A stretch of 64,000 nucleotides of DNA from Bifidobacterium moraviense (GTDB lineage: Bacteria; Actinomycetota; Actinomycetes; Actinomycetales; Bifidobacteriaceae). The position numbers and the translations under genes were made by a program. The stretch spans positions 434,001-498,000 of the forward strand of contig NZ_JAAIIH010000001.1 of NCBI RefSeq assembly GCF_012932365.1. The letters run 5' to 3'. The notes beneath the pieces are model-generated. The model was not told the DNA's origin. It did no database searches and saw only the letters and a program-made list of their open reading frames with translations. Positions 1 through 64,000 of this stretch are shown in pieces (positions within the stretch are counted from its first letter, which is position 1; every line of letters starts with the position of its first letter).

Positions 1-45
1 CACGGCGGATTCGAATTCGGCGTCGGTCATATGCATGGCGTCCAT
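1..45 (-). CDS. 5' end of an unidentified minus-strand gene (partial)
   Basis: The complement of the first 45 bases opens with three in-frame ATG codons (first bases at 45, 36 and 30) and stays open to the window edge. From the last ATG it reads MTDAEFESAV. Small zincin-like metallopeptidases of actinobacteria often open in a similar acidic way, but about fifteen residues are too few to assign a family. It would be divergent from the ABC-F gene, sharing an 84-base intergenic region. No strong ribosome binding site is visible. Confidence 0.4.
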   Translation of the reverse strand, partial: MDAMHMTDAEFESAV

Positions 46-129
46 CGTACCCGGTCGGCTGGTTCGGTATGATGGACCGTTGGCATACCGGCAGCGGATC
101 ACGACGACAAGGGAAGAGCAGGGACGAAC

Positions 130-1731
<1,602 letters not shown>

Positions 1732-1760
1732 CGGAGCGTCGTCGGCGTTGCCCCTCGGTC

Positions 1761-1787
1761 GGCGTACCTTGTTGTACGCCTTTCTTC
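1761..1787 (+). terminator. Rho-independent terminator after the ABC-F gene
   Basis: A 7-bp stem (GGCGTAC, 1761-1767, with GTACGCC, 1774-1780) around a CTTGTT loop is followed by TTTCTT. It lies 30 bases after the ABC-F stop codon, in the gap between convergent genes. Confidence 0.65.
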
Positions 1788-1816
1788 GGTGCGCCTTGAT
1801 GACGCACGCGTTGTTC

Positions 1817-1874
1817 CTCGGCCGCGGCCGAGACTGGGGAGCGCCGTCGGCGCTATTCCCCGGCCGCGGCCGAG
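1817..1874. repeat. Pair of GC-only palindromes between convergent genes
   Basis: A perfect 16-base palindrome (CTCGGCCGCGGCCGAG, 1817-1832) is followed 44 bases later by a second copy of its core (CGGCCGCGGCCG, 1861-1872, continuing GAGA). A smaller dyad, GCGCCGTCGGCGC, sits between them. Either could fold into a hairpin in RNA from either strand and may help end convergent transcription. No T-run follows. Confidence 0.5.
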
Positions 1875-1891
1875 ACCGAGAGACGCTGCGT

Positions 1892-2659
1892 CTACTGGGC
1901 GGCCTTGGCCGCGGCGTCGTTGATGCAGCGGATCGCGTTGAGCGTGCGCGGGTAGCCGATGTACGGCATGCACTGCGAGACCACGGCGATCAGGAACGCC
2001 TTCTCGTTACCGACCTTCAGGTTCGCGCCCGCATGCGCCGTCAGCTGCGGCTCGCAGCCGCCCTGCGCGGCAAGGAAGCACAGCGTGATCATCTCGCGCC
2101 GGCGATGGTCCAGCCCGCCGCGCGTGTAGTAGTCGCCGAAGCAGTTGTCCGCCAGCCACTTGTTGATGTGCCGCGTCTCCTCGGGGCCGGACTGCGCGAA
2201 CCCGCGCATGTGCTCGCCGAAGATGTCGATCTGCACCTGCTCCCCCGCCGCCGCGCGCGTCTCCGGCGTCGTCGTGGACTGCGGGGCGAGCGGCAGCGCC
2301 ACGTCCATCGCCTCCAGCACCTGATTCGTCTTCCTCAGGAACGGCAGCACGCGGCCGAATCCCAGATACGCAACCGCCTGATACACGATCTCCTTGACCT
2401 CGACAGGCGTCACGCCGGCCTTCATGGCCACCGGCAGCATCAGCTCGTACTCGTCCAGCCCCTGGCATCCGAGCAGCGCGGCGAGCACGGCCATCGACCG
2501 CGTCCGGTCATCCAGATCCGGGTGGTTCGCGCCGGGCTCATGGATCACCTCGTCGTACGCGAAGTTCGAGAACAGCGCCACGAACTCCGGGTCGGTCTGC
2601 TCCAGCGTCCTGTCGTCGCTCCAGAACCGGTTCATGCGGCTCCTGATGTCATCGAACAT
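1892..2659 (-). CDS. Carboxymuconolactone decarboxylase (CMD/AhpD-like) family protein
   Basis: A 255-residue protein with two CMD-type helical repeats, at about residues 55-110 and 170-245. The second contains ITLCFLAAQGGC followed by a His nine residues further on. Family members are decarboxylases or AhpD-like peroxidase partners; the substrate is not visible. The ATG at 2659 has AAGGAG upstream and overlaps the end of the MerR gene by 11 bases, so the two are translated as an operon. A MerR-controlled CMD protein next to a dehydrogenase suggests a role in detoxification or redox stress, which is an inference. Confidence 0.85.
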   Translation of the reverse strand: MFDDIRSRMNRFWSDDRTLEQTDPEFVALFSNFAYDEVIHEPGANHPDLDDRTRSMAVLAALLGCQGLDEYELMLPVAMKAGVTPVEVKEIVYQAVAYLGFGRVLPFLRKTNQVLEAMDVALPLAPQSTTTPETRAAAGEQVQIDIFGEHMRGFAQSGPEETRHINKWLADNCFGDYYTRGGLDHRRREMITLCFLAAQGGCEPQLTAHAGANLKVGNEKAFLIAVVSQCMPYIGYPRTLNAIRCINDAAAKAAQ

Positions 2660-3188
2660 CCTCGGTCTCCTTTCCGCCGGCCGTCCTTCCGACCGGCGCG
2701 CTGGATGCCTGCGCCTTGTGCGCCTTGCCGCCGACCTGCATGCGCTTGATCTTCTCCACGATGTCGCGATTGTCGTCCAGCAGCTGCTCGGCGTCCCGCT
2801 CGCGGCCTTCGGCGATGGCGCGCCAGTACAGCGTCTTGAACGACACGTACGCCTGCTGCATGCGAATGCTCTCCGCCTTGGCGGCAAGCCTGAGCGCCTG
2901 CGCGTCCAGCAGCTCCATCTGGCGGCGCGCGCCGTCCGGCCCATCGAAGCGATTGCGCAGATACTGGCGCATCGCGTCAAGCGGCATGCCCGTGGCGGCG
3001 AGGCAGGACACGATGCTCAGCGCCTCCAGATCCGCATCCGAGTAGGCGCGATGGCCCGAACTGGGGTCGCGGGCGATGGGATCGATGATGCCGATCTGCT
3101 CGTAGTAGCGCAGCGTCGACTCGGGCAGGCCCGAGATCATCGACGCTTCGCGGATGGTGTGCCATGCGGTGGCGGTCTCGTTGCTCAT
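2649..3188 (-). CDS. MerR family transcriptional regulator
   Basis: A 179-residue regulator. The N-terminal MerR winged helix-turn-helix covers about residues 10-80 and includes LPESTLRYYEQIGII and the RAYSDADLEAL segment. A predicted coiled-coil dimer helix and a short effector region follow. No cysteine cluster typical of metal sensors is seen in the C-terminal part, so a small organic ligand or redox cue is more likely than a metal. It is co-translated with the CMD gene. Its own promoter has an 18-base dyad between -35 and -10, as MerR-controlled promoters do, and no ribosome binding site precedes the ATG. Confidence 0.9.
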   Translation of the reverse strand: MSNETATAWHTIREASMISGLPESTLRYYEQIGIIDPIARDPSSGHRAYSDADLEALSIVSCLAATGMPLDAMRQYLRNRFDGPDGARRQMELLDAQALRLAAKAESIRMQQAYVSFKTLYWRAIAEGRERDAEQLLDDNRDIVEKIKRMQVGGKAHKAQASSAPVGRTAGGKETEDVR

Positions 3189-3195
3189 GCTTCGT

Positions 3196-3225
3196 ACTGT
3201 ATGGACTTCGAGCGCTTGAAGTAAA
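3196..3225 (-). promoter_or_regulatory. merR promoter with MerR-type operator dyad
   Basis: On the minus strand, TTTACT (3225-3220) and TACAGT (3201-3196) are separated by 18 bases. An 18-base dyad with arms ACTTC/GAAGT around AGCGCT (3205-3222) fills the spacer. Long spacers with an internal dyad are the hallmark of MerR-regulated promoters. The -10 ends seven bases before the ATG, so the transcript probably starts at or next to the start codon. Confidence 0.6.
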
Positions 3226-3237
3226 CCGGCGACACGC

Positions 3238-4020
3238 CTACGCCTCGCGGTACACCTTCGTGTAGGAGCCTTCGGCGCGGGGACGCACGACGATCTGGTC
3301 GATGTCGACCGTGTCGGGCTGGGCGAGCGCCCACGTGACGCATTCGGCGATGTCCTCGGCCTTAAGCGGGCTCGGCACGCCCGCGTAGACGGCCGCCGCG
3401 CGCGCCGCGTCGCCGCCGAAGCGCTTGAGGGAGAACTCGTCGGTTTCGACCATGCCGGGCGCGATGTCGATGACGCGCACGGGCTCGCCGATCTGCTCCA
3501 GTCGCAGCACGCGCGCCATGACGCGCTCGGCGAACTTGGAGGCGCAGTAGCCGGCGCCGCCCTCATACGGCTCGATGCCGGCGGTGGACGAGATGACGAG
3601 CACGGTGCCGCCGCCGGGCGCCTGCTTGAGGGCGGGCAGCAGCTTCTGCGTGATGCGCAGCGTGCCGATCACGTTGAGCTCGTACATGCCGCGCCAGTCG
3701 TCCAGACTGGCCGTAGCGACGGGATCCTTGCCGAACGCGGCGCCGGCGCAGTTGACGAGCGCCTTGACGGGGCCCGCCTCCAGAATGCGGTCCACGGCGG
3801 CCTGCGTGCTCGCCTCGCCGGTGATGTCGCACGCCACGTAGCTGACGGCGGGGCCGAGCTCGTCGGCGAGCGCCTTGAGCCTGGCCTCGCGCCGCGCCAG
3901 CGCGACGACCGTCCACCCGTCCTTCACGAGCGCGCGCACGCTGGCCGCGCCGATGCCGCTGGATGCGCCGGTCACCACCGCGCGCTTCGTCGCCTCGCCG
4001 TTCCTCGCTTCCTCGGCCAT
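3238..4020 (-). CDS. Short-chain dehydrogenase/reductase (SDR) family oxidoreductase
   Basis: A 260-residue classical SDR. It has the Rossmann motif VVTGASSGIGAAS near residues 15-28, NCAG near 100, a catalytic Ser in ISSTAG near 146, and the YxxxK pair YCASK near 157. It therefore catalyses NAD(P)(H)-dependent alcohol/ketone interconversion; the substrate is unknown. The start at 4020 was chosen because GGGAGG sits five bases before the ATG; the frame is open further upstream but has no such signal. It lies 59 bases downstream of jetD with a hairpin between, so it is probably not part of the defence operon. Confidence 0.88.
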   Translation of the reverse strand: MAEEARNGEATKRAVVTGASSGIGAASVRALVKDGWTVVALARREARLKALADELGPAVSYVACDITGEASTQAAVDRILEAGPVKALVNCAGAAFGKDPVATASLDDWRGMYELNVIGTLRITQKLLPALKQAPGGGTVLVISSTAGIEPYEGGAGYCASKFAERVMARVLRLEQIGEPVRVIDIAPGMVETDEFSLKRFGGDAARAAAVYAGVPSPLKAEDIAECVTWALAQPDTVDIDQIVVRPRAEGSYTKVYREA

Positions 4021-4054
4021 GATTCCTCCCTGATTGGCTGATCGCGTCTGGCTG

Positions 4055-4079
4055 CCGCGCCGCATGGTCGGCGGCGCGG
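4055..4079 (-). terminator. Hairpin directly after jetD (operon end)
   Basis: A perfect 9-bp GC stem (CCGCGCCGC, 4055-4063, with GCGGCGCGG, 4071-4079) with a 7-base loop abuts the jetD stop codon. No T-run follows, so it may stabilise the transcript end rather than act as a strong terminator. Confidence 0.5.
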
Positions 4080-5351
4080 TCACAGCCTGATTGTACGACC
4101 CAACGCGTCCCGAAGCGTGCCGTCAAATTGCGCTTCGGGCCAGCCGCGCTCGGCGAGCAGCCGCACGGCGTCGGCGATCGGTATGCGCTCCTGCTCGATG
4201 CGGGGATGGCCGTGACGCGCGTCGCACAGCATGAGGTAGAGCGCGCGTTCGTCGTCGTTCAGCATGCGCATCGCATCGTCCTTGGGACTGCGGCTTGCGA
4301 TCCGATGCCCGCGTTCGTCGAGATCGGTGCCGTACCGCTCGTACCGCGCGTAGGTCTGCCGGTCCATGAGCACGGACGGGCAGACGATGCCGCAGGACTT
4401 GCGCACGGAGGCGAGAATCTCCAGTCCGTCCGCGTCGATGTCGCCCCAGTACGCCACATGGCGTTCCGGCAGGTCGCTGAGCCATGGCAGCAGCGTGGGC
4501 AGCGCCGCCACGGACGACCATCCCTGTCCCCAGATGCACAGCGTGCCGGCCATGGGCGGCATGGCGAGATAGGTGTCCTTGTTCTCCACGATGATCGCGT
4601 GGCTGATCGCATGGTCGGCGGCCGGCTGCCATGCCGTGACGGCGACCATGGACGGGTCGTTGTATCGGCTCGGGTCCAGATGGCGGAACCACAGCTGGTG
4701 GGGACGCTCGGCCAGCGGCAGCCCGTCGATGCCGAGCAGCGCGCAGATGGCCTTGCGACGTCGGCTGCCCACGCCGCCGAGCCATTTGGCGCTGAACCCG
4801 GCGAGCGGCACCTGACGGGCCGTGAGCCCGGCGACGGATTCGAGGTCCATTGCGGCGAACTGTGCGGCGGCCTTGAGCGTCAGCTCGAAGTCGACGTCCG
4901 ATTCGTCGGCAAGCAGCCTGACGGCATGCGCGGCATGGCGCTCATCGGCGCCGGGGAACGCGCAGGCGTCGTGCACACGTGCTCTTGCCTTGCGATAGGC
5001 GACGGATGCCTGACGCGTGCCTGACGAGGATCCGGCGACGCGACAGGCGGTCTCCGCGTCGGGAGTCGTGATGGAGCGGATGAGTTGGATCCGCGCGCCG
5101 CCGCCGGCTTCGCGCGCAGCGACGTTCACCACGCATCCGCAGCGTTCGGCCAGATCGAGCAATGCATTGTTGCGCTCGTGTACGGCCACGATGTCGGCGG
5201 ATGCCAGCTCGGCCTTCGTGGGCTGGACGATGGGCACGGAGTGCGGCCATGCGGCGGCGAGTTCCCCACCGACGGCGAAGCGGTGGGACGTGAGCCACTT
5301 GGCGACCGCTTCGCATACGCCTTGCGCATCGCGCACGCTGCGGGCGGCCAT
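4080..5351 (-). CDS. jetD: Wadjet defence protein JetD (DUF3322/DUF2220, Toprim-like nuclease subunit)
   Basis: A 423-residue protein matching the JetD family. Its N-terminal half is DUF3322-like and its C-terminal half DUF2220-like with a topoisomerase VI/Toprim-type fold. Visible motifs are ENKDTY near residue 255, the acidic GDIDADG near 302 (Toprim DxD metal site) and HPRIEQERIP near 382, all characteristic of this family. In Wadjet, JetD is the nuclease that cuts circular plasmid DNA once the JetABC SMC motor has extruded it. The start overlaps the jetC stop by one base (TGATG), giving translational coupling. All expected catalytic motifs are present, so it is probably active. Confidence 0.93.
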   Translation of the reverse strand: MAARSVRDAQGVCEAVAKWLTSHRFAVGGELAAAWPHSVPIVQPTKAELASADIVAVHERNNALLDLAERCGCVVNVAAREAGGGARIQLIRSITTPDAETACRVAGSSSGTRQASVAYRKARARVHDACAFPGADERHAAHAVRLLADESDVDFELTLKAAAQFAAMDLESVAGLTARQVPLAGFSAKWLGGVGSRRRKAICALLGIDGLPLAERPHQLWFRHLDPSRYNDPSMVAVTAWQPAADHAISHAIIVENKDTYLAMPPMAGTLCIWGQGWSSVAALPTLLPWLSDLPERHVAYWGDIDADGLEILASVRKSCGIVCPSVLMDRQTYARYERYGTDLDERGHRIASRSPKDDAMRMLNDDERALYLMLCDARHGHPRIEQERIPIADAVRLLAERGWPEAQFDGTLRDALGRTIRL

Positions 5352-8300
5352 CAGCGGGGCGCCTCAGGATCCGCGGATTGACGATCGGCCGGTTCCGGCA
5401 CGGCGGCAGCACCGGAAGCGTCGGCGCCATCGGATGCATCGGCGGTCTCGGCATCCGCCTCGTCGAACGTTGCGGGCGCGATCTCCTGCAGGTAGGAGCG
5501 GCCGGTGTCCGGGTCGCGGTAGGCGACGTACGCCTTGCGTGCCACTTCGAGGATCTCGGCCGTCTTGCTTTCCGGCGCGGAGACGATCACCTGGAATCCG
5601 AGGCGTGGCAGCACGGACAGCGCGCGCCGCGTGTAGCGGCCGTCGGCCTTGATGAGCGCCTCGTCGAGGAACAGCGTGGTGTAGGTCGGCTGTCCGTTCA
5701 CGTCGCCGCCGAGCAGGTAGATGAGCGCCGCGCCGTACACGAAGCTCGTGAGCTCCTGCAGGGCGCCGCCCGACTTGCCGCCGGTGGAGCTGATGCGCTC
5801 GTCCGGCCCGTCGTCGTGATGCACGATCGCATAGAAGCCGGAGCGGCAGCGCGGATCGAGGTTGCGCGCGCCGTAGCTCCTGATGCCGCCCGCGTCGCGC
5901 ACGTGCGACAGCTCCTCGTCGAGGAGGTCCACCAGCGGCCTGCAGCGGGCGAACACGCGGCGCGTCTCCTGCGGGTCCGCGGCGCGCGACGCCTTCCACT
6001 CGTTGAGCATCTGCACCACGCGGCGCAGCTGTCCGGAGAATGCGGCGTCCGGCCGGCGCACGTCCGCGCCAAGGGCCAACGTGCCGTGGCGCGGACCGAA
6101 CCGCTGGCCGGTGAGCATCCGGTTGATGCGTTCCAGCTGGTCGCCGATGTCGCTTGCGTCGGTGTCGATCGCGCGTCCCAGCTGCGTGAAGTCCATGAGC
6201 ATCTTGTCGAGGCTGTTGGCGACCTCCGCGTCCGTGGCGTTCACGGCGGCGAGCTTCGACAGCCCCTCCAGCTCCTCCAGATAGTACCGGTAGTCGTTCA
6301 CGCTGGCGGTGGCCGAGTCGTCGTCGGGCGCATACCGTTCGAGGTAGTTCGCCATGTTCAGCTCGACCGCGGCGCGTGCATCGTCGACGGTCTTGCGCAA
6401 TCCGGCGACGCGGGCGCGCGCCTGCCTGACGATCGCCGCGGCGATGTTCCCGCGGACGCTGCCGCCGGCGTCGGCGAGCGCATGCGCACGGTCCTCCCGC
6501 CGCGGCATGCTCGCGAACGCGCCGTCGTAGGCCTCGGCGAGCGCCCGCTCGGCGTTCTCGCCGATCGAGACCTCCGCATCGGCGCCGTCGTGGCGCTCAT
6601 GATACCGGTCGAGCCATGCCTGCATCGCATCCACCATGCGGGAAAGGCGTCCCGCTTCGATGTCGAGCCGCGACGCCTCCTTCTGCGCGTCCGACGCCTC
6701 CGCGGCGAGACGGTCGCGCATGGCGAGCAGTCGCGCGGTCTCCGGGTCGTTGCGCATCGCGTCGATGTCGGATTCCAGCTCCTCGATGCGCCGCTCGATG
6801 CCGTCGGCATCCACCTGGCTCCACGGCGTGTGGGCGAGTTCCTCGGCGAGCGCATGGCGGGCGCGCAGCGTTTCGGCCGCGGCGTCGGTCTCGCGTCGGC
6901 GGCTCTCGGCGTCGTCGGCGCGCCGGCGCGCCTGATCGATCTGGCCGCGCAGTCCGTCCAGGTACGTCTCGTCGGCGAATCCGATGACCTGCCGCATGCC
7001 CTTGGTGCCGTGCCAGCCGCGCCTGCCGGACTTGATCTGCCCGTCGCGCTGCACCTGGCGCTCAGTGCGGTTCGCGTCGTCGATCGCGTCGACGCAGCGC
7101 GCGTCGAGCCGTTCGGCGCGGGTCTGCGTCTTGAGCCATGCGGCGAACGGGGATTCGTCGCGGTAGCGCAGCTTGCCGGACATCCAGCCGTCGCGCGGTT
7201 CGGCGTCCGCGCCGGCTTCGGCATCGGCGACGGCATCAGCACTGGCGTCCGTGTCGACGAACGTCCAGGTGCGCCGGCCCATGAGGCTCGGATCGATGGC
7301 GCTGACCTTGCGCGCGAAGCCGTGCTCGTGGCGGCGGTCGACGAGGATGGTCTGCGCGAGCGAGCCGTAGACGACGTTCATGGCAGCGCGCCACGCCTCG
7401 TCCTCTTCGCGCACGTCCATGAGCTCGGCGGCGTACGGCAGGTCGTCGGCGTCGAGGCCGGTCGCCCTGACGAGCAGCGCGCGGTCGTCGTCCATGGCCT
7501 GCGAGATGCGGGTGCGCCGGCTGCTGTGTCGTTCGTAGTCGCGCTGGAGCGCAGCGAGCGCGTCCTTGGCGTCGTGCAGGGCGCTCTGTGATTCGTAGCG
7601 GCTCTGGTCGAGCGCGGCGAGGTCGTCGCGGTACGTGCCGTCCGCCTCGGCGAGGCGCGTGCGCTCGCGCTCCCATGCGTCGGCCCCATCGGGCATCGTC
7701 TCGCCGGCTGCGTCGAACCGTGCGGCCAGACGCGTGCCGAGGTCGCGCGCGGCGGCGAAGTCCCGGTTGAGCTGGGCGAGCTGCGTCTCGAGTCGGGCGA
7801 GTGCGCCGCCGTCCCTGCTGCCGAGCTGCGCGTCGATCCGCGCGCAGCGTTCGCGCAGCTCGTCCGCGGCGTGCGCGGCGACGGTCTGTGCCTCGCGGCC
7901 GCGGCCGGCGGCGGTGCGGTCGGCGGGCAGCTGGGCGCCGATGTCGTCGGCCATGCGCCGGCCCGTCCACGCGGCCACCGCGGCCCTGCCCTGCTCGCCG
8001 TCCGGATCGATGCGGGAGCCGTCGCGCAGGGCGGCGAGCGCGTCCGCATATGCGCCGTAGCCGGTCCGGATGTCCTTCAGGCGCGCCATGCGGCGAGCCT
8101 TCTCGTCCATGGCGCGGAGGTTCTCCTCGTAGCGCCGCCAGTCATCCACGGCGGCCCGGGCGAGATCCAGCGCCTCGGGCACGCCGAGCACGCCCTGCTT
8201 GAAGATGTCGTCGAGGCGCGACGGCGCGTCGGCGGACTGGATCTTGTGCAGCAGCCGGCAGGCTTCGGCGCTCAGGCCCATGATGCGCCAGATGCGCGCG

Positions 8301-8896
8301 TGGAACGCGTCCGCGTTCGGGAAGGTCTCGCAGCCGGGATATGCGGTCCTGATCTGCGTGGGTGTGAACGGCGTGTCGCGGTAGCGGTCCATGAGCCTGG
8401 GGTCGATGACGCGGTCCCAGACCGCGTACTGGCGGCGCACGTCGCCGGAGCCGTCGCCGACGGCCAGATACAGGAACTTCGCGCAGCTGAGCGTCTGCCC
8501 GGTGGTGCGGTTCGCATACGTGTCGACGATCGCGCCCCACACGGGCTGCGGGCGTCCGTCGGCGTCGCGGCCGCGCAGGTAGAGCGGCATTTCGACGCCG
8601 CCGTCGGAGCCGTAGCCGAGCATGCCGCGCACGTACGTGTAGTCGCTGCGTTCGGACCGTCCGGCGTTGGACGCCTTGTTGAACGGCGTGCCCGTGGGGT
8701 ACAGCAGCGAGATCTGCGCGTCCACGAGCGTGGATTTGCCGGATTCGCTGGCGCCGGCAAGCAGCGTCACGGGGGCCGTGGGATCCGTGGACGGGCGGAA
8801 CTCGTGCCAGCCGTCGTACGATCCCCAGTTGACGACCTGCCGGCTTTCGAGCATCCACCGGTCGGCGATCATCGCCATGTCTTCGCGCTTCGCCAT
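5351..8896 (-). CDS. jetC: Wadjet defence protein JetC (SMC/MukB-like ATPase)
   Basis: An 1181-residue SMC-type ATPase. Walker A GASESGKST lies near residues 47-55, the ABC signature GGKSGGAL near 1036 and Walker B LFLDEA near 1074. Between them are about 700 residues of Glu/Arg/Ala-rich coiled coil interrupted by a hinge-like region around 480-600. In Wadjet, JetC dimers with JetA (kleisin) and JetB (KITE) extrude DNA loops and recognise small circular plasmids. A low-complexity acidic Ala/Asp tail of about 35 residues ends the protein and is probably dispensable. AGGGGAGG six bases before the ATG gives it the strongest ribosome binding site of the operon. Confidence 0.94.
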   Translation of the reverse strand: MAKREDMAMIADRWMLESRQVVNWGSYDGWHEFRPSTDPTAPVTLLAGASESGKSTLVDAQISLLYPTGTPFNKASNAGRSERSDYTYVRGMLGYGSDGGVEMPLYLRGRDADGRPQPVWGAIVDTYANRTTGQTLSCAKFLYLAVGDGSGDVRRQYAVWDRVIDPRLMDRYRDTPFTPTQIRTAYPGCETFPNADAFHARIWRIMGLSAEACRLLHKIQSADAPSRLDDIFKQGVLGVPEALDLARAAVDDWRRYEENLRAMDEKARRMARLKDIRTGYGAYADALAALRDGSRIDPDGEQGRAAVAAWTGRRMADDIGAQLPADRTAAGRGREAQTVAAHAADELRERCARIDAQLGSRDGGALARLETQLAQLNRDFAAARDLGTRLAARFDAAGETMPDGADAWERERTRLAEADGTYRDDLAALDQSRYESQSALHDAKDALAALQRDYERHSSRRTRISQAMDDDRALLVRATGLDADDLPYAAELMDVREEDEAWRAAMNVVYGSLAQTILVDRRHEHGFARKVSAIDPSLMGRRTWTFVDTDASADAVADAEAGADAEPRDGWMSGKLRYRDESPFAAWLKTQTRAERLDARCVDAIDDANRTERQVQRDGQIKSGRRGWHGTKGMRQVIGFADETYLDGLRGQIDQARRRADDAESRRRETDAAAETLRARHALAEELAHTPWSQVDADGIERRIEELESDIDAMRNDPETARLLAMRDRLAAEASDAQKEASRLDIEAGRLSRMVDAMQAWLDRYHERHDGADAEVSIGENAERALAEAYDGAFASMPRREDRAHALADAGGSVRGNIAAAIVRQARARVAGLRKTVDDARAAVELNMANYLERYAPDDDSATASVNDYRYYLEELEGLSKLAAVNATDAEVANSLDKMLMDFTQLGRAIDTDASDIGDQLERINRMLTGQRFGPRHGTLALGADVRRPDAAFSGQLRRVVQMLNEWKASRAADPQETRRVFARCRPLVDLLDEELSHVRDAGGIRSYGARNLDPRCRSGFYAIVHHDDGPDERISSTGGKSGGALQELTSFVYGAALIYLLGGDVNGQPTYTTLFLDEALIKADGRYTRRALSVLPRLGFQVIVSAPESKTAEILEVARKAYVAYRDPDTGRSYLQEIAPATFDEADAETADASDGADASGAAAVPEPADRQSADPEAPR

Positions 8897-8899
8897 CGT

Positions 8900-9742
8900 C
8901 TACCTCCCCTCGTCTTCGGCGTCGTCGGAGCCCGCGTCGAACAGGGTGGGCTCCTGCGGGCGCGATTCGCCGATCCCGCCCGTGTCGACGTCGGCGTCCG
9001 CGGGATCGTCCCGCCCGAGGACCGTCCCGTCGTCCGCATCCGCGGCGGACGCGGGCTCGTCTCCGCCGTCCGGATCGGCGTCCAGCCAGGATTCGGCCAG
9101 CGCCCGGTCGAGCACCACGGGCACGAGCGGCGTGATGCGGTACATCTCCTCGCCGTCGTCCGCGCGTTCGAGGTAGCCGTGGGTCGTCGCGGCCGAGACG
9201 ACCGCCTGGATCCGTCGCAGCACGCCTTCCTCGTCGTTGCGCGACGCGAGGTATCCCGCGCCGGTCGTCAGCGCCTCGCGGATCTCGTCGAAGCTCGCCA
9301 TCCATGCGCTCTGCTCGGCGTGCACGTTCTCGTAGTCGAGCACGCGGATGCGCAGGAACGCGAGCAGCGCCGCCTCCTCGCGCGTCAGGCTCACGCGCGT
9401 CTTGAGCGAGCGGATCGTCACGTCCGGTCCGCCCACGGGCGTGGCGTACATGATGCGGTAGCGCGTGTCGACGACCAGCCGCAGCATGTCGTTGTTGAGC
9501 GAGCGGACCACCGCGTCCCGGTTGTCCTCGACCATGTCGTACAGCACGCCGCTCACGTACCGGTCCCGCTTGAGGGCGATGGCCGCCACGCGCGCGTCGG
9601 CGGGCATGTCGCTCAGATCGCCCTCGAACAGGGCCGCGGGGTTCGCGTCGCCGCCCGCCGTGCCGGCCTCCGCGCCGTCCGTCATGATGTCGTCCATCGT
9701 CGTCCTTTCGTCCGCGTCGCCGCCGTCCGTCGTCCCGTTCAT
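8900..9742 (-). CDS. jetB: Wadjet defence protein JetB (DUF4194, KITE-like subunit)
   Basis: A 280-residue DUF4194-type protein with a winged-helix core (about residues 60-230). The core is flanked by Asp/Gly-rich, probably disordered ends: an acidic N-terminal 55 residues and an acidic C-terminal 60. It corresponds to the MukE/KITE-type subunit that binds the JetA kleisin. The start at 9742 has GGAGG five bases upstream and overlaps the jetA stop by four bases (ATGA). The downstream jetC start is three bases after its stop. The disordered acidic ends are longer than the family core requires. Confidence 0.88.
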
Positions 9743-11247
9743 GATTCCTCCGCGATCTCCTCGAGCGTGCGCGGCGCCACCATGAGCGGCCGCGTGAGCC
9801 AGACGCGCTCGTCGCCGTTCAGCGTCACGCAGCGCCACCGCGTCCACGAGCCGCCGGACGTCCTGAGCGCGCCGAGGAATCCGATCAGCTCGCTTTCGCG
9901 CCGCTCCCCCGCCGGCAGCCGGTTGAAGCTCGCCGCCATGTCCACCGCGTCGCCGCGCATCACCGGATCGCGCCGGATCAGCTCGGCCATGCGTCTGAGC
10001 CTCGGACCGCCCACCTCGATGAGCGCGCGCAGGTCCGGGGACGGCGCATCCGGGCCGGAGCCATCCGCGAGCCGCGGCGCCGTGTCGCGCACCATCGGGC
10101 GGGCGGGACGCGTGGGCAGCACGGCGAGCCGCACGGCGGACACGTCGGTGGCGTACGGCGCGTCCGCGGCGTCGGGGGTCTCCCTGGCCTCGGCGCTGAG
10201 CTTGACGAACAGCCGGTTGAGCGTGGAGAGCATCGTGCGGTAGCGCGTGTCGGTCTGCTGACGCACCAGACGGCTGATCGCCTCGTCGGAGGCGCGCATC
10301 TGGCGGCGCACGTCCTCGATGCCCTCGTAGATGCGGGCCAGCTCGGCACGCACCTGCCCGAGCAGCGCGCCCGGTTCACCGTCGAGGTACGGCGTGCGCG
10401 CGATGTCGCGGATCGCGTCGTCGATCTGACGCCGTCCCTCGTCGGTGACGATCACCTGGAACGCGTCCTCGAACCGTCGTCCCGCGTCGGATTCGCGGTA
10501 GGAGCGTCGGTAGTCGTCGTGGTATGCGGTGAGGATCTCGTCGACGGCCATGTCGCCCGACTGCATGCGCCGGCGCAGCATGTCGCCGTTGTCGCGTTCC
10601 GTCAGGGCGAGTTCGCGCAGGTCGATGGGCACGCCGCGCAGCGTGTTGTGCACGACGGCGATGATGTCCTCCACCTGCCGTTCCGTCAGGTCGCCCGTGT
10701 CCTCGCCGTCGAGGATGCGTCTGATCTCGCGCTTGTTGGCCTTGATCTCGCGGTTGAGCAGCGCGATGCGCTCGCGCGGGTCGGCGGTGAGCCGCATGCG
10801 CGCGTGCTCGATCTCCATGATGATCGAGTTCGCCTGCGCGCCGGACAGGGTCCGCGTGTCGTCCTCGAGACGCGACAGCGCCTCGATCGCGCGATGCGCG
10901 CGTGCGGTGAGCCGGTACAGGAACCGGTGGGACGTCACGTCGAGCGAGTTGGCGAGCCACGCGTAGTCGCCGTCGCCCTCACGCGTCAGCTCGGCGAGCA
11001 CGCCGCGCGCGGCGTCGGCCGTGGTCTGTCCCTCCGCGGGCGTGAAGTCTCCGGACGCGATGAGCGGCTCCAGTCCCTGCACGATCCGGTCCTCGAGCGT
11101 CTCGCGCGTGAGCTCCCCGGTGAGCGGGTCGAACGCGGAGCGCAGCAGCGCCACGTAGACCATGGAGTTCCGGCGCAGCAGCAGTCTCAGCACGCCGGTC
11201 TCGTACACCGGTCTGAGCCGTTCCAGCTCGCGCCTTGCGTCACCCAA
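9739..11247 (-). CDS. jetA: Wadjet defence protein JetA (DUF3375, kleisin-like subunit)
   Basis: A 502-residue DUF3375-family protein, the MukF-like kleisin of the JetABC motor. Predicted helical N-terminal winged-helix segments are followed by long charged helices, for example the [20 protein letters not shown] stretch near 165-185. First gene of the operon. Translation most likely starts at a TTG (11245-11247) preceded by AAGGAG at five bases; no in-frame ATG lies nearby. A TTG start on the first gene of a defence operon would keep output low. Divergent from the SRAP gene with 109 bases between the two. Confidence 0.9.
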
Positions 11248-11343
11248 TGCGTCTCCTTCGTGGTTCCTTCCGCGGCCCCTCCGCGGTTCCTCCGCGTGGT
11301 ATCGAAGCTAGCACAACGGGGGCGAGGGCGCCGCGGCACGTCG

Positions 11344-11349
11344 TACACT
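11344..11349 (+). promoter_or_regulatory. Probable -10 box for a leaderless SRAP transcript
   Basis: TACACT ends exactly seven bases before the ATG at 11357, so RNA would begin at or one base before the start codon. No good -35 box is visible and no ribosome binding site fits between the two. Confidence 0.5.
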
Positions 11350-11356
11350 GTGGGGC

Positions 11357-12049
11357 ATGTGCAGAAGGTTCGCTCTTGACCTGGATTGGGACGCGGTCGC
11401 CGGCTGGCTCGGCGTGGACGCGGGCGACGTGAGGGCGGATCGGCTGCCGCCGCGCACGTTCGCCGTCGAGCCGAGGCAGACCATCGCGCTCGTGGCGCAG
11501 GGCGGCGACGGCAGACGGCATCTGACGGGGGCGAGCTGGTCGCTCGTGCCGCGGTGGAGCCAGACCGACGCGCCCGGCTATCCGACGTACAACGCGCGCG
11601 TGGAATCGATCGCGTACAGACCGACGTTCGCCGAGTCCACGCGGTCCATGCGCGCGATCATCCCCGCGTCGGGATACTACGAGTTCAAGGGACGCCGGCC
11701 GTTCTACTTCCACGCCCCGGACGGGACTCCGCTGGCGATGGCGGGACTGTACTCGTGGTGGCGTCCGTCCGGTTCGCGCCCGTGGCGGCTCACCGCAACG
11801 ATCGTCACCTGCCCCGCCGCGGAGGCGTTCGCCGCCGTGCACGACCGCATGCCGCTGCTCGTGGCGCCGGACATGGCGGCGGCGTGGCTGGACCGTTCCG
11901 TCGACGGCGCGACGCTGCTCCCCCGGATGCGCGAATCGGGCATGGCGCTGTCGAGAGGACTCGGATTCCATGAGGTGGCGCCGCTCGCAGGCGACGGGCC
12001 GCGGCTCATCGCCCCGCTGGAGCGCCGCGATCCGATCAGCCTGTTCTGA
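11357..12049 (+). CDS. SRAP/HMCES (YedK-type) abasic-site DNA-crosslinking protein
   Basis: A 230-residue SOS-response-associated peptidase family protein. The invariant Cys is at position 2, exposed by removal of the initiator Met. The other active-site residues are present: Asn79 in YNARVES, Glu109 in GYYEF and His162 in VHDRMP. The family forms a covalent thiazolidine link with abasic sites in single-stranded DNA and shields them during replication. The name 'peptidase' refers to self-processing. It is divergently transcribed from the Wadjet operon. No LexA-type box was recognised upstream. Confidence 0.92.
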   Translation: MCRRFALDLDWDAVAGWLGVDAGDVRADRLPPRTFAVEPRQTIALVAQGGDGRRHLTGASWSLVPRWSQTDAPGYPTYNARVESIAYRPTFAESTRSMRAIIPASGYYEFKGRRPFYFHAPDGTPLAMAGLYSWWRPSGSRPWRLTATIVTCPAAEAFAAVHDRMPLLVAPDMAAAWLDRSVDGATLLPRMRESGMALSRGLGFHEVAPLAGDGPRLIAPLERRDPISLF

Positions 12050-12077
12050 CCGTCCGACTGCTCCGGTTGTTCCGGAA

Positions 12078-12155
12078 CGGCAAGCGAGGGGCGGGTTTCG
12101 TCGGGATCCGCGCCGCGCCGCGGGAATGATCGGAAACGTGCCCCTTCGCTTGCCG
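12078..12155. terminator. Long hairpin between convergent SRAP and DUF2316 genes
   Basis: CGGCAAGCG-A-GGGGC (12078-12092) can pair with GCCCC-TT-CGCTTGCCG (12140-12155), giving 9+5 bp around a small bulge and a 47-base loop. It fills most of the convergent gap and could act for both strands. There is no T-run. Confidence 0.4.
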
Positions 12156-12196
12156 GGAATCGTCCTCGACGGGCGGCACCCAGATCGGAGTCCGCC

Positions 12197-12496
12197 TCAG
12201 CCGATGCGGTTCGCGTCGATCACGCGCCCGTCCAGGAACCAGTAGTCGTGCGGATCGCCGCGCAACGCGCTGAACGGCACCGGCTTCACGCCGCGCGCCC
12301 GAGCCTCCTCCAGCAGATACCCGCGCACGATCCACGGGTATTCAAGCACGCCGGATTCGAGGTTCACGACGCGCTCCACGACGGCCGCGTCCACGCCGAA
12401 ATGCTCGCCGATCGCCCGCGCGTCGAGCCCGAGCAGCGCCATGTTCTCCCGGAATTCGCGAATGGTCGCCTCGCGCTGCGCACTGGTCAGTGACAT
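12197..12496 (-). CDS. DUF2316 family small protein
   Basis: A 99-residue protein of the DUF2316 type. The N-terminal half has a helix-turn-helix-like pattern (LDARAIGEHFGVDAAVVERV, near residues 23-42). A conserved C-terminal part follows, in which PHDYWFLDGRVI is typical of the family. Function is unknown; the HTH-like half hints at DNA binding, which is inference. It begins six bases after the trpE stop and so is probably the last gene of the hisF-hisI-trpE transcript. The link with amino-acid biosynthesis is positional only. Confidence 0.78.
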   Translation of the reverse strand: MSLTSAQREATIREFRENMALLGLDARAIGEHFGVDAAVVERVVNLESGVLEYPWIVRGYLLEEARARGVKPVPFSALRGDPHDYWFLDGRVIDANRIG

Positions 12497-12502
12497 GGCG
12501 GC

Positions 12503-14101
12503 CTACAGCTCCCTGAGCTGGGCGGCGATCTGCACGGACTCCACGCTCGCCTCGGCCTTGTTGCGCGTCTCCTGCCATTCGGTGGCGGGCACGGAGTCGA
12601 GCACGATGCCGGCGCCGGCCTGCACGCTCGCCTCGTGGTCGCGCAGGAACGCGGTGCGGATGGCGATGGCCATGTCCATGTTGCCAGAGAAGTCGAAGTA
12701 GCCGATCGTGCCGCCGTAGATGCCGCGGTCGGCCGGCTCCAGCTCGTCGATGATCTCGATGGCGCGGGGCTTGGGCGCGCCGGACAGCGTGCCCGCGGGG
12801 AACGCGGACGTGAACACGTCGAACGCGGTGAGGTCCTCGCGCACGTGGCCGGTCACGGTGGAGCAGATGTGCATGATGTGGCTGAAGCGCTTGATGTCCA
12901 TGAGGCTGACGACCTCGACGGAGTCGGGGTCGCACACGCGGCTCAGGTCGTTGCGGCTCAGGTCCACGAGCATGATGTGCTCGCTGCGTTCCTTGGGGTC
13001 GGCGAGCAGCTCCTTGGCCAGCGCCGCGTCCTGCTCGGGGGTCTTGCCGCGCGGACGGGAGCCGGCGATCGGGAACGTCATGGCGTGCCCGTCGTCCACC
13101 TTGATGAGCGTCTCCGGGCTGGAGCCGATCACGTTGAAGTCGCGGCCCTCGGCGTCGGTGAGCGCCATGAAGTACATGTACGGGCTGGGGTTGAGGGTGC
13201 GCAGCACGCGGTACACGTCGAACGGCTCGGCGGGCGAGTCGATGTCGAGGCGCTGGGAGATGACGACCTGGAACACGTCGCCGTCGACGATGTGGCGCTT
13301 CGCCTCCTCGACGGCGTGCTCGTACTCGGCCTTGGCGCTGCGGAAGCGCAGCTTCGGCTGTTCGACGGACGGGTCGATGACGCTGACGCGGTTCTCTCGC
13401 GGCTGGGGCGTGGCGGCGTCGCGCTGCATGCGGTCGAGGCGCGCGATCGCCTCGTCGTAGGCGGCGTCGGCGCGCGTGGGACGGTCGTCCACGTTGATCG
13501 CGTTGGCGATGATCCACACCGAGCCGTCCACGTGGTCCACCACGGCCACGTCGGTGGCCAGGGCGAGCACGGTCTCCGGCTGTCCGGTCTCGTCGGGGGC
13601 CTCGGCGCGCAGCGTCGGCTCCCAGTGGCGGATGGCGTCCCATCCCACGGTGCCCACGAGACCCGAGGTGAGGTTCGGCAGGCCCTTGACGTCCGGCGCC
13701 TTGAGCGTGGCGAGCGTGGCGCGGACCACGTCCATCACGTCGCCCTCCCGGGGCACGCCGACCGGCACCTTGCCGAGCCAGTTGGCGCGGCCGTGGTCGG
13801 AGCGCAGCTGGGCGAGCGAGTTGACGCCGATGAACGAGTAGCGGCTCCAGGATCCGCCGTATTCCGCGGATTCGAGGATGAACGTGCCGCTGCGGCCTCC
13901 GGCGAGACGCTCGTAGAAGCCCACCGGGGTGAGCGAGTCGGCGAGCAGCCTGCGCACGATGGGGATGACGCGGTAGCCCTGGTCGGCGAGCTCGTGGAAC
14001 GTCTCGCGGCTCGGCCACGTGCCGCCCCACGGCAGATGCTCCACGCTGCACACGGCAGCCGTCCACGTCTCGTCCGCCGCGGTTCCGTTCGTCTCGCTCA
14101 T
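12503..14101 (-). CDS. trpE: Anthranilate synthase component I
   Basis: A 532-residue chorismate-binding enzyme that converts chorismate to anthranilate with glutamine-derived ammonia from TrpG (not in this window), the first step of tryptophan synthesis. Seen are the regulatory ILESAEYGG segment near residue 70 (LLES-type tryptophan feedback site), [13 protein letters not shown] near 375, and the catalytic block [18 protein letters not shown] near 430. Length is normal. The ATG overlaps the hisI stop by four bases (ATGA), so trpE is translationally coupled to hisI. The hisF-hisI-trpE order is common in actinobacteria. Confidence 0.95.
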
Positions 14102-14505
14102 CGCTCGTCCTCCTGTTCCCTGGTACGGCTTCCCTCCACGACGGGCAGCGGCCCGCCTTCGAGGAAGCAGGACCGCTTGCCGGTGTGGCACGCGGCGCCC
14201 ACCTGATCGACCTCCACGAGCAGCGCGTCGCCGTCGCAGTCCAGCGAGACGCCTTTGACGTACTGCACGTGCCCGGACGTGTCGCCCTTGCGCCAGTACT
14301 CCCGGCGGGAGCGCGACCAGAACGTGACGCGTCCCGTGGTGAGGGTGCGGCGCAGCGCCTCGTCGTTCATGTAGCCGACCATGAGCACCTCGCGCGTGTC
14401 GTACTGCTGGATCACCGCGGCCACGAGCCCCTTCGCGTCGCGCTTGAGTCTCGACGCGATGCGCGGGTCGAGCGTGGTCGCGTTGTCGTATTCGTTGTCT
14501 GCCAT
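14098..14505 (-). CDS. hisI: Phosphoribosyl-AMP cyclohydrolase
   Basis: A 135-residue HisI that opens the adenine ring of phosphoribosyl-AMP in histidine synthesis. The zinc/magnesium site residues are visible: [11 protein letters not shown] near residue 95, then [10 protein letters not shown] near 112. The monofunctional form, without the HisE pyrophosphohydrolase domain, matches its length. The start at 14505 has AGGAG 11 bases upstream. It sits between hisF and trpE in one transcript. Confidence 0.94.
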
Positions 14506-14564
14506 TGTCCGTATCGCTCCTGAAGCCTTGGTGAAGCCGGCGGGAAGCCGGCACGAATCTCGTC

Positions 14565-15335
14565 TCAGCGCACCGTGTAGCCGTGGCGCCTGAGCTCGTC
14601 CTTGACGTCGCCGATGGTCATCTTGCCGTAGTGGAAGACGGATGCGGCGAGCACGGCGTTCGCGCCCGCCTCGATGGCCGGCGGGAAGTCCTCCACCTTG
14701 CCGGCGCCGCCGGAGGCGATGATCGGGATGCTGACCTCGCGGCGCACGGCGCGGATCATCTCGAGGTCGAAGCCGTCCTGCGTGCCGTCGGCGTCCATGG
14801 AGTTGAGCAGGATCTCCCCCGCTCCCAGCTCCTCGGCGCGCTTGACCCACCAGATCGCGTCGATGCCGGTGGACTTGCGGCCGCCCATCGTGGTGACCTC
14901 AAAGCCGGACTGCGTGTGCTGCTCGCCCTTCTCGCGGCGGGCGTCCACGGACAGCACGAGCACCTGGTTGCCGAAGCGCTCCGCCACGCGGCTGATGAGC
15001 GTGGGGTCGTTGATTGCCGCCGTGTTGACGCCCACCTTGTCGGCGCCGCAGCGCAGCAGCGAGTCGACGTCCTCGGGGGTGCGCACGCCGCCGCCCACGG
15101 TCAGCGGGATGAAGATCTGCTCGGCGGTGCGCGAGACCACGTCGATCATGGTCTGGCGGTGTGAGCTGGAGGCGGTCACGTCGAGGAAGGTGAGCTCGTC
15201 GGCGCCCTGACGGTAGTATTCGCGGGCCAGCTCCACCGGGTCGCCGGCATCGCGCAGATTCTCGAAATGCACGCCCTTGACCACTCGTCCCGCGTCGACG
15301 TCCAGACAGGGGATCACACGAACCGCCAGCGACAT
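14565..15335 (-). CDS. hisF: Imidazole glycerol phosphate synthase cyclase subunit
   Basis: A 256-residue (beta/alpha)8 barrel that, with HisH, makes imidazole glycerol phosphate and AICAR. The two catalytic aspartates are recognisable in [14 protein letters not shown] (Asp near 11) and VLSVDARR (Asp near 130). Phosphate-binding glycines lie in VGGGVRT and ASGGAGK. First gene of the hisF-hisI-trpE-DUF2316 cluster; GGGAG precedes the ATG. hisH is not in the window, so the rest of the his pathway is elsewhere. Confidence 0.96.
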
Positions 15336-15412
15336 AGCTCAACTCCCGTTGCTTCCTAGGTTTTCCTACAGCCCGTCAGCTTACCTACCGCACGTTACAA
15401 CGTCCGCATGAT

Positions 15413-15431
15413 GGACGGGACCGTCCCGTCC
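15413..15431 (-). terminator. Hairpin immediately after rlmN
   Basis: A perfect 8-bp stem (GGACGGGA, 15413-15420, with TCCCGTCC, 15424-15431) with a 3-base loop lies two bases past the rlmN stop. No T-run follows on the minus strand. Confidence 0.45.
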
Positions 15432-15433
15432 GC

Positions 15434-16639
15434 TCAGGCGCGGCCGTCCCTGCCCTTGGCGGCGAGCTGGCCGCAGGCGCCGTCGATGTCCTGGCCGCGG
15501 GTGTCGCGCAGCGTGGCGGTGATGCCCGCCGCGTGCAGGATGTCGAGGAAGCGCCGCTCGTCCTCCGGCTTGGAGGCGGTCCATCTGGAGCCTTCGATGG
15601 GGTTGAGCGGGATCGGGTTCACGTGCGCCCAGTCGTCGCCGTAGTGGTTGAGGCGCTTGGCGAGCAGGCGCGCATGCTCGGCCTGGTCGTTGATGCCGCG
15701 CATGAGCGCGTATTCGATGCTGACGCGCCGCTTGGAGGCGAGCCAGTAGTCGTGCGCCGCGTCGAGCACGGCGGTGGTGTCGAAGCGGCGGTTCATCGGC
15801 ACGAGCTCGTCGCGCAGCGCGTCGCTCGGCGCGTGCAGCGAGACGGCGAGGCGCACGGGGATGCCCTCCTCGGCGAGCTTCCTGATGCCGGGAACCACGC
15901 CCACGGTGGACACGGTGATGTTGCGCGCCGAGATGCCGAACCCCTCGGGAGGCATGGCGGAGATCTGACGCACGGCGGACAGCACGGAGCGGTAGTTGCC
16001 CATCGGCTCGCCCATGCCCATGAACACGACGTTGCTGAGCCTGCCGGGGCCTCCGGCCACCTCGCCGTCGCGCATCATCCGCGCGGCCACGCGCACCTGC
16101 TCGAGGATCTCCCCCGCGGACATGTTGCGCGTGAGCCCCAGCTTGCCGGTGGCGCAGAACGGGCATCCCATGCCGCAGCCCACCTGCGACGAGATGCACA
16201 GCGTGGTGCGCGTCGGATAGCGCATGAGCACCGATTCGATGAGCGAGCCGTCGAACAGGCGCCACAGCGTCTTGATGGTGGCGCCGTCGTCGGCCACCTG
16301 CCGGGTAACCTCGTGGATGAGCTCGGGGAAGAACGCCCGGGCCGCGTCCTCTCGTTTGGCGGCCGGGAAGTCGGTGAACTCGGACGCGTCCGCGTCGAAG
16401 CGTCCGTAGTAGTGGTTGGCGAGCTGCTTGACGCGGAACTTCGGCAGACCCAGCTCGGCGGCGGTCGCGATGCGCTGCTCGGGGGTCATGTCGGCGAAGT
16501 GCAGCGGCGGCTTGCCGCGGCGCGCGTGGTCGCGGCTGAGCACGTCGCGGAACGCGCCGGTGGTGCCGCCGGGCGTGATGCCGGTCTCGGGAACGGATGC
16601 GGGATTGTCGGTTGCGATTGCGGTTTCGATGTCTGTCAT
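15434..16639 (-). CDS. rlmN: Dual-specificity 23S rRNA (A2503)/tRNA (A37) methyltransferase RlmN
   Basis: A 401-residue radical SAM methyltransferase that adds C2-methyl groups to A2503 of 23S rRNA and A37 of some tRNAs. The iron-sulphur motif CGMGCPFCATGK lies near residue 140. The MGMGEPMGNY loop and a C-terminal Cys-containing segment (DIDGACGQL) follow; the latter supplies the methyl-carrier cysteine. The start at 16639 was preferred over an upstream GTG because GGGAG lies five bases before it. It follows cdsA by 16 bases in the same transcript. Confidence 0.94.
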   Translation of the reverse strand: MTDIETAIATDNPASVPETGITPGGTTGAFRDVLSRDHARRGKPPLHFADMTPEQRIATAAELGLPKFRVKQLANHYYGRFDADASEFTDFPAAKREDAARAFFPELIHEVTRQVADDGATIKTLWRLFDGSLIESVLMRYPTRTTLCISSQVGCGMGCPFCATGKLGLTRNMSAGEILEQVRVAARMMRDGEVAGGPGRLSNVVFMGMGEPMGNYRSVLSAVRQISAMPPEGFGISARNITVSTVGVVPGIRKLAEEGIPVRLAVSLHAPSDALRDELVPMNRRFDTTAVLDAAHDYWLASKRRVSIEYALMRGINDQAEHARLLAKRLNHYGDDWAHVNPIPLNPIEGSRWTASKPEDERRFLDILHAAGITATLRDTRGQDIDGACGQLAAKGRDGRA

Positions 16640-16655
16640 GTCGTCTCCCACGGTC

Positions 16656-17618
16656 TCACAGACCGCTGACGTAGAGCAGCAGCGCGATGAGGGGCGCGCA
16701 CATGAGGATGGAGTCGACGCGGTCGAGCACGCCGCCGTGCCCCTTGAGCAGGTGTCCCATGTCCTTGATGCCGAGGTCGCGCTTGATCATGGAGGCGCAC
16801 AGGTCGCCGTACGTGCCCACGACGCCCACGGTGACGCCGAGCACCACGGGCATCCACCAGCGCGAGGCCCACATCGGGGCGTCGTACGTGCAGGCGAAGA
16901 TCGCGAACGCGCCGGCCATGGCGAAGAGCATGGACCCGGCGAGGCCCTCGTACGACTTCTTGGGGCTGATGCGCGGCGAGAGCTTGTGGCGGCCGAACGC
17001 GGCGCCGAAGAACAGGCCGCCCGTGTCGGACAGGGCCGGCAGGAAGACGCTCATGATGGCGTGCGCCATGGGGTGGCCGCCGAACGTGAGCGGGAAGATG
17101 AGGTAGCAGGCCAGCACCTCGAGGTAGAGGATGGTCAGCAGGGTGACGCCGACGTTGGCGAGGCGCGACGCCCGGGGCGGCTCGTCGTCGTGGTTGAACG
17201 AGGACTCGAGCCTGATCGCGGCGTCCGCGGCCGAGAGCTTGCGCGCCACCGCCATGGGCACGCGCGTACCGAAGCTCAGTCGCGCCGTGGAGCACGGCAG
17301 CGCGACCACGATGGTGGCCATGACGCCGATCGACATCGCGGCGAAGTGCCACGGCGCGTAGTAGGTGGCGAGCATGGTGGCCGAGGAGCAGACCCACAGC
17401 GCCGCCACGGGGATGTGCAGCCCCACGGTGGCGAAGTCGATCCTGAGCTCCCACAGCCCCAATATCATGAACAGCACGATCAGCATGACGAACGCGTCGA
17501 TGCGTATGGCGAGGCATGCGAGGATGATCGCGACGAGCAGCGCCCCGGTCGCGATGGCCTGGGGCATGTTGCGTCCGGTGCGCTTGTTGATCGTGGCTAA
17601 CTGATCGTGCTGGTCCAT
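16656..17618 (-). CDS. cdsA: Phosphatidate cytidylyltransferase
   Basis: A 320-residue integral membrane enzyme that makes CDP-diacylglycerol from phosphatidate and CTP. About eight hydrophobic segments are visible. Signature pieces are LSDTGGLFFG near residue 195, SPKKSYEG near 220 and the C-terminal GDLCASMIKRDLGIKDMG to HGGVLDRVDS block (about 275-312). A long polar loop separates the early membrane segments. The start ATG has no clear ribosome binding site; an internal start at MPQAIATG (residue 18) is an alternative. It follows frr by 36 bases. Confidence 0.93.
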   Translation of the reverse strand: MDQHDQLATINKRTGRNMPQAIATGALLVAIILACLAIRIDAFVMLIVLFMILGLWELRIDFATVGLHIPVAALWVCSSATMLATYYAPWHFAAMSIGVMATIVVALPCSTARLSFGTRVPMAVARKLSAADAAIRLESSFNHDDEPPRASRLANVGVTLLTILYLEVLACYLIFPLTFGGHPMAHAIMSVFLPALSDTGGLFFGAAFGRHKLSPRISPKKSYEGLAGSMLFAMAGAFAIFACTYDAPMWASRWWMPVVLGVTVGVVGTYGDLCASMIKRDLGIKDMGHLLKGHGGVLDRVDSILMCAPLIALLLYVSGL

Positions 17619-17654
17619 GATGATGCGGGGTTCGGAGGTGCGGCGCGGGCCGGC

Positions 17655-18209
17655 TCAGACCTCGAGGATCTCCTTCTGCTTGGTCTCGAGCAGGGCGTCG
17701 ATCTCGTCCGTGGTGGACTTGGTGACCTTGTCGAGCTCCTTGAGCAGGCGGTCGCCGTCGTCCTCGCCCATGTCGCCGTCCTTGACGGCCTTGTCGATGG
17801 ACTCCTTGGCCTTGCGGCGGATGTTGCGCACCGCGACCTTGCCGTCCTCGGCCTTGCCCTTGGCGAGCTTCACGTACTCCTTGCGGCGCTCCTCGGTCAG
17901 CTCGGGCAGGGTGACGCGGATGACGTTGCCGTCGCGGTTGGGGCTCACGCCGAGGTCGGAGTCGCGGATGGCCTTCTCCACGGCCGCGGCCTGAGACTTG
18001 TCGAACGGGGTGACGGCCAGGGTGCGCGGCTCCGGCACGCCGATGGAGGCGACGGCCTTGATGGGCGTGGGCGAGCCGTAGTAGTCGACGGTGATGCCGT
18101 TGAGCAGGGCCGGGTTGGCGCGGCCGGTGCGGATGCCGGAGAAGTTCTCCTTGGTGTTCTCGACGGTCTTGGCCATCTGTTCCTTGGCCTGATCGATGAC
18201 GGTAGCCAT
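17655..18209 (-). CDS. frr: Ribosome recycling factor
   Basis: A 184-residue RRF, the usual length, which splits post-termination ribosomes with EF-G. Recognised from the opening helix with FSGIRTGRANPALLNGI, from TPFDKSQ, and from the C-terminal ELDKVTKSTTDEIDALLETK region. The start at 18209 was chosen because AAGGAGCACCAC precedes the ATG, removing a false upstream extension. Conserved neighbour of pyrH. Confidence 0.96.
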   Translation of the reverse strand: MATVIDQAKEQMAKTVENTKENFSGIRTGRANPALLNGITVDYYGSPTPIKAVASIGVPEPRTLAVTPFDKSQAAAVEKAIRDSDLGVSPNRDGNVIRVTLPELTEERRKEYVKLAKGKAEDGKVAVRNIRRKAKESIDKAVKDGDMGEDDGDRLLKELDKVTKSTTDEIDALLETKQKEILEV

Positions 18210-18268
18210 GTGGTGCTCCTTGCTGGTTGTTGTGCGGATTGGTTGGTTCTTGGCGGGCGACGGCTTCG

Positions 18269-19018
18269 TCACTCGGCGAGGGTGGATTCGGCGGTGGAGA
18301 CCAGCGTGCCGATCTCGTCGCCGACGAGGGCGCGGGTGACGTTGCCCGGCTCCTCGAGTCCGAAGACGCGGATGCGCTTGCGGTTGTCGCGGGCCATGGA
18401 CAGCGCGGCGGCGTCCATGACGGCGAGGTTGTCGACCAGGGCGCGCTTGTAGCTCAGGGTGGCGAAGCGCTTGGCGTCCGCGTCCTTGCGCGGGTCGGCG
18501 GTGTACACGCCGTCGACGCCGTTCTTGCCCATGAGCACCTCGTCGCAGTGGATCTCGAGGGAGCGCTGGATGGAGACGGTGTCCGTGGAGAAGTACGGCA
18601 TGCCGGCGCCGGCGCCGAAGATCACGACGCGGCCCTTCTCCAGATGGCGGATGGCCTTGAGCGGGATGTACGGCTCGGCGACCTGGCCCATGGTGATGGC
18701 GGTCTGCACGCGGGTGGACTGCCCCTCCTGCTCCAGGAAGTCCTGCAGCGCCAGGCAGTTCATCACGGTGCCGAGCATGCCCATGTAGTCGCCGCGGGAG
18801 CGATCGATGCCGGCCTGCTGCAGTTCGGCGCCGCGGAAGAAGTTGCCGCCGCCCACGACGATGGCCACCTGGACGCCCCGGCTCACCGCGGGGACGATCT
18901 CCTCGGCGATGCGACGCACCACGTGCGTGTCGATGCCGACCTTGCCGCCGCCGAACGCCTCGCCGGACAGTTTGAGCAGGACCCTGCGCGGATTGTCTGA
19001 TGCCTCTTTGCCAGTCAT
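18269..19018 (-). CDS. pyrH: UMP kinase
   Basis: A 249-residue hexameric bacterial UMP kinase of the amino-acid-kinase fold; it phosphorylates UMP to UDP. Motifs are KLSGEAFGG near residue 15, VGGGNFFRG near 57, [11 protein letters not shown] near 140 and [14 protein letters not shown] near 173. It is followed by frr after 59 bases. It is separated from tsf by a strong hairpin terminator, so it has its own promoter or depends on read-through. Confidence 0.96.
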
Positions 19019-19108
19019 ACCTTGGTGCCTTTCATTGGTCAGGCGTAACAAATACCGCATATCAGCGTATCGGTCCGCGCCGACACACGCCGGCAGCGAC
19101 ACCGACGA

Positions 19109-19151
19109 AATCGGCCCGCGCTCCCCTCCTTGCGGAAAGCGCGGGCCGATT
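19109..19151 (-). terminator. Strong hairpin terminator after tsf
   Basis: A perfect 14-bp stem (19109-19122 with 19138-19151, arms AATCGGCCCGCGCT/AGCGCGGGCCGATT) with a 15-base loop. On the minus strand it is followed by TTTCG. It closes the rpsB-tsf transcript before pyrH. Confidence 0.8.
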
Positions 19152-19194
19152 CCTCACCGGTTCGCGGATGCGACCGGCCGGCTGCGGTCGACGA

Positions 19195-20046
19195 TCAGTC
19201 CTCGTCGCCCTTGCCGACCTCGACGCGGGCGAAGCCGAAGGCCTTGCCGCCCACCTCGTCGAACAGCTTGCCGACGGTCTTGGACGGATCCTTGACGAAC
19301 GGCTGCTCGAGGAGGACGACCTCCTTGAAGAAGGCGTTCAGACGGCCCTCGACGATCTTGGGGACGATCTTCTCCGGCTTGCCCTCGGCCAGGGACTTCT
19401 CGGTGGCCACGCGGCGCTCGGACTCGACCACGTCGGCCGGGACGTCCTCGCGGGTGAGCCACTTGGCGCCCATGGCGGAGATCTGCAGGGCGGCCTCGTG
19501 CGCGACGGCGGCACCGGCCTCGTCGGTGGCGATCATCGCGACGATGCTCGGCGGCATCTCGGCGGACTTCTTGTGCGCGTAGATCTCGACGTGCGGGCCG
19601 GCGATCTTGGCGAACTGGCCGACCTTGACGTGCTCGCCGAACAGGGCGGCGGCCTCCTCGACGGCCTCCTTGACGGTGCCCTCGGCGGACGGGGCGGCGA
19701 GCAGCTCGTCGACGGAGCCGGCGTTGGCCTTCTCGGCGTCGGCCAGCACGGAGTCGGCGAACTCGACGAACTTCGGGGTCTTGGCCACGAAGTCGGTCTC
19801 GGAGTTGATCTCGACGGCGTAGCCGGTCTGGCCCTCGGCGGACTCGACGACGCCGGAGGCGATGGTGCCCTCCTGGGCCTTGCGGCCCTCGCGCTTGCCG
19901 GCGGCCTGGATGCCCTTGGCGCGGATGATCTCCTTGGCGCGGGCCACGTCGCCTTCGGCCTCGGTGAGCGCCTTCTTGACGTCCATCATGCCGGCGCCGG
20001 TGTCCTCGCGGACCTGCTTGATCAGTGCGGCGGTAATTGCTGCCAT
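19195..20046 (-). CDS. tsf: Elongation factor Ts
   Basis: A 283-residue guanine-nucleotide exchange factor for EF-Tu. Seen are the N-terminal UBA-like helix bundle (opening ITAALIKQVREDTGAGMMDVK), EINSETDFVAKT near residue 80, two subdomains, and the C-terminal helix with LLEQPFVKDPSKTV. AAGGAG precedes the start. It follows rpsB by 101 bases containing a 10-bp hairpin, as expected for the S2-Ts operon. Confidence 0.97.
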   Translation of the reverse strand: MAAITAALIKQVREDTGAGMMDVKKALTEAEGDVARAKEIIRAKGIQAAGKREGRKAQEGTIASGVVESAEGQTGYAVEINSETDFVAKTPKFVEFADSVLADAEKANAGSVDELLAAPSAEGTVKEAVEEAAALFGEHVKVGQFAKIAGPHVEIYAHKKSAEMPPSIVAMIATDEAGAAVAHEAALQISAMGAKWLTREDVPADVVESERRVATEKSLAEGKPEKIVPKIVEGRLNAFFKEVVLLEQPFVKDPSKTVGKLFDEVGGKAFGFARVEVGKGDED

Positions 20047-20091
20047 GAAACTCTCTCCTTGAGTTAAAACTCGATTACTTTCCCCTGGAAC

Positions 20092-20118
20092 GGGAGGTGC
20101 AATCCATGTGCACCTCCC
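20092..20118 (-). terminator. Intercistronic hairpin between rpsB and tsf
   Basis: A perfect 10-bp stem (GGGAGGTGCA, 20092-20101, with TGCACCTCCC, 20109-20118) with a 7-base loop and no T-run. Probably a partial terminator or stability element that adjusts the S2:Ts ratio. Confidence 0.5.
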
Positions 20119-20147
20119 ATCCTAGCGGCGGACGAACCCCGAGGGGC

Positions 20148-20981
20148 TCACTCGGCCTTGGCTTCGCCTTCGGCGGACTCGGCGGCGGGGGCCTCGGCGG
20201 CGGGGGCCTCGGCGGCGCCCTGCTGCAGCAGGTCCTTCTCCCAGGCGGCCATCGGCTGCTCGGAGGCCTCGTCGGCCTTGGCGGCCTGGCCGGAGCGCTC
20301 GATCAGACCGTCGGCGACGGCGTCGGCGATCAGGCTGGTGAGCAGCTCGATGCCGCGGATCGCATCGTCGTTGGCCGGGATCGGGTAGTCGACGGACTCG
20401 GGATCGGTGTTGGTGTCGACGAGGGCGACGACCGGGATGCCCAGCTTGTGGGCCTCCTCGACGGCCAGCGCCTCCTTGTTGATGTCCACGACGAACATGG
20501 CGGAGGGCGTGCGGTTCATGTTGCGGATGCCGCCGAGCTGCTTCTCCAGCTTGTCCTTCTCGCGCTCGAGGAGCAGCAGCTCCTTCTTGGTCAGACCGGA
20601 GCCGTGCACGTCGGAGAAGTCCATCTCCTCGAGCTCCTTGAGGCGGGCGACGCGCTTGGAGACGGTCTGGAAGTTGGTGAGCATGCCGCCCAGCCAGCGC
20701 TCGGACACGTACGGCATGTTCACGCGGGTGGCCTGGTTGGACACGGCCTCCTGGGCCTGCTTCTTGGTGCCGACGAACAGCACGGTGCCGTTGTGCGCGA
20801 CGGTGGCCTTGATGAAGTCGTAGGCCTTGTCGATGAGTTCAAGGGACTTGAACAGGTTGATGATGTGGATGCCGTTGCGCTCCATGAGGATGTACTGCTT
20901 CATCTTCGGATTCCAACGACGGGTCTGGTGACCGAAGTGGACACCGGCCTTGAGCATCTCGCTCATCGTGATCTGTGCCAT
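20148..20981 (-). CDS. rpsB: 30S ribosomal protein S2
   Basis: A 277-residue S2 protein. Recognised from [20 protein letters not shown], the [10 protein letters not shown] segment, GTKKQAQE near residue 73, RWLGGMLTN near 94 and [20 protein letters not shown] near 185. A C-terminal Ala/Glu-rich low-complexity tail of about 45 residues is longer than in E. coli and typical of actinobacteria. AAAGG lies upstream. First gene of the rpsB-tsf operon, with a leader of roughly 180 bases. Confidence 0.97.
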
Positions 20982-21168
20982 TGCACTCTACCTTTCTGTC
21001 GGTTCTTGCCTGGTCATGCGCACCCGTATGCAACCCTCCCCGAGGGAAGGGCCGACCGACACGGGCCGTCGCGGACATGACGCGAATTTGGCGTGTGCCG
21101 CTAGACGATGTTGGGTGGTCCGGGACGCCTGCGACCGCGTCTCTCGCCGGGTTGGCACACGAACTCTC

Positions 21169-21197
21169 AATATAGCACGGGGCCCGCCCCATACCAA
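21169..21197 (-). promoter_or_regulatory. Candidate rpsB promoter overlapping the def terminator
   Basis: On the minus strand, TTGGTA (21197-21192) and TATATT (21174-21169) are 17 bases apart. The -35 element lies in the loop of the terminator hairpin that follows def. If used, it leaves a leader of about 180 bases before rpsB. Confidence 0.5.
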
Positions 21198-21208
21198 GGG
21201 CGGGCCCC
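21179..21208 (-). terminator. Hairpin terminator after def
   Basis: A perfect 11-bp GC stem (GGGGCCCGCCC, 21179-21189, with GGGCGGGCCCC, 21198-21208) with an 8-base loop, 16 bases after the def stop. GTGCTATATT follows on the minus strand. Confidence 0.7.
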
Positions 21209-21224
21209 GACGCGCCGTACGGCG

Positions 21225-21710
21225 TCAGCGGGCGTGCGCGCGCATGTAGCGCATCGCCTCGCGGCGCTCCTCCTTCTCGAGACGGTCGAGGTACACGTGG
21301 CCGTCCAGATGGTCGGTCTCGTGCTGCAGCATGCGGCCCATCAGGCCGCTGCCCTCGAGCACCACCTCGTTGCCGTCCAGGTCGATGCCGCGCACGCGCG
21401 CGTAGTCGGCGCGACGCGTCTTGTACCACAGGCCCGGCACCGACAGGCACCCCTCGTCGCCGTACTGCTCGCCGCTCGTCTCCTCCAGCACCGGGTTGAG
21501 CACGTAGCCCACCTTGCCGTCGATGTTGTAGGAGAACGCGCGCAGACTCACGCCGATCTGGTTGGCGGACAGACCCGCACGGCCCGGATCGTCCACCGTG
21601 TCGAGCAGATCCTGCACCAGGCGCCTGACGGCCGGGGTGATCTCGCGGATCTCGTCGCACGGGGTGCGCAGCACCGGATCGGGCACCACCCTGATCTCAC
21701 GAATCGTCAC
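21225..21710 (-). CDS. def: Peptide deformylase
   Basis: A 161-residue metallo-deformylase that removes the formyl group from nascent proteins. The three motifs are present: GLSANQIG near residue 45 (usual form GxGLAAxQ), EGCLSVPG near 87 with the metal Cys, and QHETDHLDG near 128 with the HExxH metal ligands and catalytic Glu. Translation starts at GTG; AGGAG lies nine bases upstream and the fadD stop six bases upstream. The gene follows the acyl-CoA synthetase on the same strand. Confidence 0.93.
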
Positions 21711-21716
21711 GGAATG

Positions 21717-23816
21717 TCACTCCTTGCTCTCGTCGTTCCTTGCCTCGGCCGCGCCGGCGTCGTCGGCGTCCGCCGTCCGCGCGTCGGACTCGCCGTCCGC
21801 GCCGTCGCCCTGCCTCGGCTTCATCCTCCCCTGCACGCTAGCAAGCGAATCCGACACGTTGGCGCGCGCCTGGTCGAGCGCCTGGCGCACCATCGGGCTG
21901 ACGTTCTCGGACGCCTGACGCATGGATTCGGAGACCTGCTGGACCGTCTCCGCGGTGCGGTCGATGATCTTGACGGTGGCGGGGGTGGGCGGCTGGGGGG
22001 ACCTGGAGACGTAGATCTCGTGCTCGATCACGTCGGCGTAGCGGCGCAGCACCTTGGCGCGCACCACCTTCAGGCTCGGGGTGAGCGTGCCGTCGTCCTG
22101 GTTGAACTGGTCGGTGAGGACGGCGAACTTGCGCACCGACTCGGCGCGGGAGACCCCGGCGTTCGCCTTGTCCACGTACTGCTGGATGAACGCGCGCACG
22201 GCGTCGTTGTCCTTCGCCTCCTCGAGCGGCATGTCGGCGTCGAGCCCCTGTCCGGCCAGCCAGCTGCGCAGCATGTCGGGCTCGAGCTCGATGAGCGCGG
22301 AGACGAACGGTCTGCCGTCGCCCACCACCACCGCGTGCTGCACGATCGGGCAGGTGTCGATGATGTCCTCCATGGGCGCGGGGCTGATGTTCTTGCCGCC
22401 GGCGGTGATGATGATGTCCTTCTTGCGCCCGGTGATGAACACGAACCCGTGGTCGTCGATTTCGCCCAGATCGCCGGTCCTCAGCCAGGTCGGGCCGTCC
22501 ATGACCTCGGCCGTCATCCGCGGGTTGCGCCAGTAGCCCATGAACACGTTGGGGCCGCACACCTCCAGCTCGCCGTCCTCGGCCACGCGCACGCCCATGC
22601 CCGGGCCCGGCTTGCCCACGGAGCCCACCTCGTTGTCGTCCTCCCAGTTGACCATCATCGGCGCGGCGGTCTCCGTCATGCCGTAGCCCTGAATGAACGT
22701 GATGCCGTCCATGCCGTTGAAGAAGTGCGCCAGATCCACGTTGATGGGGGCGCCGCCGCAGGCGAGGAAGCGCAGGTTGGGGCCGAGCGCGTCACGCACC
22801 GAGGAGCCCACCGTGGCCATGAAGAACGAGTGCTCGATCCGGGAGGCGAGGGAGTGCCCGCGCCCCTCCTGCCCGTCCTTGCTCCAGCGGACGAAGTGGC
22901 TGAACGCCTTGGAGAAGATGCGGCCCCGGATGCCGGCGCCGGCCTTCTGGGAGGCGGCGTTGTAGACCTTCTCGAACACGCGGGGCACGCCCAGCAGATA
23001 CGTGGGCTTGAAGCTCCTCAGGTCCGCGAGCAGGCGCTTGGCGCCCGGGATGTAGCCGATCACGCCGTGCCCGCCGATGGCGACGTACTGGATGTACCGC
23101 GCGAAGCAGTGCGCCAGGGGCAGGAACAGCAGCAGGCGGTTGTCGTTGTAGAGCATGTTGGGCAGGATCTCGTAGCCGTTGAGCACGATGTGCGTGTAGT
23201 TGCGGTTGGAGAGCATGGCGCCCTTGGGCCTGCCGGTGGAGCCGGACGTGTACACGATGGTCAGCAGGTCGTCCGCCTTCACGTCGGCGATGGCGGCGTC
23301 GAGGTCGGCGTCGGACACGGCGCGTCCGAAGTCGGCGACGGCGTCCAGTCCGTCCGCCCTGAAGTTGAACACGTACCTCAGGGTGTTGTCGGCCGAGTCG
23401 CGGATCTGTTCGAGCGCCTGCGCGTGCTCGAAGTCCCCGCAGAAGGCGACGACCGGCTCCACCTCGTCCACGATCGCCGCCGCCTGGCGGACGGAGTCCG
23501 TCTCGTAGATGGGCACGAGCACCGCGCCGATCGCCGCGCACGCGAAGTCGACGACGCCCCACGAATAGCAGGTGGGCGAATAGACGATGACCCGCTCCCC
23601 CTTGGTGGCGCCGAGCGCCATCAGGCCCTTGGCGATGAGGCGGACGCGGTCCAGCATCTGCCCGGCGGTGACGTCGTGCCAGCGGTGGGTCTCGTCATCC
23701 TGCCATTGCGCGATGAGGTCGTCCGGACCGCGCTCCGCCCTGCGCTCGAGCAGCGAGAAGACGGTGTCGTCATCGGTCGTGGTGATCTTGAACGGTTCGA
23801 CAAACTCCTTGAGCAT
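21717..23816 (-). CDS. AMP-dependent long-chain acyl-CoA synthetase (FadD-like), with C-terminal tail
   Basis: A 699-residue adenylate-forming enzyme that activates fatty acids to acyl-CoA through acyl-AMP. Motifs are VYTSGSTGRPKG near residue 190, YGMTETAAP near 375, WLRTGDLGEID near 450 and GRKKDIIITAGGKNISP near 467. The last 90 or so residues form a long predicted helix and an acidic Asp/Ala/Glu-rich tail that the second synthetase in this window lacks. A GTG nine bases upstream in frame is an alternative start. The ATG is seven bases after a TATAGT box, so the message is probably leaderless. Confidence 0.9.
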   Translation of the reverse strand: MLKEFVEPFKITTTDDDTVFSLLERRAERGPDDLIAQWQDDETHRWHDVTAGQMLDRVRLIAKGLMALGATKGERVIVYSPTCYSWGVVDFACAAIGAVLVPIYETDSVRQAAAIVDEVEPVVAFCGDFEHAQALEQIRDSADNTLRYVFNFRADGLDAVADFGRAVSDADLDAAIADVKADDLLTIVYTSGSTGRPKGAMLSNRNYTHIVLNGYEILPNMLYNDNRLLLFLPLAHCFARYIQYVAIGGHGVIGYIPGAKRLLADLRSFKPTYLLGVPRVFEKVYNAASQKAGAGIRGRIFSKAFSHFVRWSKDGQEGRGHSLASRIEHSFFMATVGSSVRDALGPNLRFLACGGAPINVDLAHFFNGMDGITFIQGYGMTETAAPMMVNWEDDNEVGSVGKPGPGMGVRVAEDGELEVCGPNVFMGYWRNPRMTAEVMDGPTWLRTGDLGEIDDHGFVFITGRKKDIIITAGGKNISPAPMEDIIDTCPIVQHAVVVGDGRPFVSALIELEPDMLRSWLAGQGLDADMPLEEAKDNDAVRAFIQQYVDKANAGVSRAESVRKFAVLTDQFNQDDGTLTPSLKVVRAKVLRRYADVIEHEIYVSRSPQPPTPATVKIIDRTAETVQQVSESMRQASENVSPMVRQALDQARANVSDSLASVQGRMKPRQGDGADGESDARTADADDAGAAEARNDESKE

Positions 23817-23823
23817 GCCTACC

Positions 23824-23850
23824 ACTATAAACCGGCGTCAGCCCAGGTCG
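23824..23850 (-). promoter_or_regulatory. Candidate promoter of the acyl-CoA synthetase gene (leaderless)
   Basis: TCGACC and TATAGT (23829-23824) are 16 bases apart on the minus strand. The -10 ends seven bases before the ATG at 23816. It lies inside the 3' end of the preceding Rv3235-family gene. Confidence 0.45.
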
Positions 23851-24293
23851 AGCTCCGTGCACATCCACCGTCCGCCGGCCCTGTCGAAGACCACCGACGA
23901 CCAGTAGTCGTTGCCGGCCACGCGCAGATGCACCGACATCTCCATGTGGTCGGCGCTGCGGACGAAGGCCTCGACGCCCACGGCCTCGGTGACGGTCGCG
24001 CGGACGCGCCGCATCAGGCCGGGTCGGCGCTGCAGGTAGCTGCGGTACAGCAGCGACATGGTGTCGAGCTTGCGCACGATCACCGCGTTGGCCGCCTTGG
24101 CGAGACGGTCCGCGGACGTGCGTCCCAGCACCACGTCCATGCCCACGCGCGCCAGCTGCATCGCCGCCGAGGCGAGGGCGATGCTCCGCTGCTGCGTCAT
24201 GTCCTCCGGCACGTAGCGGCATATCCTGACGTGCACCGGGTTCGTCGTCCCGGGGAACGCGATGTTCGCTTCGAAAATGTCCGGGCTGCTCAT
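23838..24293 (-). CDS. Rv3235 family protein
   Basis: A 151-residue protein of the actinobacterial Rv3235 family. It has a helical middle with a compact C-terminal beta part ending in RWMCTELDLG, the family's characteristic terminal motif. Function is unknown. The C-terminal fold resembles SecA-wing/scaffold-type small domains only in general size, so no role is claimed. GGAGCC precedes the ATG. It lies 21 bases before the acyl-CoA synthetase, with the promoter of that gene within its end. Confidence 0.75.
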   Translation of the reverse strand: MSSPDIFEANIAFPGTTNPVHVRICRYVPEDMTQQRSIALASAAMQLARVGMDVVLGRTSADRLAKAANAVIVRKLDTMSLLYRSYLQRRPGLMRRVRATVTEAVGVEAFVRSADHMEMSVHLRVAGNDYWSSVVFDRAGGRWMCTELDLG

Positions 24294-24352
24294 GATTGGC
24301 TCCTTTGCTCGTGGAGCCGCCGTCGGCCCCTACCATGAGCTCTAATGCAATG

Positions 24353-24382
24353 CGGGCGCCCGGTCAAATCGCCGGACGCCCG
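24353..24382 (-). terminator. Hairpin terminator after guaB3
   Basis: An 11-bp stem with one C-A mismatch (24353-24363 with 24372-24382) around an 8-base loop, 58 bases past the guaB3 stop. On the minus strand it is followed by a weakly T-rich stretch (CATTGCATTAG). Confidence 0.55.
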
Positions 24383-24383
24383 A

Positions 24384-24410
24384 TGTGCATAAGTGGACGG
24401 ATGTGGATAA
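24384..24410 (-). promoter_or_regulatory. Two DnaA boxes
   Basis: On the minus strand, TTATCCACA (24410-24402, the perfect DnaA box) and TTATGCACA (24392-24384, one base off, still TTWTNCACA) lie in the same orientation 18 bases apart. They sit in the 147-base gap between guaB3 and the Rv3235-family gene. No dnaA or dnaN gene is near, so this is not evidently oriC. Confidence 0.6.
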
Positions 24411-24440
24411 CTCGCCGACGCCGTCCGCCGACGCGATCCG

Positions 24441-25565
24441 TCAGCGCGCGGAGGTGGGTGCGACCACCATGTTGCAGCGCTGGAAGTTCTTCACGTCCAC
24501 GTAGCCGGTGGAGGCCATCGCGCGGCGCAGCGCGCCGATGAAGTTCACGCGGCCGTCCGCCTGATGGCTCGGTCCGAACAGGATCTGCCTGAGCGGCGCC
24601 ACGGTGCCCACGTTGGCGCGGTAGCCGCGCGGCAGCGTCTGGTGGCGTGCCTCGGCGCCCCAGTGCATGCCCTTGCCCGGCGCCTCGGTGGCACGGGCGA
24701 GCGGGGCGCCCAGCATGACGGCGTCGGCGCCCAGCGCGAACGCCTTGACGAAGTTGCCGGAATCGCCCATGCCGCCGTCGGCGATGACCTGCACGTAGCG
24801 GCCGCCGGACTCGTCCATGTAGTCGCGGCGCGCCTCGGCCACGTCGGCGATGGCGGTGGCCATCGGAGCGTGCACGCCGATCGTGGTGCGCGTGGCGGAC
24901 ACGGCGCCGCCGCCGAATCCCACGAGCACGCCCGCGGCGCCCGTGCGCATGAGATGCAGGGCCGCGGTGTAGTTGGCCGCGCCGCCCACGATGACCGGCA
25001 CGTCGAGGTCGTAGATGAACTTCTTCAGGTTGAGCGGCTCGTGCGTCTGCGAGACGTGTTCGGCGGACACGGCGGTGCCGCGGATCACGAACAGGTCCAC
25101 GCCCGCGTCCACGACGGTGGAGTAGAACTGCTGCGTGCGCTGCGGGGAGAGCGCGCCGGCCACGGTGACGCCGGCGTCGCGGATCTCGTGCAGACGCTGC
25201 GTGATGAGCTCCGGCTTGACCGGCTCGGCATAGATCTGCTGGATGCGCCCGATCGCATGGTCCGCGTCGAGCTCGGCGATCTCGTCCAGCAGCGGCTGCG
25301 GGTCCTCGTACCGGGTCCACAGACCCTCCAGATCGAGCACGCCGAGCGCGCCGAGACGTCCCATCTCGATCGCGGTGGCGGGGCTGGTCACCGAATCCAT
25401 CGGGGCCGAGATCACCGGGACGTCGAACTCGTAGGCGTCCACCTGCCACGAGGTGGACACGTCCTGCGGGTCGCGGGTCCTGCGGGACGGGACGATCGCG
25501 ACGTCGTCCAGCGAATAGCCGATGCGGGCCTTCTTGCCCAAGCCGATTTCAATTTCCTGAGACAT
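24441..25565 (-). CDS. guaB3: GuaB3 family IMP dehydrogenase-related protein
   Basis: A 374-residue IMPDH/GMP-reductase-fold barrel without the CBS domain pair of true GuaB. Recognised from [42 protein letters not shown] near residue 263 and the final [11 protein letters not shown]. In the loop that carries the catalytic cysteine in IMPDH, this protein reads GGGAVSATR, with Ser where Cys is expected. Actinobacterial GuaB3 proteins may lack it generally (from memory, not aligned here). The activity is therefore uncertain. TAGCCT ends seven bases before the ATG, a possible leaderless start. Confidence 0.9.
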
Positions 25566-25752
25566 GGCCTCTAGGCTAATGCCGCCTTGCGACGAACGCG
25601 AAACGGCATCCCGCAGTGCGGAGCCTCCCCCCGAGGACGGCCGCGGGACGGCGTCCGCGGGGCTCCGGGAGGTGAGCGATGTCATCAGTCGAAACATTCT
25701 TTCTGGTAATGCTGGGAGGCGGATTCGCCCCTCAAACCGCACAGGAGGACTC

Positions 25753-26982
25753 ATGGGCAAGATCAAGGTCGAAGGAACGGTCGTCGAGCTCGACGGCGAC
25801 GAGATGACCCGCGTCATCTGGAAGGACATCAAGGACAAGCTCATCCTGCCGTATCTCGACATCAACCTCGACTACTACGATCTGGGCATCGAGAACCGCG
25901 ACGCCACCGACGACCAGGTCACCGTCGACTCCGCCAGGGCGATCCAGAAGTACCACGTGGGCGTCAAGTGCGCCACCATCACCCCGGACGAGGCGCGCGT
26001 CAAGGAGTTCGGCCTCAAGAAGATGTGGAAGTCCCCCAACGGCACGATCCGCAACATCCTGGGCGGCACCATCTTCCGCGAGCCGATCGTGATCTCGAAC
26101 ATCCCGCGTCTGGTACCCGGCTGGACCAAGCCGATCGTCGTGGCCCGCCACGCCTTCGGTGACCAGTACAAGGCCACCGACTTCAAGGTCCCGGGAGCCG
26201 GACGCCTCACCGTCACGTTCACCCCGTCCGACGGCTCCGAGCCGATCCAGCACGTGGTCTACGACTACGGCGAGGACGGCGGCGTGGCGCAGGTGCAGTA
26301 CAACGTCAACGACTCGATCCGCGGCTTCGCGCGCGCCTGCTTCAACTACGGCCTGATGCGTCACTACCCCGTGTACCTGTCGACGAAGAACACGATCCTC
26401 AAGGCGTACGACGGCCAGTTCAAGGACATCTTCGCCGAGGTGTTCGAGACCGAGTACAAGGACCGCTTCGAGGCGGAGGGCCTGACCTACGAGCACCGCC
26501 TGATCGACGACATGGTCGCCAGCTCCCTCAAGTGGCACGGCGGCTACATCTGGGCCTGCAAGAACTACGACGGCGACGTGCAGTCCGATTCCGTCGCGCA
26601 GGGCTTCGGCTCGCTGGGCCTGATGACCTCCGTGCTCATGACCCCGGACGGCCAGACCGTCGAAGCCGAGGCCGCCCACGGCACCGTGACCCGCCACTAC
26701 CGCCGCTGGCAGAAGGGCGAGAAGACGTCCACCAACCCGATCGCGTCCATCTTCGCGTGGACCGGCGGCCTCAAGCACCGCGCCGACCTCGACGGCACGC
26801 CCGAGGTGCGCCGCTTCGCCGAGACGCTGGAGAAGACGATCGTCTCGACCGTCGAAGGCGGACAGATGACCAAGGATCTCGCCATGCTCGTGGGTCCCGA
26901 TCAGCCGTGGCTCGACACGGAGGGCTTCATGAACGCGCTGGACGAGAACCTCGCCAAGGCACTCGCCGAGCAGGCCAAGTAG
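25753..26982 (+). CDS. icd: NADP-dependent isocitrate dehydrogenase
   Basis: A 409-residue eukaryote-like (type II subfamily) NADP-isocitrate dehydrogenase that makes 2-oxoglutarate, CO2 and NADPH. Recognised from [13 protein letters not shown] near residue 10, SPNGTIRN near 95 (phosphosite/substrate Ser loop), [11 protein letters not shown] near 250 and [12 protein letters not shown] near 305. AGGAGG five bases before the ATG fixes the start and removes a false upstream extension. In organisms with an incomplete citrate cycle the enzyme supplies 2-oxoglutarate for glutamate synthesis. It stands alone between divergent guaB3 and a lipoprotein gene. Confidence 0.96.
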
Positions 26983-27050
26983 CCGAAGCCAGACAGCCGA
27001 AACGGCGGAGCCGCGCTTCGGCGAGCCATCGCATCGGCGCCGCACGATGA

Positions 27051-27090
27051 CGGCCGGGATCCGAACCTTCGGGGCAGAGGATCCCGGCCG
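27051..27090 (+). terminator. Hairpin terminator after icd
   Basis: A perfect 12-bp stem (CGGCCGGGATCC, 27051-27062, with GGATCCCGGCCG, 27079-27090) with a 16-base loop, 68 bases after the icd stop. Only TTCG follows. Confidence 0.6.
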
Positions 27091-27196
27091 TTCGCGCATC
27101 TCGGTCCGTCCGCGCGGGGATGCGGCGGCAGGGCCGGGCGGTAGTAAGGTTGAAGCGTACGCAGACGGCTTTGACTGAACGAACGAGGTGCGATCC

Positions 27197-28834
27197 GTGA
27201 AATCGGCAGCAGCGACGCTACGACGTCGGGGAACACGTGCGACCGCGATCCTTGCCGCCGCGGCGATGTCGATGGCGCTGGGCGCCTGCGCGTCCGTGCC
27301 GCCCACGGTCACCGCGTCTCCGGTCGGCACGGATGCCACTGGTACCGCGGCGTCCGTGGGATCGGTCGCGCTCTTCACGCCGTCGGACGGCATCACACTC
27401 AGCCAGAACACCCCGCTCAACAAGTGGGCCGCGCTGACGAAGGACATCCAGCAGTCCCTCAAGGACCGCGCCGCGCAGGCGGGCGTCCCCTACGACTCCT
27501 CCGCGGTGAAGGTCACCGCCTCGTCCGATCTGGCGGCGCAGAGCCAGGCGGTGCAGGACTACGTGGTGGGCAGGCTCAGCGAATCCTCGGCATCGTCCTC
27601 CCCCGCCGCCGGAGCAGCCGGCGACGTCGCCTCCACGACGCTCGTGGTGGCCCCGGTGACGAATCCCGATGCCGTGACGCGCCAGTACGGCGACTACGTC
27701 AGGCAGGACCTCACATGGGACGACGCGACGTCCGGTTCCGACGGGGCGACGGCGTCCGCGTCGGCATCCGCATCCGCGACTGCGTCCGCGTCCTCCGACG
27801 ACGCGACGCGCGAGGCCGGCGAACGGCTCGTCTCCGCGCTCAGGCTCGCCAAGGACTCCGGCATGCACGTGGTGCTGGTCTCCGGACACGTCCAGGGGTT
27901 CACGCCCGACCTGTTCGTGCAGTTCGGCACGGCGGAGCTCATCGGCCGCATCCAGGCCGAACAGCTGGTGCGCAAGCTCGAACTAGACACCACCAGCAAG
28001 GACAATCCGAAGTACATCGAGGTGATGATCCCCTTCGTCGCCACGCGCAAGGACGGGTCGGCGGTGGACGCCGCCTTCGTCTCCGAGGCGTTCCGCGGCA
28101 TCTGGGACGTGCTCGGCCCGTACTTCGCCGACGGCCGCGCGGTGAGCCCGTCGCGGTACCTCTCCTCCGCGAGCACCGCGGACGACTGGCGCGCGGTGGT
28201 CTTCGACCCTTCCAGGACCGACGGCGGCAGGGACGAGATCATCCAGCGTCTGGGCATGAAGGACGGCGGCTCGCATCCACGCATCGATGGCGTGCTCGCG
28301 ATGAACGACGCGGTCGCCGCGAAGGTGGTCTCCGCGCTGGACGATCTGGGGTACACCGGATCGTCCGCGGACATCAACCCCGAGATCACCATCTCCGGCA
28401 TCGTGGGCAGCCTCACCGGCAAGGTGGACGTGCAGCGCGGCAAGGTGCCCGACCCGCGCGTGGCCCCCACCGAAAGTCCCGACGACTCCGAAGGGCTGCA
28501 CCTGCCGTTCATCCAGGGGACGTCGGACGACGTCTCGTGGCCGATCGTCACCGGCTACGGCGCCTACGTGGACACGATCCCGCAGATCGTCAACGGCAAG
28601 CAGTGGATGACGGCGCTCGGCAACCGCAAGGACACCGCGTCGGCACTGGCCGAGGCCGTCATGACGATGAACGCCGGCGGCGACGTCACGCGGCTGGACG
28701 GCGTCGCCGAATCGGACTACGCGGACGGCAAGGTCCCCACCATTGCGAAGGACCAGCTGGCCGTGTCCGCATCGAACCTCAAGAGCATGCTCATCGACAC
28801 CGGCTACGTAACCGCCGCCGACGCGGGACTGTGA
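27197..28834 (+). CDS. Orphan sugar-binding-like lipoprotein (Peripla_BP_4 type)
   Basis: A 545-residue secreted protein with a twin-Arg-containing basic start, a hydrophobic stretch and the lipobox ALGAC (Cys near residue 29). It should be lipid-anchored outside the membrane. The body resembles two-lobed periplasmic sugar-binding proteins: an IDGVLAMNDAVAAKVVSAL segment near 365 is the classical hinge-side motif of that family. A Ser/Ala-rich low-complexity stretch lies near 185-205. No permease or ATPase gene is adjacent. The GTG at 27197 was preferred because GAGG lies eight bases upstream; a GTG at 27188 is in frame. Confidence 0.75.
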   Translation: MKSAAATLRRRGTRATAILAAAAMSMALGACASVPPTVTASPVGTDATGTAASVGSVALFTPSDGITLSQNTPLNKWAALTKDIQQSLKDRAAQAGVPYDSSAVKVTASSDLAAQSQAVQDYVVGRLSESSASSSPAAGAAGDVASTTLVVAPVTNPDAVTRQYGDYVRQDLTWDDATSGSDGATASASASASATASASSDDATREAGERLVSALRLAKDSGMHVVLVSGHVQGFTPDLFVQFGTAELIGRIQAEQLVRKLELDTTSKDNPKYIEVMIPFVATRKDGSAVDAAFVSEAFRGIWDVLGPYFADGRAVSPSRYLSSASTADDWRAVVFDPSRTDGGRDEIIQRLGMKDGGSHPRIDGVLAMNDAVAAKVVSALDDLGYTGSSADINPEITISGIVGSLTGKVDVQRGKVPDPRVAPTESPDDSEGLHLPFIQGTSDDVSWPIVTGYGAYVDTIPQIVNGKQWMTALGNRKDTASALAEAVMTMNAGGDVTRLDGVAESDYADGKVPTIAKDQLAVSASNLKSMLIDTGYVTAADAGL

Positions 28835-28843
28835 CGCGGTGCG

Positions 28844-28888
28844 GCGCATCGGTGCGGCACGGCGCCGTATCGCACCGCGCCGATGCGC
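28844..28888. terminator. Bidirectional hairpin between convergent genes
   Basis: A 9-bp stem GCGCATCGG/CCGATGCGC (28844-28852 with 28880-28888) encloses a smaller TGCG/CGCA stem and a GGCGCC core. It sits between the lipoprotein and the second acyl-CoA synthetase and could serve both strands. No T-run. Confidence 0.5.
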
Positions 28889-28897
28889 ATGCCCGGC

Positions 28898-30709
28898 TCA
28901 GCGTTTGCCGGCGTAGATCACGTCGTCGATCAGGCCCCGGTACCGCTCGGTGATGGCCTCGCGACGCGCCTTGAGGCTCGGCGTGACCATGCCGTTGCTC
29001 TCGTTGAGGTCGTCGGAGAGGATCTCGAACTTGCGGATCGACTCGGCGCGCGACACCTGATCGTTCGCCGCGTCCACGGCGCGCTCCACCTCGGCGCGCA
29101 CGATCGGATTGGCGGCCGCCTCCCTGAGATCGGCGACCTCGTGCGCGCCCTGCGACCTGAGCCATGCGTTGGTATCCGCCAGATCGAGCGCCACGAGCGC
29201 GGCGACGAACGGACGACGGTCGCCGATGACCACGCACTGGTTGACCACCGGGGACGTCATGACGGACACCTCGAGCTCGGCCGGCGAGACGTTCTTGCCG
29301 CCGGCGGTGATGATGAGATCCTTCTTGCGGCCGGTGATGGTGACGAAGCCGTCCTCGTCCACGTCGCCCAGATCGCCGGTGTGCAGCCACCCGTCGACGA
29401 TCTGGCTGGTGGTGATCTCGGGATGGTTGTGGTATCCGGCGCACACGCTCGGCCCCTTGATGCACAGCTCGCCGTCGTCGTCCACGCCCACGGTGACACC
29501 CTGCATCGGCAGGCCGATCGTGCCGATGCGGTAGCCGGACGTGGGGTTGACCGTGGCCGGCGCGCACGTCTCGGTCATGCCGTAGCCCTCGAGCAGCGGA
29601 AGCCCCACGCCGTTGAAGAAGTGCGCGATGGAGGAGTCCAGCGGGGCGCCGCCGGACACCGCGTACTCCACATGGCCGCCGAACACGCCCATGATGGTGG
29701 AGTACACGAGCCTGCCGTACAGCCAGTGCCTGAACGCCAGTCCCGCGGGAATGCCCTCGCCCGCCTGCTGCGCCCTGGACCAGGCGCGCGCGGTGGCCGC
29801 GGCGTCGGCGAACAGACGGCCCTTGAGCCCCTTGCCCGCCTTCTGGGAGGCCGCGTTGTAGATCTTCTCGAAGATGCGCGGCACGGCGAGCACGAACGTG
29901 GGTCTGAACGCGCCGAAGTCCGCGAGGATGGTCTTCAGGTTGCTGGACAGGCCGAGCGTGACGTTGCCCGCGAAGCAGAAGAACTGCATGTAGCGCGCGA
30001 ACACGTGCGCCAGCGGCAGGAACAGCAGCAGGCGACGGTTCGGCTTCATCGCGATGTCCGGCATTGAACGGACGCCGGAGTACGTGATGAACACGAAGCT
30101 GCCGTGGGTCAGCTCGATGCCCTTGGGCGTGCCGGTGGAGCCGGACGTGTACACGATGGTGGCGAGATCGGAGCCGCGTACCGCACGCTCGCGGTCGCGG
30201 AACTCCTGATCGGACACGGACTTGCCGAAGGTCCTCAGCGCGTCGAGCGCGCCGAGCTCGATCACGTACACGTCGCCGAGATCGGTGACCTGGTCGCGCA
30301 CGGACTCGATCTTGTCGCGCTGCATGTCGTTCTCGGCGAACGCCATCCTGACGTTCGAGTCGTTGAAGATCATGCGCACCTGCGCCGCGGAGTTGGTCTC
30401 GTACACGGGCACGGTGAGCGCGCCGATGGACATGATCGCCAGGTCGAGCGCCGTCCACTCCCAGCGGGTCTTGGAGACCACGGACACGGCGTCTCCGGGC
30501 CTGATGCCCTTGGCGATGAGCCCCTTGGCGAGTTCGATCACCAGATCGCGGAACTCCGCCGCGCTGAAGGACCGCCACGTGCCGTCCGCATCCTTGTATT
30601 CGACCAGCGAATCCCCGGGCGCACGCGTGGCGCGCTCCTCGAGGATTGAGAAGATGTTCCTGTCGTCATCGATCGGCTCCGGCTGCGGGCGCGTGTATTC
30701 CCTGCGCAT
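28898..30709 (-). CDS. AMP-dependent long-chain acyl-CoA synthetase (FadD-like), second copy
   Basis: A 603-residue adenylate-forming acyl-CoA synthetase with the full motif set: VYTSGSTGTPKG near residue 180, YGMTETCAP near 375, WLHTGDLGDVDEDG near 445 and GRKKDLIITAGGKNVSP near 465. It lacks the long acidic tail of the paralogue at 21717-23816. The chosen ATG at 30709 has AGGAGG only three bases upstream; an in-frame ATG at 30727 is the alternative. The substrate (exogenous fatty acids for phospholipids or lipoproteins) is an inference; no beta-oxidation genes are nearby. Confidence 0.9.
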   Translation of the reverse strand: MRREYTRPQPEPIDDDRNIFSILEERATRAPGDSLVEYKDADGTWRSFSAAEFRDLVIELAKGLIAKGIRPGDAVSVVSKTRWEWTALDLAIMSIGALTVPVYETNSAAQVRMIFNDSNVRMAFAENDMQRDKIESVRDQVTDLGDVYVIELGALDALRTFGKSVSDQEFRDRERAVRGSDLATIVYTSGSTGTPKGIELTHGSFVFITYSGVRSMPDIAMKPNRRLLLFLPLAHVFARYMQFFCFAGNVTLGLSSNLKTILADFGAFRPTFVLAVPRIFEKIYNAASQKAGKGLKGRLFADAAATARAWSRAQQAGEGIPAGLAFRHWLYGRLVYSTIMGVFGGHVEYAVSGGAPLDSSIAHFFNGVGLPLLEGYGMTETCAPATVNPTSGYRIGTIGLPMQGVTVGVDDDGELCIKGPSVCAGYHNHPEITTSQIVDGWLHTGDLGDVDEDGFVTITGRKKDLIITAGGKNVSPAELEVSVMTSPVVNQCVVIGDRRPFVAALVALDLADTNAWLRSQGAHEVADLREAAANPIVRAEVERAVDAANDQVSRAESIRKFEILSDDLNESNGMVTPSLKARREAITERYRGLIDDVIYAGKR

Positions 30710-30785
30710 GTTCCTCCTCGTGGTCATCCGGCACGATGCCGTCTCTCCATCCAAGGATTCTACCGACATCCCATGGCCGCGGTGT

Positions 30786-31409
30786 TCACTCAGGCGGTTC
30801 GCGGACCGGTCTGAGCCGGATGCGGTGCGTGCCGGCGAGGGCAGCCGGGTCGCGGTAGTCCCGTTCGCCTTCGCGCACGCCCCAGTGCAGGCACGAACCG
30901 TCGCAGTGGTCGCCGGATTCGCCCACCACGGCGAACGGCTGCCCGCGCGTCACCGAGGCACCCACGGCCAGCGTGCCCACGGCCGGTTCGAACGTGGTGA
31001 GCCGCGGCCCGTGACGTATGCTCACCACCTGCTTGCCCGCCACCAGCCCGGCGAACGAGATCACGCCGTCCGCCGGCGCGTTGAGCGTCTCCCCCGGCGC
31101 CGTCGCGAGATCCACGCCGCGATGCCCGGCGAGCCACGGCTGTTCGGGCGCGTCGAAGCCGCGCACGATCGTCGGCGCGACGTTCCCGTCTCCGACGGGC
31201 CATGACAGCGCCGCCCGGCACCCCTCGTCCGCCGCCGCGTCGCCCGTGGCCAGCGCGTACGGCGCGCGCGCCACGGCGAGCAGCAGGCACAGCGCGGATC
31301 CGAGGCACAGCATCGCGCGCCACATGGTTCCGATCCGCTCCCGATCGTCCTGGTTCCGTCGGCGCCTCCACCGGCGTCTGCGCCGCAGTCGTTCGTCATC
31401 CTGGGACAT
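30786..31409 (-). CDS. M23 family metallopeptidase, membrane-anchored
   Basis: A 207-residue LytM-like endopeptidase domain protein. A very basic N-terminus ([10 protein letters not shown]) precedes one hydrophobic segment (about residues 30-52), then the M23 domain. The zinc site is partly seen: HRGVD near 93-97 supplies His and Asp. The C-terminal site reads SCLHWGV, where the usual HxH has Cys in place of the first His, a variant common in actinobacterial M23 proteins as far as I recall. A cell-wall cross-bridge target is likely. GGGGGAGAAC precedes the ATG. Confidence 0.82.
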   Translation of the reverse strand: MSQDDERLRRRRRWRRRRNQDDRERIGTMWRAMLCLGSALCLLLAVARAPYALATGDAAADEGCRAALSWPVGDGNVAPTIVRGFDAPEQPWLAGHRGVDLATAPGETLNAPADGVISFAGLVAGKQVVSIRHGPRLTTFEPAVGTLAVGASVTRGQPFAVVGESGDHCDGSCLHWGVREGERDYRDPAALAGTHRIRLRPVREPPE

Positions 31410-31640
31410 GTTCTCCCCCGTATCCGTCCGTTCCCGATATCCTCGTCATCTCCCGCTTCCAGCATGGCGCGCCGCACACCGCCGCGTCCAGCCGTGGCAA
31501 CCATGTGTACGAATGGGAGACGTCGGCGTGTCGCGACGGTCCGGGGGCGTTCATCGAGACGAACCATGAGACGAACCGTGGATAGTTCGGTTCACGGTCT
31601 TGCGCCGGGGAGATGGTGAGGAGCCGACATCGGCGTCGAC

Positions 31641-31677
31641 CATAAAAACAAGAAAGCCCCGGGCGAACCCGAGGCTT
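31641..31677 (-). terminator. Rho-independent terminator of the tRNA-Asn cluster
   Basis: On the minus strand, AAGCCTCGGG-TTCG-CCCGGGGCTT (31677-31654) forms a 10-bp stem with one mismatch and a TTCG tetraloop. It is followed by TCTTGTTTTTATG. It starts nine bases after the last tRNA and is the clearest terminator in the window. Confidence 0.9.
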
Positions 31678-31685
31678 CCGGAGAG

Positions 31686-31758
<73 letters not shown>

Positions 31759-31807
31759 ATATTCAATTATCAACCGTCCGAACCGTTGCCGACCCGACCG
31801 GGTGAAG

Positions 31808-31880
<73 letters not shown>

Positions 31881-31929
31881 ATATTCAGTTATCAACCGTC
31901 CGAACCGTTGCCGACCCGATCGGGTGAAG

Positions 31930-32002
<73 letters not shown>

Positions 32003-32040
32003 ATGGCACATGCGGAATCGTTTCCGCACACAAGCAGTAG

Positions 32041-32068
32041 AGTTTACAGCAATTCCTCCGGAATGCAA
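32041..32068 (-). promoter_or_regulatory. tRNA-Asn promoter
   Basis: On the minus strand, TTGCAT (32068-32063) and TAAACT (32046-32041) are 16 bases apart. The same -35 and spacer occur before the tRNA-Ala pair. A 7-bp hairpin (TGCGGAA/TTCCGCA, 32011-32028) lies in the leader and may guide 5' processing. Confidence 0.7.
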
Positions 32069-32082
32069 ATCACACGCATGTC

Positions 32083-32108
32083 GGCATGTCGCGCCAAGCT
32101 CACATGCC
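32083..32108 (-). terminator. Weak hairpin after tsaD
   Basis: A 7-bp stem (GGCATGT, 32083-32089, with ACATGCC, 32102-32108) two bases past the tsaD stop. No T-run follows, so read-through into the tRNA-Asn genes is possible. Confidence 0.45.
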
Positions 32109-32110
32109 GC

Positions 32111-33154
32111 TCACACGCTGATCGTCGTCAACGGCATGGCGGAGTCGATGCCGAAGTCGGGCGCGCTGGGCACGATGCCCGCCTCCACGAGATTGACGCC
32201 CAGCATCGCCACCATGGCGCCGTTGTCGGTGCACAGCTTGATCTGCGGGATGCGCACCTCCACGCCGTGCCGCTCGCCGAATTCCAGGAGCTTGGCGCGC
32301 AGCTGCGAGTTGGCGGAGAACCCGCCGCCCACGATGAGCGTCTTCGAGCCGTACTGCTCGCAGCCGCGCATCGCCTTCTTGGCCAGCACCGTCGCCACGG
32401 AGTCCGCCAGCGACGCGCACACGTCGTCCACGGGAATCTCGCGGCCGGCGGCCTGCTGGCCTTCCACCCAGCGCGCCACGGCGGTCTTGACGCCCGAGAA
32501 GCTGAAGTCGTACGGATGCTTCGCGCCCGCCTGACCCTGCGTCAGGCCCTGCGGCACCTTGATGGCGTGCGGATCGCCGTGCTGCGCGTGACGGTCGATG
32601 TGCGGGCCTCCCGGGTACGGGAAGCCCAGCAGGCGCGCCACCTTGTCGAAGCACTCCCCCGCCGCGTCGTCCAGCGTGGTGCCCACCACGTCGATGTGCC
32701 GCGCCACGTCCTCGACGTGCAGCAGCGACGTGTGGCCGCCGGAGACGATGAGCGCGAGCGTGTCCGGAGGGAACGGGCCGAACTGCAGCTGCGTGACCGC
32801 GATGTGCCCGATCACGTGGTTGATGCCGTAGATCGGCTTGTTCGCCGCCCAGGCGAGCGCCTTCGCGCCCGAGACGCCCACGGCGAGGCAGCCGGCGAGG
32901 CCGGGGCCCGCGGACACGGCGATCGCGTCCACGTCCCTGAGGGTCATGTTCGCGTCCGCGAGCGCCTTGGAGACGCACGGCACGAACGCTTCGGCGTGGG
33001 CGCGCGACGCGATCTCGGGGATCACGCCGCCGTAGCGCGCATGCTCCTCCATGGAGGAGGCGACGACGTTAGACAGCAGCGTGCGGCCGCGCACGATGGC
33101 GGCGGCGGTCTCGTCGCAGGTCGATTCGATGCCAAGGACCACGGGTTCGCTCAT
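32111..33154 (-). CDS. tsaD: tRNA threonylcarbamoyladenosine biosynthesis protein TsaD
   Basis: A 347-residue ASKHA-fold enzyme that transfers threonylcarbamoyl to A37 of ANN-decoding tRNAs. Motifs are GIESTCDETAAA near residue 8, the metal ligands in NHVIGH near 112-117, SGGHTSL near 137, VGGGFSANSQLR near 275 and CTDNGAM near 305. The start at 33154 follows AAAGGAG by seven bases. Last protein gene of the comEA-to-tsaD operon; three tRNA-Asn genes, substrates of this modification, lie next on the same strand. TsaC/Sua5, needed for the first step, is not in the window. Confidence 0.96.
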   Translation of the reverse strand: MSEPVVLGIESTCDETAAAIVRGRTLLSNVVASSMEEHARYGGVIPEIASRAHAEAFVPCVSKALADANMTLRDVDAIAVSAGPGLAGCLAVGVSGAKALAWAANKPIYGINHVIGHIAVTQLQFGPFPPDTLALIVSGGHTSLLHVEDVARHIDVVGTTLDDAAGECFDKVARLLGFPYPGGPHIDRHAQHGDPHAIKVPQGLTQGQAGAKHPYDFSFSGVKTAVARWVEGQQAAGREIPVDDVCASLADSVATVLAKKAMRGCEQYGSKTLIVGGGFSANSQLRAKLLEFGERHGVEVRIPQIKLCTDNGAMVAMLGVNLVEAGIVPSAPDFGIDSAMPLTTISV

Positions 33155-33171
33155 TTGCGAAGCTCCTTTCG

Positions 33172-33708
33172 TCAGTTCGTTTGCTCGTCGTTCGCGCGCT
33201 GCGGCACGGCGAATCCCACGGGATGCGGCGCCAGTTCGAGCGCCATCACGTGCGCGTCGATGCCTTCGGGCTGGTAGTAGCGTCGGCGCAGCCCGATGCG
33301 TTCGAATCCCAGCCGTTCGTACAGAGCGATGGCCGGCTCGTTGTCCACGGCCACCTCCAGCAGCATGCGCCGTGCGCCTTCGAGCCGGGCGCGGTCGATC
33401 ATCGCGCGCATGAGCCCCAGCGCGATGCCCTGGCGCTGATGCGCCTTGCCCACGCCGACGTCCATGATCTCCGCGTCGTCGCCGTCGTACCAGTAGCCGG
33501 CGAAGCCGCGCACGTCCGACGCCGCAATGGCGCGGCCCTGCCCGCCGACCGCGTCCGGTACGTCGAACAGGTACGTGCGGGCGGGCGCGGCGAGCTCGTC
33601 GCGGATCGCCCGCTCGCTCCACGCGTGGCAGCCGAACAGCTCGGTCTCCAGCGCGCGCACGGCGGCGACGGCGGTCTCGCGGTCGAGATCGTCCAGCGCG
33701 AGCAGCAT
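33172..33708 (-). CDS. rimI: RimI-type N-alpha-acetyltransferase (GNAT)
   Basis: A 178-residue GNAT acetyltransferase. The acetyl-CoA loop is HQRQGIALG near residue 93, with preceding strand MDVGVGKAH and the typical NEPAIALYERLGF near 125. RimI acetylates the N-terminus of ribosomal S18 in E. coli; its placement between tsaB and tsaD is conserved in many bacteria. The ATG overlaps the tsaB stop by one base (TGATG). The exact substrate here is an inference from synteny. Confidence 0.92.
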   Translation of the reverse strand: MLLALDDLDRETAVAAVRALETELFGCHAWSERAIRDELAAPARTYLFDVPDAVGGQGRAIAASDVRGFAGYWYDGDDAEIMDVGVGKAHQRQGIALGLMRAMIDRARLEGARRMLLEVAVDNEPAIALYERLGFERIGLRRRYYQPEGIDAHVMALELAPHPVGFAVPQRANDEQTN

Positions 33709-34514
33709 CAGTCCTTCCTTTCGGCGCCGTCGTGGCCGAGCACGTGCTTGAGCGGCGCGGGCACTTCGGCGTCGGGGCGGCGCAGGTACAGGGGCTCCAC
33801 CGGTGCGGGAGCTTCGCCCGCCTCGTGCGCGGCGCGATGGCGCAGCGCGGCCTGCGCGTAGAACAGCTTGAGGCCGGCCTCGCCTTGGTCGAGCACGGAT
33901 TCGTCCACGACGTCGCCGAGCGCATCCAGATCCTGCCATGCGTCCGCGTAGCGCCGCGCGCCGTGACCGACCACGTCCACCGTGACCGCGGCGCCGGGAT
34001 GCGCGGCGTGCACCTGCGCCACGGCTGCGTTGACGCGCTGCGCGATCGACGCGGGATAGTCGATGTCCATGGCGATGAGCGTGTCGAACGCCGCGGGGGC
34101 ACCGTACAGCGCGAAGTACAGCTGGCGGCGGCGCGCGTCGTTCACGGCGAGCGTGAGCGCGATCTCGGATGCCGCGTCGGATGCCGATTCCTCGGCGATC
34201 GCGCTGCGGCGGATCGCGTTCCACCGCGCCTGCGGCGCCAGGACGTCCTGCCCGGTCAGCTCCGCTCCGGTGGCGAAGGCGAGAGCCTTGGCGGTGACGA
34301 TGCCGGCCCTGAGTCCGGTGAACGGCGCCGGGCCCACGCCCACGACGATGTGGCCGATGTCGCGCGGTTCGAGCCCCGCCTCGGCGATGGCGCGCGCGAT
34401 GTTGACCTGCAGCTTCTCGACGTGCGTGCGCGAATCGGTCTCCACGATGGGCTCGTGCCCCACGACGCCCACGGTGGACCCGTACGAGGTATCGATGACC
34501 AGCGCTGCCGTCAT
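33708..34514 (-). CDS. tsaB: tRNA threonylcarbamoyladenosine biosynthesis protein TsaB
   Basis: A 268-residue TsaD paralogue that acts as its scaffold partner. The N-terminal VIDTSYGSTVGVV, GVGPAPFTGLRAGIVTAKALA near residue 68 and a degenerate C-terminal lobe are typical. Its ATG overlaps the tsaE stop by four bases and its stop overlaps rimI by one. TsaB with TsaD and TsaE makes the t6A-transferring complex. Confidence 0.95.
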   Translation of the reverse strand: MTAALVIDTSYGSTVGVVGHEPIVETDSRTHVEKLQVNIARAIAEAGLEPRDIGHIVVGVGPAPFTGLRAGIVTAKALAFATGAELTGQDVLAPQARWNAIRRSAIAEESASDAASEIALTLAVNDARRRQLYFALYGAPAAFDTLIAMDIDYPASIAQRVNAAVAQVHAAHPGAAVTVDVVGHGARRYADAWQDLDALGDVVDESVLDQGEAGLKLFYAQAALRHRAAHEAGEAPAPVEPLYLRRPDAEVPAPLKHVLGHDGAERKD

Positions 34515-35158
34515 GCCTGCTCCTTCTTCGTTTGCCGTCCGTCGTTCCGCGGTCCCTCGCCGCGCAGCGCCGCGATGCGCGACGCCCATGCGCCCCTGAC
34601 GGGCACCAGGGTCACGATTCTAGTCCCCGCGCTCGTGGGGTCGCCGTCCGCGTCGGCCACGCCGGATGCCGGCCTGTCGATGTGGATCTCCAGCCGGTCG
34701 TCGATGAGCGCGGACGCCATCTGCTCTCCCCATTCCATGAGCACGACCGTGTCGTCCTGCGGATCCTCGAGCTCCTCGTCGAGGCCGAGCGATTCGAGCT
34801 CGTCGAGCAGCGCGTCGGCCGCGTCCTGCCCGGGCGCATAACCGCTGCCGCCCAGCCGGTAGGCGTCCACGTGCACGAGGTGCGCGGGCGTGCCGTCGGC
34901 GAAGCGGCCGTTCAGCTCGCGCGCGATGGTGAACGTGGGCGAGACGATCGGCTCCGCGATGGCGAGGCCCGTGCCGATGCCCTGCGCGAACGTGGTCTTG
35001 CCGGCGCCGAGCGGGCCGGACAGCAGCAGCACGTCGCCGCCACGCAGCAGTCCGGCGACGCGCGCGCCCAATGCGCGCATGTCGTCGTCGGTGGGCACGT
35101 CGATGACGACGTCCCCGTCTTTGTCCGGTGTGGCCTGCCCGTTGGCTGCCGTGTTCAT
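34511..35158 (-). CDS. tsaE: tRNA threonylcarbamoyladenosine biosynthesis ATPase TsaE
   Basis: A 215-residue P-loop ATPase that drives the TsaB-TsaD cycle. Walker A GPLGAGKTTFAQG lies near residues 48-60, SPTF near 76, a Walker-B-like VHVDAYRL near 98 and LMEWGEQM near 145. It is longer than the usual 150-160 residues, with an acidic insert (about 112-135) and a C-terminal extension of about 40 residues. It overlaps holA and tsaB by four bases each. Confidence 0.94.
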   Translation of the reverse strand: MNTAANGQATPDKDGDVVIDVPTDDDMRALGARVAGLLRGGDVLLLSGPLGAGKTTFAQGIGTGLAIAEPIVSPTFTIARELNGRFADGTPAHLVHVDAYRLGGSGYAPGQDAADALLDELESLGLDEELEDPQDDTVVLMEWGEQMASALIDDRLEIHIDRPASGVADADGDPTSAGTRIVTLVPVRGAWASRIAALRGEGPRNDGRQTKKEQA

Positions 35159-36141
35159 TGGCGTCCTTTCTGCGCGATGAGTTCGATGGCGCGCTCCAGC
35201 GCGTACACCGGGTCTCCTCCGTTCGTCTTGCTCTGTTCGTCCGCCCATGCGAGCGTGCGGATGCAGCGTCCCATGCCCTGCGACGTCCAGCCGCCGAGCT
35301 GGCGTTCGGCGTTGCGCAGCACCCACGGGTTCATGTTCGCCTCCGCCTTGGAGATCACGCCGGAGCGCACGGCGGACGCCTTGGCGAGCGCCCTGAGCTT
35401 CATGGCGAGCGCGCCGATGAGCGCGATCGGGTCCGTGCCCTGTTCGACGGCGGAGCGCATGGCGATGATCGCCTCGGCGGTCCTGCCCTCCACGGCGCGG
35501 TCGGCGACCATGAATCCGGTGACCTGGGGGTTGGCCGTCAGATACTGGTTCACGCGTTCGATGGGCATGGGGTCGTCGTCGAAGTCGAAGGCGAGCTGGT
35601 GGCACATGGCCGCGAGTTCGCCGGTCTTCTCCCCTAGCACGCTGACGAGCTGTTGGGCGGCCAGCGGGTCCACGCGTCGCCCGTCTCGTTCGAAGCACTG
35701 GTAGACGAAGTTGAGCTTGGCCTCGGGCTTTCGGAGGTCGGCGACCTCCTCGCGAACCGCTCCGGCCCGGACGAGCTGGTCGACGAGCCGCTTGCCCTTG
35801 TTGCCGCCTTCGTGCTGGCAGATGACGATGCTGGAGCCGGCGGGGTCGGCGGCGCACTGCCGGGCGTAGGCGACCATGGCGTCGCCGAGTCTCTCGTCGG
35901 CGGAGGCGAGGTTGTTGACGCGCACGATGGCGGTGTCGGCCAGCAGCGACGGGCTCACGGCCTTGTCGAACGCGTAGGGGTCGCAGGAGGCGGCGTCCAG
36001 TTCGATGGTCTCGGCGTCCGGCCGGGCGCGCTCCGCCTCGTGGCACAGGTCGCGCACCTGCCGTTCGTTGAGATACGAGTCCCCGCCGAACACTATGCGG
36101 AACGGGGGCCTGCTGCCTGCTGATCGTGCCATAGTGACCAA
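35155..36141 (-). CDS. holA: DNA polymerase III subunit delta
   Basis: A 328-residue clamp-loader delta subunit. The N-terminal part binds the sliding clamp and the rest is AAA+-like without a functional ATP site. Recognised from VFGGDSYLNERQVRDL near residue 18, VICQHEGGNKGKRLVDQL near 110, and the C-terminal NPWVLRNAERQLGGW near 268. The most likely start is TTG at 36141, which directly abuts the comEC stop and has GGAGG five bases upstream. An ATG nine bases further in is the alternative. The comEA-comEC-holA order is widespread in Gram-positives. Confidence 0.93.
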   Translation of the reverse strand: MVTMARSAGSRPPFRIVFGGDSYLNERQVRDLCHEAERARPDAETIELDAASCDPYAFDKAVSPSLLADTAIVRVNNLASADERLGDAMVAYARQCAADPAGSSIVICQHEGGNKGKRLVDQLVRAGAVREEVADLRKPEAKLNFVYQCFERDGRRVDPLAAQQLVSVLGEKTGELAAMCHQLAFDFDDDPMPIERVNQYLTANPQVTGFMVADRAVEGRTAEAIIAMRSAVEQGTDPIALIGALAMKLRALAKASAVRSGVISKAEANMNPWVLRNAERQLGGWTSQGMGRCIRTLAWADEQSKTNGGDPVYALERAIELIAQKGRQ

Positions 36142-37887
36142 TCAAGCCTCCGTGCTGGACAACAGCCGCCGTCCCTCGTCCAGCCACGTGCGCGTCCGAA
36201 GGAGGAGCGTGGGACGGTACGGCGTACCGAACGTGGGGTCCCCTGTCGCCGGCTCCGCGGCTCCGCGGCATCGTTCCCGGATCCCGCGCAGCGCCCGCGC
36301 CGTGAGACGACAGAGGAGGACCGCGCCCAGTTCCGCGGCCAGCAGACCGACCGCGGCCGCGGGACCTTCGAACCACGGCAGCGCAGTGACGGGCGCGTCG
36401 GCGCACCATGCGGCGATCCGTTCCATGACCGCCGTGCCGCATCCTGCGAGCCACGCGAGCGGATGGCCCAGCCACGGCGCCCACGCGCAGACGACGAGCG
36501 AACCGAGCCCGGCCAGCGTGGAGGCGGTCACCACGGGCGCGGTCAGCAGGTTCGCGACCGGCGAGAGCAGCGGCAGCTCGGGTTCCAGCAGGATCTGCAG
36601 CGGCAGGGTCAGCGCCTGCGCGGCAAGGGTGGTGGCGAGCGGCTCCGCGACGGCGGCGGGCAGATGCGCGCCCAGGCTCTCGCCGAGCGGCCGCGCCCAC
36701 CACAGGATGCCCAGCACCGCCGCGCACGACAGCGCGAACCCCAGGCTGCGCGCCAGCGCCGGGTCCACGATCAGCGCCGCCGTGACCGTGACGCACAGCA
36801 TGCTCATCCCCTGGCCGCGTCGGCCGACGAGAAACGCACACGCGCCCACGGATCCCATGACCATGGCGCGCATCACCGAATCCGTGGGCATCATCGCCGC
36901 GGCGAGCGCGGCGTATCCGGATGCGGTGCAGGCGGCCGCGACGGGACGCGGCAGCCGCAGCAGCGCGCACAGCCGTCTGATCAGCGTGCCGATCACGGCG
37001 AAGTGCCCGCCGGAGACGGCCATGAGGTGCATGATGCCGGCCGTGCGGAACCATTCCTCGACCTGCGCGGCATACGTCCCGTCCACCGGTTCGACCGCAT
37101 CGTCGCGCATGGAGGGGTCGGCCACGCCGCTGCCGAGGATGCCGAGCGTCAGTCCGGGGACGAGCACCTGTCCCTGATCGTCCAGACGCTGCGTGACGTG
37201 GATGAACGCCGCCTGCATGGCGTGCACGACGCGTCGCGGCGGCGCTGCGGCGGCGATCTCGACCGGAGGCGAACCGACGTCGAGCGTGAGCCACGAGCGC
37301 GCCGTGCCGAACCGCGGCGTCTCAAGCGTGCCGCGCACCAGATACGCGGCGCCCTGATGCAGCGCGCAGGCCGTCCCTTCGGCGTAGACGCGCGTCTCGG
37401 CGCGCGACGACGCCATGACGCCGCGCGACAACAGCGTCTCCAGTCTCGCTTCGGTGCGGCAGTCGGCATCACGTCGGTCGGAGGTGACGGCCGGGGTCCG
37501 GATGCGCACGACGGCGACGACCGACGACGTTCCCTGTCCGAGCGACCATGCCGCGATGTCGTGCGCGGCGACCGTCGCGTGCATCTGCACAGACAGCGCC
37601 GCGGCCAGCACGGCCGTGGCAAGCGCCGCCGCGTGCGGCAGACGACGTGCTCCCGCGGCGGCGAGCGCGCACAGGCACGCGACGGCGCAGGCGGCGATGG
37701 CGACGGGCCGTCCGGCGGACGAGCCGCCGAGGACGGAGAGCGGATCCGACGGGCACGCCAGCGTGACGCCCCATACGCACGCGGCCACGGGCAGCAGACG
37801 CCAGTCGCGGCTCCCGCGCTCCCGTTCGCCGTACCGGGCCCGAAGCCCCCGCAGCTGGCGCATTCGCGTTCCCCGTTCCCGTCTCAT
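36142..37887 (-). CDS. comEC: ComEC/Rec2-type DNA-uptake channel protein (no beta-lactamase domain)
   Basis: A 581-residue polytopic membrane protein. The competence domain is recognised from HLMAVSGGHFAVIGTLIRRL near residue 285 and the helical bundle after it. An OB-like soluble domain lies at about 120-230. B. subtilis ComEC (about 776 residues) ends with a metallo-beta-lactamase-like domain; none of its His motifs is seen here and the chain ends after the membrane core. The ATG overlaps the comEA stop by four bases. ssDNA import is the family role; competence in this organism is unproven. Confidence 0.9.
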   Translation of the reverse strand: MRRERGTRMRQLRGLRARYGERERGSRDWRLLPVAACVWGVTLACPSDPLSVLGGSSAGRPVAIAACAVACLCALAAAGARRLPHAAALATAVLAAALSVQMHATVAAHDIAAWSLGQGTSSVVAVVRIRTPAVTSDRRDADCRTEARLETLLSRGVMASSRAETRVYAEGTACALHQGAAYLVRGTLETPRFGTARSWLTLDVGSPPVEIAAAAPPRRVVHAMQAAFIHVTQRLDDQGQVLVPGLTLGILGSGVADPSMRDDAVEPVDGTYAAQVEEWFRTAGIMHLMAVSGGHFAVIGTLIRRLCALLRLPRPVAAACTASGYAALAAAMMPTDSVMRAMVMGSVGACAFLVGRRGQGMSMLCVTVTAALIVDPALARSLGFALSCAAVLGILWWARPLGESLGAHLPAAVAEPLATTLAAQALTLPLQILLEPELPLLSPVANLLTAPVVTASTLAGLGSLVVCAWAPWLGHPLAWLAGCGTAVMERIAAWCADAPVTALPWFEGPAAAVGLLAAELGAVLLCRLTARALRGIRERCRGAAEPATGDPTFGTPYRPTLLLRTRTWLDEGRRLLSSTEA

Positions 37888-38759
37888 CGCGCCACCAGCT
37901 CGTCGCGCATCTTCGCCAGCGTCTTGGCCCCGATGCCCGGCACGTCCAGCAGGTCGTCGACGCTCGAGAACCGTCCGTGCCGCTCCCGGTGGTCCACGAT
38001 GCGCCGGGCGATGGCGGGGCCGATGCCGGTCACGCCGTCGAGTTCGTCGGCGCTTGCCGTGTTGATGTCGATCCTGCCGTCGTCCGGCGTCGCCGTCGCC
38101 GGACCGGGGGACGTTCCGCCGCCCGCGGCGCCGTCCGGCTGCGGCGTCGCCGTGACCGTGACCGTGGCGGCGGCCCCGCCGGCGGGTTCCGGCGCGTCCG
38201 CGGACGGCACCGGGGAATCGACGTCCGGCGAGGTCCGCGCCGTCCCGGCCGGATCCCCCGCGCTGTCTCCCATCGCCGCGACCCGTTCGCGTTCCATCGA
38301 CGACATGGCCACGGACTGCTGCAGCAGCATGGTCAGCGAGGCGGACAGCGCCGTGACGAGCAGCAGCACGATGACGACGGCATGCACCGCGTTCAGGCGC
38401 AGTCTGGGGGCGGATCGCAGCGGCGAACTCCGGGCACGGCCGTCTCCCGCCCGTCCGGAGCCCGCCCTGCCGCGCCCTTCGTCCGGATCCGCGTCGGGCC
38501 CCGCGTCGCGGCGCGGTCCCGCGGTCGCGAAGGGGATGGCGCGCTCCTCGCCGTCATGCGATCCCACGCCGGAAAGCCGGCCGAGCATGGACGGCATCGG
38601 CGGGGCCGCCGTCTCCTCCGTGTCCGGAGGAAGGGCGAACGAAGGCGGCGGAGGCGGCGCGGACGCGGGCGCCGGAACCGTCCGCCGGAGCGTCGTTCCC
38701 CCATCCGTCACGGCGAGCAGACGCGCCCAGTCTCCGCCGAATCCATCGTCATCGTTCAT
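37884..38759 (-). CDS. comEA: ComEA-type helix-hairpin-helix DNA-binding protein
   Basis: A 291-residue protein. The C-terminal 65 residues are a clean helix-hairpin-helix DNA-binding unit: INTASADELDGVTGIGPAIA, then VDDLLDVPGIGAKTLAKM. It has one membrane segment near residues 130-150, a Thr/Pro/Ala-rich external linker, and about 125 mostly disordered cytoplasmic residues, which is unusually long. Family role: receptor that captures double-stranded DNA outside the membrane for ComEC. A CATAGT box ends six bases before the ATG. Confidence 0.9.
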   Translation of the reverse strand: MNDDDGFGGDWARLLAVTDGGTTLRRTVPAPASAPPPPPSFALPPDTEETAAPPMPSMLGRLSGVGSHDGEERAIPFATAGPRRDAGPDADPDEGRGRAGSGRAGDGRARSSPLRSAPRLRLNAVHAVVIVLLLVTALSASLTMLLQQSVAMSSMERERVAAMGDSAGDPAGTARTSPDVDSPVPSADAPEPAGGAAATVTVTATPQPDGAAGGGTSPGPATATPDDGRIDINTASADELDGVTGIGPAIARRIVDHRERHGRFSSVDDLLDVPGIGAKTLAKMRDELVAR

Positions 38760-38839
38760 CCGTCCACTATGGGCCGCCGGCGACGCGCGGAACGAATCGG
38801 CGCGGGACCGTGGTCGAACGTGCGCGGGGCCCGGAAACG

Positions 38840-38878
38840 CGGCGAACCCCGCCCGCATGACGCGGACGGGGTTCGCCG
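38840..38878 (-). terminator. Hairpin terminator after leuS
   Basis: A perfect 12-bp stem (CGGCGAACCCCG, 38840-38851, with CGGGGTTCGCCG, 38867-38878) encloses a smaller hairpin. It lies 20 bases after the leuS stop and is followed by CGTTTCC on the minus strand. Confidence 0.7.
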
Positions 38879-38898
38879 AGAGCGTAGCCGCGGAACGG

Positions 38899-41865
<2,967 letters not shown>

Positions 41866-41901
41866 AAGCCACGATTATTGTGTCGCGCTTGGACACGCCC
41901 G

Positions 41902-41915
41902 TGTGACGTATCACA
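41902..41915. promoter_or_regulatory. TGTGA-N4-TCACA dyad upstream of leuS
   Basis: TGTGACGTATCACA has CRP/GlxR-like half-sites but a 4-base instead of 6-base spacer. It lies 37-50 bases before the leuS ATG, just past the gluD terminator, with a further dyad GTGTC-N7-GACAC between it and the start. A regulator is not identified. Confidence 0.4.
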
Positions 41916-41917
41916 TA

Positions 41918-41960
41918 ACGAAAGCCCCCGCCGTGCGCGGGTTCGCGTGCGGTCGGGGGC
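41918..41960 (-). terminator. Terminator of the gluABCD operon
   Basis: On the minus strand, GCCCCCG (41960-41954) pairs with CGGGGGC (41930-41924) around a GC-rich, partly paired loop. It is followed by TTTCGTTATG. It lies 37 bases past the gluD stop. Confidence 0.75.
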
Positions 41961-41997
41961 CGGATGCGTAGGGAGGAGGCGCGCGGGGCGCCGCCGG

Positions 41998-43059
41998 CTA
42001 CTTCCTGAACAGCTTCGGCTTCATGTCCGGATGCTTGGGATCGTGGCCGTGCTCGAGGTGCGAGGTCCTCCAGTCCTCGGTCACCGCGTTGGAGCCGTGG
42101 TAGTGGTCCGGGTAGAGCGGCTCGACGCCGCCCTGCGGACGCTCGCGCTCCTGCGCGCGCTCCTGCGCCGGCACGTTGGTGGGGTCCATGATGGCGATCG
42201 GGGCTTGCACCGGGGCCTTGGCGATGCCCATCGTGCGGCGCTGCATGCGAGCGGGCAGCGTCTCCGAGAGCTTGGAGAGCAGGTAGCTGAGGATGAAGTA
42301 GATCACGCCGGCCACCACGAGCGCCTGCAGCATGTTGAAGTACATGGATCCCAGACGGCGGGACTCCTGCAGCAGATCGGTGTACATGATGATCGAGCCG
42401 AGCGCCGTGTCCTTGAGGACCACCACGAGCTGGGTGATCAGCGCAGGCAGCATGGCGATGAGGGCCTGCGGCACCTCGACGCTCATCAGGGCGCGCACCG
42501 GGCCCATGCCCAGCGCCACGGCGGCCTCGTGCTGGCCCTTGGGCAGGTTGCCCACGCCGGAGCGCACGAGCTCGGCCACCACGGAGCCGTTGTAGAGGAT
42601 CAGGCCCCACACCACGGCCCAGAAGGACGCGTCGTCGCTCATGCCCATGAACGAGAAGCCACGCCACAGGAAGATCATGAACAGCAGCACCGGCACGGCG
42701 CGGCAGAACTCCACGATCACGGACGAGACGAGCTTGACGGGCCAGAAGTTGAGCAGTCGGCCGATGCCGAACACGATGCCGAACACCACGGCGCCGACGA
42801 TGGCGATGACGGACGCCTCGAGCGTCTTGAACAGGCCGGGCAGGTAGAAGTCCGCCCACGCCTCGCCGTTGACCGCGGGCTCCCACAGCTCCCAGCTCAG
42901 CTGGTTCTGGCCCTGCGGCGGGTTGGCGAGACGGTAGAGCACCGCGGCGAGCAGGCCGAGGAGCAGGAGGGTGCCGATGACGTTGGCGACGAGGATCTTG
43001 CGGCGGCCCTTGGGGCCGGGCTCGTCGAAGAGCACGGATGCGGAGGTGCTGTTGGCCAT
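41998..43059 (-). CDS. gluD: Glutamate ABC transporter permease (GluD-like)
   Basis: A 353-residue inner-membrane permease of the polar amino-acid (HAAT/PAAT) family. It has five to six hydrophobic segments between residues 20 and 270. The ATPase-contacting EAA loop is visible as GQHEAAVALGMGPVRALMSVEVPQ, near 175-198. The last 75 residues are a hydrophilic Pro/Glu/His-rich cytoplasmic tail not needed for the fold. It follows gluC by 15 bases. Confidence 0.9.
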   Translation of the reverse strand: MANSTSASVLFDEPGPKGRRKILVANVIGTLLLLGLLAAVLYRLANPPQGQNQLSWELWEPAVNGEAWADFYLPGLFKTLEASVIAIVGAVVFGIVFGIGRLLNFWPVKLVSSVIVEFCRAVPVLLFMIFLWRGFSFMGMSDDASFWAVVWGLILYNGSVVAELVRSGVGNLPKGQHEAAVALGMGPVRALMSVEVPQALIAMLPALITQLVVVLKDTALGSIIMYTDLLQESRRLGSMYFNMLQALVVAGVIYFILSYLLSKLSETLPARMQRRTMGIAKAPVQAPIAIMDPTNVPAQERAQERERPQGGVEPLYPDHYHGSNAVTEDWRTSHLEHGHDPKHPDMKPKLFRK

Positions 43060-43074
43060 GATGCGCTCTCCTTT

Positions 43075-43752
43075 CTAGCGGCGGACCGCGAGCTTGTTGG
43101 ACAGGTACGTGGTGAGCAGGCCGATCGGGATGATCATGATCACGTAGCCCAGGGCGAAGATCAGGAAGATCGTCACGATGAGGTTCGCGTTGTACTCGAT
43201 CATGGTGCTCATGAGGCTGGAGGTCTCGGTGGCCACGGATGCGGCCGCGGCGACGGTGGAGTTCTTGAGCAGGGCGATGAGCGTGTTGCCCAGCGGCGCG
43301 ACGGCGCCGCGGAAGGCCTGCGGCAGGATGATGATCGACGCGGACTGCAGGAAGCCCAGACCCAGCGACCGGGCGGCCTCGGCCTGGCCGAGCGGCACGG
43401 TGTTGATGCCGCTTCGCAGCGACTCGCACACGAACGCCGACGTGTAGACCGAAAGGCCGGTCACGGCCAGCCAGAAGAAGTTCGTGTCGAAGTTGTCGGA
43501 GAACTGGAACTTGAGCTGTCCGAAGACGCCCAGAACCATGAACACCATGATGATGGTCAGCGGCATGTTCTTGAAGAACTCCACCCATCCCGCGGCGAAT
43601 CCGCGCAGGGACGCGATCGGCGAGATTCGCATGGTGACCAGAATCACGCCCAGGACCAACGAAATCAACGCGCTCCACAGGGTCAGCTCGATGTTGACCA
43701 GGAACGCGGCCAGGATGTCATACTGGCCGAACAGATCGGCGAATCCCGACAT
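43075..43752 (-). CDS. gluC: Glutamate ABC transporter permease (GluC-like)
   Basis: A 225-residue permease with five transmembrane segments. Its EAA loop is GQAEAARSLGLGFLQSASIIILPQ near residues 125-148. It pairs with GluD to form the channel. The ATG at 43752 was chosen because GAGG lies four bases upstream; a GTG one codon earlier is possible. It is separated from gluB by an 18-bp hairpin. Confidence 0.92.
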   Translation of the reverse strand: MSGFADLFGQYDILAAFLVNIELTLWSALISLVLGVILVTMRISPIASLRGFAAGWVEFFKNMPLTIIMVFMVLGVFGQLKFQFSDNFDTNFFWLAVTGLSVYTSAFVCESLRSGINTVPLGQAEAARSLGLGFLQSASIIILPQAFRGAVAPLGNTLIALLKNSTVAAAASVATETSSLMSTMIEYNANLIVTIFLIFALGYVIMIIPIGLLTTYLSNKLAVRR

Positions 43753-43825
43753 CACACCTCATTTCTCTTGTTGTTCTCGGCACTCTTGCGTGCCCGTCTC
43801 GATATGCGTATCCGTGTCCGACGCG

Positions 43826-43865
43826 GTTCCGGGCGGGGAGGGACCGTTCCCTCCCCGCCCGGAAC
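43826..43865 (-). terminator. 18-bp intercistronic hairpin between gluB and gluC
   Basis: A perfect 18-bp stem (43826-43843 with 43848-43865, arms beginning GTTCCGGGCGGGGAGGGA) with a CCGT loop and no T-run. It probably protects the gluB message from 3' decay or partly terminates it, giving more binding protein than permease. Confidence 0.85.
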
Positions 43866-43899
43866 ACGCGGTCGGAGGCCCGCGGCGCGGGCCGTGGCG

Positions 43900-44745
43900 T
43901 CAGGACAGCTGGGACTCCAGCGTGGCCTTGTCGTTGAGCTTGGCGTCCGGCGTGTAGCCGGTGCCCTGCGTGTTGGCGTCGAGGGCCTTCTGCCAGGAGC
44001 CGTCCTCGATCATCTTCTTGATGGAGGCGTTGACCTTGCTCTTGAGCTCGGTGTCGCCCTTCTTCAGGCCCACGCCGTAGGGCTCCTCGGAGAACGTCTT
44101 GCCCACGACCTTGAGCTGGCCGTTGCCCTTGGCGGCGGCGAGGCCGGCGAGGATGATGTCGTCGGTGGTCACGGCGTCCACGGTGCCGGAGATCAGTGCC
44201 GTCACGCACTCGGCGTAGCCGGTCTGCTCCATGAGCTGGACCTCGCTGGCGAACTTGTCCTTGACGTTCTGGGCGGAGGTGGAGCCGGTGACGGAGCACA
44301 GCTTCTTGCCGTTGAGGGACTCGGGGCCGGTGATGCTGCCGGCGTCGGAGTTGCGCACCAGCAGGTCCTGGCCGGCCACGAAGTACGGTCCGGCGAAGTC
44401 GACGACCTCCTTGCGCTTGTCGTTGATCGTGTAGGTGGCGAAGATGAGGTCCACGTCGCCGTTCTGGATCAGCGTCTCGCGCTGCTTGGAGGGGGCCTCC
44501 TTCCACACGATCTGGTCCTCGGAGTAGCCGAGGTCCTTGGCCACGTACTTGGCCACGTCCACGTCGAAGCCGGTGTAGTCGTTGCCCTTCTTGAAGCCGA
44601 GGCCGGGCTGGTCGAACTTGATGCCGATCGTGATCTTCGGACCGTCGGACTTGGCGGCGTCGTTGGACGAGCCGCAGGCGGCCACGGAACCCAGACAGGC
44701 GACGGCGGCGACGGCGGCCAGCGCCTTCTTGACGATGTGCTTCAT
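43900..44745 (-). CDS. gluB: Glutamate-binding lipoprotein (GluB-like)
   Basis: A 281-residue extracellular solute-binding protein (SBP_bac_3 family). It has a signal peptide with lipobox SVAAC (Cys near residue 24), then GFDVDVAKYVAKDLGYS near 60, and two lobes with FATYTINDKRKEVVDFAGPY near 105. It delivers glutamate to GluCD. Downstream of gluA with a 153-base gap that may hold a separate promoter. Confidence 0.93.
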   Translation of the reverse strand: MKHIVKKALAAVAAVACLGSVAACGSSNDAAKSDGPKITIGIKFDQPGLGFKKGNDYTGFDVDVAKYVAKDLGYSEDQIVWKEAPSKQRETLIQNGDVDLIFATYTINDKRKEVVDFAGPYFVAGQDLLVRNSDAGSITGPESLNGKKLCSVTGSTSAQNVKDKFASEVQLMEQTGYAECVTALISGTVDAVTTDDIILAGLAAAKGNGQLKVVGKTFSEEPYGVGLKKGDTELKSKVNASIKKMIEDGSWQKALDANTQGTGYTPDAKLNDKATLESQLS

Positions 44746-44898
44746 GATGGTTTCCTCTCTTGTTTCCGGTCCGTATGTATGGAACCGCTCTCGATGGTAG
44801 GGACGCCGTATTTCGTCCGACGACGCCCGTTCACGTGGAATTTACGCGGCGTTTCCACATCGCGCGAACGGCGATGCGCGGGGCGCCGCGACCTCGGC

Positions 44899-45678
44899 TC
44901 AGTGCTCGAGGATCTTGCTCAGGAAGTCCCTGGCGCGCTCGGTCTTGGGGTGCGAGAAGAACTCGTCCGGCGTGCCCTGTTCGAGGATCTCGCCGTCGGC
45001 CATGAACACCACGCGGTCGGCCACCTGACGGGCGAAGCCCATCTCGTGCGTGACCACGATCATCGTCATGTCCTCCTTGGCGAGGTCGACCATGACGTCG
45101 AGCACCTCGTTGATCATCTCCGGGTCCAGCGCGGAGGTCGGCTCGTCGAAGAGCATCACCTTGGGGTGCATGGCCAGGGAGCGCGCGATGGCGACGCGCT
45201 GCTGCTGGCCGCCGGACAGCTGCGCCGGCAGCTTGGACGCCTGGGAGTCGACGCCCACACGGGCGAGGAGCTCCATGGCCTCCTTCTCGGCCTGCGCCTT
45301 GGGGGTCTTGCGCACCTTGCGCGGGGCGAGCGTGACGTTGTCGAGGATCGTCTTGTGGGCGAACAGGTTGAAGGACTGGAACACCATGCCCACCTCGGCG
45401 CGGAGCTTGGTGAGCTCCTTGCCCTCCTGCGGCAGCGGACGTCCGTCGATGCGGATGTCGCCCGAGTCGATGGTCTCGAGGCGGTTGATGGTGCGGCACA
45501 GCGTGGACTTGCCGGAGCCGGAGGGGCCGATGATGACGAGCACCTCGCCCCTCTTCACCTTGAGGTTGATGTCCTTGAGCACGTGCAGTTCGCCGAAGTG
45601 CTTCTCCACATGGCTCAGCTCGACCAGCGGCTTGTCGTCGGCCGCTGCGGTCTCGACGGCCTCGGTGGTCTCGGTCAT
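44899..45678 (-). CDS. gluA: Glutamate ABC transporter ATPase (GluA-like)
   Basis: A 259-residue ABC ATPase. Motifs are Walker [10 protein letters not shown] near residue 55, Q-loop [10 protein letters not shown] near 100, [16 protein letters not shown] near 154, Walker [13 protein letters not shown] near 177 and the switch His in VTHEMGF near 210. It powers the gluBCD importer. First gene of the operon; a CGTTTGTAAACG dyad lies 69 bases upstream. Confidence 0.95.
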
Positions 45679-45746
45679 GGCGTGGCGCCCCTTTCTTCCC
45701 AGGTGCGGGCCGGTATCGCCCGCTACTGGAGGGTTACGCTAACACT

Positions 45747-45758
45747 CGTTTGTAAACG
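45747..45758. promoter_or_regulatory. Candidate operator upstream of gluA
   Basis: CGTTTGTAAACG is a 12-base dyad (CGTTT/AAACG around GT). It overlaps the likely promoter region, where CTGACG-N15-TAGCGT can be read on the minus strand. The regulator is unknown. Confidence 0.35.
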
Positions 45759-45831
45759 TCAGCGAACGTCCGAAACATCGTCCACGATGCGGACACCTCT
45801 TTCGCGCCTCGAGGGGACGGTCACTCGCCGG

Positions 45832-46782
45832 TCACTTGAACATGCGCGAGCGGGTGAGGAACCACGTGACGCCCACAGACAGGCCGATGGAGATGAGGAT
45901 GATGAGCAGGAAGCCCCACGGGCTGCCCGTCAGCGGCATGCCCAGCATGCCCTCCTGGAAGTTCATGCCGTACATCGAGAAGATCAGCGTGGGGATCGAC
46001 AGCGTGATCGAGATGATCGTGAAGATGCGCATCACGTTGTTCAGGTTGTTCGACACGATCGACGCGAACGCGTCGGTCATGTTCGCGAGAACGCCGCTGT
46101 AGATGTTGGCCATCTCGATGGCCTGCTTGTTCTCGGTGATGACGTCCGCCAGCAGGTCCGCGTCCTCCGGGTACTGCTTGATGCGCGAGAGCGTGCCCAG
46201 CTTCTCCAGCACGATCTCGTTCGACTTCAGGGACGTGGCGAAGTAGACCAACGTCTTGCTCAGCTCCAGCAGCATGAGGATCTCGCGGTTCTGCATCGAA
46301 TGGCGCAGCTTGAGCTCCAGCTTGTCGCTCTCGCGGTCGATGATGCGCAGGTAGCGCAGGTACATCGTGGCGTTGCGGTACAGGATCTGCAGGATGAAGC
46401 GGGACTTCATGAACGTGTTGAACCCGCGGATCGTGCCCTCCATGAACGGGTGCAGCACCGGCGTGTCCTGCATGCAGACGGTGATGATGAGGTCCTGCGT
46501 GACGATGATCGACAACGGGATGGTCTCGTACCAGTCGCGTCCGCCGCGCTCCTCGACCGTCGGGATGTCCACGATGATCATCGTGTAGTCGTCCTCGACG
46601 TCCACGCGCGACCGCTCCTCGTCATCCAGCGGGGCGCGCAGGTCGGCCAGATCGATGCCGGTCTGCGAGGCCACGGTGGCGAGCTCCACGTCGGTCGGCT
46701 CGGAGAGGCTGAGCCACGACCCGTTCTCGGGTTTCTCGATCTGCTCCACCTGGCCGTTGATGGTGCTGAAGATCCGCAACAT
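45832..46782 (-). CDS. corA: CorA family divalent-cation channel
   Basis: A 316-residue CorA-type protein that moves Mg2+ (or Co2+/Ni2+). It has a large acidic cytoplasmic N-terminal domain, a long stalk helix (about 150-250), and two C-terminal transmembrane helices. The pore signature YGMNFQEGM (near 278) lies between them, so the GMN motif is intact. The ATG at 46782 was chosen over a GTG nine bases upstream that has no spaced ribosome binding site. Single-gene unit between gluA and a phosphatase gene. Confidence 0.93.
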   Translation of the reverse strand: MLRIFSTINGQVEQIEKPENGSWLSLSEPTDVELATVASQTGIDLADLRAPLDDEERSRVDVEDDYTMIIVDIPTVEERGGRDWYETIPLSIIVTQDLIITVCMQDTPVLHPFMEGTIRGFNTFMKSRFILQILYRNATMYLRYLRIIDRESDKLELKLRHSMQNREILMLLELSKTLVYFATSLKSNEIVLEKLGTLSRIKQYPEDADLLADVITENKQAIEMANIYSGVLANMTDAFASIVSNNLNNVMRIFTIISITLSIPTLIFSMYGMNFQEGMLGMPLTGSPWGFLLIILISIGLSVGVTWFLTRSRMFK

Positions 46783-46835
46783 GGCTCTCACCGCCTTCCG
46801 AACTCGCCGAACGCAACCTCACACAGCATAGTCCC

Positions 46836-46856
46836 CCGCCGGCGACACGCCGGCGG
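46836..46856 (-). terminator. Hairpin after the histidine phosphatase gene
   Basis: A perfect 9-bp stem (CCGCCGGCG, 46836-46844, with CGCCGGCGG, 46848-46856) with a 3-base loop, ten bases past the stop codon. No T-run. Confidence 0.5.
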
Positions 46857-46866
46857 CCCGCCTCTC

Positions 46867-47712
46867 CTAGCGCGACACCGGCCGCCAGACGCCCATATCC
46901 TCGGACCGCAGATAGTCCGGGCCGTTGCCCCAGTCGCACGAATCGGCGATCGCGGGCCCGACGTTGAACTCCTCGAGCTCCAGGCGGGGTTCGCACGGCG
47001 CGCCGTTGAGGGTGCGGTGCACCGAGAGCCGGCACCAGAACGCGTTGCGCATCGCGCCGAGGATGGTCGCGCCGTCCGGGTCCGCGGCGAGCAGCGTGCC
47101 GATCGTGGCGACGATCCACGATCCGTGGCTCACCAGCACGAGCGTCGCGGGACGGTCGACGAAGCGCGGATCGGCGAGCCAGTCGCGCACGGCGGCGGCG
47201 CCGCGCTCCCCCACGCGCTCGCGCGCCTCCACGCCGTAGGCGAGCTCGCCGCCCGTGTGATGCTTCCACGAGTCGTACGCCTCGGCATCCATCGCCCTGA
47301 TCTCGTCGCGGGTCATGCCCTCCCAGCGCCCGAACCCGCGCTCGCGCAACCGCTCGTCCGTGAGCACCGGCGCATGCACCAGATCGGCGAACGCATGGGC
47401 GGTCTGCCGCGCGCGGAACAGGTCGCTGGACACCACGACCATGCACCGGCGCGAGGCGGGGGCCTCCGCGTATTCGCGGGCCTCGGGCTGGAAGACCACG
47501 CGCTGCCCCTCGCCGGCCTTCGGCACGAGCCCGGGATCGGCCGCCATGGCGCTCGCCTTGGCCCAGTAGTAGCAGCGGGCGAGCTCCATGCCGCTCATGT
47601 CCGCCTGCCACTGGCCCACGATGTCGAGCGGCACGTCCACCTGCCCCTGCAGACGGTGCTCGAGGTTGTAGCGCGTGCGCCCGTGGCGCAGCATGACGAT
47701 CTCGTCGATCAT
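46867..47712 (-). CDS. Histidine phosphatase family protein
   Basis: A 281-residue phosphoglycerate-mutase-fold phosphatase. The catalytic RHG motif is VMLRHGRTRYNLEHRLQGQ (residues 6-24), the phosphate-binding Arg lies in SSDLFRARQTA near 105, and the second His in LVSHGSW near 198. The substrate is unknown. It closely resembles the phosphatase at 56812-57558 in the opening block and overall layout, and the two are paralogues by inspection. Divergent from the THUMP-like methyltransferase. Confidence 0.88.
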   Translation of the reverse strand: MIDEIVMLRHGRTRYNLEHRLQGQVDVPLDIVGQWQADMSGMELARCYYWAKASAMAADPGLVPKAGEGQRVVFQPEAREYAEAPASRRCMVVVSSDLFRARQTAHAFADLVHAPVLTDERLRERGFGRWEGMTRDEIRAMDAEAYDSWKHHTGGELAYGVEARERVGERGAAAVRDWLADPRFVDRPATLVLVSHGSWIVATIGTLLAADPDGATILGAMRNAFWCRLSVHRTLNGAPCEPRLELEEFNVGPAIADSCDWGNGPDYLRSEDMGVWRPVSR

Positions 47713-47784
47713 CGCGTCCCCTTTCGTCGGTTGCGGTCCGTCGTCCCCGCCATCATATCGGCCCGGGCCGAGGGCCCGTCCGCA

Positions 47785-47790
47785 TACAAT
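47785..47790 (+). promoter_or_regulatory. Probable -10 box for a leaderless methyltransferase transcript
   Basis: TACAAT ends seven bases (GGGCGGC) before the ATG at 47798. No ribosome binding site can fit, so a leaderless start is likely. Confidence 0.5.
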
Positions 47791-47797
47791 GGGCGGC

Positions 47798-49060
47798 ATG
47801 CTCACCATCACCGACGACACCCGAGCCTTCGTGGTCGCACACGCGGACGACGACGTGCGCGACCTCGCCCTGCATGCGCCGCGCGACGGCGACGTTGACG
47901 TGCCGTTCGCGCTCGACCAGATCGCCGGCCGGCGGAAGGCACGGACCAAGCTGCCGCAGTGGGCGGCGTGCGACGGCATCGTCTACCCGCCGCATCTGGC
48001 GATGGAGCAGTGCTCGTCGCAGTTCACCGCGCGGTACAAGACGGATCTGGCCGCGCGCCTGCTGACGGAGCGGACGGCGGCGGGAACCGCCGGCGCGGAC
48101 ACGTCGCTCGTCGATCTGACCGGCGGGTTCGGCGTGGACTTCTCCTACATGGCGCGCGTCTTCGACCGGGCGACCTACGTGGAGCGGCAGGAGGACCTGT
48201 GCGAACTGGCCGAACACAACATGGCGGCGCTGGGACTGGACCACGTGGAGATCGTGCACGGCGACTCGGTGGGATACCTGGATTCGCTCGCCGCGGATTC
48301 GGTCTCGATGGCGTTCGTCGATCCGGCCCGGCGCGACGCGCACGGCGCGCGCACCTACGCGATCGCCGACTGCACGCCGGACGTGCTCGCCCTGAAGGAC
48401 CGGCTGCTGGCCGTCGCGCCGATCGTCATGGTCAAGCTCTCCCCCATGCTGGACTGGCGCCGCGCCGTGGAGGAGTTCCGCGGCGCCGTGCGCGAAGTGC
48501 ACATCGTGGCCACCGGCAACGAGTGCAAGGACCTGCTGCTGGTGCTCGCGCGCGAGCGGACGGACGCGCCGCGCGTGTTCGCCGTCAACGACGGCCAGCA
48601 CATCGACTTCGTGCACGGCGTGCACAGCGACATGCGAGGCGAGGCAGCCGAGCGAACCGACGCGAACGCGCAAGCCGACGCAAACGCCGGCGACGCGCCC
48701 CTGTGGCTGTACGAGCCGAACGCTGCGGTGATGAAGGCCGGCTGCTTCGGCCTGCTCTCCCGGCGCTGGCCCGTCGACCAGATCGCGCCCAACAGCCATC
48801 TGTTCCTCGGCCGCGGCGAGCGCGCCGAGGGGTTCCCCGGACGCGCGTTCGCCGTCGAGGCCGTGTCCACCATGAACAAGCGCGAGCTCAGGGCGGCGCT
48901 CGCGGGGCTTGCGCAGGCGAACGTCGCCGTGCGCAACTTCCCGCTGTCCGTCGCGCAGCTGCGCCGCAGGCTCGGGCTGCGCGACGGCGGCGACGCCTAC
49001 CTGTTCGCCACGACGTCGGCGCGCGGCGAACACCTGCTGTACGTGACGCGCAGGGCGTAG
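47798..49060 (+). CDS. Class I SAM-dependent methyltransferase with THUMP-like C-terminal domain
   Basis: A 420-residue protein. The N-terminal Rossmann methyltransferase has its SAM loop in LVDLTGGFGVDFSYMA near residue 105 and AFVDPARRD near 170, which resembles the catalytic DPxR of RNA/DNA methyltransferases. The C-terminal 150 residues match the THUMP-like domain found fused in bacteria, with YEPNAAVMKAGCFG near 302 and ANVAVRNFPLSVAQLRRRLGL near 370. An RNA substrate is probable but not shown. Encoded divergently from the phosphatase gene. Confidence 0.85.
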   Translation: MLTITDDTRAFVVAHADDDVRDLALHAPRDGDVDVPFALDQIAGRRKARTKLPQWAACDGIVYPPHLAMEQCSSQFTARYKTDLAARLLTERTAAGTAGADTSLVDLTGGFGVDFSYMARVFDRATYVERQEDLCELAEHNMAALGLDHVEIVHGDSVGYLDSLAADSVSMAFVDPARRDAHGARTYAIADCTPDVLALKDRLLAVAPIVMVKLSPMLDWRRAVEEFRGAVREVHIVATGNECKDLLLVLARERTDAPRVFAVNDGQHIDFVHGVHSDMRGEAAERTDANAQADANAGDAPLWLYEPNAAVMKAGCFGLLSRRWPVDQIAPNSHLFLGRGERAEGFPGRAFAVEAVSTMNKRELRAALAGLAQANVAVRNFPLSVAQLRRRLGLRDGGDAYLFATTSARGEHLLYVTRRA

Positions 49061-49121
49061 GCGGGCCCGGCAGCGCGGCGACCGGGCTCAAGGCATCGCA
49101 GGGCGCACCGAGCGGTCCGTC

Positions 49122-50714
49122 TCACAGCGCGATGTTCGGCTGCTCGGGCTTCGGCCGCTCGTCGATCTCGGCGAGGCCCGCCGCGTCGGCCGCGTAGAAG
49201 CGGGCGAGATCGCCGGCGAACTTCGCGAGGCTCCGCTCCGAGCTGTAGAGCATGTGGCCCGCCGGATAGTACGTGAACGCGACGTTGCCGCGCAGCGCCG
49301 CGGGCAGCCCCAGATGGTCGATGTCGTACTCGGTCTGGAAGAACGGCGTGCACAGGTCGTACACGCCGTTGCCCACGAGCACCTTGAGCGTGTGCGAATG
49401 GGCGATGGCGGCCGCGAGATCGGGCACGACGTTGGGGAACGGGATCTGCCGGCCCCAGCTGGACTTGGTCATCTCGGGCTGCGTGTGCCACCACGTCCAG
49501 CCCTTGCCCGGCTCGGTGGCGCTCCAGTCGAAGTCCGCGAAGCCACGGCGCTCCTCCTCGCCGTCCCAGCCGAGATCGTCGCGCAGGTACGCGTTGGCGA
49601 GCGACGAGTACGCCGGATCGAGGAACGCGTCGTCCACGACGAACGTCTCCTCGTCGCTCATCCGGTCGAGGTCGTAGCCGGCCACGCGGCCGTCGTAGCG
49701 GCCCACGATCTTCTCGTCGCCGCGCAGCAGCTGCTTGCGGAACCGCATGTCCGTCACGCGCAGGTCGGAGTCGAACACGTACTGCGCGTCCAGGCCGGTC
49801 AGCTCGGCGTAGCGTCGTGCGACGTCGTGCTTGGTCCCCTCGTCGAGCGACGCGCCCATGGCGAGCGCCAGGCGCAGCGGACCGTTGGCGAACGCGCGGG
49901 CCCGCGCACGGTGTTCCTCGGGGCTCATGCCGGCGCCGGCGCGGCCGTGGTACTGCGCGACGGACGCGTACGTGGGGAAATAGCCGACGTAGAACTGGTC
50001 GGACGTGTCGAGCGTGAACGCGTAGTCGAGGATGTTGGAGATGAGGACGAGGCCGTTGAGGGCGACGCCGTCCTGCTGGAGCCGGTAGGCGAGCGCGGCG
50101 CCGCGGGTGGTGCCGTACGACTCGCCGAGCACGTACTTGGGGCTGTTCCAGCGATGGTTGGCGCTGAGCCAGCGGCGGATGAACGCCGAGAATCCCTTCA
50201 CGTCGCCGTCCACGCTCCACAGCTCCGGCTTGGCCTTGTCGGCGATCTGCGAGAATCCGGCGCCGGCGGCATCAATGAACACGAGGTCGGACGTCGGCAG
50301 CAGCGTGTGCATGTTGTCGGCCAGCTCGTAGGGCGCGCCCGGCACCGGGGCGGCGTCCGGCACGACGATGCGCTTGGGTGCTACGGATCCCATGAGCAGG
50401 AACGTGGTGGACGAGCCGGGGCCGCCGTTGAAGATGAAGGTGACGGGACGGGCGCGATCCGGCTCGCCGTCCTCGTCCACGACCTGGTAGGCGACCGAGA
50501 AGATGCTGGCGGCGGGCCTGACCTTGGCCGTGTCGATGGTCATGGTGCCCACGGTGACGTCGTAGGTCCAGGTGCGCCCGTCGAGCACGATGGCGTGGCG
50601 CGTGGTGTGCGAGACGGGACGGGGCAGTCCCGTCCCCGCGTCCTTCGTCTCCGCTCCCCCGGCGTTCGTGGCCGCGCCCGTGGCCTCGTCCCTGTCCCGC
50701 TGCTGGTCGCTCAT
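49122..50714 (-). CDS. S10 family serine carboxypeptidase-like hydrolase
   Basis: A 530-residue alpha/beta hydrolase of peptidase family S10. The oxyanion segment is NGGPGSS near residue 97, the nucleophile Ser is in GESYGTTRG near 200, the Asp in NGVYDLCTP near 448, and the His in YPAGHML near 500. No signal peptide is visible, so it is probably cytoplasmic. Its first 30 residues are polar low complexity. AAAGGAATC lies upstream. Divergent from the response-regulator gene, with a TATAGT box at 50779-50774. Confidence 0.88.
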   Translation of the reverse strand: MSDQQRDRDEATGAATNAGGAETKDAGTGLPRPVSHTTRHAIVLDGRTWTYDVTVGTMTIDTAKVRPAASIFSVAYQVVDEDGEPDRARPVTFIFNGGPGSSTTFLLMGSVAPKRIVVPDAAPVPGAPYELADNMHTLLPTSDLVFIDAAGAGFSQIADKAKPELWSVDGDVKGFSAFIRRWLSANHRWNSPKYVLGESYGTTRGAALAYRLQQDGVALNGLVLISNILDYAFTLDTSDQFYVGYFPTYASVAQYHGRAGAGMSPEEHRARARAFANGPLRLALAMGASLDEGTKHDVARRYAELTGLDAQYVFDSDLRVTDMRFRKQLLRGDEKIVGRYDGRVAGYDLDRMSDEETFVVDDAFLDPAYSSLANAYLRDDLGWDGEEERRGFADFDWSATEPGKGWTWWHTQPEMTKSSWGRQIPFPNVVPDLAAAIAHSHTLKVLVGNGVYDLCTPFFQTEYDIDHLGLPAALRGNVAFTYYPAGHMLYSSERSLAKFAGDLARFYAADAAGLAEIDERPKPEQPNIAL

Positions 50715-50833
50715 GTCCGATTCCTTTCCTCGCGTCCGACGGTCCCGCCTTGCGCGGGCCGGTTTCGGCTTCACTATACGCGCGAGGGCCGCTGCCGTGG
50801 CTTAGGATGGAGGGGAATCGGGAGGTGCGTGGG

Positions 50834-51544
50834 ATGCGGGTGCTGGTGGCGACGGGAGATGCGGCGTTGGCGGCGGCGTTGCGCGACGCCGCGCGGGATG
50901 CCGGCTACGAGGCCGATGCGGCGATGGATGCGCACGAGCTGCGGGATGCGCTGCACGGCGGCGACGTGGGGCTGGCGGTGCTGGACGACGCCATGGCGCT
51001 GGATCCCGCCGCAATCGAGGCGGTGCGGCGTCTGCGGGGCCGGGGCATGCGGGTCCTCGCGCTGCGGTCGTACCGGGACCGTGCGGGCGGCAATGGAACG
51101 GCCGGCAGCGGAACGGCCGGCGACGGCGCGACGGACGATGCCGGCGCGGACGCGAACGCCCCGGAATGCGACGACGTGCTGACGATGCCGTGCTCCGACG
51201 CCGAGTTCCTGGCACGCCTCGGAGCGGCCGAACGGGGCGGCGCCGAACGCTCCGGGCTGATCATCCGCGGCGATCTGCGCATCGACACGCATCGCCGGCA
51301 GGCGTTCTACGGCAACACGGACGTGCCGCTGGCGCTGTCGCCGCGCGAGTACGAGGCGCTCGAGGTGCTGGCGCAAGCGAACGGGCGGTTCATGGACTTC
51401 GACGAGATCGTCCGCGCCGTGCAGGCCGACGGGTTCTTCGACCAGCGCGAGATCATGGGCCACGCGCTGTATTCGCTGGAGAAAAAACTGCGCCGCGCCG
51501 GGTTCATGCTCACCCAGCGCGGCGACAGGTACAGGATCTGGTGA
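50834..51544 (+). CDS. Orphan winged-helix regulator with degenerate receiver domain
   Basis: A 236-residue OmpR/PhoB-layout protein. The receiver-like half (about 1-135) keeps a candidate phospho-acceptor in AVLDDAM (near 51). It lacks the usual acidic pair after strand 1, and Met replaces the conserved Lys before Pro (VLTMPCSD). A Gly/Ala/Asp linker of about 30 residues is inserted in this half. The C-terminal half is a clean winged helix (LSPREYEALEVLAQANGR through QRGDRYRIW). No histidine kinase is adjacent. GGAGG lies eight bases before the ATG. Confidence 0.8.
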   Translation: MRVLVATGDAALAAALRDAARDAGYEADAAMDAHELRDALHGGDVGLAVLDDAMALDPAAIEAVRRLRGRGMRVLALRSYRDRAGGNGTAGSGTAGDGATDDAGADANAPECDDVLTMPCSDAEFLARLGAAERGGAERSGLIIRGDLRIDTHRRQAFYGNTDVPLALSPREYEALEVLAQANGRFMDFDEIVRAVQADGFFDQREIMGHALYSLEKKLRRAGFMLTQRGDRYRIW

Positions 51545-51545
51545 C

Positions 51546-51950
51546 TCAGTCCTTGACGATGGTCTTGCCGGCGTTGGCGCCGGAGGCGAGGTCCTGGATC
51601 TCGGTGACCTCGAGCACGGGGATGACGGCCGGCCTCTTGGTGCCCTTCTCCTCGGCGACCTTCACCTGGGCGGCGTGGATCTCGTCGTCCACGTGCAGCA
51701 CGACGTTACCGCGGAAGCGGTAGCCCTTCTTCTCGGCGAGGTTGGCGAACGCGACGACCAGCGGGGAGCCGTTCTTCAGGTTCTCGTAGGTCTGGCCGGC
51801 GGTGCGCTCGTGGTAGGCGATGTGCGAGTCGTCGAGCACGAACAGGCTCATCTTCGGGCCGAGGTCGAGCTCGCCGTCCTTGGAGACGGTGGCGACGAAG
51901 CCCAGGTTGTTGGCGATGAATTCCTTGATCTCGGGGGTGATGACTGCCAT
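51546..51950 (-). CDS. Pyridoxamine 5'-phosphate oxidase family protein
   Basis: A 134-residue split-barrel flavin-binding protein with the opening FIANNLGFVATVSKDGELDLGPK and middle KKGYRFRGNVVLHVDD typical of small PPOX-like proteins. It probably binds FMN or a related cofactor and acts on an unknown substrate. It is convergent with the orphan regulator, with a single base between stop codons, and divergent from the DMT transporter. Confidence 0.85.
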   Translation of the reverse strand: MAVITPEIKEFIANNLGFVATVSKDGELDLGPKMSLFVLDDSHIAYHERTAGQTYENLKNGSPLVVAFANLAEKKGYRFRGNVVLHVDDEIHAAQVKVAEEKGTKRPAVIPVLEVTEIQDLASGANAGKTIVKD

Positions 51951-52179
51951 GGCATGTCCTTTCGTGACGAAATGTTCCGTGCCCAACACTAGCGAACGCC
52001 CGCGCCGAACGCACCGGGTTTCGCCGGGCGCGTCACGCGGTGTGAGCAACGTCACCCCGCTCCGGCGGACGCGCCGCGCCGGACCGTGCGCGCCGGGGCG
52101 GCCGGGGCTATCGTGTTGACGGGCGTTCGACGCCGAAGCCCGGCACACCACGAGATCGATCCGAAAAGGAGCACAGCAG

Positions 52180-53103
52180 ATGGCGGTCCGTTCCCGGTTC
52201 CAGCAGTTGCGCAGCGAATGGTCGCGCACCTTCCCGCCGAATCTGGCCCGTCTCATGCTGCTCGGATGCGCCGCGCTGTGGGGCGGCAGCTATCTGGTGG
52301 CCAAGTTCGCCATCGCCGCGATCCCCCCGCAGTGGCTGATGGGCATCCGCGTCCTCGGCGCGTGCGCGTGCATGCTGCTGCTGTTCCACCGCAGCATCCT
52401 GCCGGCGCTCAGGCCCGCCATCATCGTCCCGGCGCTGGTGTCCGGCGTGACGTACTGGGGCACGATGGTCACGCAGACCATCGGCCTGCAGACCATCGAC
52501 CCGGGCCGCAGCGCGTTCCTGACGGCCGCCTACTGCGTGCTCACGCCGTTCGCCTCGTGGCTGGTGACGCGCACCAGGCCGGGGATGGTCAATCTGGTGG
52601 CCGCCGTGATCTGTCTGGCCGGCGTGGGGTTCGTGTCCCTGAAGAACGGCGGTTCGCTCTCGCTTGCCGTGGGCGACTGGCTGACGATCGGCACGTCGGT
52701 GATCTTCGCGTTCAACCTCACGTTCCTCGGCGTCTACGCGAAACGCTTCCATCCCATCGCGGTGACGTGGGTGCAGTTCCTTGTGGCGGGCGTGCTGTTC
52801 GTGGCGGGGGCGCTGCTCACCGAACCGATGCCGGACGCCGGGTGGCTGGAGCCGGGCGTCGTGGTCGCGTTCCTCTACCTGTTCCTCGGCGCCACGATGA
52901 CCGCGCAGATCATGCAGAACATCGGCCTCGCGCACGTGCCGCCGTCGCAGGCGTCGATCATCATGTGCACCGAGAGCCTGTTCGCCGTGGGGTTCTCCGC
53001 CGTGTTCTGGGGCGAGCGCATCACGTGGAACTCGATCGTCGGCTTCTCGCTCATCTTCGCGGCCGTGCTGCTGTCGATTCTCGGCAGGCGTCGCAGGGAC
53101 TGA
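52180..53103 (+). CDS. EamA (DMT) family transporter
   Basis: A 307-residue inner-membrane protein with ten predicted transmembrane helices in two EamA repeats (about 25-150 and 165-300). Typical phrases are LWGGSYLVAKF near 45, GLQTIDPGRSAFLTAAYCV near 105 and FWGERITWNSIVGFSLIF near 270. It probably exports a small metabolite; the substrate is unknown. AAAGGAG seven bases before the ATG. Confidence 0.88.
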   Translation: MAVRSRFQQLRSEWSRTFPPNLARLMLLGCAALWGGSYLVAKFAIAAIPPQWLMGIRVLGACACMLLLFHRSILPALRPAIIVPALVSGVTYWGTMVTQTIGLQTIDPGRSAFLTAAYCVLTPFASWLVTRTRPGMVNLVAAVICLAGVGFVSLKNGGSLSLAVGDWLTIGTSVIFAFNLTFLGVYAKRFHPIAVTWVQFLVAGVLFVAGALLTEPMPDAGWLEPGVVVAFLYLFLGATMTAQIMQNIGLAHVPPSQASIIMCTESLFAVGFSAVFWGERITWNSIVGFSLIFAAVLLSILGRRRRD

Positions 53104-53118
53104 CGGTGTCCTTTCGGA

Positions 53119-53979
53119 TCATCCCTTCCAGGCCCTGAGCACGCTCGACGGCACCTTGGACGCGTCGAAGCGGTAGTGCCCGGTCACCTGCATGCGCCCG
53201 GGCTGGTCCAGATAGTCGTTCTCGCGGTGGTCGTCGCCCATGTTGTGCAGCAGATAGGCCGTGCCGGTGGACGCGCTGTGCCGATCGGAGACGACGGCGA
53301 TGTGCCGCACGGTCTCGAAGACGACGATGTCGCCCGGCTGCCATTGTGCGTAGTCTGCGGGATCGTCGGTCAGCGTCTGCCCGTAGCGCGAGAGGAACAT
53401 GCCCAGCACGCCGGTGCGCCGGAAGTCGATGTTCGGGTCCGGCCGGGGCGCCACGGACGCGTACGCCTTCGGGTTTGCGGTCACGTCCGCGTCCACCATG
53501 GCCTTGAGGTCGTAGCCGGCCGCGGCGAACGCGCGCCACACGAGATCCGTGCATGCGCCGCGGTCCGCCGGCGGATATCCGCCCGCATAGTAGCCGTCGT
53601 CGTAGGCGGGCAGCGCCTCGGCGTCCCGGCGCGCGCCGTCGAGGATGTCCGTGTAGTCGTCGACGCCGTTGCCGTTGTAGTCCACGGGACTGGCGACGCG
53701 CGTGAAGTTCGGCGGATCGGTGGTCCACGGCGTGGCGGACGAGCCGACGCGGCCCGCCACGGATGTGATGCCCGCGATGCCGTCCAGCGTCGAGCCGAGG
53801 CCGGCGATCCATGCGCGCGCGACCAGGGCGCCCGCGCCGACGAGCGAGGCGATCAGCGCGACCGCGACGGCGACGGCGATCGCGCGGCGACGGCGGCGCG
53901 CACGCAGGGAGGGCTCACGCATGCCCGGACGCGCATCCGTGTCCGTCTCATGCATGGCCGTCGCGTTCCGATGCCTCAT
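53119..53979 (-). CDS. DUF1287 family exported cysteine-hydrolase-like protein
   Basis: A 286-residue protein with one hydrophobic N-terminal anchor (about 32-58). A calcium-loop-like DYNGNGVDDYTDI (near 100) follows, then the DUF1287 domain. That domain keeps an NlpC/P60-like set: Cys in GACTDLVWRAF (near 140), His in RHIAVVSD (near 230) and HNMG (near 250). A cell-wall hydrolase or amidase role is an inference from that fold. The start at 53979 was chosen for GGGGAT seven bases upstream; the frame is open for another 195 bases. The upstream region carries the triple hairpin. Confidence 0.8.
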   Translation of the reverse strand: MRHRNATAMHETDTDARPGMREPSLRARRRRRAIAVAVAVALIASLVGAGALVARAWIAGLGSTLDGIAGITSVAGRVGSSATPWTTDPPNFTRVASPVDYNGNGVDDYTDILDGARRDAEALPAYDDGYYAGGYPPADRGACTDLVWRAFAAAGYDLKAMVDADVTANPKAYASVAPRPDPNIDFRRTGVLGMFLSRYGQTLTDDPADYAQWQPGDIVVFETVRHIAVVSDRHSASTGTAYLLHNMGDDHRENDYLDQPGRMQVTGHYRFDASKVPSSVLRAWKG

Positions 53980-54120
53980 GATGATCCCCAATCGCCCGAA
54001 GCCGTTCCTGTGATCCATGATGGCAGGAGACCCGGCGCCGCGGACGGCGGGGATGCGATGTCCACGACATGTCCACCGCAGGCACTTCCCGTCTCCGCGC
54101 GAACCGGGGGCTAGACCCGT

Positions 54121-54273
54121 CGCACAAGATTTTCGCAGCTTCATCTTGTGCGGCGGGCCGTTGTTCATCCGCACATGAACAACGGCGGAATGAAGCCGAT
54201 TCCCGGCAATGCTGATGTGCGATTCCGTTCGGGTTTCGGGTCACAAGATGAGCCCTGCGAAATCTTGTGACCC
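54121..54273. repeat. Triple-hairpin element with inverted terminal copies
   Basis: Three perfect dyads in 153 bases. Dyad 1: CGCACAAGAT-N12-ATCTTGTGCG (54121-54152). Dyad 2: CCGTTGTTCAT-N6-ATGAACAACGG (54158-54185). Dyad 3: GGGTCACAAGAT-N12-ATCTTGTGACCC (54238-54273). Dyad 3 read on the other strand is a near copy of dyad 1, including a related 12-base loop, so the whole is an inverted repeat of palindromes. The 354-base stretch from the DUF1287 gene to the tRNA-Ala genes otherwise holds only the tRNA terminator. Confidence 0.8.
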
Positions 54274-54290
54274 CGGATTCGAAGGCACGG

Positions 54291-54326
54291 GAAAAACAAT
54301 GAAGGCCGGCTCTTGCGAACCGGCCT
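54291..54326 (-). terminator. Rho-independent terminator of the tRNA-Ala pair
   Basis: On the minus strand, AGGCCGGTTC-GCAA-GAGCCGGCCT (54326-54303) forms a 10-bp stem with one G-U pair and a GCAA tetraloop. It is followed by TCATTGTTTTTC. Confidence 0.88.
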
Positions 54327-54333
54327 GTGATTG

Positions 54334-54406
54334 TGGAGCTAAGGGGATTCGAACCCCTGACCCTCTCCATGCCATGGAGATGCGCTACCAGCTGCGCCAT
54401 AGCCCC
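54334..54406 (-). tRNA. tRNA-Ala (anticodon GGC), second in transcript
   Basis: A 73-base cloverleaf with acceptor GGGGCTA/TAGCTCC and discriminator A. The G-U wobble expected at position 3-70 of tRNA-Ala is visible. Anticodon stem TCTCC/GGAGA, loop ATGGCAT (GGC), T arm with GGTTCGAATCC. CCA is not encoded. Confidence 0.96.
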
Positions 54407-54464
54407 GTGCTTGACTTGTTGACTTGGTCGCCGCGACGAACGCGAACGCGTCCCGCGACTTCCG

Positions 54465-54537
54465 TGGAGCTAAGGGGATTCGAACCCCTGACCCTCTCCA
54501 TGCCATGGAGATGCGCTACCAGCTGCGCCATAGCCCC
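54465..54537 (-). tRNA. tRNA-Ala (anticodon GGC), first in transcript
   Basis: Identical in sequence to the following tRNA-Ala gene, from which it is separated by a 58-base spacer. It lies 25 bases after its -10 box. All arms are intact; CCA is not encoded. Confidence 0.96.
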
Positions 54538-54562
54538 GTGCTTGCTTCAAGCAACTCGATAG

Positions 54563-54590
54563 ATAATACCCCGATTCGCCGATGATGCAA
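54563..54590 (-). promoter_or_regulatory. tRNA-Ala promoter
   Basis: TTGCAT (54590-54585) and TATTAT (54568-54563) are 16 bases apart on the minus strand. The -35 and spacer match those of the tRNA-Asn promoter. Confidence 0.75.
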
Positions 54591-54647
54591 GCTCTCTGCG
54601 TGTCGCGCCCCTGCGGGACGTCGGGCCACGCCTGTCCGGTGCGGGGA

Positions 54648-55355
54648 TCACGCCCACGTGAAGACGTCCCCGGTCCCGTCCTCGCCGTCGCCGCGGGCCC
54701 CCAGCTCGAAGTGCAGCCTGGCCACGCCGAGGCAGATCTCGGCCTGCACGCCTTCCAGCGCCTCGGCCCTCACCGTGCGTCCGTCCGCCAGCAGCGTGAA
54801 GCGCACCGGCTGCTTGCCCAGCGCGCTCGGCGCCAGCTGGACGGCTTCGAGCCCGCGCACGAACCATGCGGGGGCCGCGTCGACGGTTCCCCCCTCCACG
54901 GCGCCCAGCTCCTCCACCGGCTTGCTGCGGTGCGGACGGCCGGGACGGTTGCCGTATCCGATGGCGATGACGGCGGGCATGCGCTCGTCGTCGTCCATGT
55001 GCCACGCGCCGGCGTGCTCGCGCGACTCGTGCAGCACGGCCCATCCGGTGTCGAGCCCGAGCGAGACGGCCTCGAGCGCGAGCCGCTCGCCGCAGTAGCC
55101 GGCCTTCTCGTCCAATTCGGGGCCGTCCCTGCCGATGAGGGCGATGCAGTGGCGCACGCCCTTGAAGCGTCCGTAGTGCGTGGGGCATTCGCCGAACGCA
55201 TCGCCGTCGTCGTGGACGAGCTGGATGTCAAGGTCGTGCGCCTCGTTGAGCCGCGCGACGGACGCCTTCAGCGTGTCGAGCGTCGTCTGGTCGATCGGAC
55301 GGTCGCCGTAGTCGCGCACGGCGTGGCGTGCCGACATCGCCTCGATGAGGTTCAT
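54648..55355 (-). CDS. Nitroreductase family protein
   Basis: A 235-residue FMN-dependent nitroreductase-like protein. It opens with MNLIEAMSARHAVRDYGDRPI, the usual nitroreductase start with the FMN-phosphate Arg and His. GLEAVQLAPSALGKQPVRFTL near 175 resembles the second FMN-contact segment. The arrangement matches the putative TM-nitroreductase subgroup, where the protein pseudo-duplicates. The natural substrate is unknown. AAGGAG lies upstream of the chosen ATG. Single gene downstream of a Ser/Gly-rich membrane protein. Confidence 0.85.
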   Translation of the reverse strand: MNLIEAMSARHAVRDYGDRPIDQTTLDTLKASVARLNEAHDLDIQLVHDDGDAFGECPTHYGRFKGVRHCIALIGRDGPELDEKAGYCGERLALEAVSLGLDTGWAVLHESREHAGAWHMDDDERMPAVIAIGYGNRPGRPHRSKPVEELGAVEGGTVDAAPAWFVRGLEAVQLAPSALGKQPVRFTLLADGRTVRAEALEGVQAEICLGVARLHFELGARGDGEDGTGDVFTWA

Positions 55356-55447
55356 GCCTTCTCCTTGTTGCCTTGACTGTGGCCCTGACTGCTGGCCATA
55401 GGCCATCCTAGAACGGACGGGCGTCCGATGCGTCGCCGGGCGTCGGA

Positions 55448-56659
55448 TCACAGGACGTCGGACAGGACGCTCACGTCGTCGGCGCTGCCCGCGGCGCCGG
55501 TGTTGCCGGACGTGCCGGAACCGGAGCCGGAGTCCGAGTTCGAGTTCGAACCGGAGCCGCCGCCAGACGTGCCGGAACCCGAACCGCCGTTCGAGGAGCC
55601 GGACGTGCCGGAACCGGAGTTCGAGGAACCGCCGTTCTGCGTGGTTCCGGACGTGCCGGAGTTCGAGCCGTCGCCGGAGCCGGACGACGTGCCGGAACCG
55701 GTGCCGCTGCCGGACGTGCCGGAATCCGAACCGGTGCCGCTGCCGGACGAGTTTCCGGAATCGGCGCCGGACGTGGACTGGCCGGAGCCGGACGACGTGC
55801 CGGAGCCCGAGCCGGTGCCGGACGTGTCGGCGCCGTTCGCGGCGCCGGAGGTGGCGTCGGAGTCCGCGGTGCCGGCGGTGGAGCCCGCGGAGGCGGAGGC
55901 GCTGGCGGAAGGTTCCGCGGTGGCGTCCTCGTCGGCGGTGTGCGACGGCCTGGCGTCGGCGTCGTCACGCTGCGACGGAGTCGTGGTCTGCACGGAGGTG
56001 GGGGCGACCCAGTCGCGCACCACCGAGTCGGTGCCGTGGCCGTTGGTCACGAGCATGATCACCGCGGACGATGCGGCGACCGCCAGCAGGGCGCTGGCGA
56101 TGGTGATGATGATGGCGGTGCGGCGGCGCCTGTCCGCCGCGCGCGACTGCGCGGCGCGGGACGTGAGGTGGCGGGAGCCGGAGCCGATGGCCACGCGCCG
56201 GCCGTTCAGCTCGGCCGCGGTGGACGATTCGACGACGCGCGGACCGCGGGACTTCCCCTCGGCGTCCGCCGCAGCGGGCTTTCCGGATTCCCCGGACGCC
56301 CCGGACGCTGCGGCAGCGTCCGAGGGGACGGATCCGCCGTCGGCCCCGGCCGCGTCTTCCGTCCGGGTCCCCTCGCCGCGGACACCCTCCGACGCCGAAT
56401 CCCCGTCGGTTTCGGATGCCTCTCCGGAACCAGAGTCGTCGGATCCGCCGCCGATCACGGTCTGCTGGATCCTCTTCGTGGAGTCACGCAGCACGTTCTG
56501 GTAGATCTGCGAGGAGATGGCGGTGACGATCGAGCTGACCGCCACGCCGATCACCGAACCCGCCAGACCGATCCGTGCCGACAGCAGGAACGACGTGACC
56601 GCCGCCAGGGCGCCGGCCACGATCGGAACCCATGAGATATTGCGGAAGAACCCTTTCAC
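55448..56659 (-). CDS. Membrane protein with Ser/Gly-rich extracellular tail
   Basis: A 403-residue protein of no recognised family. Two hydrophobic segments (about 10-55) start the chain. A cytoplasmic-looking Glu/Asp/Ala region follows, then a third transmembrane segment near 205-228. The last 145 or so residues are almost purely Ser, Gly, Thr and Asn, with repeats such as SGSGTSSGSG. Such tails often act as wall-spanning linkers, but no sorting signal is seen. Translation starts at GTG (56659), which has GGAGG seven bases upstream; an earlier ATG lacks this. Confidence 0.75.
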   Translation of the reverse strand: MKGFFRNISWVPIVAGALAAVTSFLLSARIGLAGSVIGVAVSSIVTAISSQIYQNVLRDSTKRIQQTVIGGGSDDSGSGEASETDGDSASEGVRGEGTRTEDAAGADGGSVPSDAAAASGASGESGKPAAADAEGKSRGPRVVESSTAAELNGRRVAIGSGSRHLTSRAAQSRAADRRRRTAIIITIASALLAVAASSAVIMLVTNGHGTDSVVRDWVAPTSVQTTTPSQRDDADARPSHTADEDATAEPSASASASAGSTAGTADSDATSGAANGADTSGTGSGSGTSSGSGQSTSGADSGNSSGSGTGSDSGTSGSGTGSGTSSGSGDGSNSGTSGTTQNGGSSNSGSGTSGSSNGGSGSGTSGGGSGSNSNSDSGSGSGTSGNTGAAGSADDVSVLSDVL

Positions 56660-56757
56660 CAACGACCTCCCCCGCGCCAAACGCATGTGCGCGGACCGAT
56701 TGCGAACGAACTTGATGGTTTGCCGACTGCACATTACCATGCGTCCGTCGGGACGAA

Positions 56758-56771
56758 CCGTGAATTCACGG
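56758..56771. promoter_or_regulatory. Perfect 14-base palindrome upstream of the membrane protein gene
   Basis: CCGTGAATTCACGG is a perfect palindrome. It lies about 22 bases upstream of a TAATGT -10 candidate (56736-56731) on the minus strand, in the position of an operator near -35. Confidence 0.4.
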
Positions 56772-56811
56772 GAAGCTCACAATGCGCCGCGCCGGGGAAG
56801 CGACGGAGGAT

Positions 56812-57558
56812 TCAGAGCGCGGGATGCTCCCATTCGGGGGTGTCCGCCTGCGCGGGACCGTGGTTGTAGTCCACCACGCGCCAGTGCTCGCGCCCGTCCG
56901 CGCCGTCGGACAGCGTGAGCCGGGCCCAGTGGGCGTTGCGCATGGAGACCACGCCGCAGTAGTTCGGGTTCGCGCCGGGCACCTGCGGGGCGCCGGTGAG
57001 CGTGTACACCACCTGCGAGATCCACGCGCCGTGGGAGAACACGAACAGCGTGGTGCCGTTGTCCGCAGAATACGCCCATTCGTTGAGCGCCTCCACGCCG
57101 CGACGCCCCACCTCGGGACGCGGCTCGGCACCGTGGCGCAGCTCCCCGCCCTGCCAGCTGGCATAGTCGCGGTAGTCCTCCGGATAGCGGGTCCTCAGAT
57201 CGTCGACCTGCATGCCCTCCCAGTCGCCGAAGCTGCGTTCGCGCACGCGCTCGTCGGGATGCACCTCGAGACCGAGCGGGTCGGCGAACGCGTGCGCCGT
57301 CTGCGCGGCGCGCGTCAGATCGGAGCACACGACCAGCGGCGTCGTGCCGGGACGACGGTCCACGTACAGGCTGCGCAGCGCCTCGCCGGTGCGCGCGACC
57401 TGCCACAGGCCGGTCTCGTCGAGCGGAATGTCGACCTGCCCCTGGAAGCGGCCGGCCAGATTGTAGGAGGTGCGGCCGTGACGGACCAGGATCACCGTGG
57501 AGACATGGCGGGGATGCGCATGCGCGGTGTCGCCGTACAGATCGCCCATGGACGTCAT
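56812..57558 (-). CDS. Histidine phosphatase family protein (GpgP/PhoE-like neighbour of rsfS)
   Basis: A 248-residue PGM-fold phosphatase with the catalytic LVRHGRTSYNLAGRFQGQ (residues 24-41), CSDLTRAAQTAHAF near 78 and second His in FSHGAW near 170. In mycobacteria the gene after nadD-rsfS encodes glucosyl-3-phosphoglycerate phosphatase; here too it follows rsfS, overlapping it by four bases. Whether it has that substrate is inference. It is a paralogue of the phosphatase at 46867-47712. AAGGAG lies upstream. Confidence 0.88.
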   Translation of the reverse strand: MTSMGDLYGDTAHAHPRHVSTVILVRHGRTSYNLAGRFQGQVDIPLDETGLWQVARTGEALRSLYVDRRPGTTPLVVCSDLTRAAQTAHAFADPLGLEVHPDERVRERSFGDWEGMQVDDLRTRYPEDYRDYASWQGGELRHGAEPRPEVGRRGVEALNEWAYSADNGTTLFVFSHGAWISQVVYTLTGAPQVPGANPNYCGVVSMRNAHWARLTLSDGADGREHWRVVDYNHGPAQADTPEWEHPAL

Positions 57559-57983
57559 CGTTCGCTCCTTGTCTCAGCGACCTCGGCGGTTTCGCCGGCG
57601 TTCGGCGCGGCGGACGGATCCTCCGGCAGTCCGAGGTCGATCGCCGGGCAGTCCTTCCACAGGCGGTCGAGCCCGTAGAACTCGCGCGCGTCGTCGTGCA
57701 TCACGTGCACCACGAAGTCGCCGTAGTCGAGCAGCACCCACTGCGCCTCGGTCAGGCCCTCGCGCGTGCGCGGCTCGAGGTGCCGCTCCACGAAGAGCCG
57801 CTTCTCGATCTCCTCGGCCACGGCGAGCACCAGACGCTCGTTGGAGGCGGAGGCGATGAGGAAGACGTCGGTGATGCCGAGCGCCTGGGACACGTCGAAC
57901 GCGACGATGTCCGTGGCCTTCATCCTGTCGGCTGCGAGGGCGGCGATGCGGACGTCCGCGATGGAATCTGCGTGTGCGGCCAT
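57555..57983 (-). CDS. rsfS: Ribosome silencing factor RsfS
   Basis: A 142-residue RsfS/Iojap protein that binds L14 and blocks subunit joining when nutrients are scarce. Recognised from DIVAFDVSQALGITDVFLIASASNERLV (split here as FDVSQALGITDVF then IASASNERLV) and EAQWVLLDYGDFVVHVMH near 85. A polar extension of about 20 residues ends the chain. The ATG is four bases after the glmU stop. Confidence 0.94.
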   Translation of the reverse strand: MAAHADSIADVRIAALAADRMKATDIVAFDVSQALGITDVFLIASASNERLVLAVAEEIEKRLFVERHLEPRTREGLTEAQWVLLDYGDFVVHVMHDDAREFYGLDRLWKDCPAIDLGLPEDPSAAPNAGETAEVAETRSER

Positions 57984-57987
57984 CGGA

Positions 57988-59367
57988 TCAGCGCTCCCAG
58001 GCGGGCTTCCAGCCCTCGACCACGTGCTGCGTGTTCTCGGAGTAGACCATCGCGTCGTCCGGCACGGCATGGCGGATCACGCTGCCCGCGCCCGTCGTCA
58101 CGCCGTCGCCCACGGTGACGGGGGCCACGAACAGGTTGCCCGCTCCCACATGCACGTTGGAGCCGATCTCGGTGTGGTTCTTGTGCACGCCGTCGTAGTT
58201 GGCGGTGATGGTGCCGCCGCCGATGTTGGTGTGGGATCCCAGGTGCGCGTCACCCACGTAGCTCAGGTGCGGCACCTTGGTGCCCTCCTCGATGTGCGCC
58301 TTCTTCATCTCCACGAACGCGCCGGCCTTGGTGTCCGGGCCGAGGTCGTTGCCGGGACGCAGGTACGTCCACGGGCCGATGTTCGCGCGCTCGCCGATGT
58401 GCGTGCCCTGGATGCGGGAGCGCTCCACCGTCGCCTCCGCGTCGATCGTCGCGTCGATGAGCGTGGTGTACGGACCCACCACGGCTCCCTCGCCCACCGT
58501 CGTACGGCCCTGCAGGAACGAGCCGGGCAGCACGGTCACGTCGCGGGCCAGCTCCACGTCGTCCTCGATCCACGTGGTGTCCGGGTCGAGGATCGTCACG
58601 CCCTCGCGCATCCAGCGCTCGCACACGCGGCGGTTGTGCGCCTTGGCGAGCGCGGCCAGCTGCACGCGGTCGTTGACGCCCTCCACGCTCAGCGCGTCGG
58701 GGGCGGCGAACGCGCCGACCTTCAGTCCCAGTTCGCGCGCGGTCTCCAGCGCGTCGGTGAGGTAGAACTCGCCCTGCGCGTTGTTCGCGTCGAGTCCGGC
58801 GATGGCGCGGCGCAGCACGGCGGCGTCGAACACGTACACGGACGTGTTCACCTCGCGCACGGCGAGCTCGCTGCCATTGGCGTCCTTCTGCTCGACGATG
58901 CGCAGCACGGAGCCGTCCTGGCCGCGGATGATGCGGCCGTAGCCGGTGGGATCGTCCAGCGTTGCGGTGAGCACGGTGGCGCCGTTGCGGTTGGTCTCGT
59001 GGAAGTCGAGCAGGGCGCGCAGCGTGGCGGCGTCGAGCAGCGGCATGTCGGAGGCGGCGATGAGCACGGCGCCCTGCAGGGAGTCGTCGAGCGACGCCAT
59101 CGCGCACTGCACGGCGCGTCCGGTGCCGGGGATCTCGTCCTGTTCGACGATGGTCACGTCCGGATCATACGAGCGGGCGGCCTCGGCGACGCGCTCCCCC
59201 TGGTAGCGCACCACCACGGCCAGCGCCTTCGGGCCGAGCGCGGACACGGAATCCATGACGCGGTTGAGGAAGGTCCTTCCGGCGAAGGCGTGCAGCACCT
59301 TGGGCGTGGACGAACGCATGCGGGTCCCCTCACCCGCGGCCAGAACGATGGCGGCTGAAAGCTCCAT
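57988..59367 (-). CDS. glmU: Bifunctional UDP-GlcNAc pyrophosphorylase/glucosamine-1-P acetyltransferase
   Basis: A 459-residue bifunctional enzyme that makes UDP-GlcNAc for peptidoglycan. The N-terminal pyrophosphorylase has LAAGEGTRMRSSTPK near residue 9. The C-terminal left-handed beta-helix has hexapeptide repeats from about 255, GPWTYLRPGNDLG near 325 and IGGGTITANYDG near 378. The start at 59367 is supported by the conserved opening; AAAGGA lies 12 bases upstream. It is followed by rsfS after four bases. Confidence 0.95.
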   Translation of the reverse strand: MELSAAIVLAAGEGTRMRSSTPKVLHAFAGRTFLNRVMDSVSALGPKALAVVVRYQGERVAEAARSYDPDVTIVEQDEIPGTGRAVQCAMASLDDSLQGAVLIAASDMPLLDAATLRALLDFHETNRNGATVLTATLDDPTGYGRIIRGQDGSVLRIVEQKDANGSELAVREVNTSVYVFDAAVLRRAIAGLDANNAQGEFYLTDALETARELGLKVGAFAAPDALSVEGVNDRVQLAALAKAHNRRVCERWMREGVTILDPDTTWIEDDVELARDVTVLPGSFLQGRTTVGEGAVVGPYTTLIDATIDAEATVERSRIQGTHIGERANIGPWTYLRPGNDLGPDTKAGAFVEMKKAHIEEGTKVPHLSYVGDAHLGSHTNIGGGTITANYDGVHKNHTEIGSNVHVGAGNLFVAPVTVGDGVTTGAGSVIRHAVPDDAMVYSENTQHVVEGWKPAWER

Positions 59368-59466
59368 GAGGCAAGAATCCTTTCCGGTTGTGTGCGGGAA
59401 CGCGCCCCCGAACGGGCCGCAGCCCCGCGATGCGGCGACGCCGTTGCGGCGCCGCCGATACGACGA

Positions 59467-59506
59467 GGGGCCGTTCCGCCTCGAACGCTCGAAGCGGAAC
59501 GGCCCC
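59467..59506 (-). terminator. Hairpin terminator after tRNA-Gln
   Basis: A perfect 13-bp stem (GGGGCCGTTCCGC, 59467-59479, with GCGGAACGGCCCC, 59494-59506) with a 14-base loop that can itself pair. No T-run follows. Confidence 0.7.
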
Positions 59507-59518
59507 TGCATCGACAGG

Positions 59519-59589
59519 CTCCCCCACCTGGACTCGAACCAAGACAAAGGGTTCCAAAGACCCGTGTGCTGCCATTACACCATGGGGGA
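59519..59589 (-). tRNA. tRNA-Gln (anticodon TTG)
   Basis: A 71-base cloverleaf with acceptor TCCCCCA/TGGGGGA and discriminator G. The anticodon loop CTTTGGA gives TTG. The T arm is CTTGG/CCAGG with TTCGAGT and one G-U pair. CCA is not encoded. A CATAAT box (59625-59620) lies upstream. Confidence 0.95.
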
Positions 59590-59640
59590 ATGGGCGGGCG
59601 GCGAACCCGCCAAGTGCTCATTATGCCATACGTCCCGGCG

Positions 59641-60660
59641 TCAGGCGAACAGGAAGCCCTGGCCGTGGTGCTCCGGGTAGGTGTCGAACAGCTCGGCCAC
59701 CGAGCCGTCGTCGAACACCGCGCGGATGGCGCTGGCCAGCAGCGGCGCGATGGACAGCACGGTCAGGCCGTCCCAGCGCTTCTCCTCCGGGATCGGGACC
59801 GTGTCGGTCACCACGATCTCGCGGGCGCCGCACGCCTTGAGGCGGTCCACCGCGGGGCCGGAGAACACGCCGTGCGTGGCGACCACGGTCACCGACCTGG
59901 CGCCGGCGTTCGCAAGCACCTGGCACGCGCCGGCGATGGTGCCGGCCGTGTCGATGAGGTCGTCCACGAGCACGCAGTCCTTGCCGGTCACGTCGCCCAC
60001 CACGCGGTTGGCCACGGCCTGGTTGGGACGGGTGATGTCGCGCGTCTTGTGCACGAAGGCGAGCGGGCCGCCGCCGAGACGCTGCGCCCACTGCTCGGCC
60101 ACGCGGATGCGGCCGGCGTCCGGGGAGACGACGGTGACGTTGTCGAGCTGGCCCTGGAAGCGGTCGCGGATGTAGTCCACGAGCACCGGCATGGCGATGA
60201 GATGGTCGACCGGGCCGTCGAAGAAGCCCTGAGACTGCGCGGCGTGCAGGTCCACGGACATGATGCGGTCCGCGCCGGCGGTGGCCAGCAGATCGAAGAC
60301 CAGACGGCAGGAGATGGGCTCGCGGCCCTGATGCTTCTTGTCCTGGCGGGAGTAGCCCAGCAGCGGGCACACGGCGGTGATGGAGCGGGCGGACGCGCGC
60401 TTGAGCGCGTCGATCATGATGATCTGCTCCATGATGGCCTTGTTCACCGGCGTGGAGTGGGTCTGCATGACGAACACGTCGGCGCCGCGCACGGACTCCG
60501 TGTATCGCACGTACATCTCGCCGTTGGCGAAGTCGTAGGCGGTGGTCTCCAGCACGTCGATGCCGAGCTGGTCGGCCACGTCGCGCGCCAGCTTGGGGTG
60601 TGATCGGCCCGTCACCAGGATGAGGTTCTTATCAGGTTTTCCTTCGAGGATCGCGCCCAA
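59641..60660 (-). CDS. prs: Ribose-phosphate pyrophosphokinase
   Basis: A 339-residue class I PRPP synthetase that supplies PRPP for purine, pyrimidine, His, Trp and NAD synthesis. Motifs are YSRQDKKHQGREPISCR near residue 100, SVDLHAAQSQGFF near 135 and the PRPP loop VLVDDLIDTAGTIAG near 225. The likely start is TTG (60660) with GGGAG five bases upstream, which gives the normal family length. A GTG 24 bases earlier has no ribosome binding site. A TACACT box (60708-60703) suggests a leader of about 35 bases. Confidence 0.94.
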   Translation of the reverse strand: MGAILEGKPDKNLILVTGRSHPKLARDVADQLGIDVLETTAYDFANGEMYVRYTESVRGADVFVMQTHSTPVNKAIMEQIIMIDALKRASARSITAVCPLLGYSRQDKKHQGREPISCRLVFDLLATAGADRIMSVDLHAAQSQGFFDGPVDHLIAMPVLVDYIRDRFQGQLDNVTVVSPDAGRIRVAEQWAQRLGGGPLAFVHKTRDITRPNQAVANRVVGDVTGKDCVLVDDLIDTAGTIAGACQVLANAGARSVTVVATHGVFSGPAVDRLKACGAREIVVTDTVPIPEEKRWDGLTVLSIAPLLASAIRAVFDDGSVAELFDTYPEHHGQGFLFA

Positions 60661-60747
60661 GATGTCTCCCAACGTCGGTCTCACAACGATTGACGTTGCA
60701 CCAGTGTAACGGCCGCGGAAGACGGGTGCGTCCGCGCGGTGTCGCGC

Positions 60748-61434
60748 TCAGCGGCGGTACAGGCCGTGCTTGCCGATGTACTGCACCACGCCGTCCGGCA
60801 CGAGGTACCACACCGGCTCGCCCTTCTGGCTGCGGCGGCGCACGTCCGTGGACGAGATGGCCAGCGCGGGGATCTCGAGCATGTCCACGCGTCCCCTGGG
60901 CAGGTCGTCCACCTTGAGCCCCTTGAGGCTCGAGGAGTAGCCCGGGCGCGTGACGGCCACGAAGCGCGCGAGGTCCCACATGCTCTCCGCGTCCTTCCAC
61001 CGCATGATCTCCGCCACGGCGTCCGCGCCGGTGATGAAGAACAGCTCGGCGTCGGGCCTGAGGGCCCGGATGTCGCGCAGCGTGTCGATGGTGTACGTCA
61101 CGCCGGGGCGGTCGATGTCCACGCGCGAGACCGTGAACTTCGGGTTCGACGCGGTGGCGATGACCGTCATCAGGTAGCGGTCCTCGGCGTTGGTGACGTG
61201 CTTGTCCAGCTTGAAGACGGGACGTCCGGTGGGCACGAAGATCACCTCGTCGAGGTCGTACACCCACGCCACCTCGGAGGCGGCCACCAGATGCCCGTTG
61301 TGGATGGGATCGAACGTGCCGCCCATGATGCCCACGCGCGGCGTCGCATGGCGGTTGCCGCGCGCCGACTGGCGGCCGCCGGCCTCGTCGAGCGACAGCG
61401 CCGACAGGTCGGACATGCGGCGTTCGGCGCTCAC
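60748..61434 (-). CDS. nadD: Nicotinate-nucleotide adenylyltransferase
   Basis: A 228-residue nucleotidyltransferase that forms deamido-NAD from nicotinate mononucleotide. The ATP-binding [11 protein letters not shown] lies near residues 37-47, and ISSTDVRRR near 195. The start is GTG at 61434: it overlaps the upstream stop codon (GTGA) and has AGAAGG just before it. An ATG 18 bases later has no such signal. The first 30 residues are a non-conserved extension. Confidence 0.93.
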
Positions 61435-61985
61435 TCGGCCTTCTCCCGGTCCGCGCCCTCGCCGTCCGCCTCCTCGGCGAGCCTGGTCTGCTCCTCGATC
61501 TGCTCGGCGGTGGGGCTCTGGTCCTGCGGGTCGATCTGGTTCATCTCCTCGTCCCACTCGTCCTGCACCACGCGCCGGATCTCGGCGAACGTGGGCAGCG
61601 GGAAGTCCGGCTGGAAGGCGCGGCGCACCTCGGCCACGCGCTCGGTGATGCGGATGAGCGTGTCGGTCATGCCGTCCACGTCGCCTTCGCGTTCCATGGT
61701 GCGGAACTTGCCGACGTACTGCTCCATGAGCGTCATGTGCTCGCGCAGGGCTCTGAGCTGGTCGGCGTCGAGCTCCACGACGTCCTCCGCGTCGGGCTCC
61801 GGCCAGCCGATGAGCACGGCGTCCGCGTACTCCAGCGAGGCGCGCTGCGCGGCGGAGGCGATGCCGTCCTCGATCTGCACCAGGAACACGTAGCGCACCA
61901 TGCTCAGCCGTTCGGCGGCGATCCTCAGCCCCAGCTTCGGGTCGCTCGTGTCCACGTCCAGCACCTTCATCACGTCGTCGTTCAT
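61431..61985 (-). CDS. Conserved hypothetical acidic protein between proA and nadD
   Basis: A 184-residue protein I do not recognise. It is acidic and helical, with [25 protein letters not shown] near the start and a Glu-rich C-terminal 35 residues. There is no signal peptide, membrane helix or catalytic motif that I can name. It overlaps proA by four bases and nadD by four, so it is translated as part of that unit. A cytoplasmic partner or adaptor role is possible but unsupported. Confidence 0.75.
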
Positions 61986-63286
61986 GCGCGCACCTGTCCT
62001 GTTCCGTATCCGATCCACTTGGTCGTCGTCAGCTCCTCGAGCCCCATGGGCCCGCGCGCGTGCATCTTCTGCGTGGAGATGCCGAGCTCCGCGCCCAGCC
62101 CGAACATGCCGCCGTCGGTGAAGCGCGTCGAGGCGTTCACCATCACCACCGCCGAGTCGATGCGCCGGGTGAACTCCTCGATGGCGGAGTAGTCCTCGGC
62201 GAGGATCGCCTCGGTGTGCCCGGTGGAGTGGGCGTTGATGTGGCCGATGGCCTCGTCGAGCGACCCCACGAGCTTCACGCCCATCCTGAGCGCCAGATAC
62301 TCGGTGTCCCAGTCGTCGGCGTCGGCATGCTCCAGCGCCCCCTCGCCGACGGGCACCGGGCCGAGGATCGCGTACGCCTCCTCGTCGGCGCGCAGCGTGA
62401 CGCCCTTCGCGTACAGCGCCTCGGCGACGACCGGCAGGAACGCGGCCGCCACGTCACGGTGCACCAGCAGCTTCTCCGCCGCGTTGCACACGCCCACGCG
62501 CTGCGTCTTGGCGTTGACGACGATCGGCACGACCTTGGCGAGGTCCGCGGTGCGGTCCACGTAGATGTGCACGTTGCCGGCGCCCGTCTCGATGACCGGC
62601 ACCTTGGAGTTGCGCACCACGGCCTGGATGAGGCCGGCGCCGCCGCGCGGCACCAGCAGGTCGATGTGCCCGCGCGCCTCCATCATCGCCGTGGCGCCGT
62701 CGCGCCCGAACTCGTCCACGGAGGCCACGAGCGCCGGGTCGAAGCCCCGCGCGGCCAGCGTCTCGCCCACGATCCGCAGCGTCGCGGCGTTGGTCCGCTC
62801 GGCGGCGTGCCCGCCGCGCAGCAGCACGGCGTTGCCGGACTTGAGGCACAGCGCGGCCACGTCGACGGTGACGTTGGGACGCGCCTCGTAGATCATGCCG
62901 ATCACGCCGATGGGCACGCGCACCTGGTTGAGGCGCATGCCGTTGGGCATGTTGCGCCCGCGCACCATCTCGCCCACGGGGTCGGGCAGCGCGGCCACGT
63001 CGCGCACGCCCCGCGCGGTGGCCTCGATGCGCCCCGCGTCGAAGCGCAGGCGGTCGAGCTTGCCCCGGTCCATGCCGGACGCCTCGGCCTCCTCCATGTC
63101 GAGCGCGTTGGCGCGTTCGATCTCGCCGGCCCGCGCGGTCAGGGCGTCGGCCAGGGCCAGCAGCAGGGCGTTCTTGGTCTGCCCGTCGGCCTGCGCCAGC
63201 GCCGTCTGCGCCGCCGACGCGGCGTCGGCGCGGCCGCACACCGCCCGGAACGTCTCGGGATCGAGCGCGTCGCTCGTCTGACTCAT
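61982..63286 (-). CDS. proA: Glutamate-5-semialdehyde dehydrogenase (gamma-glutamyl phosphate reductase)
   Basis: A 434-residue ALDH-superfamily enzyme, the second step of proline synthesis. Recognised from [18 protein letters not shown] near residue 125, [14 protein letters not shown] near 150, the catalytic Cys in [12 protein letters not shown] near 270, and [19 protein letters not shown] near 395. AAGGGGG lies upstream of the ATG. First gene of the proA-hypothetical-nadD unit; proB is not in the window. Confidence 0.96.
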
Positions 63287-63480
63287 GGCCGCCCCCTTAC
63301 CGGGAAATGAAACAACTTGACTCGATGATAGCCGCACCCGTGCAAATCGATGGCAACGCGGTCCGTTCCCCGGCGCGGGGCGCTAGAGTGTCTGATGGCC
63401 CGTCGCCGTGCCGCGACGGGTGCGGGCGCGCAGACGCCTCGCAACGACAACCGATACGACGCAGTAGAGAAGGAACGATC

Positions 63481-64000
63481 GTGACACAGCACACCGCCCA
63501 GCAGCCATCAGTGAACGCGCTCACCCCGGCGCAGGTCGAGGAGGCCGTGGACGCCGCGGCGGAGAAGAAGGTGCGCACCCCGCTGCTGCGGCTGGTGGTC
63601 TCCGCCATGTTCGCCGGCGCGTTCATCGGGTTCGGCGCCCTGTTCTTCATCGTGGTGACGTCCGATTCTACGCTGTCGTTCGCCGCGGCCAAGCTGCTCG
63701 GAGGCCTCGCGTTCTGCCTGGGCCTGGTGCTGGTGCTGTGCTGCGGATCCGAGCTGTTCACCGGCAACTCGCTCATGGTCTCCGGCGTGGCCGAGCATCG
63801 CATCGGGTTCGGCGAGATGCTCGTCAACTGGCTCGTGGTGTGGCTGGGCAACCTCGCCGGCGCGCTGATCGCCGTGTTCCTGGTCTCCATGGCGGGCATC
63901 CTCGACCTCAACTCCGGCGCCGCCGGCACCACCGCCATCGCGGTGGCCGCCGCCAAGATCGCGCCCGGCTGGTGGACGCTGTTCTTCCGCGGCATCCTGT
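63481..64000 (+). CDS. Formate/nitrite transporter family channel (partial, 3' end outside)
   Basis: The visible 173 codons start at GTG (63481) with GAAGGAACGATC before it and stay open to the window edge. The product opens with 30 polar residues, then MFAGAFIGFGALFFI, an FNT-type first helix. LGGLAFCLGLVLVLCCGSELFTGNSLM is visible in two pieces (GGLAFCLGLVLV and CGSELFTGNSLM), the FNT signature with its re-entrant loop. Then come WLVVWLGNLAGALIA and RGIL. FocA-type formate export is plausible for a formate-producing fermenter; the substrate is not proven. A CCCGTCGC/GCGACGGG hairpin lies in the leader. Confidence 0.88.
   Translation, partial: MTQHTAQQPSVNALTPAQVEEAVDAAAEKKVRTPLLRLVVSAMFAGAFIGFGALFFIVVTSDSTLSFAAAKLLGGLAFCLGLVLVLCCGSELFTGNSLMVSGVAEHRIGFGEMLVNWLVVWLGNLAGALIAVFLVSMAGILDLNSGAAGTTAIAVAAAKIAPGWWTLFFRGIL

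Follow-up and report, generated by a model that had tools for sequence, protein, structure and literature searches.

The twin-hairpin palindromes that lie between a DUF1287 gene and the tRNA-Ala genes are one copy of a dispersed repeat family found across the genus Bifidobacterium. A pair of palindromes had been noticed in the sequence-only reading of this DNA, and the pair is real: in the window (the whole stretch of DNA analysed, 64,000 nucleotides) CACAAGAT-N12-ATCTTGTG is present at 54123-54150 and 54242-54269, with no further match and a chance expectation of 0 (100 shuffles). The two 28-mers are in inverted orientation, 119 nt apart start to start, and the gap between them is 91 nt rather than the 85 bases given at first. 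They had also been described as near reverse-complement copies of each other, loops included. The 28-mers are 75% complementary, and loop-to-loop complementarity of the two arms is seen in the host genome, G000 (shuffle p = 0.007), but was not supported in any other arm type or group tested; kissing loops between arms were rejected as a feature of the family.

The whole element of the window occupies 162 nt (54115..54276), and its sense strand is the minus strand, on which the covariance model matches with 150.6 bits versus 90.8 on the plus strand. The following parts are all on the minus strand. Arm 1, the palindrome GGGTCACAAGAT-N12-ATCTTGTGACCC at 54238..54273, was delimited by a perfect 12-bp stem and by alignment. 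Two copies of a genus-wide spacer motif, CGMACA, are located at 54226..54231 (CGAACG in the window copy) and, 10 bp from the first, at 54216..54221 (CGCACA). An inner inverted repeat, GCCGTTGTTCAT-N6-ATGAACAACGGC at 54157..54186, occupies the position of the conserved catGTTCAnnCGcACAtGG motif. It is the palindrome previously seen between the hairpins, with perfect (100% complementary) arms of 12 bp, not 11 (54157-54168 and 54175-54186). Arm 2, CACAAGAT-N12-ATCTTGTG at 54116..54157, has a 15-bp stem that is 93% complementary. The arm stems of the window copy reach 12-15 bp at 93-100% complementarity, and the folding energy of the element RNA is well below that of shuffled sequences (z about -6.0).

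The initial statement that no gene, terminator or tRNA explains the palindromes has to be amended in part. The intrinsic terminator of tRNA-Ala (54326-54303, minus strand) does adjoin the element, yet lies outside it, the window copy being situated beyond this terminator. Around the window element only the two tRNA-Ala genes and their terminator were recognised. Rfam matches above the gathering score were limited to tRNAs in the window and were absent from 20 loci of relatives, and assignment of the element to an Rfam family was rejected. Tandem tRNA genes of the window comprise three tRNA-Asn(GTT) genes at 31685-32002 and two tRNA-Ala(GGC) genes at 54333-54537.

A search of the whole host genome for further arms, as had been suggested from the sequence, revealed 20 exact arms, including eight pairs at exactly 119 nt. 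The covariance model gave 13 matches, of which 12 are clear copies of a 162-bp element and one, at C4:21805, is decayed. The 12 copies can be aligned over 162 nt despite strongly diverged spacers and loops, and consist of two palindromic arms, GGGTCACAAGAT-N12-ATCTTGTGACCC, set a constant 119 nt apart, with a poorly conserved spacer between them. The family was detected in 43 of 112 Bifidobacterium genomes with an earlier covariance model (E up to 0.1) and in 46, about 40% of these genomes, with a second model built from 43 diverse copies (E up to 0.001). The exact host stem was found in none of 111 congeners. No family match was obtained in other genera of the order, in a sample of 396 genomes with the best seven candidates per genome scored, a procedure that could miss weak or rare copies. 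Phage, plasmid and viral collections contained no relative of the element, and exact-stem matches in unrelated taxa were isolated single arms only, taken as chance. No description of such a Bifidobacterium family was found in the open-access literature; subscription papers may contain one. In one relative (L167, G066:C23:21727-25872) three copies are crowded within 4.2 kb, and the near identity of two of their spacers suggests local duplication.

The consensus order is arm 1 (GGTTCACGnnAT, N10-12 and the reverse complement), GGAAACCGCACAnnAnCGCACAt, a variable middle that sometimes forms a further hairpin, catGTTCAnnCGcACAtGG and arm 2. Of 83 copies, 80 match the model over 158-163 nt. At least one CGMACA-like motif is carried by 77 of the 83 (9.2 in shuffles), and 50 have a pair of such motifs at 9-10 bp spacing (0.06 in shuffles); the motifs occur across genomes with quite different arms. 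Pairing within the arms, the conservation of which had been put forward as a check, is conserved across the genus: 94.4% of cells are paired in the local stems, and both sides have changed at 23 of 26 pairs. Long-range pairing of one arm with the other was rejected as a slightly worse fit (91.5% of cells).

Half-sites of the arms are nearly uniform inside most genomes and different between species, even at orthologous sites. The CACAAGAT half-site is the type of the host genome; CACGATTT is found in G043, G111, G097 and G058, CCCGGGAT in G010, G066, G047, G075 and G005, CCCGATTT/C in G072 and G071, and CACAGGAT in G056. The uniformity is not universal, the arms of G009 being mixed. Half-site identity is 0.87 within versus 0.66 between genomes, and spacer identity is 0.62 versus 0.58. 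Where orthologous copies share the CCCGGGAT arm, identity is 97.3% for half-sites, 85.1% for spacers, 68.9% for loops and 70.3% for flanks; the associated p-values are optimistic, since members of one group yield non-independent pairs. Solo arms at orthologous loci of G058 and G071 show a compensated difference, each matching the arm type of its own genome, and at one convergent locus the full copy of G072 and the solo arm of G058 each carry their own genome's type. In a DUF1287 tree (a weak one, with many unresolved forks and one mis-extracted row) G009 and G111 group with the host, yet they carry other arms. Arms that follow each genome's own type are predicted by co-evolution with a trans-acting reader, and these comparisons suggest that the arms co-evolve with a putative protein recognising them.

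The median distance of the copies from a stop codon is 13 nt, and they often lie where two genes converge; 105 gene 3' ends and 58 gene 5' ends adjoin the 83 copies. Gene calls came from a simple rule on GC content by codon position, so that single stop-codon distances are approximate. There is no orientation bias relative to genes, and either arm may face the gene. The proposal that the palindromes serve a regulator as clustered sites upstream of DUF1287 was not borne out: the element adjoins a dozen unrelated genes, mostly just past their stop codons, and G009 keeps the synteny of DUF1287 and tRNA genes without a copy. At L090 and L094 of the host, L181 of G009 and L175 of G111 the upstream reading frame continues into arm 1, where a TGA terminates it, so that the gene takes its C-terminus and stop codon from the element.

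Presence and absence of copies were compared between species. At the window locus of G009, DUF1287 and both tRNA-Ala genes are retained and the element is absent, but the rest of the intergenic region is unalignable and hence is not the clean empty site that had been sought. The same G009 region, between DUF1287 and tRNA-Ala (L239:2438-2575), contains a different long hairpin pair, ACTGGATTCGCTCAATCC-N16-GGATTGAGCGAATCCAGT and a near copy, whose core 12-mer is absent from all other loci compared. One host copy is common to G009 by descent (spacer 86%); another orthologous intergenic region contains unrelated copies in opposite orientation. Inversion of the spacer was considered for G000.L091/G009.L184 and G000.L089/G111.L173, where orientation differs, and was rejected because similarity between the spacers does not exceed background; from this comparison independent insertion appears likelier. 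Solo arms were found in G010, G058, G071 and G004. The check for target site duplications revealed none at the copy borders (mean longest border direct repeat 4.16 versus 3.98 permuted), and, apart from the palindromic ends of the arms, no offset of direct repeats is conspicuous.

Judging from sequence comparison, we consider it somewhat better than an even bet (probability about 0.55) that the family is a REPIN/BIME-like non-autonomous interspersed element with arms read by a putative co-evolving non-RAYT protein. The two palindromic arms would be paired recognition sites, comprising four half-sites of about 12 bp, for a trans-acting sequence-specific protein. The specificity of this putative protein would shift between species, and all dispersed arms would shift along. 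Copies would arise by rare insertion just past stop codons, where harm is least, and would then be inherited vertically, half-sites being maintained while loops and spacer drift; some copies would shrink to solo arms. The protein may mobilise the element, perhaps by recognising a hairpin in single-stranded DNA. Binding of the arms by a protein is itself inferred, as are such mobilisation, any effect on neighbouring transcripts or chromosome organisation and any role in the host. Points against this explanation are that a partner protein was not found beside the copies and that the arms of G009 are mixed; mobility is not proven, because there is neither a target duplication nor a clean empty site. 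The arms could also be conserved for a role that is only structural or regulatory and does not involve mobility.

REPINs consist of inverted palindromic units around a diverse spacer, occur as single units as well, are species-specific and co-evolve with a partner (PMC8049555, PMC2817692). The Bifidobacterium element resembles the RAYT-associated REP, BIME and REPIN sequences of E. coli, Pseudomonas and Stenotrophomonas in having two palindromes in inverted orientation with a diverse spacer between them, in occurring also as single units, in lying outside genes and past their ends, and in having species-specific units. To this extent the REP/BIME-like character suspected at the outset is supported, by dispersed paired palindromes, solo arms, location after genes and presence/absence between species; it does not extend to a RAYT or a REP tag. 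The RAYT domain Y1_Tnp (PF01797) has 0 matches in G000, and among 112 congeners the 7 that carry it do not include an element-rich genome. The unpaired GTAG or CGTC tag (PMC3733652) is also lacking: inside the borders of the 83 copies GTAG occurs in 4 and CGTC in 17, and the CGTC letters of the host sit in the paired stem flank. Further differences are the 10-12 nt loops, the 83-91 nt spacer with conserved motifs and the copy number. REPINs usually exceed 100 copies per genome, compared with 13 in G000 and at least about a dozen to a few dozen in genomes (for relatives, among the best 26 candidates per genome with both strands counted, so that larger numbers are possible). The element works like REP/BIME/REPIN sequences but lacks the RAYT and tag that define them.

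The CGTC-tagged and untagged REP-like families (PMC3733652) are likewise small dispersed palindromes with no known dedicated transposase, whereas the Bifidobacterium element is a fixed twin-arm unit with species-specific arms. Actinobacteria and Bifidobacterium are not mentioned in that survey. The mobile integrase cassette (MIC) of Bifidobacterium longum, or RIT, combines a palindrome with inverted-repeat ends, probably in the same genus, but the published MIC palindrome TTAAACCGACATCGGTTTAA (PMC2430713) occurs in none of the 327 loci compared. This reading was rejected, as G000 also contains no integrase trio (seven scattered integrases, no run of three).

We propose tentatively, at somewhat less than an even chance, a RAYT-independent, genus-confined REPIN-like system with two layers of recognition, in which species-specific arms would change in concert at every locus, spacer motifs would stay constant across the genus, and the protein would be an undescribed one. 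REP-type palindromes are usually explained by RAYT, and here the same outward design is met in an actinobacterial genus without it. If true, bacteria would have a new way of coming by dispersed palindromes. Among close relatives the arms visibly follow a partner that is itself unseen, and because the arm types are varied, that partner can be found through comparative genomics and pull-down. One can thus test in Bifidobacterium what keeps dispersed palindromes in place and whether their hosts gain from them.

An unlikely alternative is that the copies are immobile sites of a co-evolving host DNA-binding protein (nucleoid-associated, chromosome-organising or a global regulator), copy-number differences reflecting loss and duplication instead of transposition. 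The maintenance of half-sites in vertically inherited copies, the dyad symmetry without orientation bias and the lack of target duplications are all consistent with it, as are mismatches that show no strand preference (G-T 44 versus A-C 31, p = 0.17). However, at about 160 bp, with a fixed architecture and internal motifs, the element is large for a binding site, regulator sites are not usually placed past stop codons, and presence/absence together with the unrelated copies in one orthologous intergenic region suggests gain.

It is improbable that the element acts at the RNA level, as 3' untranslated hairpins affecting mRNA stability or Rho-dependent or bidirectional termination. Transcript ends at GC-rich stem-loops outside the intrinsic-terminator class were reported in B. 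breve (PMC5746004), which would agree with such a role, as would placement past stop codons, often between convergent genes, and strong hairpins with compensatory changes. Yet primary sequence is fixed within a genome beyond what pairing demands, orientation bias is lacking, and the window copy lies past the tRNA terminator. A T-rich tail past arm 2 was found in 1 of 83 copies only, and intrinsic terminators were rejected on this ground.

Least likely is a MITE, as also suggested at the outset, that is, a non-autonomous element in decay that derives from a classical transposon or a tyrosine-recombinase element: fixed length, inverted ends, dispersed intergenic copies and arms of about 34 bp, which may resemble recombinase core sites in size, would suit it, but target duplications are missing, G000 has no integrase trio, no autonomous element with the same ends was found among the G000 exact arms or the listed G043 arms (draft assemblies could hide one), and dead remnants would not hold half-sites at 97% while spacers drift.

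No gene recurs as a partner beside the 83 copies or in 12 wider regions. A phage-type integrase gene at G000:C1:554145-554738, close to copy L087, probably belongs to an integrated element and is not the partner. For one integrase, the best bit score among the matches listed was to a Bifidobacterium phage. A GH51 neighbour has its closest PDB match in 2y2w, which we take to be from B. longum.
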